Shown here one piece after another: positions 1-41,352 of a stretch of 41,352 bases of DNA. This DNA comes from a virus: IMG/VR virus record IMGVR_UViG_3300034101_005142, positions 1-41,352 of that record; one strand, 5' to 3'. The notes beneath the pieces are model-generated. The model was not told the DNA's origin. It worked only from the letters and a program-made list of their open reading frames with translations, and searched no databases. Numbering within the stretch: position 1 is the first letter of the stretch; each line of letters starts with the position of its first letter. The position numbers were made by a program, and so were the translations under genes.

Positions 1-1
1 C

Positions 2-100
2 CTCGTCTCTGGGGGAGTCGTCTCCCAAAGTGAAGTTGATGTGATCAAGGCGCTGCACTCCCAGCTCAAGAAGCTGGAGAGCTCCCTGATCACCCACTGA
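2..100 (+). CDS. C-terminal end of a protein cut by the left edge
   Basis: An open frame runs from the left edge to a TGA at 98-100 and encodes the last 32 residues of a protein. The visible tail contains a short charged helix (QLKKLESSL). It is followed at once by a terminator-like hairpin and then by a gene on the same strand, which supports it being a real gene end. Function cannot be read from this fragment. Confidence 0.6.
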   Translation, partial: LVSGGVVSQSEVDVIKALHSQLKKLESSLITH

Positions 101-127
101 GCAGGCCGCCCGGCCTGCCTTCTCTTC
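101..127 (+). terminator. Rho-independent terminator-like hairpin
   Basis: A perfect 7-bp stem, GCAGGCC (101-107) with GGCCTGC (112-118), and a 4-base loop is followed by the pyrimidine tract CTTCTCTTC. It starts right after the stop codon of the upstream gene and ends about 20 bases before the next Shine-Dalgarno. Confidence 0.7.
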
Positions 128-149
128 ACCCCTGTTCAGGGAGGTTCCC

Positions 150-362
150 ATGGCACGTGATGTGGTACCGGTGCGCCTCGACCGCCGACCAGTCGGGTCG
201 GTGTTCGGGGCCAATGGCTGTTTCTACTTCCTCCTCGAAGACCCGCGCGACCCCAAGCCGCGCGGCCCCTACCCGAGCGAGGCCGATGCGATCACCGCGT
301 GCGCCAACCAGGCGTACTCGATGACCATCGCGGATCAGTGGGAGCTGATGGTCGACACCTGA
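150..362 (+). CDS. Small conserved-type protein with GxFY...GPY motif (70 aa)
   Basis: The ATG at 150 follows a Shine-Dalgarno (AGGGAGG) 5-6 bases upstream. The 70-residue product has no membrane segment or known domain I recognise. Its middle, NGCFYFLLEDP then KPRGPYPSEADA, resembles YGSFYATEGP then RPKGPYDRE in the 92-residue protein at 5652-5930, so the two look like distant paralogues at either end of the MoxR/VWA block. It is bracketed by terminator-like hairpins on both sides, suggesting an insulated small transcription unit. Function unknown. Confidence 0.75.
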   Translation: MARDVVPVRLDRRPVGSVFGANGCFYFLLEDPRDPKPRGPYPSEADAITACANQAYSMTIADQWELMVDT

Positions 363-373
363 CGCTCCGAAAT

Positions 374-389
374 GTGTACACTCGTACAC
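374..389. promoter_or_regulatory. Short inverted repeat, possible operator or hairpin
   Basis: GTGTAC (374-379) and GTACAC (384-389) form a perfect 6-bp inverted repeat around ACTC, just after the stop codon at 362 and before the next terminator. It could be a small operator or an RNA hairpin. No second copy was found, so the assignment is weak. Confidence 0.25.
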
Positions 390-395
390 CTCCCG

Positions 396-444
396 CCGCC
401 GGGCTGGCAGCTGCCTGCGGGCTGCTGGCCCGGCGGTTTCTTTT
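396..444 (+). terminator. Rho-independent terminator-like hairpin
   Basis: A perfect 9-bp stem, CCGCCGGGC (396-404) with GCCCGGCGG (428-436), encloses a 23-base loop that can pair further inside, and is followed by TTTCTTTT. The run-on CACCCC and a Shine-Dalgarno come next, the same arrangement as after the hairpin at 101-127. Confidence 0.8.
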
Positions 445-463
445 CACCCCAAAGGAGAATGCC

Positions 464-1300
464 ATGAGCATTCAAGTGGCGGGCCAGTCCGCCGTCGTGT
501 TCGGTACGAATCGGGCCCACGCCCGGTCGGTCGTGAAGGATGCCTGCGAGAAGCAGGGCTGGAAGAACGTGGTCAACCGACCGCCGAGCCAGTCGACTGC
601 CATTCAGGAGGCGATCAAGGAGGTGGCTCGCATGACCACCGTCGAGCCCGAGCTTCCGCTGCTGATTCGGAATCTCACGGCCGACCTGGCGTTCGAGGCG
701 GTGCGCATCCGCAAGGGTGCGACCCGCAACGATGCGATCCACGTGGTGTCCGCTGCGGTGGACGCAAGCCACAAGGTGCAGCTGCTGGAGCTCAACGGCC
801 AGCTGCCGGCGGGCGTGATCGGCACGCACCTGCAGCAGGCGTACGACCAGCGGCGCGACCTAATGTCGCCCGGCCAGCTGCGCACCGCAGTGGCGGGCGT
901 AGTCCGGCGGCTCAATGGCGTAGCGCTTGGCGGTAGCAATCTCTACTACTTGCCGGCGGACGCAGTGTCTCGGTTCGCGCAGTGGCGGGACGACGCCCAG
1001 CTCTGGCGGTACCACATGGTGCCGTTCGAGGTGGCGTCTGATCCCAAGACAGTGGAGCACATCGTCAACCAGCTCCACGAGGAGGTGACCTCTCAGTCGC
1101 AGGGCATCCTCGACGAGATCACCACTGGCATCGACGACGAGAAGCGGGTCAAGCTTCTGCGAAAGAAGTGCCAGGCGATTGTGTCCAAGATCCGCAGCTA
1201 CGAGGAGGCGCTCGGGCAGCAGCTCGACTGGATGCGCGAGCCGCTCGAAGCTGCGGAGAACGGCCTGGCTGTCAGCTCCCTGCTGGAGGTCAGCATCTAG
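464..1300 (+). CDS. Uncharacterised 278-aa protein upstream of the MoxR ATPase
   Basis: The ATG at 464 has the Shine-Dalgarno AAAGGAG 6 bases upstream. The frame is open further upstream, but that would place the start inside the terminator hairpin. The protein is mixed alpha/beta at the front; the last third is helical and charged (coiled-coil-like, about residues 195-260). It has a segment reading YYLPADAV then FAQW near residues 160-175. I suspect the phage family DUF6744, often found near MoxR-type ATPases, but this is from memory and unproven. Its position directly before the AAA+ gene suggests it is a partner of that module. Confidence 0.8.
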   Translation: MSIQVAGQSAVVFGTNRAHARSVVKDACEKQGWKNVVNRPPSQSTAIQEAIKEVARMTTVEPELPLLIRNLTADLAFEAVRIRKGATRNDAIHVVSAAVDASHKVQLLELNGQLPAGVIGTHLQQAYDQRRDLMSPGQLRTAVAGVVRRLNGVALGGSNLYYLPADAVSRFAQWRDDAQLWRYHMVPFEVASDPKTVEHIVNQLHEEVTSQSQGILDEITTGIDDEKRVKLLRKKCQAIVSKIRSYEEALGQQLDWMREPLEAAENGLAVSSLLEVSI

Positions 1301-1365
1301 CCCCTGATTTCAGGGGTCGGCGAGTTCTCTTTAGACGGGACCAACGTGGCTCCGTCTGTCTCTTT
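1301..1365 (+). terminator. Tandem hairpins with pyrimidine tracts
   Basis: Right after the stop codon, CCCCTG (1301-1306) pairs with CAGGGG (1311-1316) around ATTT. A second stem, AGACGG (1333-1338) with CCGTCT (1352-1357), is followed by GTCTCTTTCCTT. The second one has terminator form. The Shine-Dalgarno of the MoxR gene follows directly. Confidence 0.5.
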
Positions 1366-1380
1366 CCTTGAGGAGGCCTT

Positions 1381-2499
1381 ATGGCTACTCAGCAGACTAA
1401 GAACGAAGCGTGTTTCATCGCCCTGCAGGTCGTGCCCACCATCGTGTGGGGCGGCACTGGGGTAGGCAAGACGACGGTGCTCGGGCAGCTGGCCCGCGCA
1501 CTCGACCGGACCTTTCACTTGCTGATCGGTTCGACCCACCTGCCGGAGGACTTCTCCGGCTACCCCGATGCTGACCGGCAGCTCGGTGTCATCCGGATGC
1601 TGCCCACCCAGTGGGTGGACAAGTTCAAGGATGGTGCCGGGTTCCTCCTGTTGGACGAGTTCACGTGCGTGCCTCCGACGACGATGGCTGCGGAGCTGTC
1701 GCTCATCACGGAACGACGCGTGGGTGATGTCACTCTCCCGGAGTCGACCATCATCGTGGCGGCGGCCAATCCGCCGGAGCTGGCTCCCGGAGGCAACACG
1801 CTCCCGCCCTCGATGCGGTCGCGGTTCTTCCACTGCAAGTGGCAGATCGACCAGGCGGAGCTCTACAAGGGTTACCGCAACGGCCTGAACTGGAGCGCGC
1901 CTCCGTTTCCGGTCGTGCCCGAGAGCCACAGGGAGCTGTACCCCAAGTACGGCTCGCTCGTGGAGGCGTTCCTGCGCTCGGCGCCGGACTGCCTGGAGAA
2001 GCTGCCGCAGTCGGACGAGACCCTCTCGTTTCCGAACCCGCGCACTTGGTCCTACGTGGTCAAGTGCCTGTCGGCGGCGGAGGCTGTCGGCCACCGGCTC
2101 GGCAGCTCGGTGGTCACGGACCTCGTGGTCGGGTGCGTCGGCGACGCAGCCGGCGCTGAGTTCCTGCGGTACATGAGCCAGCTGGATCTGATTGATCCGG
2201 CTGCAATCCTGGAAGGGACGGAGGCCTACAAGTACGAGGCCGGCCGCCCCGACCTGCAGATCTGCCTGCTGACTGGGCTGGTCAAGGAGCTGCGCTCCCA
2301 GACCAGCGCCGAGCGGTGGGCCAGGGCTGCGAAGGTGTTCGTCGAGATCGGCGAGCACGAGATCGAGACGTTCCTGACCCAGTTCAAGAGCCTTTGGGCG
2401 CCCGTCGCGAAGGGCGGCGTGCGTCCCGATGGCTGGACCCCCCCTCAGGCCCTCATGCAGAAGCTGATGAAGCTTGTGCCGAGCGGTCTCAAGGACTGA
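1381..2499 (+). CDS. MoxR-like AAA+ ATPase
   Basis: A 372-residue AAA+ ATPase with its start at 1381 behind GAGGAGG. Walker A is GGTGVGKT (residues 24-31), Walker B FLLLDE (88-93), the sensor-1 Asn is in AAANPPE (N130), and the arginine-finger region is SMRSRFF (144-150). The order and spacing, plus the strand before Walker B (LPEDFSGYPD), match the MoxR/RavA/CbbQ branch, whose members remodel protein complexes together with VWA-domain partners. Such a partner lies two genes downstream (2879-4264). The C-terminal 170 residues carry the expected lid and a divergent helical region. Role in the phage is unknown: virion assembly, takeover of a host complex, or counter-defence are all possible. 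Confidence 0.9.
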   Translation: MATQQTKNEACFIALQVVPTIVWGGTGVGKTTVLGQLARALDRTFHLLIGSTHLPEDFSGYPDADRQLGVIRMLPTQWVDKFKDGAGFLLLDEFTCVPPTTMAAELSLITERRVGDVTLPESTIIVAAANPPELAPGGNTLPPSMRSRFFHCKWQIDQAELYKGYRNGLNWSAPPFPVVPESHRELYPKYGSLVEAFLRSAPDCLEKLPQSDETLSFPNPRTWSYVVKCLSAAEAVGHRLGSSVVTDLVVGCVGDAAGAEFLRYMSQLDLIDPAAILEGTEAYKYEAGRPDLQICLLTGLVKELRSQTSAERWARAAKVFVEIGEHEIETFLTQFKSLWAPVAKGGVRPDGWTPPQALMQKLMKLVPSGLKD

Positions 2500-2508
2500 G
2501 GAGAAAGC

Positions 2509-2868
2509 ATGAAGGTCAAAGACCTGGACTTTTACGAGTTCGATCCGGATGAGGACAACGGGCTGGTGCCGGACAGCAAGGAGTCGTGCATGCGGATCAT
2601 CCGCGCCACCGCTCACGCGATGAGCGAGGGCCAGATCCCTGGCGACTCCGCAATGCGGTTCGGGCTGTTGTTCTCCGTCATTGCCAAGCTCGCCATCGAG
2701 TGCGGCAAAGCGGTACGTGCGGCCAAGAAGGAGTCCCCTCTCGAGGCGCACGAGAAGATCGAGGTTCTGGCCAATCACTCGATGGCCATGTTCGTGGCGG
2801 CTGCCGTCTCGTGGGCGGAGGCCGTAGATCAGAACGCCAATCAGGTCGCCGCGTTTGGCGACGACTAG
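2509..2868 (+). CDS. Hypothetical 119-aa helical protein inside the MoxR/VWA operon
   Basis: The ATG at 2509 has GAGGAGA 7 bases upstream and begins 9 bases after the MoxR stop. The N-terminus is acidic (DFYEFDPDEDNG); the rest is predicted helical, with an amphipathic run of Ala, Met and Val (about residues 35-115) and no clear membrane segment. I do not recognise a family. Tight packing between the AAA+ gene and the VWA gene suggests a small third subunit or adaptor of that complex. Confidence 0.8.
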   Translation: MKVKDLDFYEFDPDEDNGLVPDSKESCMRIIRATAHAMSEGQIPGDSAMRFGLLFSVIAKLAIECGKAVRAAKKESPLEAHEKIEVLANHSMAMFVAAAVSWAEAVDQNANQVAAFGDD

Positions 2869-2878
2869 AAAGGAGACC

Positions 2879-4264
2879 ATGTTATCCAAAGTCCGTGCCG
2901 CACAAGCTCGTGCGGCGTTGGCGGCCGGGCGGGTGCGTACCTTCGGGTACGCACCCTACCTGGCCACCTACATCTACTCACTCAGCGAGCAACCGAGCCC
3001 TGGCTCGGGAACCTGCGGCGTGAGCATGGACGGCGTGATCCACTGGGACCCCGAGTTCGTCGAGGCCCTTGACGTGGACACGCTGGCCTACGTGATCCTG
3101 CACGAAGCGTTGCACCTGATCCTCAGGCACCACGCCCGTGCGCAGGAAGTTTACGGGGACCACCCCGAGCCCAACCTGCAGCTCGCCATGAACATCGCCG
3201 GCGATCTCTGCATCGAGCAGATCCTGGCTTTCATGCGCCCGCTGAGGCCGGCTGGGGCTGTTCATCTTGGTGCCGAGTGTCCGCAGCTCGGCATCAAGCT
3301 GGACTTCCCGGAGAACAAGGAGTTGCTGGAGTACTACTCCATGATCCTTGCTGCTGTGCGCAACCGACCCAAGGGCGGTGGCGGCAGCGGCGAAGGACAG
3401 CCGGACGGTGAGCCCGAGCAGGCCGGCGAGACTGGCGGTTCGGGCGACAGCCGGGCGGAGGCGTCCAAGCCCCAGCAGAAGTCCGGCAAGCCGGGCTCGC
3501 GCGAAGGCAAGAACGGACTGGCCGCTCGGGCGTGCGTGCCGGGCACTGGCGGCTCCGCAGCCGACGGCGTGCGCCGGCAGCACGAAGAGGAGGATGATTC
3601 TTGGGGCGCGTACAAGGAGAACCTGTACGCCCACAAGCTGGACAACGCTTGCCGCGAGCACGAGAACAAGATGCCCGGCTCCGTTCCAGGAATCCTCAAG
3701 CAGGCGCTGGACATTCAGCTGCGACCGCAGCCGGATCCGTTCCAGCACCTCAAGTCGGTCGTCGCTACCAGCACAGCCAACCCACTGGGCGGGCGGCTGG
3801 CGACGTACCGCAGGCTGTCTCGCAAGCAGCCGCAGGATGTGTGTCGCCTGCGTGGTCAGCTGACTACGCAGGCCAGTGCGGTCGTGATCGTGGATACCTC
3901 CGGGTCCATGAGCGACCGCGAGACGAAGATCAAGGCGCTCACCGTGATCGCCGACGGTCTTCGGAAGCTGAAGTCGGTGAAGGTTGTCTGCGCGGACACG
4001 CACGTGCGTTCCTCCCTGCAGCTCTCCAACATCGACAAGTTCACATGGACGGGCGGGGGCGGCACGGACATGGCCGCAGCCCTGATCCAGGTGGACAAGG
4101 AGGACCATCCGGACTCGATCGTGCTCATCACAGATGGGTACACAGGCTGGCCGCAACGCCAGCTGCGAGCCCGGACGGTCGTTGCGTTGACGGATCCAGG
4201 CTGGGCCAACCAGGTCCCGTCTTGGTGCAAGACAGTTCCCCTTTATCAGGAGACCGCAGTATGA
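2879..4264 (+). CDS. Putative metallopeptidase with C-terminal VWA domain (DUF2201-like)
   Basis: The ATG at 2879 follows AAAGGAG; an upstream in-frame TTG is less likely. The 461-residue protein has an N-terminal zinc-peptidase-like domain with HEALH (75-79), a downstream NIAGD segment that may supply another metal ligand, a low-complexity Gly/Pro/Glu/Ser linker (about 164-235), and a C-terminal von Willebrand A domain with the MIDAS motif DTSGSMS (339-345), TGGGGTD near 397 and ITDG near 421. This is the layout of DUF2201 proteins, which are encoded next to MoxR ATPases in bacteria. The pairing here is therefore a phage copy of the MoxR-VWA chaperone or peptidase arrangement. Substrate unknown. 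Confidence 0.88.
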   Translation: MLSKVRAAQARAALAAGRVRTFGYAPYLATYIYSLSEQPSPGSGTCGVSMDGVIHWDPEFVEALDVDTLAYVILHEALHLILRHHARAQEVYGDHPEPNLQLAMNIAGDLCIEQILAFMRPLRPAGAVHLGAECPQLGIKLDFPENKELLEYYSMILAAVRNRPKGGGGSGEGQPDGEPEQAGETGGSGDSRAEASKPQQKSGKPGSREGKNGLAARACVPGTGGSAADGVRRQHEEEDDSWGAYKENLYAHKLDNACREHENKMPGSVPGILKQALDIQLRPQPDPFQHLKSVVATSTANPLGGRLATYRRLSRKQPQDVCRLRGQLTTQASAVVIVDTSGSMSDRETKIKALTVIADGLRKLKSVKVVCADTHVRSSLQLSNIDKFTWTGGGGTDMAAALIQVDKEDHPDSIVLITDGYTGWPQRQLRARTVVALTDPGWANQVPSWCKTVPLYQETAV

Positions 4265-4560
4265 GAAGGAAGCGTAGCCGGAGCCAGGCCGTCATTACCT
4301 GGCGTCAGTTTACCCAGCTCTACATGGAGAGCTGGTCGGCGGGTCACACGACCCGGGAGTTCGCGGATCGGGTGGGCCTGCTCACCAGGCAGGTTCATCA
4401 GAAGACCAACTACCTGAAGCGCAAGGGGGTGGCCCTGCCCCCGCTGCGTAACTCGCGCGGCGGCAGCTCCGGCTCGGAGCTGGACATCCAGGACCTCAAG
4501 TCCCTGGTCTCCAGCTACCGGACGGAGACGCACCGCAACGGGCGGGTCGTGACGGTCTGA
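4261..4560 (+). CDS. Small helix-turn-helix protein (99 aa)
   Basis: It starts at an ATG overlapping the TGA of the VWA gene (ATGA at 4261), so it is translationally coupled to it. The N-terminus is very basic (MRRKRSRSQ). Residues about 25-50 read like a homeodomain-type helix-turn-helix (TTREFADRVGLLTRQVHQKT). It may bind DNA and regulate this operon. It is followed by a strong terminator hairpin, marking the end of the MoxR/VWA transcription unit. Confidence 0.75.
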   Translation: MRRKRSRSQAVITWRQFTQLYMESWSAGHTTREFADRVGLLTRQVHQKTNYLKRKGVALPPLRNSRGGSSGSELDIQDLKSLVSSYRTETHRNGRVVTV

Positions 4561-4585
4561 CGATTCCTGGTTTCTCAATCCCTTT

Positions 4586-4633
4586 GGCCGGCCCGGTGGC
4601 GTGCGTTGCGCTGCCGGGCCGGCCTGTTTTCTT
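4586..4633 (+). terminator. Strong Rho-independent terminator
   Basis: A perfect 11-bp GC stem, GGCCGGCCCGG (4586-4596) with CCGGGCCGGCC (4614-4624), and a 17-base loop is followed by TGTTTTCTT. It lies between the HTH gene and the 331-aa gene and is the most convincing of the terminator hairpins in the plus-strand block. Confidence 0.85.
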
Positions 4634-4644
4634 GTGAGTCAACA

Positions 4645-5640
4645 ATGTTTCTTGCACAGACACGGAACAAGAACAAGACGGTTCTGGATTGGGCCGAGCT
4701 CGAAGCGGCTGTCACGGAGCGGCGTCGCCTCACGCGCACGACGCCCGAGAGCGAGCGGTGCGCGGCGATTGCGACTGCGCGGTTTGGCGACAGGCACTGG
4801 GCTCATCTTCACGACCGCCTGGTGGCGCACGGGTCCGGAGAAAGCATCGAGCTGGCCTACCTGTATCACAGTCCCGGCACAACTCTGGCCGACGACAAGC
4901 TGGAGCATGGCCTAGCCTTCGTTTATCCGGCGGCTGGGGGTCGCACTCAGTACAAGGTCTGCGAGTCGGCGCGGGGCCACTTCATGAATCGGTGGCTGCC
5001 GTTCAACGCTTCAGACCGCACCACCAGGTCCCGCTATAAGAACTGGAAGTGGGCGTGGGGGGCGGGCGGCATGTACCAAGAGGGCGTGGGGCCTGTCCTC
5101 CTGGACTGCGGCATCGCTGCCCTGCGGCAGAAGCCTTCGGACATGCTGGCTCGCGTGGCATCTGCCGGCGCGTGGGTGTCCGATGAGTTTCGCGCAGCAG
5201 CGACGCGCCTGCTCGAGGCGTTCGACGGCTGGCAGGACACGTTCGCGGACACGCGGTTCAAGTTTGAGGAGCACGGGCTGCGCGCGCGCGAGCGGCACCC
5301 GGACACCATCACGCTCCGCCCGAACCGCGAGCACGGAGCAAGCACGTCACTGATCGTGACGCACCAGTTCACGCTCCGGCTGCGTCGGCCCTTCGAGCAG
5401 ACCGAGCGTGGGTTCATGTCCGTCCCTGACTTCGCCGTCAGCGTGATCCCGCAGCCAGAGGATCTCGGCTTCGGGCCGAAGGTGATGTACTCCCTCTCCC
5501 GCATGAACATCGGCAGCAGCGGCGAGTGCATGTGGAACAAGGACGAGCAGCCAGCCAAGCTGCTCACGACCAGTCTGTCCGATGTGCTGCACGTGGCCCG
5601 CGAGTTCTCTGCTGCCAGCGTTTTCATTCCCGCATTGTAA
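4645..5640 (+). CDS. Uncharacterised 331-aa protein
   Basis: I place the start at the ATG at 4645, beyond the terminator stem; an in-frame start at 4606 would lie in the hairpin loop. The Shine-Dalgarno is weak (GTGAG). The protein is soluble, rich in Arg and aromatic residues, with a central stretch (about 105-145) containing many Trp, Tyr and Gly residues (NWKWAWGAGGMYQEG) and a beta-rich C-terminal half. I recognise no catalytic motif. It sits alone after a strong terminator and just ahead of the 92-aa gene, so it likely has its own promoter or depends on read-through. Function unknown. Confidence 0.75.
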   Translation: MFLAQTRNKNKTVLDWAELEAAVTERRRLTRTTPESERCAAIATARFGDRHWAHLHDRLVAHGSGESIELAYLYHSPGTTLADDKLEHGLAFVYPAAGGRTQYKVCESARGHFMNRWLPFNASDRTTRSRYKNWKWAWGAGGMYQEGVGPVLLDCGIAALRQKPSDMLARVASAGAWVSDEFRAAATRLLEAFDGWQDTFADTRFKFEEHGLRARERHPDTITLRPNREHGASTSLIVTHQFTLRLRRPFEQTERGFMSVPDFAVSVIPQPEDLGFGPKVMYSLSRMNIGSSGECMWNKDEQPAKLLTTSLSDVLHVAREFSAASVFIPAL

Positions 5641-5651
5641 GGAGGTGCACC

Positions 5652-5930
5652 ATGAAGGTTAATGTCACGGTCCGGTTTTACATGAAAAACCTGGAGCTGC
5701 CGGACACCCTGGATCCGATGCTGCTCAACAAGCGTGGCTGGAGAACCCGCTATGGGTCCTTCTATGCGACAGAGGGCCCGGATGCCAGGCCTAAAGGCCC
5801 CTACGATCGCGAGCCCGACTTGTTCGTGCAGGCGGCGCGGGCCGAGCTCGAGGAGTTGCTGGCCAAGCACGGCGCCAGCGCGCTTTGCGGGCACGTCGAG
5901 ATCGTTCCGGAGGATGCGCGCGAGTGCTAG
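5652..5930 (+). CDS. Small protein with GxFY...GPY motif (92 aa)
   Basis: The ATG at 5652 follows a strong Shine-Dalgarno (AGGAGGTG) overlapping the previous stop codon. Residues about 35-60 (YGSFYATEGP, RPKGPYDRE) resemble the 70-residue protein at 150-362, suggesting a shared small domain. The N-terminus looks like a beta strand and the C-terminus is helical and acidic. Function unknown. It ends 10 bases before the serine recombinase start. Confidence 0.75.
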   Translation: MKVNVTVRFYMKNLELPDTLDPMLLNKRGWRTRYGSFYATEGPDARPKGPYDREPDLFVQAARAELEELLAKHGASALCGHVEIVPEDAREC

Positions 5931-5940
5931 GATATCTACC

Positions 5941-6663
5941 ATGATTGTCTACGGGTACGGACGGCACTCGACCGACAAGCAGGGCCTGACCGAACAGGCC
6001 CAGCGCACGAAGGTCGAGTCCTATATCCAGCTGCATCTGCCCGACGAGCAGTACGGCGGCTGGCTATACGACACCGCCGTCAGCGGCAGCAAGCCCCTGT
6101 TCGAGAGACCGAAGGGGCGTGAGTTGTGGGCACTGGTTCAGCCGGGCGACCACATTGTGGTTGCCAAACTGGACCGTGCGTTTCGCCGCACCATCGACGG
6201 GCTGCGGTCCCTCGAGATGCTGGAGGCGAAGAGGGTGTTCATTCAGTCTGCCGACCGGCAACTGGACACGAGCACTGCCATCGGACGCGCAGCCGTCACG
6301 ATCACGCTGGCGTTTGCCCAGCTGGACCGGGACCAGGCGTCCGAGCGGACACGTGATGCGATGGAGGTGAAGCGCAAGGCTGGGCTCCCCACCGACGGCA
6401 CCGCCCCTATTGGGTGGCGCAAGGTAGGGACCGGCAAGCAGTCGCGGTTCGAGCCCTGCGGGGTCGATCGGGACCAGGCGCTTACGATTGTCGGCCTGCG
6501 GGCCGGTGGCTGGTCCTACGAGGATCTCGTGGAGCGGCTCCGGGCGGACAAGGTGCGCAGGCCGAATGGCTATCTGTGGAATCGCAACAGCGCCCGGGCT
6601 GCGGTGGCTGCTGCGGAGGCTGGGTTCCCAAAAATCCGGCCAGTAACTCGACGGCGCTCTTGA
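5941..6663 (+). CDS. Serine recombinase of the resolvase/invertase family (240 aa)
   Basis: The N-terminus YGYGRHSTDKQ holds the catalytic Ser10 with Arg8. The AKLDRAFRR segment and the long helix after it (FAQLDRDQASERTRDAM) match the resolvase catalytic domain, and a DNA-binding region follows (about 150-225, with APIGWRKV and a helix-turn-helix-like end). It lacks the long zinc and coiled-coil C-terminus of large serine integrases. Since a tyrosine integrase sits next to attP, this enzyme may instead resolve multimers or invert DNA; no inversion sites were found. The start is the ATG at 5941 with no clear Shine-Dalgarno; an AT-richer TAGGATATC stretch sits just upstream. The last 182 bases overlap the convergent sigma gene. 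Confidence 0.88.
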   Translation: MIVYGYGRHSTDKQGLTEQAQRTKVESYIQLHLPDEQYGGWLYDTAVSGSKPLFERPKGRELWALVQPGDHIVVAKLDRAFRRTIDGLRSLEMLEAKRVFIQSADRQLDTSTAIGRAAVTITLAFAQLDRDQASERTRDAMEVKRKAGLPTDGTAPIGWRKVGTGKQSRFEPCGVDRDQALTIVGLRAGGWSYEDLVERLRADKVRRPNGYLWNRNSARAAVAAAEAGFPKIRPVTRRRS

Positions 6664-7129
6664 GCCTAGCCCTCACTGCCTTCTGGGCCAGGCCGGTGCT
6701 GTCCGAGATTTCCCGGACGCTCATGCGTCCGTAGTATCTGCTGGCAATCAGGGCTCTTTCCTGCGCCGGCAAAGACTCCAGTGCGGCGGGGAGCATCCGT
6801 TCCTCGCCGCGCTGGGGCTTTGCGGCACTCTCCGCCAGCTCAAGCGACACCCTCTCGGGGCTGTCGTATCTTTGCCGCTGGGATTTCGCCAGCTCCTTGA
6901 GGATCGCGTTCCGGATAGCCGAAGAGAAGTAGGTCGTGACCTTGCTCTTGTCCGGATTGTAGGTCTGTGCCGCCCGGCAGATAGCCACATACGCCACCGA
7001 GCTGGCGTCTATTCGGGCGATCCTCTTGCGGATACCAGGGTACGACCTACCCATGGCATTGATCACCACCGGAACGATGGCCATCGCCTCTTCGGCCAGC
7101 TGACGCTGGCGCTTGTTCATCTTTCGCAT
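6482..7129 (-). CDS. Sigma-70-family RNA polymerase sigma factor
   Basis: The 215-residue protein has sigma region 2 at about residues 42-85 (AAQTYNPDKSKVTTYFSSAI) and region 4 at about 118-160 (LPAQERALIASRYYGRMSV followed by an HTH, REISDSTGLAQKAVRARL). A Pro/Ser/Arg-rich tail of about 50 residues follows. That tail is encoded opposite the end of the serine recombinase and is probably not part of the fold. The start is ATG 7129 or ATG 7120; no clear Shine-Dalgarno. It is the last gene of the long minus-strand block. A phage sigma factor of this size would redirect host RNA polymerase to phage promoters; the repeated GGACATAAA sites are the obvious candidates. Confidence 0.85.
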   Translation of the reverse strand: MRKMNKRQRQLAEEAMAIVPVVINAMGRSYPGIRKRIARIDASSVAYVAICRAAQTYNPDKSKVTTYFSSAIRNAILKELAKSQRQRYDSPERVSLELAESAAKPQRGEERMLPAALESLPAQERALIASRYYGRMSVREISDSTGLAQKAVRARLKSAVELLAGFLGTQPPQQPPQPGRCCDSTDSHSACAPCPPGAAPRDPRRTSHRPAGRQS

Positions 7130-7139
7130 CGTGCGCGCA

Positions 7140-7151
7140 CCCGTGTACGGG
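7140..7151. promoter_or_regulatory. Palindrome upstream of the sigma factor gene
   Basis: CCCGT-GT-ACGGG forms a perfect 5-bp inverted repeat 10 bases before the sigma factor ATG at 7129. Its position suits an operator or a hairpin controlling translation. It is short and single-copy. Confidence 0.3.
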
Positions 7152-7193
7152 AGTTCAGCCTACCAGCAGGCCGTCGTCGAGCGCGACCCGACA

Positions 7194-7439
7194 CTACTCG
7201 GGCGTCTGGCCGGATCGCTCTGGCTGCATGGCCCACAGCAGCTTGGTCTGCTCCTGGACGGCAGACGTGATTTCTTTTTGGGTGGTCGTCATGTCGCGCA
7301 AGAACTGTTGGTGCGACTCCACCATCGGGATCACGATGTCCACGCGCACAAACCACAGCACGGCGGTTGCCAGCGCCAGCCCGAACCCGTACCGCTCAAC
7401 CATCTTGAGGGCCGTCTCGTACACATCGACGCTGCTCAT
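7194..7439 (-). CDS. Small membrane protein, possible holin (81 aa)
   Basis: The start at ATG 7439 lies behind AAAGGGGGG. One transmembrane helix (about residues 15-35, FGLALATAVLWFV) is followed by a hydrophilic coiled-coil-like tail (QKEITSAVQEQTKLL). It overlaps the gene before it by 4 bases. Another small membrane protein is encoded directly upstream and a peptidase further upstream, so a holin or accessory lysis role is plausible, but the sequence alone does not prove it. Confidence 0.7.
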   Translation of the reverse strand: MSSVDVYETALKMVERYGFGLALATAVLWFVRVDIVIPMVESHQQFLRDMTTTQKEITSAVQEQTKLLWAMQPERSGQTPE

Positions 7440-7825
7440 CTGCCGCCCCCCTTTAGTGCATGCTGCCATAGAGCCATCTTGGTCCGGCGGTTGCGCTTCT
7501 CCAGCCACCACTTGAGGATCACCTGGATCACGGCCGACAGCAGGGCCGGGAGAATGATCGCCAGGAGCACGCTGCCAGACCTCGCCTCTCCGTGCAGGGC
7601 GGCATACATCCGACTCACATCCGCCTGCGTGGCATCCAGGATTGCCTGCTTGCGGTCGTCCTTCCAGCTGTCGCCGGACAGCAAGTCGTCGATCGGCCAG
7701 GCCGCCACAGCCAGCAGGACCATGTCCCTGATCCGCTCCTCGCCAACAAGCCTGGCGCGAAACGGCAGCCGCGACCTCACGTGCTGCACCAGCTCGTCCG
7801 GGTTTGAAGTGGAGGCAGCAGACAT
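7436..7825 (-). CDS. Membrane protein with one C-terminal helix (129 aa)
   Basis: I prefer ATG 7825; a GTG at 7831 overlaps the previous stop as GTGA and is a good alternative. The first 85 residues are soluble and charged. A single hydrophobic helix (about 90-112, VLLAIILPALLSAVIQVIL) precedes a very basic tail (KWWLEKRNRRTK). This is a signal-anchor type shape seen in spanin- or holin-associated proteins. Function unproven. Confidence 0.7.
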   Translation of the reverse strand: MSAASTSNPDELVQHVRSRLPFRARLVGEERIRDMVLLAVAAWPIDDLLSGDSWKDDRKQAILDATQADVSRMYAALHGEARSGSVLLAIILPALLSAVIQVILKWWLEKRNRRTKMALWQHALKGGGR

Positions 7826-7827
7826 GA

Positions 7828-8091
7828 TCACCACTTCACCTTGTGCGACCAGTACCGGGCCGAGAACTTGTCGGGGTTCGAGTCTTGGGCGTTGTGCCTG
7901 GCGTAGTAGCTCTTGCGTCTGGCCTTCTCTTCTGCGGACTGCGGGTTCGCGCCCGCCCCCTCGACGCCCTGCTGCCCGAAGCGGACGACCTTCTCGTCGC
8001 CCTCCTTGCAGGCCCGCACGACGTGGGACTTGGTGTCATGGCCGGGAGTTTTCTTGGGCTGGTTGCAGCGCAGCCCCTCAAGCACGCTCAT
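7828..8091 (-). CDS. Conserved small phage protein, RFGQQG...KVKW type (87 aa)
   Basis: The protein carries GDEKVVRFGQQGVEGAG, RRKSYYARH and SARYWSHKVKW. This combination recurs in small proteins of many tailed phages, usually near structural or lysis genes (recognised from memory). No catalytic residues are apparent; basic and aromatic residues suggest nucleic-acid or virion binding. ATG at 8091; 3 bases separate it from the upstream gene. Confidence 0.75.
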   Translation of the reverse strand: MSVLEGLRCNQPKKTPGHDTKSHVVRACKEGDEKVVRFGQQGVEGAGANPQSAEEKARRKSYYARHNAQDSNPDKFSARYWSHKVKW

Positions 8092-8094
8092 TGG

Positions 8095-8406
8095 CTAGGT
8101 CCGATGGTCTCGGGCGTCATACTCCGCGCGTGGATCCCACACTTCCAACGCCCCATCCTTGTCTGGCCTGAGCTTCTGGCCAGGCGGGGGCCTGCCTATC
8201 CCCGTGTTGCGCTCCTTCTTGATAGCCGTGCGGACATTGCCGCCCTTGTTGCCACTCTGCATCATGCCGTCCGTAGCAGGTGCCAGCAGCCGGGAACGGC
8301 CTAAGGCGGGCTGTGACCTTTGGCGTGGACCAACCTGCGAGATGCCGATCTCCTCGCCTGCATCCCGCAGATTCCGGATTCGGTCTTCCGTGCGCTCGTC
8401 GCTCAT
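8095..8406 (-). CDS. Hypothetical hydrophilic protein (103 aa)
   Basis: The start at ATG 8406 overlaps the preceding TGA (ATGA) and has GGGGTG upstream. The product is rich in Arg, Gly, Asp and Pro, probably partly disordered (PALGRSRLLAPA, NTGIGRPPPGQKLRPD). No domain recognised. It could be a minor virion or regulatory protein. Confidence 0.65.
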   Translation of the reverse strand: MSDERTEDRIRNLRDAGEEIGISQVGPRQRSQPALGRSRLLAPATDGMMQSGNKGGNVRTAIKKERNTGIGRPPPGQKLRPDKDGALEVWDPRAEYDARDHRT

Positions 8407-8630
8407 CGGCACACCCCGTTCTCGCAGCGCTGCGGCTTGGGCCTCTTGGCAGCGCATGGGCAGGTGGCTGGGCACTCGCACCAGACCCTCGTGATCCCGT
8501 CGCCGGTAGGCACCATGCCCGTCCCGCCGCACTTGCCGCAGCACTTGACCGGGACTGGCTTGGGCGGCGGCGCATCAGAGGCCGGCGCGAACGCCAGCCA
8601 CACTGCCACGAGCGGGACTGAGATCTTCAT
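8403..8630 (-). CDS. Secreted Cys-rich small protein (75 aa)
   Basis: A typical signal peptide (MKISVPLVAVWLAFAPASDA) is followed by a Pro-rich linker and a cysteine-rich domain with CCGKCGGTGM, WCECPATCPC and a final CENGVC. The CxxC-GTG...GDG...CxC pattern suggests a zinc- or disulfide-stabilised knob acting outside the cytoplasm. I have an impression that similar sequences occur in planctomycete phages. It overlaps the peptidase gene stop by 4 bases, so the two are probably made together. Confidence 0.75.
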   Translation of the reverse strand: MKISVPLVAVWLAFAPASDAPPPKPVPVKCCGKCGGTGMVPTGDGITRVWCECPATCPCAAKRPKPQRCENGVCR

Positions 8631-9562
8631 CCGAGCACCGCCTTTGCTCCCCAGTCCTTAAGCTGCCGCCTGGGGAATCCGCTGACGTTGCTCACGGCCC
8701 ATGTCCCTCCCTGCGCAATCATCCGCTGGGCCGCAGACTGGCTGACCCAGAACGAACCGCCTGGTTGGCCGTGCGCCAGCGGCCCCTGGATCCAGCTCAG
8801 ACCCCAGCTGTTCTGGATCAGGAACCGGCAGTCGCCTGGGCGCGTGTCGTCCGCCGCCGTCCAGGCCATCGCGTGATGCCAGGTCCCCTGCGGGCTGCTC
8901 ATGCCGTCCGCGTTTCGCGAATGGCGAAAGCCCACGTCCGAGCAGCACAGCACGCCATACCCGTTGGCGATGGCGTCGCGCGCCTGATGCCAGTCCTGGA
9001 TCAGGCTGATGGTCCCCACTCGGTGCTTGGCGGCGGCATCCGTCACTGGAGCCGGGACGCCAGGGATGCCCCACCGAATCCCGATCTGAGCGTTGTACTT
9101 GGACAGGTCGAGGTTGAGCTCGGGGTAGTTTCGGCGCAGCATGCAGCCGCCTGTCCGGTGGGCCCAGCGCACCAGCTGTGAGCACACCGCCCCCTGGCCG
9201 GCGTGGCCGCGCGCACCATACAGCGGCTCGGTCGCCGTCCGGTCGATCCAGTCCTCAGTCGAGGCCAGGTCAGGGTCGTTGGCACGGGCTACGTCGATGG
9301 CGTTTCGCAGGGCATGACTTACGCAATCGCCCGTCGTCTGCGCCTCGTCGTATGGCCTCCGTCCGGTGGCCTGCTCGAACGACACGACCGCCTGAAAGGG
9401 CAGGCTCAGCTTGCCGGCTCCCGTCTCAGCCAGCGTGTTGCCGAAGAACGGCATCGGCAGCGAGCGCACCAGAAGCGCCGTATCCTCCGGGTCGCAGTAC
9501 GACCCGAACAGCCCGTTGTCGTACAGGCGGACGATTTCTTCTGGGGAATACACGTCCGACAT
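8627..9562 (-). CDS. Papain-like cysteine peptidase (C1 family fold)
   Basis: The 311-residue protein shows the papain triad in the right order and context: Cys80 in TTGDCVSHA, His229/His230 in GTWHHAMAW, and Asn251 in FLIQNSWGLSW. There is no signal peptide. It is encoded among small membrane and secreted proteins, where an endolysin is normally expected. It may therefore cleave cell-wall peptides or wall proteins during lysis, or mature virion proteins. Start ATG 9562 with AGGTG upstream. Family assignment is firm; the lysis role is inferred. Confidence 0.85.
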   Translation of the reverse strand: MSDVYSPEEIVRLYDNGLFGSYCDPEDTALLVRSLPMPFFGNTLAETGAGKLSLPFQAVVSFEQATGRRPYDEAQTTGDCVSHALRNAIDVARANDPDLASTEDWIDRTATEPLYGARGHAGQGAVCSQLVRWAHRTGGCMLRRNYPELNLDLSKYNAQIGIRWGIPGVPAPVTDAAAKHRVGTISLIQDWHQARDAIANGYGVLCCSDVGFRHSRNADGMSSPQGTWHHAMAWTAADDTRPGDCRFLIQNSWGLSWIQGPLAHGQPGGSFWVSQSAAQRMIAQGGTWAVSNVSGFPRRQLKDWGAKAVLG

Positions 9563-9570
9563 CCGGGCAC

Positions 9571-9990
9571 CTACTTCACGGCAAGGAATGCCCGGGCTGC
9601 TTTGTCGCGCAGGTCTGGAGTCAGCGGCACGTCGGTGCTGCCGATCGCCTCAAGGAGATAGGCGTCGAGCTTTTCGCCCAGCTGCGGGTACTTCCCCACG
9701 ATCCCGGTGTGGGCAAACGCCATGCGGAGCGCGTGCTCATGGCGCTGGCGCAGCTGGAGGGTGGTCGAAACCAGCGGCTTCGCGCTAGATCCGTCCCGCG
9801 CGACGATGTCGGCGAGCGCCTCGTAGAACGCCCGGATGTTGGCGGCGTCGCCGCGCGAGACGCCAGCAAGAATGCCTTCAGCTTCCGGCGCGACGGGGAC
9901 TGGCAGCTTGGGCACCCCCACCGCCGACACGGCGCCGGCGATCACGGCCACCGCAAGCAGGACGGCGGACAGAACATGGCGACCCGGCAT
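9571..9990 (-). CDS. Protein with N-terminal membrane anchor (139 aa)
   Basis: An N-terminal hydrophobic helix (HVLSAVLLAVAVIAGAV) acts as signal peptide or anchor, followed by a helical soluble domain of about 110 residues with many Ala, Leu and charged residues. No family recognised. It lies 8 bases before the peptidase gene and next to another anchored protein, consistent with a shared envelope or lysis function. Confidence 0.7.
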   Translation of the reverse strand: MPGRHVLSAVLLAVAVIAGAVSAVGVPKLPVPVAPEAEGILAGVSRGDAANIRAFYEALADIVARDGSSAKPLVSTTLQLRQRHEHALRMAFAHTGIVGKYPQLGEKLDAYLLEAIGSTDVPLTPDLRDKAARAFLAVK

Positions 9991-9992
9991 GG

Positions 9993-10238
9993 CTACTTCC
10001 CTTTCCCGGCCGGCTTCGGTCCTTCCACGAGCGCGTCGATCAGGGCGCGAGCCGCAGATGCGACTGACGCCTGCTCGGCGGCAGTGGCATCCTCAGCCAG
10101 CTGCAGCAGGCGGTTCACCCACCCGGCCCGGCTGGCAACGTCCAGGGGGGTGCGTCGGACTGCGACGAACGCAGGACCCAGCGCAGTCCCTACTGCCGCC
10201 AGCAAGCTCAGCACGGCCACCCAACCCAGAACGCTCAC
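9993..10238 (-). CDS. Small membrane-anchored protein (81 aa)
   Basis: The GTG start at 10238 overlaps the upstream TGA as GTGA. One N-terminal transmembrane helix (WVAVLSLLAAVGTALGPAFV) is followed by an Ala-rich helix and a Lys-rich tail (PKPAGKGK). The size and topology would fit a holin or a spanin-like accessory protein. No direct evidence of activity. Confidence 0.65.
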   Translation of the reverse strand: MSVLGWVAVLSLLAAVGTALGPAFVAVRRTPLDVASRAGWVNRLLQLAEDATAAEQASVASAARALIDALVEGPKPAGKGK

Positions 10239-10507
10239 GACTCAACCTCCTGCTGGGCCAGGCTTGTGGCGAGCGCCTGCACGTACTCGAACAGGGCCTG
10301 GCCCTCTGGCGTCTTGAGAATGTCCTCGAGCAGATCGACTACGTGGTCGTCGATTTGCGTGTCCGTCTTGTCCGCGACCCAGCGCAACACGGCAAAAATC
10401 TTCAACGCCCGATCCAACGGGGTAGACGCTCCGGTAACGGCGGAGACCAGCCCAATCAACGGCGACCACTCCACCAGAACGCGGAGCTTTTCGGCAATGC
10501 TGGGCAT
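10235..10507 (-). CDS. Small helical protein heading the membrane/lysis gene cluster (90 aa)
   Basis: The ATG at 10507 has a strong Shine-Dalgarno (GGAGGTGGAG). The GGACATAAA motif lies 39 bases upstream, suggesting that a late transcript begins here. The product is acidic and helical with a moderately hydrophobic centre (LIGLVSAVTGAS, ALKIFAVLRWV). It lies out of frame inside the 3' part of the 206-aa gene. Confidence 0.75.
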   Translation of the reverse strand: MPSIAEKLRVLVEWSPLIGLVSAVTGASTPLDRALKIFAVLRWVADKTDTQIDDHVVDLLEDILKTPEGQALFEYVQALATSLAQQEVES

Positions 10508-10862
10508 ACTCCACCTCCGCCAAGTACAGGACTTTCGCCACCACTTGGTTTATGTCCCCGTGCGCCCCACTCTCTGCCATGATTCTGGAGCGCACTCTGG
10601 GGGCGCTTACTCCGAGATGCAGGCAGACCTCCTCCAGGGTCAGCTCGCTCTCGGGCCCCCAAAACACCCACCTCCAGGCGACGGCAGCGTTGTAGAGCTG
10701 CCGGCTGGGGCCGTTTTGCCGCATCGCAATCCGGCGGGCCGAGTGCTTTTTGCCCAGCCACTTACACAGCGTTACCGTGTGGGCCATGACGCCCACCATG
10801 AAGTCCTTCCACGCCTGCTCGGCATCGAAAGAGGGACTCCATTCCCTCGTTTCTGTGGTCAC
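10242..10862 (-). CDS. HTH-like hypothetical protein with long 3' overlap (206 aa)
   Basis: The GTG start at 10862 overlaps the DUF5664 gene stop as GTGA. Residues about 73-95 (LTLEEVCLHLGVSAPRVRSR) look like a helix-turn-helix, so it may regulate transcription. The frame stays open to 10242, overlapping the next gene by 266 bases. The last 85 residues or so are Arg/Gly/Pro-rich and look like a by-product of overlap rather than a fold. Either the real product has a disordered tail or the functional part ends near residue 120. Confidence 0.65.
   Translation of the reverse strand: MTTETREWSPSFDAEQAWKDFMVGVMAHTVTLCKWLGKKHSARRIAMRQNGPSRQLYNAAVAWRWVFWGPESELTLEEVCLHLGVSAPRVRSRIMAESGAHGDINQVVAKVLYLAEVEYAQHCRKAPRSGGVVAVDWAGLRRYRSVYPVGSGVEDFCRVALGRGQDGHANRRPRSRSARGHSQDARGPGPVRVRAGARHKPGPAGG
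10547..10557 (-). promoter_or_regulatory. GGACATAAACC motif, candidate late promoter copy 3
   Basis: On the minus strand this reads GGACATAAACCA. It shares 12 bases with the copy at 32542-32552 and 9 bases (GGACATAAA) with all four copies. It lies 39 bases before the ATG at 10507. It is inside the 206-aa frame, where it encodes Gly-Asp-Ile-Asn. Confidence 0.5.
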
Positions 10863-11224
10863 TTAACTGGCGCCTCGCAAAAGCCGGTACGAAGAGTCCC
10901 CTCATTGAGCTCCGGCCACACCTCAAGAGAGTGAATTGCGCCCATCAGATTCCAGGCGGCGTGGCCCAGATGGTCCTCGTTCCTGTCCCCTCCCAGAAAC
11001 AGGTACACATGCCGCAGGGCGTGGTTGATCATGTCGCGAGCCGGCATGCCTCGCTCCCAGTTGTAGTTGCCGTATTTCTCCGCGCCCTCTGCGCAGGCCT
11101 GCGCTACGGCAGCCAGGCCAATCGGACTGACCAGGTCGTACCGCGTCGCCTCAGCATCGGAGGACCGCACCGCACCGCTCTGGTACTTCACCCGCTCGCT
11201 CTCCATCTGCACAACACTCTTCAT
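10859..11224 (-). CDS. DUF5664-like dATP/dGTP diphosphohydrolase (MazG-fold type)
   Basis: The 121-residue protein carries RYDLVSPIGL, EGAEKYGNYNWERGMP, HALRHVYLFLGG, and HLGHAAWNLMGAIHSLE, the signature of the DUF5664 family. These are small all-alpha MazG-like hydrolases annotated as dATP/dGTP pyrophosphohydrolases, including MazZ of 2-aminoadenine phages. The acidic residues of the E...H/D...N pattern are present. It is translationally coupled to the HD-domain gene upstream (ATGA), so the two probably act together on the nucleotide pool. Confidence 0.8.
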   Translation of the reverse strand: MKSVVQMESERVKYQSGAVRSSDAEATRYDLVSPIGLAAVAQACAEGAEKYGNYNWERGMPARDMINHALRHVYLFLGGDRNEDHLGHAAWNLMGAIHSLEVWPELNEGTLRTGFCEAPVK

Positions 11225-11736
11225 TTCACGATCTCCTTGAACCGGGACTCAAACTCTGACTTGGCTTCGTACCAGGGGAGCGGGACGCCGATCCTGGCCG
11301 GCATGCACTCACCCAATCCCCAGTCGTGCTGCACCGAAAACAGGGCAGCCTTCTCTGCCGCGAGCGCCGCGCGGTCCGCCAGCTTCACCGGCTCCGGGAT
11401 CGGCCAGCGCATACCAAAGGCGCGAGCAACGGCCCGCTGCACCCGCTCCTCGATCTCCTGGTAGCACGGCAGTAGGGACTTGAGCGGCGTGGCGACATCT
11501 CCCAAGTAGGCTTCGCTGGCGTCATGCAGCAGGCCCCAGAGTGCAAGGTCGTCGGGCAGCAGCCGGCTCACGTGGACGCTGTGCTGGGCCACTGAGTAGG
11601 GCGAGGTGCTGTGACCAGTGAACCGGTTGATCATGCTCAGGGCGTGAGAGATGTCAGTCAGCCTGACGTCCAGGTGCGTGAACTTGGCCAGGTCGATGAG
11701 CTTGCCAGAGAACGTCTGCATGGTGGTGGTGTTCAC
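11221..11736 (-). CDS. HD-domain phosphohydrolase (YfbR/DatZ-like size)
   Basis: This 171-residue HD-superfamily enzyme has YSVAQHSVHVSRLL (His52), LLHDASEAYLGDV (H71-D72) and a later conserved Asp in KLADRAA. The compact size fits deoxynucleotide phosphohydrolases (YfbR 5'-nucleotidase, or the dATP triphosphohydrolase DatZ of some phages). Start is GTG 11736, overlapping the upstream TGA and behind GGAGGG. With the DUF5664 gene next door it suggests control of dATP/dGTP levels during infection. Confidence 0.82.
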   Translation of the reverse strand: MNTTTMQTFSGKLIDLAKFTHLDVRLTDISHALSMINRFTGHSTSPYSVAQHSVHVSRLLPDDLALWGLLHDASEAYLGDVATPLKSLLPCYQEIEERVQRAVARAFGMRWPIPEPVKLADRAALAAEKAALFSVQHDWGLGECMPARIGVPLPWYEAKSEFESRFKEIVK

Positions 11737-12200
11737 AGTCGGCCCTCCAGTTCGTGCATGGGGCGCAGCGCGCTCTTGGGAACAAAGAACGCCGCCCCGT
11801 GATTGCCGTGATCAGCCAGGAACTCAGGCCGCTTGGCGTCTTCGCCTCGCATCCACCCGTGCACCACGAAGTCCTTCGGACCCCCAGTGACCAGCACGAA
11901 TGCGCTCGAATCGCTGTCGTCGCGCCGGACGATCAGGTCGTAGGTGTGCTTGGAGCGGGTGCGCACCTCGATCTCGCGCCCCACATCGGCTGCCGCCTTG
12001 AAGGTGTTGACCCCTCCGCTCCAGTAGCGGCCTGTGGCTTTGGCGAACGCGCACTCGCCGCAGGCACCGAGCACGTGAATTGACCACTCGTCGTTGATTG
12101 GCATCCGGTTCTGGCAGCCCATGCGCATGGCCTCGACGTTCCGGGAAACGCCCACGAGCGCCGCTCGGCTCAGCTCGTACCACTCCAACGAGACCGTCAT
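11733..12200 (-). CDS. PD-(D/E)XK-like putative nuclease (155 aa)
   Basis: ATG 12200 has AAGGAGG 5 bases upstream and overlaps the previous stop (ATGA). The pattern LGACGECAFAKATG, DVGREIEVRT, YDLIVRRDD, and KDFVVHGWM resembles small PD-(D/E)XK-fold proteins in phages: an N-terminal helix with Glu, then an Asp/Glu-X-Glu strand. The EVR in place of E-x-K means that catalysis is uncertain. It sits among other nuclease genes, supporting a role in DNA processing. Confidence 0.65.
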   Translation of the reverse strand: MTVSLEWYELSRAALVGVSRNVEAMRMGCQNRMPINDEWSIHVLGACGECAFAKATGRYWSGGVNTFKAAADVGREIEVRTRSKHTYDLIVRRDDSDSSAFVLVTGGPKDFVVHGWMRGEDAKRPEFLADHGNHGAAFFVPKSALRPMHELEGRL

Positions 12201-12490
12201 CGGTCCTCCTTGAGCCGGTAGCCCAACGCCCACAGGATCCGGGTCAGGTCGTCGCCCTGCTGGGTGACGTGCTCCTCGCTCTGCGTCGGGTTGGCGGCGT
12301 GCAGGAACTCGTGGATCTCGGTGTTCAGTCGAGCTCGGCCCTGGAGCCGCGTGTCGACGAGCACCTTTTTCTTGACGTACAGGTTCTTGGGGTCTGGCAT
12401 GTACGTCCACCCCTGAGCCGCTCCGCGCAGGACCGTGTAGCGCCATAGCCACCTCACTCCGTTGATTGAAAAGTGATGATCGCCTGCCAT
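12197..12490 (-). CDS. Small HExxH putative metallopeptidase-like protein (97 aa)
   Basis: The motif TEIHEFLHAANP contains HEFLH, a zincin-type HExxH, and a Glu-rich stretch follows about 8 residues later (QSEEHVTQQGDD) that could provide the third ligand. The whole protein is only 97 residues (start ATG 12490; a GTG at 12493 is equally possible). It is either a minimal peptidase or a metal-binding remnant used for another purpose. Coupled to the HNH gene upstream and the nuclease-like gene downstream. Confidence 0.7.
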   Translation of the reverse strand: MAGDHHFSINGVRWLWRYTVLRGAAQGWTYMPDPKNLYVKKKVLVDTRLQGRARLNTEIHEFLHAANPTQSEEHVTQQGDDLTRILWALGYRLKEDR

Positions 12491-13182
12491 CACCCAGCCC
12501 TCAGGACCTCAGTGGACACCTTCACCAGGTCGCTCAGCCGGCAGGTCACCAGCCAGTCCGTCCCGTTCTTCCTGTGCAGGAGCACGGGGGCCAGCGAGCC
12601 GCACTGCTCGAGCGACTTCTCCATCACCGCCTGGATGTTCAGGGACTGAACTCGCTTGACCTCCAGCCACAGGCCAGGCAGGCCAGGAGCAATGAGGTCG
12701 GATGCGCTCTCCGTCCCGCTGTGCTGCTGGGACCGCCGGGCGTGGGCTCCCGGAGCAACCCGATTCAGCTCGGCCGCAGCCTCCAGCTCCCCGACCTTCC
12801 CTTTCCGACGGCTATTGATGGCCATGTCTAGAAGCTCCACCGGGAAACCGTTGCGACGCCGGAACCGAAGAACGCGCTCGGGGTACGGCTCTGGCCCGTA
12901 ACCCAAATGTCGTCGCAGTCGGAGGGAAGCCAGGAACTCTGGGTCGTAGTGCTGGTCGTCCACCTCTCGCTTGGCGGTGAGGCACATTCCCTTCGAGAGG
13001 TCGTGCTGTCCGCCGCTGTGGAGCCCTTCGTGGCACCACATGCAGAGGCGCAGCAGGTTGCGGCGGTCGTGCTTCCGGCCGGCGCCCCCGACGAGATGGT
13101 GAATGTGAAGGCTGGCTCGCGACCAGCAGACAGCGCAAAACTGAAACTCACTGGCGAAGGCTCCAAGAACTGCATTGCTCAT
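12490..13182 (-). CDS. HNH plus PD-(D/E)XK fusion nuclease (230 aa)
   Basis: Two nuclease-type parts appear in one protein. Residues 16-55 form a Cys4-type HNH domain: CAVC, then HIHH (26-29), Asn42, and CMWCHEGLH (47-55). Residues 123-215 look like a PD-(D/E)XK Holliday-junction-resolvase-type domain: KGKVGELEAAAE (Glu132), Asp162, WLEVKR (Glu174, Lys176), and a final strand PVLLHRKNGTDW. The parts are joined by a linker rich in Arg and Pro. It likely processes branched or cut DNA during recombination or packaging. Start ATG 13182, overlapping the previous stop (ATGA). Confidence 0.8.
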   Translation of the reverse strand: MSNAVLGAFASEFQFCAVCWSRASLHIHHLVGGAGRKHDRRNLLRLCMWCHEGLHSGGQHDLSKGMCLTAKREVDDQHYDPEFLASLRLRRHLGYGPEPYPERVLRFRRRNGFPVELLDMAINSRRKGKVGELEAAAELNRVAPGAHARRSQQHSGTESASDLIAPGLPGLWLEVKRVQSLNIQAVMEKSLEQCGSLAPVLLHRKNGTDWLVTCRLSDLVKVSTEVLRAG

Positions 13183-13433
13183 TCCTCCTCCCTGGACACA
13201 TGCTCGCAGGCGGCACGCACCGCCTCATCAAATGCGATCGCCTCGTCGTAGCTGGAGAAGCTGGCCTCCCAGCGATACACCGCACGCTGATCCGACCCGG
13301 CCTGAACATCCCGGATCTCCAGGATCGCAACCGGCCGACGACGGATCGCCCCGCCGATAGCCTCCACGATCGACCTGCACCCCACGCCGTCCTCGAAGAT
13401 GGCTTTGAGGGCTTTGCCAATGAACTTGCTCAT
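13179..13433 (-). CDS. Hypothetical 84-aa protein
   Basis: ATG 13433 has AAGGAG 6 bases upstream and overlaps the preceding TGA. The product begins MSKFIGKALKAIF (amphipathic helix) and continues as a beta-rich segment with YRWEASFSSYDEA. No family recognised. The strict coupling on both sides argues that it is expressed with the nuclease operon. Confidence 0.7.
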   Translation of the reverse strand: MSKFIGKALKAIFEDGVGCRSIVEAIGGAIRRRPVAILEIRDVQAGSDQRAVYRWEASFSSYDEAIAFDEAVRAACEHVSREEE

Positions 13434-13705
13434 GGCGTCTCCTTGGTTAGAAGCTGAACCTGCAGCCACACGGCAGCAGCAGATAGCCAGGCCGCGAGGG
13501 CGCTGACATCCTTCGGGTTCGTCAACTGAATCACCTCCGTGCAGTCAAGCACAACGCTGGGCACGTCCTCGCAGGTGCCAAGCCAGCCTTCCTCATCGCC
13601 GACGCCAAGCACGCCACCAGCGTCGCCGTTCACGCAGGCCGCAACGGCTTGTTCTCCATTGGCCCCAGTAACTCTCAGTAGAGAGACCTGATAGTCAGTG
13701 CTCAT
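13430..13705 (-). CDS. Hypothetical 91-aa protein, first gene after the noncoding gap
   Basis: ATG 13705 follows AGGGG. The protein is acidic and rich in Val, Ala and Gly, with a C-terminal hydrophobic helix (LAAWLSAAAVWLQVQLL) that could be membrane-associated or buried. Function unknown. As the first gene after the 308-base structured gap, it is probably the start of a transcription or translation unit running to about 10235. Confidence 0.7.
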   Translation of the reverse strand: MSTDYQVSLLRVTGANGEQAVAACVNGDAGGVLGVGDEEGWLGTCEDVPSVVLDCTEVIQLTNPKDVSALAAWLSAAAVWLQVQLLTKETP

Positions 13706-13750
13706 AAGCCCCTATTACCCAACCCTGTCTGTTGCTTGAAGGCTCGCAAT

Positions 13751-13800
13751 GGGTGGACGGCGACTAATCCCCAGCGTGATGCTGTGGTTAGCCGCCACCC
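13751..13800. repeat. Long imperfect hairpin
   Basis: The left arm begins GGGTGG and ends CCCCAGC; the right arm begins GCTGTGG and ends CCACCC. The arms pair through GGGTGG/CCACCC, CGGC/GCCG, CTAA/TTAG and CAGC/GCTG around the loop GTGAT, with small bulges. There is no T-run, so it is not a standard terminator. Confidence 0.6.
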
Positions 13801-13826
13801 TGTCCGCTGCTCGTTAGGACGCTTTC

Positions 13827-13838
13827 GGGTGGCCACCC
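13827..13838. repeat. Perfect 12-bp palindrome GGGTGGCCACCC
   Basis: This self-complementary site repeats the end arms of the hairpin at 13751-13800. It could be a protein-binding site within the noncoding region. Confidence 0.5.
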
Positions 13839-14013
13839 TGCCGCACCGGCGGGTGACATACGACCTGCTTAACGGCCATGAGTGCTGACCGTCGGACTTG
13901 GCCCTGTCGCTTGCGGCTGGCCTACTCGCTGTCGTCCAAATCCCTTCTGGTTGCGAGTCATGCGTCTGCGCGCCAGAGGTTCACCCAACCCGCGCAGCCG
14001 TTCGTGTTGTCAG

Positions 14014-14421
14014 TCAGTTCTTGTGTGGCTTGATGCCCCTCAGGATTTGGAAGTCGGCGTACTGGGTGCCGATTGAGAAGTTGATCCAGCTCTTGCCGGA
14101 TGCCTTCCCGAACGGAACGCAGAGCAGCATCCCGGTCGATATGTTCGCAATGACGAAGGCGTCGACCTGACTCGCGTCGTAGCGCAGTTGCTTGCGCCCC
14201 CCGCGAGAGATCCGCACTCGGGTCTTGTTCTTGCCGGCCGTCCTGGCAGTGGCCTTGACTTGGAGCCGCCAGCAACGCCGGCCATCCAACGCCAGGATGT
14301 CGTACCCGTCATCGATGATCGGAAGAGCGACTTGATAGCCGGAGCGGAGCAGCCGCTCAACAGCCATCGACATGCCGATCTCGCAAACGTAGCGGCCATC
14401 AAGCGCTCCTTCGCTCGCCAT
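14014..14421 (-). CDS. PD-(D/E)XK endonuclease-like protein (135 aa)
   Basis: The pattern GRYVCEIGMSMAVERLL (helix with Glu), then ALPIIDDGYDILAL (central Asp) and CWRLQVKATA (Q-x-K strand), matches small Holliday-junction-resolvase-like or PDDEXK_5-type nucleases. The start at ATG 14421 overlaps the helicase 3' end by 23 bases; upstream starts would lie deeper in the helicase. It likely works with the helicase, exonuclease and ERF protein in recombination. Confidence 0.75.
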   Translation of the reverse strand: MASEGALDGRYVCEIGMSMAVERLLRSGYQVALPIIDDGYDILALDGRRCWRLQVKATARTAGKNKTRVRISRGGRKQLRYDASQVDAFVIANISTGMLLCVPFGKASGKSWINFSIGTQYADFQILRGIKPHKN

Positions 14422-15958
14422 TGACTGCGCCCTGCGTGACGGGGCCGCCCGCATCCCTGCGGGCAAGCTCTCGCGAAACGGCGTCCGTGAAAGCGTCCTT
14501 CTTTTTAGCGCTCTTCATCACGAAGCGCAAGTAGCCAGACGGAATATTTTCGATCAGCTCGCCGCGATACTTCCCGTTCCAGAGCATGCGCCAGCCGCGC
14601 TTCTTCTTCTGCTCCACCGGCTCGGCGAACAGGTCGCGAGAGTCGTGCTCGAAGGTGACCCCGACAAGCAGGCCCCTGCGCTTCTCGCGCAGCGCCTCAC
14701 GCTCCTGCTCGCGCTCTGCTGACTCCAGCGCGTCCAGCTCCCTGACGGCATCCTCAAAGGCGACGCCCTCGTCGGAAGCGGCCAGGTCCTTGCTGAGCTG
14801 CCGCCGACGTTTGCTCTCCAGGATCTTGGCGTCCAGGACATCGAGGGCCGACAGAAGCTGGTGCTTGCGGCTGCTGTCAGTGACGTCCCAGACGTTGAAG
14901 TGCGGCTTCTGGCTGGCGGCGATCGCGGCCCGTCGCTCCTCGCGGGTCATGTCCGCCTGGATCACGCCATGCAGGGCCCGTGTCCCGCGCCCCAGCCGCT
15001 GCTCGTAGCGGGACAGCGAGCGAGTGGGCGTCGCCATATAGATATTGCGGAGTTCGGGGAAGTCCCAGCCGTACCCCAGAATGCCCACATTGACAATGAT
15101 CTTGGCCTGCCCGGACAGGAAGGCGGTCATGTTGTCCTTCCGCACCAGCGGATTCTGGCGGGAGTGGACGATGGCAGCCGGCACTCCGTAGCGGCTGAAC
15201 ACCTCAGACAACAGCTCCGCCTGCCGGACGCAGGCCGCATACACGACCGACGGCTGCTGGGCGTGGGTCTGCAGCACGAGGCTGCTGACTTCCTGGACGA
15301 AATGCTCGGCCGTCAGCACGGCGGCAAGCTGCTTCTTGTCCCAGTCTCCGGCCACCTCATCGACCGCCGACATATCGAGCGCTGTCGATTGCGAAAGAAA
15401 GCACTTGGGCGAGACCAGATAGCCGTCGTCGATGCCCTCTCTCAGCGAGTAGACGACCTGCGGGCGAGGCCACCAGCGCAATGCCTTGCCCTTCCCCTTG
15501 TAGGGCGTGGCCGAGAAGCCAACGATCGTGGCGCCCCGATTCTGGAAGTGCTCCAGCATGGCCTCCAGGCGAGGCGTGATCCCGACGTGGCACTCGTCGA
15601 TGCAGACCAGGCTGACGTCGTCGTAGGCTTTGGCTTTGTATCGGGACCGGGAGAGCAGGCTGTCACGAGAGCCGACGATAACTCGGCGTCGCAGCCCCTC
15701 CACCGACTCGGCAACCATCGCCCCCTGCTCGATGTCGCACTTCTCTCCCAGCCGCATCTCCAGCCGGTCGCGGGCCTGACGCATCAGGTCCAACAGCGGG
15801 GCCACCACAAGAGGCCTCCGTCCGAGCCGGCACAGCTCGGCAATGATCTCGGTCTTGCCTGAGCCGACCGGCTGGCACACCACGATCCGCCGCTCGCCGC
15901 GCTTGGCGGCCTGGCACACAGCAGAGACCGCCGTCCGTTGGTTCTCTCGCAGCTTCAT
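14399..15958 (-). CDS. Superfamily 2 DEAD/DEAH-type helicase (519 aa)
   Basis: Helicase motifs appear in order: Walker A PVGSGKTE (30-37), motif Ia VVAPLLDL, motif II DECH (121-124), motif III FSATPYKG (148-155), motif V around VNVGILGYGWDFP (289-301), and motif VI QRLGRGTR (320-327). This is the layout of UvsW/type-III-restriction-like SF2 translocases, which phages use in recombination and fork restart. The C-terminal 190 residues are highly charged and probably contact DNA or partners. The ATG at 15958 overlaps the preceding stop (ATGA). Confidence 0.88.
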   Translation of the reverse strand: MKLRENQRTAVSAVCQAAKRGERRIVVCQPVGSGKTEIIAELCRLGRRPLVVAPLLDLMRQARDRLEMRLGEKCDIEQGAMVAESVEGLRRRVIVGSRDSLLSRSRYKAKAYDDVSLVCIDECHVGITPRLEAMLEHFQNRGATIVGFSATPYKGKGKALRWWPRPQVVYSLREGIDDGYLVSPKCFLSQSTALDMSAVDEVAGDWDKKQLAAVLTAEHFVQEVSSLVLQTHAQQPSVVYAACVRQAELLSEVFSRYGVPAAIVHSRQNPLVRKDNMTAFLSGQAKIIVNVGILGYGWDFPELRNIYMATPTRSLSRYEQRLGRGTRALHGVIQADMTREERRAAIAASQKPHFNVWDVTDSSRKHQLLSALDVLDAKILESKRRRQLSKDLAASDEGVAFEDAVRELDALESAEREQEREALREKRRGLLVGVTFEHDSRDLFAEPVEQKKKRGWRMLWNGKYRGELIENIPSGYLRFVMKSAKKKDAFTDAVSRELARRDAGGPVTQGAVNGERRSA

Positions 15959-16221
15959 GCCCGGCCCTTCCCCTTCTTGTGCTTCTTCCGCTTCTTGGGA
16001 GAGACCTCCGGAGCGGGCTCGGGCTCCCGCTCCGGAGGCACGACTGGCATCCGTTGGGATAGGACGGACTCCAGCACGTTGGCCAGGATGTCGAGCTCGG
16101 CGAGCAGCTGCGGCACGATGTGGATCAGCAGCCTCCGGAGCTGGCTGGCGTCAAAGCTGTCGCTTTCCTGGATCGCACCAACGACGGTGCGGCACAGGTC
16201 GATGAGTTCCTTGTTGATCAC
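15955..16221 (-). CDS. Small protein with Lys-rich tail (88 aa)
   Basis: GTG 16221 has GAGGAGGG upstream. The first 55 residues are helical (two amphipathic helices), and the C-terminus is a Pro/Glu stretch ending in KKRKKHKKGKGRA, which could bind nucleic acid or the acidic tail of a partner. It lies between the ERF and helicase genes and is coupled to the helicase (ATGA). Function unknown; perhaps a single-strand DNA or recombination accessory factor. Confidence 0.7.
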   Translation of the reverse strand: MINKELIDLCRTVVGAIQESDSFDASQLRRLLIHIVPQLLAELDILANVLESVLSQRMPVVPPEREPEPAPEVSPKKRKKHKKGKGRA

Positions 16222-16235
16222 TGGGGCGGCCCTCC

Positions 16236-16952
16236 TCAGGTTCCGGCGTCAGCGGCGACGGCAGCGGGTCGGCGACGGGCGGACCCCTGTTTCTTGGCCT
16301 CGTCGGCGTCGATCTCGACCGCCCGGTCCTTCATGGCCTGCAGCTGAGCCATGTTCATGCGCCCCTCCTGCACGCTCTTGGAGGCACGCGCCAGCACGGA
16401 AGCCCGATCGTTCGGGTTTTTGGCTGCTTCCAGTGCGGCCATCGCCAGGGACCCAACGCGGGCCGTGTCAGCCAGGTCAGCGCCGGCAGACGCCTGCTCT
16501 GCAGTGGCCCCGTCGTCGTCGTCGTCGGCAGCCAGGCCGAGCATTGCGCAGTACGCCGTGCGGCGGGCGTAGGTAATCGAAGCCGCCATCTGCTGAGGGC
16601 TGGTGGCCTGCTTGATCGGGATCAGGCTTTCGATGTACTGGCCGCTGGAGTGCAGGAGCTGGGTGCACAGCACCATCTCGCCCTCGCTGTTGTTCGTCAG
16701 CGTTTGGACTACCGCCAGCCCCTGCTCAGCCAGCGACTTGGCCGCCGACTTGTGGCACTGAGCCAGGTCGGCGTAGTCAGGAATGGGCTTTCCGTCCGGC
16801 CCCTTCTTGGCAAAGTGGCTGACCCGATTGCGGACCAGCGGCAGAAAGCCAGGCACGGCCTTCGCCAGTGCGGCAGCCAGCTCACCGGTGCCGTCGGGGC
16901 AGCGGTTCAGGGCGGTGTAGATCTTCTTGTAGGCAACAGCGGTCTCGCTCAT
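16236..16952 (-). CDS. erf: ERF-family single-strand annealing protein
   Basis: The protein is 238 residues with the hallmarks of the ERF superfamily: DYADLAQCHKSAAKSLAEQG near residue 60, LLHSSGQYIES near 100, and the signature AASITYARRTAYCAMLGL followed by an Asp run (about 123-147). ERF proteins anneal complementary strands in phage recombination. The gene overlaps the exonuclease by 4 bases (ATGA), forming a classic exonuclease plus annealase pair. The C-terminus is Ala/Lys-rich and probably flexible. Confidence 0.9.
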   Translation of the reverse strand: MSETAVAYKKIYTALNRCPDGTGELAAALAKAVPGFLPLVRNRVSHFAKKGPDGKPIPDYADLAQCHKSAAKSLAEQGLAVVQTLTNNSEGEMVLCTQLLHSSGQYIESLIPIKQATSPQQMAASITYARRTAYCAMLGLAADDDDDGATAEQASAGADLADTARVGSLAMAALEAAKNPNDRASVLARASKSVQEGRMNMAQLQAMKDRAVEIDADEAKKQGSARRRPAAVAADAGT

Positions 16953-17857
16953 ACGGTCCCTCGCATGACATGCGCCGGAACTGGAAGTTCAATGACCTCG
17001 CCATGCTGGTCCGGCAACCAGTAGTCGAGGTCCATGCGGACGCGAATGTCCGCCAGAGATCTCAGGAGCCGGCGGCGCCCTTCAGCGACCCACTCCTGAG
17101 GCAGCGTGACGACGCGGCAGTCGTGAGACGGCGCCGTCGAGACGACGATGAAAACCAGCGGGCGGGCCTCCATGCCCAGCCCTTCCATGCCCCACTGGTA
17201 ATGCGCATCCTGCGCGTGATAGCCGTAGTCCTTTACGGACTGCCAGAAGCTCGAGAGGATGTCCTCTTCTCTCGTGGTCTTGAGGTCGACCCACGCTTCT
17301 TCCGAGACCAGGTCCGGCCTGCACCGAAGCAGGTCGCCATCCGGGCCTGTCCACCGAACACTGACCTCGTGTGCGACAGCCGCCTCGATCAGGCGCCGGG
17401 CGGCCTTGTGGCCCATGACAGCATCCGCCTCATAGCGGAGCTGGGCCATTTCCTTAGAGGAAACGGGCTCGCGGCCGGGAGCATTCTCGGCCACCCACGC
17501 CAGGGCCTTCTTGCCGATAAGCCCCGTGTCCGTCAGGACTTCGGAAGGTGGGACGACCAGCTCGTCCCACAACCTGTCCCCTACTTCCAGCCACCGATGC
17601 AGCCGGGTGCCGTGCGAGAGGGCGGAGGATTCTTCCGACTTTATGGACTTTGCGACGTGGCGAAGGTAGAAGTACCTAGAGCCCCGTTTGGCGTGGTCCC
17701 AGAGTTGTGACTTCGACCAGCCGGGAGAGGAGTGGTAATCGGAATTACCCTCCCCCTCCCGTGCGGTCGATCCGTACGGCAATGGGCGATGCAGGACTCG
17801 AACCTGCGACCCCCAGCTTGTCGAGCTGGGGGCAATTGGGTCCAAAGTGTGGGGCAT
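16949..17857 (-). CDS. RecB-type exonuclease (exonuclease VIII-like)
   Basis: The core begins with DYHSSPGWSKSQLWD, typical of exonuclease VIII-like proteins. The PD-(D/E)XK site is RCRPDLVSEEAW then VDLKTT, with the QxxxY box in YHAQDAHYQW. It would resect DNA ends for the ERF protein encoded next. The start is uncertain. ATG 17857 (302 aa, GTAGG upstream) reads through the attP/tRNA-derived sequence. TTG 17782 (277 aa) begins one base beyond the tRNA 3' end but has no Shine-Dalgarno. A perfect-looking GGAGGGGGAGGG lies at about 17743-17755 with no in-frame start after it. Thus integration at attP could change its expression. Confidence 0.82.
   Translation of the reverse strand: MPHTLDPIAPSSTSWGSQVRVLHRPLPYGSTAREGEGNSDYHSSPGWSKSQLWDHAKRGSRYFYLRHVAKSIKSEESSALSHGTRLHRWLEVGDRLWDELVVPPSEVLTDTGLIGKKALAWVAENAPGREPVSSKEMAQLRYEADAVMGHKAARRLIEAAVAHEVSVRWTGPDGDLLRCRPDLVSEEAWVDLKTTREEDILSSFWQSVKDYGYHAQDAHYQWGMEGLGMEARPLVFIVVSTAPSHDCRVVTLPQEWVAEGRRRLLRSLADIRVRMDLDYWLPDQHGEVIELPVPAHVMRGTV
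17783..17832 (-). other. attP core: 3' half of a tRNA gene (Val-GAC-like)
   Basis: On the minus strand: anticodon stem CCAGC, loop TCGACAA, stem GCTGG, variable GGGTC, T arm GCAGG-TTCGAGT-CCTGC, then acceptor ATCGCCC and discriminator A. No D arm or matching 5' acceptor (GGGCGAT) exists upstream, so it is not a whole tRNA. A perfect inverted repeat, CCCCCAGCT (17810-17818) and AGCTGGGGG (17824-17832), flanks 5 bases over the anticodon loop, as expected of a tyrosine-integrase core site. C at position 33 instead of T suggests identity to the host gene starts within the loop. Confidence 0.8.
17840..17851 (+). repeat. 12-bp direct repeat, copy 1 (possible integrase arm site)
   Basis: GTCCAAAGTGTG occurs here and again at 17886-17897 in the same orientation, 46 bases apart, on the integrase side of the attP core. 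The position suits arm-type integrase or excisionase sites. Copy 2 lies within the first codons of the integrase frame. Confidence 0.55.
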
Positions 17858-17881
17858 ACTACCTACCAAAGGGGTTTGCCT

Positions 17882-18700
17882 GTGAGTCCAAAGTGTGTCG
17901 CCGCTCGCTACCTGGCCGAGCGTGAGTGCTGCGCCAAATACGCAACGCAGATGACCAACCTTGCCGCGAAAATACCCGCATTTACGGCACAGGCCATCAA
18001 TTCCTACCTCCGTGCACGCCAAGAATCCTTGTCGCCGTCGAGCGTCGCCAATGACCGAAGGGTCCTGCTCACTCTCTGGCGGTACGCCTGGGAGGAGGGC
18101 CTGATTGCCGATGCCCCAAGGGGCGTCATGCGGATCAAGGTCCCTGCCAAGGCTGTACGGGCGTGGACTATGGCAGAGTGCCGGGCGCTGGTCAAGGGGG
18201 CGGAGAAATTTTCTCGCAAGCGCCTGCGCAACGGCGCCAATCTCGGCCTGTTCTTGCAGTGCTGGACCATGCTGGCCTACGAAACCGGAGCCCGGTACGG
18301 CGACGTTTTCTCCTGGAGGAAGGAGAACTTCCATGGGCTGGCCGTCGGCTGGGTCACGTCGAAAACGAACGTACCCTGCACCAGGGTGATCTCTCAGGCG
18401 ACTCGGGATCTCGTGGACCGAATGTTTCAGGAAAGCAAGGATGGGACGGTTCTGGGGTGGGTGTGCTGTCGCCGGCAGAGCTTCAAGTTCATGCGGCTGC
18501 TGATAGCCAGCTGCGGACTGCCGGCCGGGAGCGGGCGGTGGCTGCGCCGGAGCGCCGCGACGCACGTCGAGATGACCCAGCCCGGCCGGGCGCAGTGGTT
18601 CCTGGGGCACAGGACGCCAGGGCTGGCCGCCAGGCACTACCTGGACCAGACCCAGCTCGTCGGGGCAGCCTCTGGGCCGCCGCCGCTCATGTCTCAGTAG
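17882..18700 (+). CDS. int: Tyrosine integrase
   Basis: I choose GTG 17882, with AAAGGGG 7 bases upstream, giving 272 residues; ATG 17951 has no Shine-Dalgarno and would shorten the N-terminal domain. Residues 10-75 form the core-binding domain. The catalytic domain has Arg138 in YETGARYGD, Lys161 in TSKTN, the box-II Arg222 in WLRRSAATH, LGHRTPG (His243) and nucleophile Tyr253 in RHYLD. The usual His of HxxR is replaced. The whole pattern resembles planctomycete integrases as I remember them. It lies against the tRNA-like attP and so catalyses integration into a tRNA gene. It converges with the 1210-aa gene, overlapping by 7 bases. Confidence 0.9.
   Translation: MSPKCVAARYLAERECCAKYATQMTNLAAKIPAFTAQAINSYLRARQESLSPSSVANDRRVLLTLWRYAWEEGLIADAPRGVMRIKVPAKAVRAWTMAECRALVKGAEKFSRKRLRNGANLGLFLQCWTMLAYETGARYGDVFSWRKENFHGLAVGWVTSKTNVPCTRVISQATRDLVDRMFQESKDGTVLGWVCCRRQSFKFMRLLIASCGLPAGSGRWLRRSAATHVEMTQPGRAQWFLGHRTPGLAARHYLDQTQLVGAASGPPPLMSQ
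17886..17897 (+). repeat. 12-bp direct repeat, copy 2 (possible integrase arm site)
   Basis: This is the second exact copy of GTCCAAAGTGTG, overlapping the proposed integrase start at 17882. Integrase binding here could repress its own gene. Confidence 0.5.
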
Positions 18701-21700
18701 CCCTGGAACCGACCCTCGAGTCGCCGGCGGCGGAGCTGCCGTCCCTCCTCCTGGATCTCCCGTGACAGTTCCAGGGCGTCGGAGGCGTTCTGGGGTACCC
18801 GCCCCTCCATGCCCTTCGGGATCGTGGGGATGGTAATGTCCCGGGTGTAGGGCGAGGCCAGCTTCTGCAGCCGCCGAATCTGGTCCCGGCGGACGTCTTC
18901 GGCAGTGGCATCCCTCAGCCGTCCGGCGCCCAGCTCGTTGAAGGACGTCACGAAGGCGTTCGTGGAGAGCGGCAGCTTGGTGTCGGGGTTGAACAGGGCT
19001 GTCGCCGTGCGCAGTGGCCGCGACGCGTAGGGGATCAGGTCGGTGGCCTTGTCTAGGCCGACAGACAAAAGGCCGTACCCGGCATCGTCGTCGCCCGTGA
19101 CGGCGCGTGTCAGCTTGCTAACTGGCCCATAACCACGCGAGACCTCGTTGATCGGCGCACCGTAGAACGCGTCGACGCCCGTCAGCAGCTCTCCGCCCGT
19201 GCGATAGAGAGGATTCAGCATCTGCAACAGATTGCTGGCGGTCTGCTGGCGGGAATCCGGATCGAACATGTTGAGCTGGCTGATGCCAGGCAGATCGCTC
19301 AGGCCGGTGTAGTAGGTGGTCGTGGTGCGATCGGGGTCTGTCAGCCACCCCAGCATCGGGTCTTCGGGGTCGATGGCCACGCCGCCCTGCATGCGGATGT
19401 TCTCGGGCACGTACTCGTCGCCCGACTCTTGGGCCCGCGCGTACGCACGCAGCCCCTGCCCGTAGCGTCCACCCGGCTGCTCGGCGATCTGGCGGAGAAC
19501 TTCCTGCGTGACGTTTCGCGCATAGGCATAGAACGGCACGAAGTTGTCTCGGATGTACCGCTCCACCGGCGTGAGGCTGGCGTAGTCCACGTGCGCCCGC
19601 TTCATGCGGCGGGCCGCCTCCATCGGGTCGACACCCTGCCGCAGCAGCGACAGGTAGCCAGTGAGTCGATTGATTGCGTCGGAGAGGTTTCCAGCCTTCG
19701 TGCCGGCCCGCGAGATCGGGTTCTTGTCGGCGTCGAAGAAGTCCAGGTTCACGAACCCAGTGCGGTAGTTCGTGCTGAACGGATTCCAGTTCCTGCTTGC
19801 CAGCTCCCTTACGGCAGAGTTCTGGCCGAACAGGAACGTCTGCGGATCCACGCCGGGAAGAAGGTCGGCGACGTTCCCGCTCGAGACGATGGCCTCACGG
19901 TCCATCGCGCGCCCGGCGTCAAGCAAGCCAGACGCAGACAGGTCGGCGTAGAACTCAGCAGCGACCTCGTCTGCCGCCTTCGAGGCGTAGCGCGGCATGG
20001 TCTTCAGGTACGCAACAGCCTGAGGATCGAACGCTGAGATGCGGGCGATGTCCTTGCCGGTGACGAACGGCCCTCCTGCAATCGCACCCCACAGCTGCTT
20101 TACGACCGGCAGGGCCCGCACGTCGAGGGCGCCCTCCAGCCAGTTGCTGTAGGCGCCGCTGAGCATGTCGCGCACGATCCGGCGCGGCCAGGACAGCAGC
20201 CCGCTCTTGAGTGCCCTGAAGTACTGCGACAGGGCGCGGTTAAAGTCGGCCGCCACCTGCGGCTGCTCAAAGCCTTCGCGGGCCCGAGTGAGCTTGTTGA
20301 CCAGATCCTCCGAAACCGAGAGGTTGGACAGGTCAACCTTGTCCGGGTCGGCGCCGATGCGCTGCGCCAGCCGGCTGCGCATCTGCTCTCGCGCCCCTAC
20401 CTCGCCGACATCGTCAGCGGTGTTGCGTCCGCCCACCCGCTGCAGGGCTTCCGACATCGAGATGTGCTTCCCGCCATCGGCGAGGTTGGCAGGATCCATG
20501 TTGGTGCTTGCGGCCAGCGAGTCATAGATCGCCGTCATCGTCGCCTTCGCACCAGCCCGCCCCTCCATGTAGCGCGCAATGGTCTGCGTGGGGTGCTGGC
20601 CGAAGAGCGGCACGTCCTTGATGACGTTGTCCGGCAGGCGGTGCATGATCTGCGCCAGGCCGCGAGCTTGCTTGAGCTGCTCTTTCGAGTACGGAGTGGA
20701 GCCTGGCTCGGTGAACAGGTCCTGCCAGTCTCGCGTATCTGCCCAGTTGTCCCCGACTCCGCCGGCTTCAAACTCCTGAGCAGCTCCGGCGCGCGGGCTG
20801 AAGACATCGCGACCGTCAGGCGTCTTCGACCAGTACTTCGTGCCGTAGGCGTACTCTTGGTCGAAGGCGCGGATCCCTTCGTCGTCCGGGTTAAAGCGCT
20901 TCCCGAACAGCTTCTCGGCGATGTACTGCGCTGCCTCCTCGTCGTTCTTGGCCAGGCGCTTCCCGCCGGCAATAAACGGATCGCGGCTCAAGTCAAAGGA
21001 GATGACGTCACGCCCGCCAGGCACCATCAGCTCGCCGGTGCGCTGCGCCTGGTCGCTGGTGAGCGTGCTCAGCACGCGACCCAGACTGGGGTCGTTGTAG
21101 CCCGCCTGCTGAAGGAGTCCGTCGGCGCGGCGCGGAAGGTAGCCAGAGACGTTGGGATCAGAGAAGCGGGCGCCCCGAAGGCCTGCTTCCGTGAACTCGT
21201 CGGCCAGCTCGTCGGCGCGCTCCTTCCACCACTGGACGTATTGCCTGGCGGCCGGGTGGTTTGAGGCGAAGACGTCGTCGGCGGACTGGAATGCGTTCTC
21301 GGCGGGCTGCTCAATGAGCCGGCCGAGCGCCCGATTCCCTTCTTCAGTGAATGTTTCTGGCGAAGTTTGGTACAGGCGGGCAGCCTGGTACGTGGCTTCG
21401 CGGCGGGCTTCGGCTTGGGCCCGCTGGCGTGCCTGGTCGGCACCTGAGTAGATCGCCTGCGACTGGGCGTCGGTGGCCTGGCCCACCTTGTTGTCGAAGA
21501 CGGCGCTGACCGCCCGGCCAGCCGGACTCCACCGGATCGTCGACATCAGGGAGTCCATGGCGTCCGTGTAGGCGCCGCCACCAGGCAGGTTGACCGACAA
21601 CTTGGGGGCCCCCAGCGGCAGCCCGATCCCCAGATCGCCGCCCAGTCGGCGTGGCAGCAGGGCATCCAGGCGAGCCTCGTCACCCCTGACAGCGTCCAGG

Positions 21701-22326
21701 AGGCTCTTGCGCGCCATCTCCGGGTCGTCGGCGTAGTCCAGGAGGTCCTGCAGGGTCCCGTAGCGCTGGGCCGCACGGCGCCCAATAAGGGGCCTACCGG
21801 CCACGCTGGTGCGGCTGGGCACCTCGCCGGCCAGATTGCCCGCTGACCGGGCGGCCCGCTCCGCCAGCTCGGGCGCCATGCCAGCCCCGCCGGTCGCGAT
21901 GAACTTGCGCGACAGCAGCTCGGGCGCCCTCTGGAGCAGGCCTGACTTGGCGGCCAGCTTGCCGGCTGGGGACAGGGCCTTGACTGGGCCAGACAGCATG
22001 GAGAGGGGGTCTAGGACTACCTCAGTGGCGAGCCCCCCAAAAAAGTTCCCCCAATTGTCCTCGCTCCCAGCCAGGCCAGCCTGGCGCAGCAGCTCCCGCC
22101 CGTCGGTCCGCTCCTCAGAGGTCTGGGAGAGGGCGTTCAGGGCACCGGTCCCCGAGAGCGCCCCGCGCACCATGGCTCCCGGAGTGTCGAGCAGCCAGGC
22201 GATGTCCGAGACTAGGCCGCCGCCTCCAGCGTCGACCTGCGCGAGCAGCTGGGCCTTGCGGGCCGGAGACAGTGCAGCGTCGGCAATGTCCTGGCCCGTG
22301 TAGAAGTTACGCAGGAAGTCTGCCAT
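18694..22326 (-). CDS. Large internal virion / ejection-type protein (1210 aa)
   Basis: A 1210-residue, largely helical protein without signal peptide, the last gene of the late block. It has Ala/Gly-rich segments near the N-terminus, a central region with YWSKTPDGRDVFSP, and a C-terminal part with IVRDMLSGAYSNWLEGAL, FVNLDFFDADKNPISRAG and YIRDNFVPFYAYARNV. Similar blocks occur in the giant internal virion or polyvalent proteins of short-tailed phages, which are ejected with the DNA. No lytic transglycosylase motif was seen. ATG 22326 has GAGG upstream. Confidence 0.75.
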   Translation of the reverse strand: MADFLRNFYTGQDIADAALSPARKAQLLAQVDAGGGGLVSDIAWLLDTPGAMVRGALSGTGALNALSQTSEERTDGRELLRQAGLAGSEDNWGNFFGGLATEVVLDPLSMLSGPVKALSPAGKLAAKSGLLQRAPELLSRKFIATGGAGMAPELAERAARSAGNLAGEVPSRTSVAGRPLIGRRAAQRYGTLQDLLDYADDPEMARKSLLDAVRGDEARLDALLPRRLGGDLGIGLPLGAPKLSVNLPGGGAYTDAMDSLMSTIRWSPAGRAVSAVFDNKVGQATDAQSQAIYSGADQARQRAQAEARREATYQAARLYQTSPETFTEEGNRALGRLIEQPAENAFQSADDVFASNHPAARQYVQWWKERADELADEFTEAGLRGARFSDPNVSGYLPRRADGLLQQAGYNDPSLGRVLSTLTSDQAQRTGELMVPGGRDVISFDLSRDPFIAGGKRLAKNDEEAAQYIAEKLFGKRFNPDDEGIRAFDQEYAYGTKYWSKTPDGRDVFSPRAGAAQEFEAGGVGDNWADTRDWQDLFTEPGSTPYSKEQLKQARGLAQIMHRLPDNVIKDVPLFGQHPTQTIARYMEGRAGAKATMTAIYDSLAASTNMDPANLADGGKHISMSEALQRVGGRNTADDVGEVGAREQMRSRLAQRIGADPDKVDLSNLSVSEDLVNKLTRAREGFEQPQVAADFNRALSQYFRALKSGLLSWPRRIVRDMLSGAYSNWLEGALDVRALPVVKQLWGAIAGGPFVTGKDIARISAFDPQAVAYLKTMPRYASKAADEVAAEFYADLSASGLLDAGRAMDREAIVSSGNVADLLPGVDPQTFLFGQNSAVRELASRNWNPFSTNYRTGFVNLDFFDADKNPISRAGTKAGNLSDAINRLTGYLSLLRQGVDPMEAARRMKRAHVDYASLTPVERYIRDNFVPFYAYARNVTQEVLRQIAEQPGGRYGQGLRAYARAQESGDEYVPENIRMQGGVAIDPEDPMLGWLTDPDRTTTTYYTGLSDLPGISQLNMFDPDSRQQTASNLLQMLNPLYRTGGELLTGVDAFYGAPINEVSRGYGPVSKLTRAVTGDDDAGYGLLSVGLDKATDLIPYASRPLRTATALFNPDTKLPLSTNAFVTSFNELGAGRLRDATAEDVRRDQIRRLQKLASPYTRDITIPTIPKGMEGRVPQNASDALELSREIQEEGRQLRRRRLEGRFQGY

Positions 22327-22344
22327 GGCTGGCCTCGCGCAAGG

Positions 22345-24855
22345 TCATTGCGCTGCTCCGGCCGCCACTTGGCCTTCTGCTGGCGCCTGCTCCACAGCCG
22401 TACCCTTGCGGCGATCAAACATCGCGCCGGCGGTTTTCTCGTCCATGTTGAGCCGCCTGCGAGCCTCGAGGATGAAGAACTCGCGCTTGCCAACGAAGCC
22501 CACGTTGTCCGGCTCGTCGCTGCGAGCCCACCCGATGTTTGTGTAGATGTCGTCCAGCACACCCTGAACGATCGGGTGCGCCATTGCCGCAGGTCGACCA
22601 GACTGAACAAGCAGCCGACCGACACCGTCACGGGCCTTGTCCGGGCCCATGGGCTTGCCCTCCGGACTGTGCACCCTGTCGTACATATCGATGGCCGTGT
22701 CGGCATTCAGAGGCTGCGTGGGGTCTTCGTCGAGCAGACCGCCTACGATCTGGTTGTCAGCCTGGATCATGAGGTCCAGGCCATTGGGCTCGCGCTCAGC
22801 ATCTGCCTTTGCCCGCTCCGTCAACCCGGCCTGCTCGACGGCAAAGCGCTGATTCTCCATGGCGAGAATGCGCTCGGCTTCGCGCGGCATGCCGAAGTTG
22901 CGGTAGACGGCAGCCTGCGCCTGAGGGTCGTTGCCCGCCGCCGCCAGCGAATCACGGAACATGCCCGGTGCGCGAGCGGGGTTGTTGCGGTTCTTCTGGT
23001 CCGCCTCTTTGCTGCGGGCGTCGTTGAGTGCCTGGCGGCGTTCCTCCTGGTCCTGCTGCCGCAGGCGCGCCTTGATCTGGCGCCGTTCGGCGGGGGTGGC
23101 GGCGCCCTGGAGCTCGGCCGCACCGTCTGTGTCGTTGATCGCCGGCCTGGCCGCAAGGAACGAGTTCGTGTCCTTGTCTCGGGCGTTCGCGGCCCGCTGT
23201 TCCTGCATGGCCTGGCCGGGCTCGTAGGTGTATCCGCCGGTGATCGACGGCCGGACCACGAAGCCAGCCGCCACCTTCTGCTGGTGTCGGTCGAGCAGCC
23301 GCTGCGTGGAGGCGATAAACATATCGTCGCCTTCAGGTCCTTCGGCGAAGTCTTCGCGATCCAGGCCGAAGGCCATCAGGCCAATGCCCATCATCTGTTC
23401 GCGCCACTGCGGCGTCATGGCCTCCGGGTTGACGGGGAAGCTATCGAGGCTCTCAATCCCCAGCCCGCCTGCGCCCAGCGCCGCCTGGTTCTGCGGTGCC
23501 GGCATGCGCGTACCGCCTGGCGTGCCGAGCAGGCCCCCACGCGGAGCGGGGATCGGCTCGACGCGATTCTGATTGAAGGGATCGCGCACAATGATCGGCT
23601 GGCCGGTGCGCGGGTCCAGTGCCTGGCGGCCCTCTGGCGCTCGGGGCGCTCGGCCCCTGCCGCTGTCGCCGATGCCGCCCCTGGCGCCCTGCGGCATCAC
23701 GAAGTTCACGCGCTCGTCGTTGGCGTTGAGCATGGAGCCAGAGCGCTGCATGGCCTTGCGACGATCACCCGGCTCCATCTCGCCAAACTGCGCCGACGCC
23801 CACTCCCGGAGCGACTCTTTGTCGGTCCCGACGGCGGCCTGTGCTTGGCGGGCCAGGCGCTCATAAGCCTTCGGGTCGTTTGCTTTCAGCCAGGCAAGAG
23901 ACTGCTCGGCAGTCTCAGCAATGCGCGGCGTGGCGGGGTCGTTGTCGTGGTCCCAGACCGCCTTGACTTCGTTCTCGTCCAGGCCGCCGGTCACGGACTG
24001 CGGCGGGGTCGGAGGCTGCGGCTCGGCGGCGGCGAGTGTTTCGGCGCGGGGAAGGTCGCCTGCCTCGACGGCGTTGTCGTACTCGGTCTGCCAGGCAAGG
24101 CGCTCGGCGTCGTACCGATCCATGTCGATGCGGTATTGAGCGAGCTCCTTGCTCTCGCGGGCCCGATCCTTCCGCTCCCGCAGGTCGTCTGGCCCGGAGC
24201 GGGCCGGAGCGGGCCTGGCAGTGGCAGTTTGTGCCGCAGCGCGGTCCGCCTCCACCCGCGCCGGAGGCACGTTCAGCCCGCCTGGAGCGCGGGCGCGCGC
24301 TTGCAGGCCCTTTTCCTCTGACCTCCGCTGCTGGGCTGCCCGAGCCGCAGTAGCTGCCGGCGCGGCAGAGGCAGCTGCAGCAGCACCGGCTTCGCGCGAG
24401 CGGCGGCGATCGTCCGCCATGTCTTGCGCCGGGTTTGGCGCTCGGAACGGCGGTCGTCTGGCACCAACACTAAACGGGTTTGAGGGCTGGGCTGGAGCGG
24501 TGGGCGCGGGGGCCGCAGGCACGCCCGGAAGAACAAGCTCGTCGCTCTCCTGCCAGGCGGAGTCCTCGAGTCCAGGAGCCGACAGTGCGTCCGTGCGACG
24601 CATCTCTGGCCCGGCATCGGCGACGGCAGCGGCCATCCCCTCGCGCTCGGAGCGGGCCTTGCGAGCCTGACTGTCGGCCTCCTGGCGCTCCGCAGCCTGC
24701 TTGGCCTCCCGTGCCTGCAGCTGACTCTTGAACCGATCGACGAACTCCACTTCTGCGACGTCAGGGCCCATGGCGCCAGCGAGCTGGTCAGCCGGAAATC
24801 CCGTCAGCCCCTGCATCTCACGCAGCCGCGCCCTGATCTGATCTGCTGGGTCCAT
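22345..24855 (-). CDS. Large charged internal virion protein (836 aa)
   Basis: ATG 24855. The first 350 residues are rich in Ala, Arg, Glu and Gln with coiled-coil character (RFKSQLQAREAKQAAERQEA) and long disordered Pro/Ala stretches. The C-terminal half is more ordered, ending in a low-complexity Ala/Gln tail. No enzyme motif. It lies between the two largest proteins and is preceded, 94 bases upstream, by a GGACATAAA motif. By position it is probably an ejection or internal core protein. Confidence 0.75.
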   Translation of the reverse strand: MDPADQIRARLREMQGLTGFPADQLAGAMGPDVAEVEFVDRFKSQLQAREAKQAAERQEADSQARKARSEREGMAAAVADAGPEMRRTDALSAPGLEDSAWQESDELVLPGVPAAPAPTAPAQPSNPFSVGARRPPFRAPNPAQDMADDRRRSREAGAAAAASAAPAATAARAAQQRRSEEKGLQARARAPGGLNVPPARVEADRAAAQTATARPAPARSGPDDLRERKDRARESKELAQYRIDMDRYDAERLAWQTEYDNAVEAGDLPRAETLAAAEPQPPTPPQSVTGGLDENEVKAVWDHDNDPATPRIAETAEQSLAWLKANDPKAYERLARQAQAAVGTDKESLREWASAQFGEMEPGDRRKAMQRSGSMLNANDERVNFVMPQGARGGIGDSGRGRAPRAPEGRQALDPRTGQPIIVRDPFNQNRVEPIPAPRGGLLGTPGGTRMPAPQNQAALGAGGLGIESLDSFPVNPEAMTPQWREQMMGIGLMAFGLDREDFAEGPEGDDMFIASTQRLLDRHQQKVAAGFVVRPSITGGYTYEPGQAMQEQRAANARDKDTNSFLAARPAINDTDGAAELQGAATPAERRQIKARLRQQDQEERRQALNDARSKEADQKNRNNPARAPGMFRDSLAAAGNDPQAQAAVYRNFGMPREAERILAMENQRFAVEQAGLTERAKADAEREPNGLDLMIQADNQIVGGLLDEDPTQPLNADTAIDMYDRVHSPEGKPMGPDKARDGVGRLLVQSGRPAAMAHPIVQGVLDDIYTNIGWARSDEPDNVGFVGKREFFILEARRRLNMDEKTAGAMFDRRKGTAVEQAPAEGQVAAGAAQ

Positions 24856-24865
24856 GTGAGGCTGC

Positions 24866-27800
24866 CTAATAGGGGAGCGGGTTCTGGGAAGTCAGGTATC
24901 GCAGCCGCTGTCGGGCGCTGCGAACCTGCGAGCCGGCCGGCTCCTCTGAGGTATTTATGTCCCGTTCGGCCACAATGGGGGCTTCTTCGCCGTAAGCGGA
25001 GGCTGGGGCAAAGCCCATGCCGACGCCACCACCGGCGCCGCCGAGTAGAGCATTGAGGCCCGTGTTTACGGCCGATCCGCCGCCAATGCCGACGACGCCG
25101 GCACCGACTGCGCCCGCTGCCGCCCGGCGAGCCGTGAGGCCAGGCCTGCCCCTGTCCTTTCCGCCCCGCTTGCCCTTGCCAGCCTTGCGGGCCTGCTCGG
25201 CCTCGTACTCCTCTTCGGCACGACGGCGGCCCGGACCAGGCACCGGATCTTCAAGGCTGGCCTCGATGTCGTCGCCGATGCGATCCTCGTCGGGGGTAGA
25301 GTCCAGCTCGTCAGAATCGTAGGGCTTGGGCTCTTCAAGCTCGCCCTCTGGGTCTCGCGGGCGGGAGAAATCTTCCATGACGTCTTCTTGCGGGCGGGCA
25401 GTTGGAGAGGCCGGAGCGGCGCCATCGTCGGCCGCTCGACCGGCCGCCTCAGCCACATCGTCTGCAGATGCAGCCGGCGGGATCAGGGCGAGGATCTGCG
25501 CCGTGTTGCCGGACTTGGCAGCCTCGTGGATCTTCTGGCGGCGCACCCACTCGGGGTCCGGGTCGTTCCGCGACAGACGTCGCTGGCGGATCTGCACGCC
25601 CCCATCCGGGCTCCATGAGATGATCGCGGAGTTGCGGAACGGCACCGGAGCCGGGCCGTCCGTCTCGGGCTCGTCCTTTGTGCGAAGTCTCCCCTCAAGC
25701 ACAACAACCTTCTCATTTTCGTCAAGGAACGAAACTCCGGCGCGCCTCTGCTTCAGGTTGACGCTTAGGCTTGGAAGCTGCGTGGCGAACTCCTCAGGCT
25801 CCTCGCCGCGCTCTGCAGCGATTTGGCGAGCGGTGGCTCGACGGCGCAGCTCGTAGTCCACTCGTTCAGCCACATGCTCTGGGACCTCGATCTCCAGCCC
25901 GTCGGCGGCGGCCTGTTCGGCCGTTACCGGATGCAGGCTGGCGTTTCGGAATGCTTGCTCCTGGAGGCGCTCGACGGCCTCCTGCGCCACGCCGGCAACT
26001 GGCTTACGCGGCAGCACGCCCGCAGCAGCAGAAGCTGCCTGCTGGGCAGCCTGGCCGGCCCGGATCGCCTCGCGCATGTCACTGCCCGCCTCGATCGCCT
26101 CGCCGTAAGCGGCCGCAAAGGCGCTGTCCTGGCCCTCCTCTGCAGGTTCCACGTCGGCATCGCCGTCGACGCGCGACGCCTCTGCGGCCTGCATGCGCTC
26201 CATGCGGCGGCGCCAGGTGGCAGTCAGCGCATTGGCACGCTCCTCGATCTGCTGGCGTGCAGAGCGCTCGACGCCGTCGCCGTCAGCCACAGGCGGGTCG
26301 TTGGTGTCGTCCAGCCTGGCGAGTGTCTGTTCGCGGGTGCTGTTGATGCGCGCCAGGATTGCGTTCATTTCCTCCGGAGTGGAGGCGGCGGCAATCTCCT
26401 GCTCAGCGGTGTCCAGCCCCTGGCGCGTGACGACCTGCGGGCTCGCGGGGGCCGCGTCAGCCTGGCGTCGCAGGAATGGCAGATAGCCGCGCAGGCGGTC
26501 GATGAATGAGGGGCGCACCGCAGGACCTTCGTCCGGCAAGAACGTCGGCTCCAGCCCGGCTTCCTGCAGATCGGCCCGCGTAAGCTGACGGCCCTCCGCC
26601 GGGCCGATGTCTTCTGCCAGACGGCGGGACACCTCGCGCAAGGACTCAGGGCCCAGCCCTGCCGCAGGCGGGACGCCGGTGTTAGTGTTGCGACTTCTCA
26701 CGTCGGCTTCGTCCGCGACGAACGACTGGTCTCGCTGGCGATCCATCAGAGAGGCGCCCGATTCATCGACAACGGGAGCTCGGGACAGCTCGGGGTTGCG
26801 GATGGACTGGTCGCGATTCAGGACGTCATACAGCACGTTCTCGACGGAACCGTACGCCGGGTCGTTGGCGAGCATGCGCAGGACCTGCAGGCCGTCCTCG
26901 CCGGCTCTCTCGCCGGCTTCGTTGCGTACGCCCGTGACAGAGAACAGCTCGCGCAGTGCTTGCAGGCGCGTTTGCGGATTGTCGGATAGCAGGTTTTGGA
27001 CCAGGCGGGCCTGGTTCTCGCCGCTGGATCCGGCGTCCTGCACGGTGTCATTGCCGATACGGCGCGCCAGGACTCTCCACTCTTTTGCCAGCTTGGCTAC
27101 ATGAGCGTCCCTGCTCGCGGGCAGGTCGGTGTTGCGGGCCGCGAGCGCCTGGTACTGCTCGTCGGTCATGCTGCCGTATTTCCGAATCAGGGCGTCTGCG
27201 CTGTCGAGGCGCTGGATGTCGGTGGCGCTGATCCGGCGGCCGAACCGGGAGTCGTAGTCGCGGAATGCCAGCGGCAGGCGATCGCGGCTCTTGATGCCCA
27301 GCACCCGACGAACGACATCTTGAGCCCGCCGCAGCGACAGGGCACGACGACCACCAGCATTGGCGCGCTGCTCGTTGTAGAACTGGGCGTTGGCAGTGGA
27401 CTCGTCAAGTTCTGCCTGCGCCTCGTCGCGCTGCTGCGGGATGTCGGTGACGTCATCGGGCGTATCGAGCGGATCTGAGCCTACGTTGTCCGTCCCGGCG
27501 GCACGATCCGGAGCAGGCCCCAAAGCGCGAAGCTCGTCGCGGACGGCGCGCTTGCTGGCAATCGTGCTGTCCATCAGCGCGGTCGCCTGCGCTGGCGAGG
27601 CGACAGCCTCCAGCACGGTGGCCTGATCGGACTTCGGCAGGCGGAAGAAGTCTCCTGAGCCCCGCACGAATGCCACCACCTGCTCGGGCGTGCTGGGCAG
27701 TGGCGGGTCCTCGCCGGCCCGGAGCGGCGGCGGGCTGTACATCTTCTCGACCTGATTCAGCAGACGCTCGGTCCGGTCGGCGGCTTCGAGGCGGGCCTGG

Positions 27801-30508
27801 AGAATGGTGGCGCGCTGCTCAGTGGCGCGCCGATTGCTCGGCGGCCGTCGGCTGGGGTTCATGCCAAAGGCGACGTCGCTGGGGTCGTCGGAGACGGTGG
27901 CCTGCGGGGCACTGGGATCTGCTGCCTGGCGCACGCGCTGGGTGCGAGACAGCGTAACGGGCGGCAGGTTCTGGGCCGTAGAGAACTGATTGCCGCTGGT
28001 CGGACTGGCGACGCTCTGCGACTGCGTGAACGTGTTCGGGTTGGGGGTTTCGGAGATCTCGAGCGAGATGTCGTCGGCCAGCTCCTGCAGCTGATCACGG
28101 CTCATCCGCGCCATCTCAAACTGCTCGGTGACGTCCAGCTCGGCAAACGCCGGCTCGAACGCACGCAGCTCCTCCATGCGCCGCCAGATTTGCACGACGT
28201 CATCTGTTGGTTCGTCGGCGAATGTGTTGAGAGCAGCCTTCGTGGCGGCCTCGCGATTGGCCAGCTCGGCGAACTGCTGTTGCGCGGCGTCCGCAGAGTC
28301 TGGGTCAGCCGCACGGGCGAAATCCACGCCGCCGACGTCGACAGTGCCGGCGACCGTCGGTCCAGAGCGAGTCGCGCCGGGAGGAGCGGAGCCGCCAAAG
28401 TCCAGCTCGGGCTCCGGAATGGCCGTGCCGCTGCCCTCAATCGTGTAGTAGCGCACGCCGCCGAACTCGCCAGCAAAGCCAGTGACCCGAACGGGCTGGT
28501 CGTAGTCCTTGTTGCGCCAGGTCGCATTCACCGCCGACCCGCGCCCTGCCGCTCGGGACCAGTCGCCGGAGAAATCAAAGTTCATGACCGGCGTGGCTGG
28601 CGTCGCCACGTCGCTGAGGCCCTGCAGCACGTCCAGGCGGTCGGGCATCGACAGGCTGGCGTCCATCGTGACAGGGACGGAGCCAGGCAGAGTGCCCGTG
28701 TCCATCACAGTGCCGTCGCCAAAGACCCCGCCCACCGAGACGGACGAGGAGCCCGGACCACTGGCCGGAATGCCGTACTGTTGCAGGCCGCCCAGAATGC
28801 CTTGCTGGAACCGACCGGCGGGCGGGAACAGCGGCGGCGCGGCATCCGAGAACAACGAGGTCGGGTCGAAGGTCGCAGTGAGAGGCTGGCCGTCGGGACC
28901 CAAAAACGTCGTGGCGTCAGCCGGGCCGGACACCATGTCTACCTGGCCGCCAGTCGGACCGGACACAATGCCTTCCGCTGCCTCCTGGGCGGAGCGCTGA
29001 TCCGGCGTCAGTAGCTGCTGGTTTTGGGAAAGGTCCCTGGCGCGACGCAAGGGCTCGCTCGTGGCGTCCATGGTGACGGCGCCGCGACTGGGGTCGGATC
29101 TGGGCGGCCGCACCTCGACGGTGGAGGTGGTGGTTGCAGGCCCAGCGGCGGCACCAGGCGCGGGTGCTGCGCGCTGAAGCGCCTCCGACGCCGCCATCTC
29201 TCGGGCCCGCTCCAGAAGCTGAAGGCCGGTAGAGAGCTCGTTGCCGACGTCCTGAAAGCCAGCCGCCCGCAAGGCCCGCTCGGCCAGAGCGCCATCGAAC
29301 ACCTGGCCGATTTCGGAGATCCGGCGCACGACCTCTGCGGCCTGGCCGGGAGTAGCGGCTCCGGGCTGCAGAGACTCGAACAGCATCTTGCCGAGAGCGT
29401 CTGCGTCGCCTTCGGTCGGCGCCTGGACAGAGAATCCCAGCTCGGGGCCAGAGATGCGCTCGTAGCCGGTCTCGACGAGAAGGCGGCCAAGCTGGCCCTC
29501 GTCGATGATCTGGTTGTCATATCCGCCAGAGTCGGTGATCCGCGACAGCTGGTAGGTGCCGTCTCCGCGATCCAGGACAAACACAACCTCTTCGGCGGAA
29601 CGGTTGCCGTCCGAGCCCGACCGTCGCCGGCCGATGGTCGTGAACTCGCCCGACGGCATCACCGCTGACACGCCGTCTACGGTGCGCTGCGGCACCAGGC
29701 GCCGTTGTCGCACCGGCTCGAACGTCGGCAGGTTAGTCTCTGGGTCGATGCGCGGCAGCGGATTCCCGTCGCCATCCACCTTCAGCCGGCCAAGCTGGTC
29801 GTACTCGAAGCGCGGGATGCGCACCACCTCCTCGACCTCGACGGGGTCGAACTTCTCGTCGGCCGTCGGGAATCCCTCCAGCGAGCTGGGGCGCTCAGGG
29901 AACGGGTTGTCGGAGACCCGTTCCAGGCGAGAGTCGATCACGTTCGGCTCGCGCTGATACAGCGACATGCGCTGGCCGGCGAGACCTTCTGAGATTGTGG
30001 TAACAGCTTCGTCCAGCGAGGTCCCGGCCGGGACGCCATAGCGTTGCGCCAGGATCTGAACTGCCTGTTGCTCAACCGGCCCGCCGCTGCCGATGACCTT
30101 GAGGCGACGCTCCAGGTCCTCGAACACTTGCTCGTTGACGCCCAAAACGCCGTCGGCGTCGGTGGCGATGTCCATCGCCTCGAGCAGCGTTTGCTCCAGG
30201 TCGTCTGCCACCTGCACGGCGACAGGCGTACTGCGGGCCTGATTGACGGGGCCGACGCGATTGGGATTGCGGGCTGCTGGATCCCAAGCGGCATCAGCGC
30301 TGACGCTGGTCGCTGCGGGCCCCGCGTCCGGCAGCTCCCCGCCAGCGGCCTGGCGCACGGCAGCGTTGACACTCAGGTCGGCCGCAGCCTGCGGGTCATA
30401 GCCCTTACGGGCGGTCGAGCGAGCCCGCATTGCTGCGCGCACGCGACTGCTGGGAGACCCAGCGGCCGCCTCTGCGGCATTGGCCAGGACGCGATCGAGT
30501 GCACCCAT
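24866..30508 (-). CDS. Giant virion protein (1880 aa)
   Basis: This is the largest gene in the window: 1880 residues, rich in Ala, Arg, Asp, Glu, Pro and Gln, and mostly predicted helical or disordered. A short Gly/Ala/Val-rich hydrophobic segment near the C-terminus (about 1805-1845, GAVGAGVVGIGGGSAV and GGAGGGVGMGF) could insert in a membrane, as in proteins that form a trans-envelope ejection channel. No catalytic motif was recognised. It begins at ATG 30508 and runs without frameshift. Most likely an internal virion or ejection protein; a tape-measure-like role is less likely given the short-tail nozzle gene. Confidence 0.72.
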   Translation of the reverse strand: MGALDRVLANAAEAAAGSPSSRVRAAMRARSTARKGYDPQAAADLSVNAAVRQAAGGELPDAGPAATSVSADAAWDPAARNPNRVGPVNQARSTPVAVQVADDLEQTLLEAMDIATDADGVLGVNEQVFEDLERRLKVIGSGGPVEQQAVQILAQRYGVPAGTSLDEAVTTISEGLAGQRMSLYQREPNVIDSRLERVSDNPFPERPSSLEGFPTADEKFDPVEVEEVVRIPRFEYDQLGRLKVDGDGNPLPRIDPETNLPTFEPVRQRRLVPQRTVDGVSAVMPSGEFTTIGRRRSGSDGNRSAEEVVFVLDRGDGTYQLSRITDSGGYDNQIIDEGQLGRLLVETGYERISGPELGFSVQAPTEGDADALGKMLFESLQPGAATPGQAAEVVRRISEIGQVFDGALAERALRAAGFQDVGNELSTGLQLLERAREMAASEALQRAAPAPGAAAGPATTTSTVEVRPPRSDPSRGAVTMDATSEPLRRARDLSQNQQLLTPDQRSAQEAAEGIVSGPTGGQVDMVSGPADATTFLGPDGQPLTATFDPTSLFSDAAPPLFPPAGRFQQGILGGLQQYGIPASGPGSSSVSVGGVFGDGTVMDTGTLPGSVPVTMDASLSMPDRLDVLQGLSDVATPATPVMNFDFSGDWSRAAGRGSAVNATWRNKDYDQPVRVTGFAGEFGGVRYYTIEGSGTAIPEPELDFGGSAPPGATRSGPTVAGTVDVGGVDFARAADPDSADAAQQQFAELANREAATKAALNTFADEPTDDVVQIWRRMEELRAFEPAFAELDVTEQFEMARMSRDQLQELADDISLEISETPNPNTFTQSQSVASPTSGNQFSTAQNLPPVTLSRTQRVRQAADPSAPQATVSDDPSDVAFGMNPSRRPPSNRRATEQRATILQARLEAADRTERLLNQVEKMYSPPPLRAGEDPPLPSTPEQVVAFVRGSGDFFRLPKSDQATVLEAVASPAQATALMDSTIASKRAVRDELRALGPAPDRAAGTDNVGSDPLDTPDDVTDIPQQRDEAQAELDESTANAQFYNEQRANAGGRRALSLRRAQDVVRRVLGIKSRDRLPLAFRDYDSRFGRRISATDIQRLDSADALIRKYGSMTDEQYQALAARNTDLPASRDAHVAKLAKEWRVLARRIGNDTVQDAGSSGENQARLVQNLLSDNPQTRLQALRELFSVTGVRNEAGERAGEDGLQVLRMLANDPAYGSVENVLYDVLNRDQSIRNPELSRAPVVDESGASLMDRQRDQSFVADEADVRSRNTNTGVPPAAGLGPESLREVSRRLAEDIGPAEGRQLTRADLQEAGLEPTFLPDEGPAVRPSFIDRLRGYLPFLRRQADAAPASPQVVTRQGLDTAEQEIAAASTPEEMNAILARINSTREQTLARLDDTNDPPVADGDGVERSARQQIEERANALTATWRRRMERMQAAEASRVDGDADVEPAEEGQDSAFAAAYGEAIEAGSDMREAIRAGQAAQQAASAAAGVLPRKPVAGVAQEAVERLQEQAFRNASLHPVTAEQAAADGLEIEVPEHVAERVDYELRRRATARQIAAERGEEPEEFATQLPSLSVNLKQRRAGVSFLDENEKVVVLEGRLRTKDEPETDGPAPVPFRNSAIISWSPDGGVQIRQRRLSRNDPDPEWVRRQKIHEAAKSGNTAQILALIPPAASADDVAEAAGRAADDGAAPASPTARPQEDVMEDFSRPRDPEGELEEPKPYDSDELDSTPDEDRIGDDIEASLEDPVPGPGRRRAEEEYEAEQARKAGKGKRGGKDRGRPGLTARRAAAGAVGAGVVGIGGGSAVNTGLNALLGGAGGGVGMGFAPASAYGEEAPIVAERDINTSEEPAGSQVRSARQRLRYLTSQNPLPY
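24950..24962 (-). promoter_or_regulatory. GGACATAAATACC motif, candidate late promoter copy 4
   Basis: The minus strand reads GGACATAAATACC, identical over 13 bases to the copy at 40686-40698. It lies 94 bases before ATG 24855, inside the 3' end of the 1880-aa frame. Confidence 0.5.
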
Positions 30509-30517
30509 GCCGCCACC

Positions 30518-30820
30518 CTAGCCCTTCTTCTTGGGCTGCGGGTCTTCGTCGTCGTCTTCGGCCAGGCCCTCCGGCAGGTCGTCCTTGCTGACTGGCACCT
30601 TCGGGGCCTTGCCCTTCTGCTCCTCGTGCAGGCTGGCGAGCTTTTCGCGCTCCTCTTCCGCCTTGTCCTCGCCAGACTCATCGGCCTCGCGTTCGGCGAG
30701 CCGCTTGGCCTTGAGGGCGCGGACCATCTTCTTGAGCACGCTGGCGGGCAGCTTGGCAACATCGTCGTCGTCGAGCTTGTCGGCCAGATCGGCGAGATCA
30801 GAGGCGGAGTCAATGGACAT
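30518..30820 (-). CDS. Small highly charged protein (100 aa)
   Basis: An acidic N-terminus (SASDLADLADKLDDDDV), a helical Lys/Glu coiled-coil middle (KRLAEREADESGEDKAEEER) and a C-terminus of alternating acid and base (AEDDDEDPQPKKKG). The composition is that of a scaffold- or chaperone-like virion assembly factor. It sits 9 bases before the 1880-aa gene, which it may help to fold or pack. Function inferred only. Confidence 0.7.
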   Translation of the reverse strand: MSIDSASDLADLADKLDDDDVAKLPASVLKKMVRALKAKRLAEREADESGEDKAEEEREKLASLHEEQKGKAPKVPVSKDDLPEGLAEDDDEDPQPKKKG

Positions 30821-30831
30821 GGAAGAGCTCC

Positions 30832-31338
30832 TCAGTTGGAAAACAGCTGGCGCAGAAGCGGGGTGTAGTCGAGCTGCATGGAAGCGAGGCCCAGCTGCCC
30901 GCGCATCCAGGCGTCGTAGCTGTCCATCCCGGAGGCCCGCTGCGCCAGGCGCTCCTGGCGCTCGGAGTCACGGAGGTTCTGGAGGAGGCCCTCGCTGGCA
31001 AGGCGCTCCGATCGCTGCATGGCGTCATATTGCTGGGCTGCTGCAACATTGGCTTGGCTGGCGCCCATCTCGGACCGCAAGGCGTCGGCGCGGTTGGCGC
31101 TATCTTGGGCGGCGCCGGCCATTTCTGCCCGGAACTGCTGGCCCTTGCCTCGCGACACGCCCGCTCGGTCCATGCCCTGCAGGCCCATCTCGCGGGCGCC
31201 AGTTCGAGCATAGAGGTTGTTGGTCTGAGCTGCGACCCGACGATCGTCCATCTGGGGCGCCATGCTTTGGGTCGCCGGCGGCGGGCGCAGCGGCGAGCGA
31301 GCGCTAGACGGCAGCGATCTGTCCATGGATACGGCCAC
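30832..31338 (-). CDS. Small Gln/Ala/Arg-rich virion-type protein (168 aa)
   Basis: The GTG at 31338 overlaps the TAG of the upstream gene (TAGTG); ATG 31326 is an alternative. The product is hydrophilic and helical, with many Gln, Met, Ala and Arg (MGASQANVAAAQQYDAMQRS). It shares composition with the next two upstream products, suggesting a family of small internal virion proteins that arose by duplication or that act together. Confidence 0.65.
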   Translation of the reverse strand: MAVSMDRSLPSSARSPLRPPPATQSMAPQMDDRRVAAQTNNLYARTGAREMGLQGMDRAGVSRGKGQQFRAEMAGAAQDSANRADALRSEMGASQANVAAAQQYDAMQRSERLASEGLLQNLRDSERQERLAQRASGMDSYDAWMRGQLGLASMQLDYTPLLRQLFSN

Positions 31339-31682
31339 TACAGTTCACCCGCCAGGTTGTTGAGCAGCGCCTGCTGCCACTTGAGCTGGTTCTGCTTCTG
31401 AAGGCCTGCGTAGCTAAAGGCGTGATTCATGTTCATGTTGGCCATGCGAGCGTCCAGGCCGCGATTCTGAGTGCGTGCCGCCGCGTCAGAGGTGGCTTTC
31501 TGGGCGTTGAGCTGAGCACGCTGTTGACGCTCACGGCTGTCCTGCTGGGCGCGCTGCATGCCCATGTCTTGGTCGAACTTGGCAGACTCCATGCCGCGAC
31601 TGGCGTCGGCCTGCGCATCCAGGCCGGAGCGCATGGCGCTGACGTTAGGGTTACCGCGCAGGCCCGACAGTACGCCGCTCAT
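31338..31682 (-). CDS. Small Gln/Arg/Met-rich protein (114 aa)
   Basis: ATG 31682 overlaps the previous stop (ATGA). Residues about 20-75 form an uninterrupted charged helix (KFDQDMGMQRAQQDSRERQQ), then MANMNMNHAFSYAGLQKQNQ. No known domain. Similar in composition to its neighbours; probably a minor or internal virion component. Confidence 0.65.
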   Translation of the reverse strand: MSGVLSGLRGNPNVSAMRSGLDAQADASRGMESAKFDQDMGMQRAQQDSRERQQRAQLNAQKATSDAAARTQNRGLDARMANMNMNHAFSYAGLQKQNQLKWQQALLNNLAGEL

Positions 31683-32023
31683 GACTGCATCCCCTGTCCG
31701 CCAATCCGGCGCGACATAAACGTATTGCTGCCGCCGTACGGCCAGAACTGGCCCATGCCGCCCTGGTTCATGCCCTTAGCCAGCCCAGCCAGGACGTCGT
31801 ACTTTTTCTCGCCGACGCCTCGAGCGGTCTGGGAGTCGTACTGGCGGCGCTGCTGCTCCTGCTGCTGGAGGCCGCGCTCGTACATTTCCCGGCCGCGCTC
31901 CCACGAGTCACGATCCTGCTGCTGGGCCATGGAGCGCTGCTGGCCCCAGGCGGCCTTTTGGGTGCGGGTGGATTCGTGCTCTCCACTGCCGAAGCCGTAC
32001 TGATTGCCGTATGCGTATGCCAT
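31679..32023 (-). CDS. Small Gln/Tyr/Gly-rich protein (114 aa)
   Basis: ATG 32023. The N-terminus is aromatic and Gly-rich (MAYAYGNQYGFGSGEH), followed by a Gln/Arg helix (QQRSMAQQQDRDSWERGREM) and a Gly/Met-rich end (GMNQGGMGQFWPYGG). No domain recognised. It is encoded between tail and internal protein genes and is likely a virion component. Confidence 0.65.
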   Translation of the reverse strand: MAYAYGNQYGFGSGEHESTRTQKAAWGQQRSMAQQQDRDSWERGREMYERGLQQQEQQRRQYDSQTARGVGEKKYDVLAGLAKGMNQGGMGQFWPYGGSNTFMSRRIGGQGMQS

Positions 32024-32035
32024 GAAATGAGGTTC

Positions 32036-32494
32036 CTATGCCTGCCCCGCAAACCGTTCGGGCTGTCCCATGCCGCCGAGAATGCCATCGCGGCGCCTCA
32101 CGACCTCGACGCCCGGGAGCGGCGGCCCCTGCTCAGGGTCGCCCCAAGCTGCCTCTGGGCCGTCCGAGCTAAGAGAGCCGCTTGATGACCGGCTGCGCAC
32201 GACAACGAGCGGCATTTTGAGCTTGTGGGGATCGCGCTCGGTGGCGTCGGGCGTGACCTCCCGGAGGCCGGCAACGGCGTTGCGCACGCGATTACCGGCC
32301 TCTACGGCGGACGGGATGTCCCCCTGGTAGTTTGCGGCGAACTTGGAGCCCCGCAGCGAGTCGACGGCATCCTGGCGCTTGATGTGCTCAGCCAGGCCAG
32401 AGTGGTCGTAAGTCTCGCTTGATTCTCCGGACTGGCGCGAGCTGCCGCCCTTCAGCCTGGAGAGCGGGCCGGCTGGGTTCAGGAACGATGACAC
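32036..32494 (-). CDS. Hydrophilic late protein (152 aa)
   Basis: I place the start at GTG 32494, with AGAGG 9 bases upstream and the GGACATAAA motif 47 bases upstream. The frame is open to TTG 32575, but that would put the motif inside the gene and overlap the previous one. The product is Ser/Arg/Gly-rich (LKGGSSRQSGESSETYDHSG) with a short beta segment (LKMPLVVVRSRSSSGS). Function unknown; first gene of a run that leads to the giant virion proteins. Confidence 0.65.
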   Translation of the reverse strand: MSSFLNPAGPLSRLKGGSSRQSGESSETYDHSGLAEHIKRQDAVDSLRGSKFAANYQGDIPSAVEAGNRVRNAVAGLREVTPDATERDPHKLKMPLVVVRSRSSSGSLSSDGPEAAWGDPEQGPPLPGVEVVRRRDGILGGMGQPERFAGQA

Positions 32495-32541
32495 GGCGAG
32501 CGGCCTCTGGGGGGGCGGGTGCCGTACGCGGGCGCCCGTAT

Positions 32542-32552
32542 GGTTTATGTCC
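32542..32552 (-). promoter_or_regulatory. GGACATAAACC motif, candidate late promoter copy 2
   Basis: The minus strand reads GGACATAAACCA, with 12 bases shared with the copy at 10547-10557. It lies 47 bases before GTG 32494 and just beyond the stop codon (32562) of the zinc-binding protein gene. Of the four copies it is the one that is least constrained by coding. Confidence 0.55.
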
Positions 32553-32561
32553 GCCAGGGGG

Positions 32562-32909
32562 CTATTTTCCGGCAACCGGCCCCCATTTCCCCACCGGGCA
32601 GGACTGATCCGCCCACGCCAGTTTGCTGATGAACTGCTTTTCTCGGACGACCGGGCACCCGCATTGCTTGCACGCCTTGCCGTCGTAGTGCTCGCAGCCC
32701 TCGCAGATGGCGAACCGGCGGGCCACCTCGTCCTCGCTGGCCTGCGGCATCCCGGCGGCTACGTGGCTCGCCAGGGAGGCGGCGAAGTTGACTGCCTTCC
32801 GTGCGGCCGAAGGCACTTCGCCGCGCCGTGATCGCGACGGGCAAAGGACGAGCATGGGCGACTCTGCCAGCCCGCAGTGGCGGCAGCGGCCTTGCTCGAA
32901 CTGACACAC
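32562..32909 (-). CDS. Cys-rich zinc-ribbon-like protein (115 aa)
   Basis: GTG 32909 overlaps the previous stop (TAGTG). Cysteine pairs occur at both ends: MCQFEQGRCRHC near residues 2-12, then FAICEGCEHYDGKACKQCGC and SCPVGKWG in the second half. The C-terminal CxxC...CxxCGC...CPxGKW pattern is common in small phage proteins and probably binds zinc. It follows the repeat-rich tail protein gene; role unknown. Confidence 0.75.
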   Translation of the reverse strand: MCQFEQGRCRHCGLAESPMLVLCPSRSRRGEVPSAARKAVNFAASLASHVAAGMPQASEDEVARRFAICEGCEHYDGKACKQCGCPVVREKQFISKLAWADQSCPVGKWGPVAGK

Positions 32910-34603
32910 TAAGCGGGCGAGATGGCGACGGTTAATTGCCCCTCTCCTAGATCAACGGCGCGCAGCCAAACATTTGCGATCGGGCCCGACGGACCCGGCC
33001 CGCCGTAGTTGAATATGGCCCCGTTGTTGCCCATGGCGTAGCCGCTCGGCACGGCCGCGTAATAGGCGTTGTAGGACTTATTGAGCAGCTCCATGCCGCA
33101 CGACTGAAAAGCCAGCCTGTCACCCAGAGGCCCTTCGTGCCCCGAAAGATCTACGCCGTCGCTAAAAAAGACGTCTGACACAGGAGGGCCTTCGTGCAGT
33201 CCGCGAGTTGGGCCACTGAGCGGAAACAGAGTTCCGCCAATCGGCGTGAACGCGATCGAAAAAGACAGCTCCCAGAACGGGTCGTTCAGCACGTAGCTGC
33301 TGCCGCCGTTAACAATCGTCAGCCCCACAACCTGGCCAAACGTGGCGGAGTTAGGGTCGTCGTCGATGACGGCCTCTATCTGGCCGCCGTCGCCGTTGTT
33401 GGAGGTAATGATTACCGCTGGCTCGTCCACGACCACATTGCTGGTGGTTTCCTCTTTCCAGAAATATCCGCCTTCGAGAATCTGGACGCCCGCGATTGTG
33501 CCGTCGGTGTGTGCGTACAGGCCGCCATCCCAGATGTACACCCCGTCAATGACGCCACCCGTGACAGACAGGGTGGCGTACGCGCCAAATGGAAGTTCGC
33601 TGCCCTCCGTGACGACAAACGTCAGCGAGTCGGAGCTGTCATACCCTGTTCCTCCATTGATCACCGTAACGGAGGCCACCTGCCAGACGGCCTCACCATT
33701 CCAGTCGGTAGTCTCGGTTAGCGTAACCTCGAGCTCGGCGCCACTTCCGCCAGTAGAGGTAACGGATACGGTGACAGTAGGCTCGATGCGAGTCAGTCTG
33801 AGTTGGATAGAGGAAAAATCCCCTGCGATGCCATCTGTCGTGTAGAGCGACGCAAAGTCACCGAACGAGTACCCTGCGCCCGGGTCGGTGACCGTGATAG
33901 ACGACGCAGACCACGCTGGGTCGCCGTTGGAGTCCACTCCCTCGCTCATCACCACAGAGAACTCCGCGCCCGACCCAGTCGAGGTGTACACATCAACGGC
34001 CATTGCAGGCTCGACGCGAACCACCTCGAAGGCGGCATAGCCCGAGCCACCGTTCGTCACCGAAACGGCGCTGAGAGCGCCAGCCGTCACTCCCGTCACT
34101 TCGCCGGTGGCAGTAGAGCCTGCGGGGTCAGACGGCGGGCTGATCGTGAGCGTTATGACCGGCGTGAGGCGGCACATGCGAATGGACATCGACGCGAGAG
34201 CCGTCAGGCAGGCACCGGTTTCGAGGTCCGGGCCGGAGCCGCGATACGTGACGGGGATAAAACCCCCCCAACTCAGACAGTTGCAACCGTCCGGCGAAAA
34301 CTCCGCAGTGAACGTGCCATTCATGTCGTCCATCTTGTATGACCCCCACCCGGCGGGACGAGAGCTGACGCCCCCAAACAAGACCTGCGGGGTGAGGTCA
34401 ACGTCGTCGCATTCCGGCGCGAACCCGCCGCCAGGAGGCGGCTGCCCGGAGTTCACTGAGCGAACCGTGTAGCCATTGGGCACGCCAGAAATGGTCACGT
34501 TGAGAAATCGCGGCCAGTCGCACGACCCGCAGCAATAGATCTCCGACGCCGCCAAGCCGCGCGCGCGAACAAGCAGGCTGTTGTTGTACGTGTACAGCGG
34601 CAT
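32909..34603 (-). CDS. Repeat-rich tail surface-type protein (564 aa)
   Basis: The N-terminus (about 1-160) has several Cys (EIYCCGSCDW). The remainder contains repeats of a beta motif ending in GGxGY: VTNGGSGYAAF, VTDPGAGYSF, VINGGTGYDSS, and IVNGGSSYVL. Similar repeats appear in the 989-aa nozzle protein. Such beta-rich repeats are typical of phage tail or spike surface proteins. It is encoded two genes after the nozzle gene. Probably exposed on the virion; receptor binding is possible but not shown. Confidence 0.7.
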   Translation of the reverse strand: MPLYTYNNSLLVRARGLAASEIYCCGSCDWPRFLNVTISGVPNGYTVRSVNSGQPPPGGGFAPECDDVDLTPQVLFGGVSSRPAGWGSYKMDDMNGTFTAEFSPDGCNCLSWGGFIPVTYRGSGPDLETGACLTALASMSIRMCRLTPVITLTISPPSDPAGSTATGEVTGVTAGALSAVSVTNGGSGYAAFEVVRVEPAMAVDVYTSTGSGAEFSVVMSEGVDSNGDPAWSASSITVTDPGAGYSFGDFASLYTTDGIAGDFSSIQLRLTRIEPTVTVSVTSTGGSGAELEVTLTETTDWNGEAVWQVASVTVINGGTGYDSSDSLTFVVTEGSELPFGAYATLSVTGGVIDGVYIWDGGLYAHTDGTIAGVQILEGGYFWKEETTSNVVVDEPAVIITSNNGDGGQIEAVIDDDPNSATFGQVVGLTIVNGGSSYVLNDPFWELSFSIAFTPIGGTLFPLSGPTRGLHEGPPVSDVFFSDGVDLSGHEGPLGDRLAFQSCGMELLNKSYNAYYAAVPSGYAMGNNGAIFNYGGPGPSGPIANVWLRAVDLGEGQLTVAISPA

Positions 34604-34605
34604 GA

Positions 34606-36081
34606 CTAAGTTCCGGAGCCCCCCTCTGGCGGCGGGTCCGGCTCAAATCCAGGGGGGTAGTACGGCGGGCATTGATCAACTGGGATCACGACGGGGTCAA
34701 GCGGGGACTCGGCGAGCACGTACAGGCGGGCACGAGAAAAAACCAGTCCATTGGACTCGAGCGAAACGTCCGTCAAGACCTCAACGGGCCACGAGCGCCA
34801 CTTAAGGCACGGCTCCGCGCCCTCATCGCTCGTCTCGTACGACAGGGCCGACGGAGCGTCGGCAGCGAATCCGTCCAGCAGGTCCACCGTTAGGCCGTTG
34901 AGCGAGTTGAAGGCCGTGCATTCTGTGGCGTTCTGGATCTCGATGGCCACGTACTCGACAGCGGGCTCATTCACGCCGTCAGGGGGTCGCTCGACCAGCT
35001 CGCCGTTGACGTCGAACACCGGCCCTTCCGAGACGACGGGCTGCGGATCGTCCAGGCGGGTGGCGTCCAGCACCTCCTCTTCCGGGTCTGCGGGCGGCGG
35101 AGGCACCTCGCTCTCGGTGCGGGCGGCGAACAGCACGTATTTCTCGCCCGGAGTGTCAGCGATTTCGTGGGTGTAGTTCATCACATCGACCTTAAGGTCG
35201 GATGTGGGCCAGACTTGAGTGATCTCCTTTGTCTCGCCTATGGGCCAGCCGTCCTCAAACGTCCCGATGCGGTACGTATTGAAGTAGCTGTGGCCGTCCC
35301 CTCGAGACTCGAACACCGGAATGATCCGGCGGCGGCCCCGCAGCCCGCGCTCATCGTCGATGATCTCCGTGACGACGGTGCGCTCCTCGACCGGGATCGT
35401 GTCCACTTTCTTGGCCTGGCGGCTCCACGCCTTGATGCGTTCGTAGGTGACCTCGAGCCCCTTGCCTGTGACGTACTCGATCTTGGTGACGACGTTGTAG
35501 TCCGAGCGGTTCAGCAACTGGAGGTTCCAGAGAACCTCCCGGCCTGTCTCCTGGACGTCCATTCGGGCAGTGCCGTCGTTCTGGCCGACCTGAGCGCGGG
35601 GCGCCTTTCCTACAAGACGATTGCCCTGTGAGTCCAGCATGGCAATCGGCAGGCCCGCTACAGGCCGGGCCGCCACGACGTTGTTGACGTTGACCTGCGC
35701 CGCCTGACCATTGCCAGCAATGTCTGTGAGCGAGCCAGGAGCAACGCGGAAGTTGGCGTCCGTCTGTTGCGGCACAATGACGGGAACCACGTTCGGCTCA
35801 GGTTGCTTTTCCTGCCGCTCCTCCGAGTTGGCCGTACGCTGCGGACGATGGTCTGGGTCGCCCTCGCGGAAGTCCAGGTGCGGGAATCGCTGCGTCCGCT
35901 TGTCCGGGTCCACGAACCGCAGGTCGTCGGGGGTGCTGTCCACCTCCACTGGCCCGGCGTGGTACAGCCCCTGGCTGCTGTTGCCCAAGATGCTGGCAAT
36001 CTGCGTGGCAGCATCTGGCGTCAGGCCCGCCGCAAGGAGAGCATTGCGCAACTGCTGCCGCTGGTTGCTGAATCCGGCCAT
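34606..36081 (-). CDS. Uncharacterised virion-associated protein (491 aa)
   Basis: ATG 36081 begins 4 bases after the nozzle gene stop. The N-terminal 120 residues are Gln/Pro/Asp-rich and look flexible. The middle (about 165-300) has beta-strand character (VVTKIEYVTGKGLEVTYERI), and the C-terminus is acidic and Pro-rich, ending PPPEGGSGT. No known domain. Its position between nozzle and repeat-rich tail genes points to a tail component. Confidence 0.65.
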   Translation of the reverse strand: MAGFSNQRQQLRNALLAAGLTPDAATQIASILGNSSQGLYHAGPVEVDSTPDDLRFVDPDKRTQRFPHLDFREGDPDHRPQRTANSEERQEKQPEPNVVPVIVPQQTDANFRVAPGSLTDIAGNGQAAQVNVNNVVAARPVAGLPIAMLDSQGNRLVGKAPRAQVGQNDGTARMDVQETGREVLWNLQLLNRSDYNVVTKIEYVTGKGLEVTYERIKAWSRQAKKVDTIPVEERTVVTEIIDDERGLRGRRRIIPVFESRGDGHSYFNTYRIGTFEDGWPIGETKEITQVWPTSDLKVDVMNYTHEIADTPGEKYVLFAARTESEVPPPPADPEEEVLDATRLDDPQPVVSEGPVFDVNGELVERPPDGVNEPAVEYVAIEIQNATECTAFNSLNGLTVDLLDGFAADAPSALSYETSDEGAEPCLKWRSWPVEVLTDVSLESNGLVFSRARLYVLAESPLDPVVIPVDQCPPYYPPGFEPDPPPEGGSGT

Positions 36082-36085
36082 GCGG

Positions 36086-39055
36086 CTACCCCTTGTCGGC
36101 AGTGCCGTAGATGTCGAGGGCGTAGATCACGACCGGCTGGGCGTTCTTGCGGGCACCGACCAGCTCCACCGCTACGTGGCGGTCTGAGGACTGGATGTCG
36201 TCCAGGCTGCGGCTGGCAAACACAGCCTTCGCCACCCCGCTGTCGTAGCCGGTCTTGGTGGTCTGGGCGGCCATGTCCAGCCGGGACGCGCCGTCCACCG
36301 TGTTGGCCACAAAGCCCACGCCTCGATTGCGGTAGGCCACGTTGGGCCGGGCGTGCTGGGAGTTGTTGTAGTACAGCCTGGCAGCGATGTCGCAGCGGGC
36401 AGGCTGGGGCCGGTACGTCAGGCTGATGTCGCGAGGCTGCACCGAACCGCCGGTCTTTGAGGTGGCGTCGGTCGGGAGCGCACGGTTGCCTGTCTTGTAC
36501 CGGTACACGGGAAACATGGCCGTGTTGCTGGCGTTGGTCGTGGCCGTGAACGTAGCGGTCGCCTGGACTGGGGCAGCGCAGTTGGGGTCGTCCGGTGCCG
36601 AGATCGTCAGCGAGCCGCTGGTGTACCCATGCCCCGAGTGCATAATCCAGATGCCGCTGACCTGTCCGCTGGCATTGATGGCCGCCTGGAGCTCGCCGCC
36701 CACACCGCCAGCGACCGTCACGGTCGGAGGCGTGCGGTATCCCGCCCCCTTGCTGGTGATGGTGACGGTGGAGATCGCTCCGCGAGCCGCATCCAGGTGG
36801 CCCTCGCCCAGCAGGAAAGCGCCGCCCTGAGCGCCGTACACGCAGCGATAGTCACCGTTCGACAGCGGCAGCGTGGTGCCCGCCGAGATGCGATGCGGGT
36901 AGCGTTCGACCCACCACGTGCCCGTGCTGATGGAGTAGCACAGCGCACGGGTCGGATAGCCCGTCGAGCCGTCGGCCTTGAAGGCCACGAACACCCGCAC
37001 CACCTTGCGCACGGCGTCCACCAGGACGAAGTTCCAGGCGGCGTTGGCCCAGTCCAGTTGCGTGCGGACGATGTCGTTGATGGGGGACGAGATGTCCTGG
37101 AGCTCCCCTTGCGGCGAGATGGAGTACACGCCGTACTGGTCCAGCACGTAGCACACGCCCTCGTGGATGTCCCAGCACCGCTGCCCCAGGCACCCCCTGT
37201 TGGCGATTGGCGAGACATCTGCGTCCCGGAGCGGCTGCTTGCTGAACGACAGCGAGTAGGCGTGCCGAGACTGCATGACGAGCATTGAGCCGCCGAACGG
37301 CACCAACGCCGTAACGGCATCTCCGTCCCGGGCGTTCTGCTGGAGGACAAGCTCATTGACGTCTGGCACGCTCTCCGGCTCGTCCACTTCCGAAAAGTAG
37401 ATCGAGTTGGGCTCCGAGCCTCCCGTGTCCACGCCGTACCAGAAGCGGTCCTGGTAGCGAACCACAACGGCCTTGTTGTTCGGCGGCGGGGTAAAGCGAT
37501 TGGCGTTCAGCTCGCCGTTGGGCAGCACGATCGGCATGGCGGCGTACCCAGCCCGCTTGGGATCGCGAACCTCCTCGTCGGTCAGATCATCCACCAGCGA
37601 CACGCCCGTGCCGACGCGATACAAGGTCATCGCCTGGTTGCCGGTCGTGCGCCACAGCTCCACCGTCAGGGTGCGGCCGTCAGTGTTTGATGGTGCAGTG
37701 GCCGTCCAGGTCATGGACTGCGCACCATCTCCAGCGTCTACCTCCAGGACGGGCGACAGGTTGCTGGGAATCGGCCCGCCGTTGGCCGCAGTGGTGTTGT
37801 CAACGTACCGGTAGTAGCACTGGTACTTGCCCCGCAAGTGCGGCCGGGCTACGGCAAACGCCTCCGCCCCGCCCGACACGGCCTGCACGGAAGGAACCAG
37901 TTTGTATCCGCCGCCACCCGACTCGAGCGCGACTTGCGTCACGGCGCCGTTGGTGACACGGCTGGTGGCGTACGCCCCAAACCCCGACGAGGAGTTTATC
38001 TTGATCTCAGGGGCCACGACGTAGCCGCTGCCGCCGCTGGTGATGTTGATTTGCTTGACAGCGAAGCGAGGCGTCGAGGAGTTATTGGCGTGCCCGGGCG
38101 GGTAGCCCTCGATGATGAGATTCTTTGATGACGGCACGGTCCCCGTCATCTGGCCAGTGCCCGTGTCCAGCGTCGTGACTGGAGGGAGCGTGATCACGAC
38201 GGGATCGGTCGGGCTGTAGCCAGAGCCGCGCTCCTTGACCGTCACTGACCGAACCATGTACGCAGTGTGCGACCAAGAGAAAGCGGTGCCGTTGACGCAC
38301 TTGGTCTCAAAAACTCGCTGCCCGTAAAAGTTCACCCGCGCAATGGCGCCGGAGCCGGTGGCGCCAGTGATGGTATACGACTGGGACAGCGAAACCGAGA
38401 CGTAGCTGGCGATGTTGCTAGGGCCCAGTCCGCATGCGTTGTGGTACACCCAGATGGTGCGGGCAATTGTGCCCGAGCCGTTCGCGATAGGGATCTCGAC
38501 TGAGCCCCATGCCGACCACAGCGTCTTCCGATTTGTCGGGTAGTCCGTCTCGTCGTCGTACGGCGGCCCCTGGATAATCTCGTAGTGCGTGATGGCGTCG
38601 GCTGGCGGGGGCGTGCCATCCAGCACCGCCGTCAGGCCCGCGTTAATCCCGTGCGTCGCGCTCAGGCCAACAGACGGACAGGCGGGGTAGTGCTTGCCGC
38701 CGTCCGTAACCAGGACTTCCCCGACCACCGACTGATTGAGATATGACTGAGCCTTCGCGGCCCGGAAGCCAGTGGGGGGCGAACTGGGCGTCGTGAACGT
38801 GACTTCCGGCGGCGCGTTGTACACGGCCCCTGGCTTGTGGACGTCCGTGCGGGCGACGTAGTACCGCTTAGTCGTGTTCAGCGTAATCGCGGGGGCGACT
38901 GTGGGCGCGGCAATGCCTGCGTTCGTGGAGGTGCCAGAGCCCGTCCAGCGTTTGGGCTGCACGCCACCGCCTTGCGCAATGATGAGCTCTCCGTACCTGC
39001 CCTGCGCGCAGGAGACGGGCTTGGTGGCAGCGAACCCAGAGGCAATCACAGTCAC
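36086..39055 (-). CDS. Tail nozzle / tubular protein B-like beta-propeller protein (989 aa)
   Basis: The 989-residue, beta-rich protein shows propeller-type phrases of short-tail nozzle proteins (T7 gp12 and P22 gp10 type): SIYFSEVDEPESVPDVNELV, FGGSMLVMQSRHAYSLSF, NRGCLGQRCWDIHEGVCYVL, DQYGVYSISPQG and RALCYSISTGTWWVERY. It also contains several GGxGY inserts (ITSGGSGYVV, LESGGGGYKL, ITSKGAGYRT) like those in the 564-aa protein. GTG 39055 overlaps the previous stop (GTGA). It would extend the short tail below the adaptor ring. Confidence 0.78.
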   Translation of the reverse strand: MTVIASGFAATKPVSCAQGRYGELIIAQGGGVQPKRWTGSGTSTNAGIAAPTVAPAITLNTTKRYYVARTDVHKPGAVYNAPPEVTFTTPSSPPTGFRAAKAQSYLNQSVVGEVLVTDGGKHYPACPSVGLSATHGINAGLTAVLDGTPPPADAITHYEIIQGPPYDDETDYPTNRKTLWSAWGSVEIPIANGSGTIARTIWVYHNACGLGPSNIASYVSVSLSQSYTITGATGSGAIARVNFYGQRVFETKCVNGTAFSWSHTAYMVRSVTVKERGSGYSPTDPVVITLPPVTTLDTGTGQMTGTVPSSKNLIIEGYPPGHANNSSTPRFAVKQINITSGGSGYVVAPEIKINSSSGFGAYATSRVTNGAVTQVALESGGGGYKLVPSVQAVSGGAEAFAVARPHLRGKYQCYYRYVDNTTAANGGPIPSNLSPVLEVDAGDGAQSMTWTATAPSNTDGRTLTVELWRTTGNQAMTLYRVGTGVSLVDDLTDEEVRDPKRAGYAAMPIVLPNGELNANRFTPPPNNKAVVVRYQDRFWYGVDTGGSEPNSIYFSEVDEPESVPDVNELVLQQNARDGDAVTALVPFGGSMLVMQSRHAYSLSFSKQPLRDADVSPIANRGCLGQRCWDIHEGVCYVLDQYGVYSISPQGELQDISSPINDIVRTQLDWANAAWNFVLVDAVRKVVRVFVAFKADGSTGYPTRALCYSISTGTWWVERYPHRISAGTTLPLSNGDYRCVYGAQGGAFLLGEGHLDAARGAISTVTITSKGAGYRTPPTVTVAGGVGGELQAAINASGQVSGIWIMHSGHGYTSGSLTISAPDDPNCAAPVQATATFTATTNASNTAMFPVYRYKTGNRALPTDATSKTGGSVQPRDISLTYRPQPARCDIAARLYYNNSQHARPNVAYRNRGVGFVANTVDGASRLDMAAQTTKTGYDSGVAKAVFASRSLDDIQSSDRHVAVELVGARKNAQPVVIYALDIYGTADKG

Positions 39056-39417
39056 GGCGGCTCTCCTGCGTGGTCGTAGAAGGCGCCGGTGTAGCTGCTC
39101 TGCACTTGGTTGGCAGTCGGGCTAAGGGATGGATCGAGGGGGCTGGACAGCTCCGTGCCGTACGCTGGCGTGGTCAGCACCACGATCTGCCCGCTGGCGT
39201 TCAGCGCAAGCAGCCGTACGGAGTTACTGAACACGTAGGGGTAGCAGTCCCGAATCTCCGGTGCCGCCGCCGTGAAGGAGACAGGCCGCATGCCATCGCG
39301 ACTCGTCAACTGCCCGGGCGTCGAGGTGACGAGGTTCGTCTGCTCGACGGCCCCGCCGGGAGGTAGGACATAAGGGCTGGCGTTTGTGGCCAGCCCGGCC
39401 CACATGGGCTCTGCCAT
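39052..39417 (-). CDS. Nozzle N-terminal-like protein (121 aa)
   Basis: The opening (VLPPGGAVEQTNLVTSTPGQ and LTSRDGMRPV) is like the beginning of nozzle or stabilisation proteins, which start with Gly/Ala-rich, PGxLxxRxG phrases, and it continues with one propeller-like strand pair (SVRLLALNASGQIVVL). It is coupled by GTGA to the 989-aa gene, so it may be the first blade encoded as a separate chain. ATG 39417. Confidence 0.65.
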   Translation of the reverse strand: MAEPMWAGLATNASPYVLPPGGAVEQTNLVTSTPGQLTSRDGMRPVSFTAAAPEIRDCYPYVFSNSVRLLALNASGQIVVLTTPAYGTELSSPLDPSLSPTANQVQSSYTGAFYDHAGEPP

Positions 39418-39419
39418 AG

Positions 39420-40280
39420 CTACACCCCCGTATCCGAGCCGGAGGGCGAGTAGTAGCCCAGTGCGCGGGCGACGCTGACCTCGTAGGCTCCGGAGCGCAG
39501 GCCGGACAGCGGCACCACAACGTCCGCTTCAAATGCCATGCGCAGGTCTTTTGCGTAGACGGTCATCGAGCCTTCGACGTTCTTGCCCAGCAGGCGAGCC
39601 ATCCACGTCTCGGCGCCCGACAGCAGCGGGGTGTACATGGTGCTCGAAATGTCCAGGTAGTCGGACACGACAGTCTTGGCATTGGCTGGCGCAGTGCCCT
39701 GCAGGCTGCCCGAAAGGCCGATGACCTCTTGGGCCGTGTAGGGGTGGATGCCGTAGTGGGACTCGGGGTACGTCGTGGCCGTGCCGTACCGCCGCACCAG
39801 GCCATTGGCGGTGAGCGAGCCGTCGCGACTGGCGGCTTCGTACCCCATGTACCGCAGCGGTGTCGGCAGCCTGCGGTAGGTGTAGCGGTAGGTCGTAGAG
39901 GCTGGGGCGCCGGCCAGCTTCAGCAGCCAGCGGTCGGCATGCTGCGGCGACTTCAGGACCGTCCAGTACACGGGCGAGTCAAGCTGAGGCAGCTTCGTGT
40001 CGATGCGGCTCCAGTCGGCCGGGCTCACGTGAATCGTGGGCGTCGAGACAGTGTCTGGGGGAATCAAGGCATCGAGGTTCCGAACGCCCTCCGGAAGCAC
40101 GAAGTCCCCGCTGCCGGTGACTGACCCCTCCGTGACGTGCCAGAGCCAGTCCCGGCAGGTGCACAAGTCTCGGTAGGCGTGATGCACGGCCGCCCGCAGC
40201 GCGCGATGCTCACTGTCCTGAGCGCCGCCCCCGTACGAGGACATGAGATACTCGGCGATGTCTTGGGCGGCGTAGTACAT
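39420..40280 (-). CDS. Head-tail adaptor / tail tubular protein A-like (286 aa)
   Basis: ATG 40280 has GGAG 7 bases upstream; an open frame to 40376 is less likely. The helical beginning (QDIAEYLMSSYGG ... ALRAAVHHAYRDLCTCRDW) followed by a beta-rich domain (VYWTVLKSPQHADRWLLKL, YRYTYRRLPTPLRYM) resembles T7 gp11-type adaptors. It is directly upstream of the nozzle genes, the usual order. It would join the portal to the nozzle. Confidence 0.72.
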   Translation of the reverse strand: MYYAAQDIAEYLMSSYGGGAQDSEHRALRAAVHHAYRDLCTCRDWLWHVTEGSVTGSGDFVLPEGVRNLDALIPPDTVSTPTIHVSPADWSRIDTKLPQLDSPVYWTVLKSPQHADRWLLKLAGAPASTTYRYTYRRLPTPLRYMGYEAASRDGSLTANGLVRRYGTATTYPESHYGIHPYTAQEVIGLSGSLQGTAPANAKTVVSDYLDISSTMYTPLLSGAETWMARLLGKNVEGSMTVYAKDLRMAFEADVVVPLSGLRSGAYEVSVARALGYYSPSGSDTGV

Positions 40281-40305
40281 TGACGCTCCGTGCGATCCCG
40301 GACGA

Positions 40306-40635
40306 TCAGCCCTTGACGCTGGCCCGGAACGTGGCCGTGCCTGCGTTGACAACCGCCACGATGTACGGCGCACCAAACAGGGCGTCGGGCAGTGCGTAGG
40401 CGTTGCTGGCGGCGATCGTGGTGGTCACCGCAGCGCCGTCGGAGTTCAGCGGCACTGGGGTCTCCTCCTGGCCAAATGCCACGTGCCACGTGATCGTCGT
40501 GGCGCTCGACACCGCACTGACATGGATCATACCCCCCGCCACCGCTCCGAACGGAATCTTGGGGCTTGTGGCCGCACTGTTGGTGGCCGTGACGGAACCA
40601 TTCACGGAGTTCAGCCGCTCGAGCTTCTGAGGCAT
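40306..40635 (-). CDS. Small beta-rich virion-type protein (109 aa)
   Basis: ATG 40635 follows AAGGAAG. The protein is rich in Ala, Thr, Val and Ser with alternating strands (ATTITWHVAF, IVAVVNAGTATFRAS). No signal peptide. A candidate head-decoration or tail protein by composition and position. The GGACATAAA motif lies 50 bases upstream. Confidence 0.68.
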   Translation of the reverse strand: MPQKLERLNSVNGSVTATNSAATSPKIPFGAVAGGMIHVSAVSSATTITWHVAFGQEETPVPLNSDGAAVTTTIAASNAYALPDALFGAPYIVAVVNAGTATFRASVKG

Positions 40636-40680
40636 TACTTCTTCCTTTTCCAGTGCGGGACGATCCGGCCCTTGACCTTC

Positions 40681-40857
40681 TCACTGGTATTTATGTCCGC
40701 CGCACCGGCCTTCCGGCTCAATCAATGATCCCGAAATCTGCTTCGGGATCACCCAGCATTTGCCGTGTTTTCCCGGCCCAACGCATGCGCTCTTTGGTCG
40801 GCAACCATCCGGCATCGCCGGATAGTTCCGGCACCAGATTGTGTCGTCTAGCGTCAC
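40681..40857 (-). CDS. Small Cys-rich protein (58 aa)
   Basis: A GTG at 40857 overlaps the TGA of the upstream gene as GTGA, the coupling seen repeatedly in this phage, and opens a 58-residue frame ending TGA at 40681. It contains five Cys and several Gly, Pro and Lys (TIWCRNYPAMPDGCRP, GKHGKCWVIP, EGRCGGHKYQ), suggesting a small metal-bound or disulfide protein. A late-promoter-like motif overlaps its last codons. No family recognised. Confidence 0.55.
   Translation of the reverse strand: MTLDDTIWCRNYPAMPDGCRPKSACVGPGKHGKCWVIPKQISGSLIEPEGRCGGHKYQ
40686..40698 (-). promoter_or_regulatory. GGACATAAATACC motif, candidate late promoter copy 1
   Basis: The minus strand reads GGACATAAATACC, identical over 13 bases to the copy at 24950-24962. 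It lies 50 bases before ATG 40635, overlapping the end of the 58-aa frame. Confidence 0.55.
40727..40750. repeat. Perfect 9-bp hairpin
   Basis: GATCCCGAA (40727-40735) and TTCGGGATC (40742-40750) pair perfectly around a 6-base loop, within the 58-aa frame and about 28 bases upstream of the GGACATAAATACC motif. There is no T-run, so a terminator is unlikely; it may be a binding site or an RNA structure. Confidence 0.5.
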
Positions 40858-41135
40858 GGGCCGACGCTGGGCAACATCGCCGCGTACTGCCCGGCCGTGA
40901 TCTCCTCCACCAGCCCGGCGGCGATCAACTGCGGGAGCAGCTCGCTCGGGAGGTTGTAGTCGCAGTATTCGGCCGAGATTGCCAGATACACGCGGCCCTG
41001 CCCGTCGCTGGGCAAATCGGCCGCCAGCGGCAGCGACCGCAGCGTCTTCGTCTCAGCGTTGGGGTAGCCGTAGGCCGCGTCCAACTGGCCGCAGATGTCG
41101 TCGTACACGGCGGGTGCGGCGCGGAAGTATCTCAT
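40854..41135 (-). CDS. Small virion-region protein (93 aa)
   Basis: ATG 41135 overlaps the TGA of the upstream gene (ATGA); an in-frame GTG at 41153 is less likely. The product is a soluble helical protein (VYDDICGQLDAAYGYPNAET, LPSELLPQLIAAGLVEEITAG) with no known domain. Similar small proteins follow tail-fibre or head genes in phages as chaperones, but nothing specific is seen here. Confidence 0.7.
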   Translation of the reverse strand: MRYFRAAPAVYDDICGQLDAAYGYPNAETKTLRSLPLAADLPSDGQGRVYLAISAEYCDYNLPSELLPQLIAAGLVEEITAGQYAAMLPSVGP

Positions 41136-41352
41136 GAAATGGCGATATTCCACTTGCGCGACAGGTAGCGCGCCACCTGCGTGACTTCGCCGTCACTCAA
41201 CGCACGGTCGTAGTAGATGAACTCTGCAATGCCGCCGTTGAGGGAAAAAAGATTCGACGTGTTCAACGCGAACAACTTCATGTCGAAACTGCCGGACAGT
41301 TGCGTGGTGTATGTGGCATCCGCGCCGAAGACACCGTCTTGGTACACGCGGA
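41132..41352 (-). CDS. C-terminal part of a LamG / concanavalin-like protein cut by the right edge
   Basis: The frame enters from the right edge. The visible end (VYQDGVFGAD, then GGIAEFIYYDRALSDGEV and ARYLSRKWNI) is the typical last strand and helix of LamG/jelly-roll lectin domains in phage tail or head surface proteins. The start lies outside the window. It probably binds a surface glycan. Confidence 0.78.
   Translation of the reverse strand, partial: RVYQDGVFGADATYTTQLSGSFDMKLFALNTSNLFSLNGGIAEFIYYDRALSDGEVTQVARYLSRKWNIAIS

Follow-up and report, generated by a model that had tools for sequence, protein, structure and literature searches.

Several mobile elements carry their recombination site within a gene. 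In mycobacteriophage BPs and its relatives, attP lies within the repressor gene, which results in integration-dependent immunity (PMC4557955). The "suicidal" integrases of the SSV type (SSV1), carried by archaeal viruses and plasmids, have the recombination site within the integrase gene (PMC8371274), and in the Myxococcus phage Mx8, attP lies in the int coding sequence (PMC6070905). A start codon can also be supplied across a junction, as in phage JC1, where a phage ATG rescues the host rimO gene in the lysogen (PMC9144972). In the Islander pipeline, tRNA fragments that overlap conserved coding domains are filtered out, except for integrases such as those of Mx8 and SSV (PMC4383910). No exonuclease gene crossed by attP was found in the open-access literature searched.

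Here, the window is the whole stretch of DNA that was analysed, a linear virus record of 41,352 bases. It contains a tyrosine integrase gene, a presumed attP core derived from the 3' half of a tRNA, and a recombination operon that begins with a RecE/exonuclease VIII-like exonuclease. The core probably splits the start of the exonuclease gene from its domain, such that integration would silence the exonuclease and excision would restore it. The features of the locus are as follows:

16236–16952, minus strand: gene for an ERF single-strand annealing protein (PF04404), whose ATG at 16952 overlaps the exonuclease stop.
16949–17857, minus strand: gene for the RecE/exonuclease VIII-like (DUF3799) exonuclease, 302 codons from ATG 17857, identified by profile matches and comparison with relatives.
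17780–17782, minus strand: in-frame TTG directly after the core, the sole alternative downstream start, with no Shine-Dalgarno (SD) sequence and absent in most relatives.
17783–17832, minus strand: presumed attP core, a tRNA 3' half of Val-GAC type, identified by an Rfam tRNA match and T-stem covariation.
17818–17824, minus strand: anticodon-loop equivalent TCGACAA, the likely crossover segment by analogy with tRNA-type attP sites (PMC4383910).
17837–17851, plus strand: direct repeat TGGGTCCAAAGTGTG, copy 1, a possible integrase arm-type site.
17855–17857, minus strand: likely start codon (ATG) of the exonuclease, between the core and the integrase gene, in frame and indicated by comparison with relatives.
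17882–18700, plus strand: divergent tyrosine integrase gene with a GTG start and AAAGGGG at 17868–17874, identified by profile and homologue comparison.
17883–17897, plus strand: direct repeat of TGGGTCCAAAGTGTG, copy 2 (93%), a possible arm-type site.

The DUF3799 assignment comes from a PF12684 match of 52.8 bits (cut-off 26), and the exonuclease VIII profile is also matched. The adjoining ERF annealase (PF04404, 48.7 bits, cut-off 25) makes the two genes a recombination pair. When read in the exonuclease frame, the tRNA-derived core corresponds to residues of about 9–25, and the integrase GTG at 17882 is 25 bases past the exonuclease ATG on the opposite strand. The exonuclease frame is also open across the integrase antisense (16949–18637, minus strand, 562 codons from a GTG), and automatic gene callers could be misled by this.

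The core resembles one half of a tRNA. The Rfam tRNA model matches positions 17783–17867 (minus strand) with 20.2 bits and an E-value of 0.04 in a 161-base search, which is below Rfam's gathering threshold of 29. The fit is good over the 3' half (anticodon stem-loop, T-arm and acceptor strand) and poor over the 5' half. A match confined to the 3' half is what a tRNA-derived attP core should show. In addition, inverted arms of 9 bases each (17810–17818 and 17824–17832) flank the anticodon-loop equivalent.

Comparison among relatives points to what is conserved here. In the Val-type cores, three T-stem pairs have changed on both sides and pairing is kept in 100% of the cells, while the peptide encoded by the core varies and is not conserved. 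A functional core peptide was considered and rejected, as 4 of 14 codons differ non-synonymously between the window and L086 while the RNA pairs stay. The exonuclease leader has no clear codon-position bias, unlike the gene body, and AlphaFold2 assigns it a mean pLDDT of 34 for residues 1–10 and 53 for residues 11–20, the predicted fold becoming confident at about residue 31. The compensatory T-stem changes together with the variable peptide indicate that the core is kept as a tRNA, and that the leader apparently needs only to remain open.

One feature of the core does not conform. Position 33 of bacterial tRNAs is invariably T. In all Val-type relatives the equivalent base (17823, minus strand) is C, giving TCGACAA rather than TTGACAA. 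This is unusual for a tRNA, counts against the preferred reading and bears on the exact host target. In the reading phase of L011, the host base at position 33 would create an in-frame TGA.

The tRNA half could instead be an inactive attP, as a relic or with another role, with integration taking place elsewhere than at this core. Consistent with this, attL, attR and attB were absent from about 36 matching viral contigs and from the genomes searched. This explanation is improbable given the covarying T-stem, the centring of the inverted arms on the anticodon loop, and the adjoining integrase, in which the catalytic residues R138, K161, R222, H243 and Y253 are invariant across 15 homologues (the first H of the HxxR motif is R/K here). 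The integrase matches phrog_1 at 5e-17, with PF00589 below the Pfam cut-off. A divergently oriented homologue of it adjoins the core in 24 of 26 contexts, and, as the gene begins at 17882, the recombination site is not within int. Distant integrases of the family (L217, L219, L220 and L221) likewise lie beside other tRNA 3' halves, one called Leu, at 145–261 bases upstream of int, which further argues against an inactive site.

Those other tRNA halves are on the divergent strand and are not followed by a DUF3799 exonuclease; they could be used to test the origin of the embedding. A Met-type core was also seen in L062 (3136–3180), where there is no exonuclease and a different tyrosine integrase lies 3.7 kb away. 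This contig, which may represent a separate element that targets the same tRNA gene, was set aside from the relatives.

Searches for the prophage and host covered several collections. An exonuclease profile search of genome contigs returned only distant RecE-like genes, and no copy of the Met core was present in 296 Actinomycetota or 100 Pseudomonadota genomes. In plasmid and phage collections, there was no full match to the Val or Met core among the matches listed. The integrase had no match in cultured phages or plasmids, and the largest protein of the window had none among cultured phages.

The position of the exonuclease start is central to the argument. The TTG at 17782 follows the core, so the window by itself cannot settle the start at ATG 17857, but its relatives can. 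IMG/VR was scanned with the exonuclease and with core sequences, and 27 distinct viral contexts were recovered in which the core is of Val or Met type. The exonuclease is present in 26 of these (dereplicated, with the window included), and 17 of the 26 carry a tRNA-Met(CAT) half in place of Val. The exonuclease frame is open through the core and linker in all 26, compared with 23 of 52 for the two other frames. It also reaches an upstream in-frame ATG or GTG in 25 (the 26th ends at a contig edge), compared with 7 of 52. Textbook SD sequences precede the ATG upstream of the core in L083 (GAGGAGG...ATG) and L064 (AGAAGGAG...ATG), and further examples are found in L067 (TAAGGAG...ATG), L068 (AAGGAG...ATG) and L059 (GGGAGG...ATG). 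The SD before ATG 17857 in the window itself is weak, which counts against this start.

It has to be considered that the true start is downstream of the core, at TTG 17782 in the window and at other or non-standard starts elsewhere, which would place the core in a 5' leader and leave the gene unbroken. The window, L004 and L005 do have a TTG after the core, and other GTG or TTG codons are present in L083, L011, L061 and L028; these count in favour of such a start. We regard it as very improbable, as 18 of the 26 have no ATG, GTG or TTG anywhere in the core or linker, and neither the openness of the frame nor the upstream SD-ATG pairs would be expected.

The comparison thus strongly supports the gene anatomy, the upstream start and the retention of the core as a tRNA. 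The initial annotation had the core at 17783–17832 read through from ATG 17857; the coordinates are right and the ATG is in the exonuclease frame. Its proposal that the attP core occupies the 5' end of the exonuclease gene, with the start on the integrase side of the crossover, is borne out by the relatives. It had also named a TTG as the only start left behind, and from that part of the core down to the domain, TTG 17782–17780 is indeed the sole ATG, GTG or TTG. Translation from downstream of 17783, which it had raised as contrary evidence, is unlikely for the reasons above.

Judged from the aligned loci, the arrangement is shared by about 25 relatives and is not one contig's quirk. Each core type occurs in two reading phases, with 16 and 1 loci for Met and 8 and 1 for Val. 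The phase of L011 differs from that of its relative L009, and the frame is still open to another upstream start.

The starts of the two divergent genes are close to one another in other members. In L028, L031, L032, L035, L061, L072 and L011, a single CATG contains the head-to-head ATGs of both int and the exonuclease, so that the upstream signals of each gene would fall inside the other. Most Met-type phages (including L064, L071, L067, L059, L065, L027, L060, L063 and L078) have a hairpin of 6–10 base pairs located 4–13 bases after the exonuclease ATG, a spacing that hardly varies; the hairpin sequences differ considerably while pairing is kept. In the subgroup with overlapping starts, the other strand of the hairpin also covers the integrase SD, and it may control either gene. 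The hairpin was not seen behind the exonuclease ATG in Val-type phages such as the window.

Exonucleases without a core provide a control. About 47 outgroup exonucleases mostly start 5–16 codons before the YH motif, and no tRNA T-arm was found in the 200 bases upstream of them. In L037, an orthologous divergent integrase (28% identical) is present without a core, and the exonuclease has its own ATG 13 codons before YH. L189 and L199, found in an independent integrase scan, have int and the exonuclease head to head without a core and a GTG about 10 codons before YH. Together, these starts near YH show that the long leader with no nearer start accompanies the core. The head-to-head order without a recognisable tRNA half is seen in L189 and in L199/L200/L215, and L189 and L199 count against the preferred reading. 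In cultured exonuclease relatives (Cyanophage KBS-S-2A, Cobetia phage Carin1 and Aeromonas phage phiARM81mr), the operons have no integrase beside the exonuclease start.

These controls bear on whether the split gene has any regulatory role. The split may simply be a side effect of the close packing of int, attP and the recombination operon, with a repressor silencing the operon in any case. The leader peptide shows no sign of selection, and L037, L189 and L199, with int beside the exonuclease and no core, presumably manage. We consider this unlikely, although it deserves serious weight: the embedding persists across exonucleases of only 34–37% identity, two tRNA types and four phase combinations, even though little would have to change for a start to arise downstream of the core.

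Under the preferred reading, in which integration silences the exonuclease, the gene would be whole on free phage DNA. Ribosomes would start upstream of the core, the tRNA-derived segment would form a dispensable N-terminal tail, and the operon would yield active exonuclease together with ERF. Once the phage had integrated at the tRNA, the start codon and ribosome-binding site would be found at the integrase end (attR), along with any promoter lying beyond them. The body of the exonuclease gene would stay at attL, downstream of the rebuilt host tRNA on the same strand and without a proper start. As the core lies between the ATG and the domain, a crossover at any point within it would leave the two on different sides. 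The attL transcript would be trimmed further by maturation of the tRNA 3' end, which would remove the tRNA from the message. With the start lost and the tRNA processed, only excised DNA should give rise to the exonuclease, which would be licensed by excision alone. From this anatomy we infer that integration should occur at the core, that the phage should form lysogens, that the exonuclease should be silent in them, and that this should be of benefit: a lysogen would be free of a DNA-degrading, recombinogenic enzyme, and the recombination genes would come on only after excision.

Integration could have the opposite effect, turning the exonuclease on or keeping it on via the promoter of the host tRNA, whose own sequence or leader would supply a start. 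The exonuclease would be co-directional with the tRNA at attL, as this requires. To model the junction, 60 tRNA 5' halves from unrelated bacteria were used as stand-ins for the phage's own target. With tRNA-Met in the main phase, a stop precedes any start in 24 of 30 cases and is inside the tRNA in 22 of 30; with tRNA-Val in the L011 phase, a stop comes first in 30 of 30. In the common Val phase, which is that of the window, a host TTGACA loop would give an in-frame TTG inside the tRNA, and this counts against silencing. Since the phages carry TCGACAA, survival of the host-loop TTG depends on the exact crossover. Translation is unlikely to start inside a folded and processed tRNA. With the stops found in the stand-ins, activation by integration is hardly credible.

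The effect on ERF is less clear-cut. The initial annotation described the ERF gene as coupled to the exonuclease gene and cut off with it upon integration. The coupling stands, given the overlap of ATG 16952 with the exonuclease stop; the cut-off is weakened by an SD-like GAGGG that ERF has before its own ATG. With this site and a co-directional host tRNA promoter upstream, ERF may still be made after integration. A cut-off of ERF in lysogens is thus less certain than silencing of the exonuclease.

More broadly, we lean slightly towards the view that in widespread uncultured temperate phages integration decapitates the exonuclease, providing a recombinase-driven, repressor-independent lock on phage DNA recombination that has survived changes of tRNA and of phase. 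If so, excision would be the trigger for the phage recombination genes, lysogens would be spared a DNA-degrading enzyme without the need for a repressor, and site-specific recombination would join and part a start codon and its enzyme. Programs that look for islands and prophages but reject tRNA fragments lying over coding genes could overlook elements of this kind.

The locus shares a number of features with known systems. Like ordinary tRNA-targeting phages and islands, it has a tyrosine integrase and a tRNA 3' fragment in attP, with the core centred on the anticodon loop (PMC4383910). It differs from the Islander set in that a non-integrase gene crosses attP and the conserved domain of that gene is outside attP. 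As in BPs, the attP core is inside a phage open reading frame, and integration would alter the gene product in a recombination-driven switch. In BPs, however, the repressor sheds its 3' end and becomes active, whereas here a DUF3799 exonuclease, not a repressor, loses its start and should fall silent. Similarly, the SSV-type site is in a gene that integration breaks and excision restores, as predicted here, but in that archaeal element it is the integrase itself that is split, while here the integrase is intact and a DNA exonuclease is split. Mx8, a phage of bacteria, likewise has its attP within a coding sequence, and integration yields a recombinant gene; in that case int has its 3' end replaced and its product is still active, whereas here the neighbouring exonuclease would lose its 5' end. 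The likeness to JC1 is that recombination supplies a start codon across the att junction. In JC1 a host gene gains a phage ATG, whereas here a phage gene would lose its own. Known attP-in-gene switches thus act on a repressor or an integrase, and the locus described here appears to present a new target: an exonuclease paired with an annealase, which would lose its start and not its end.
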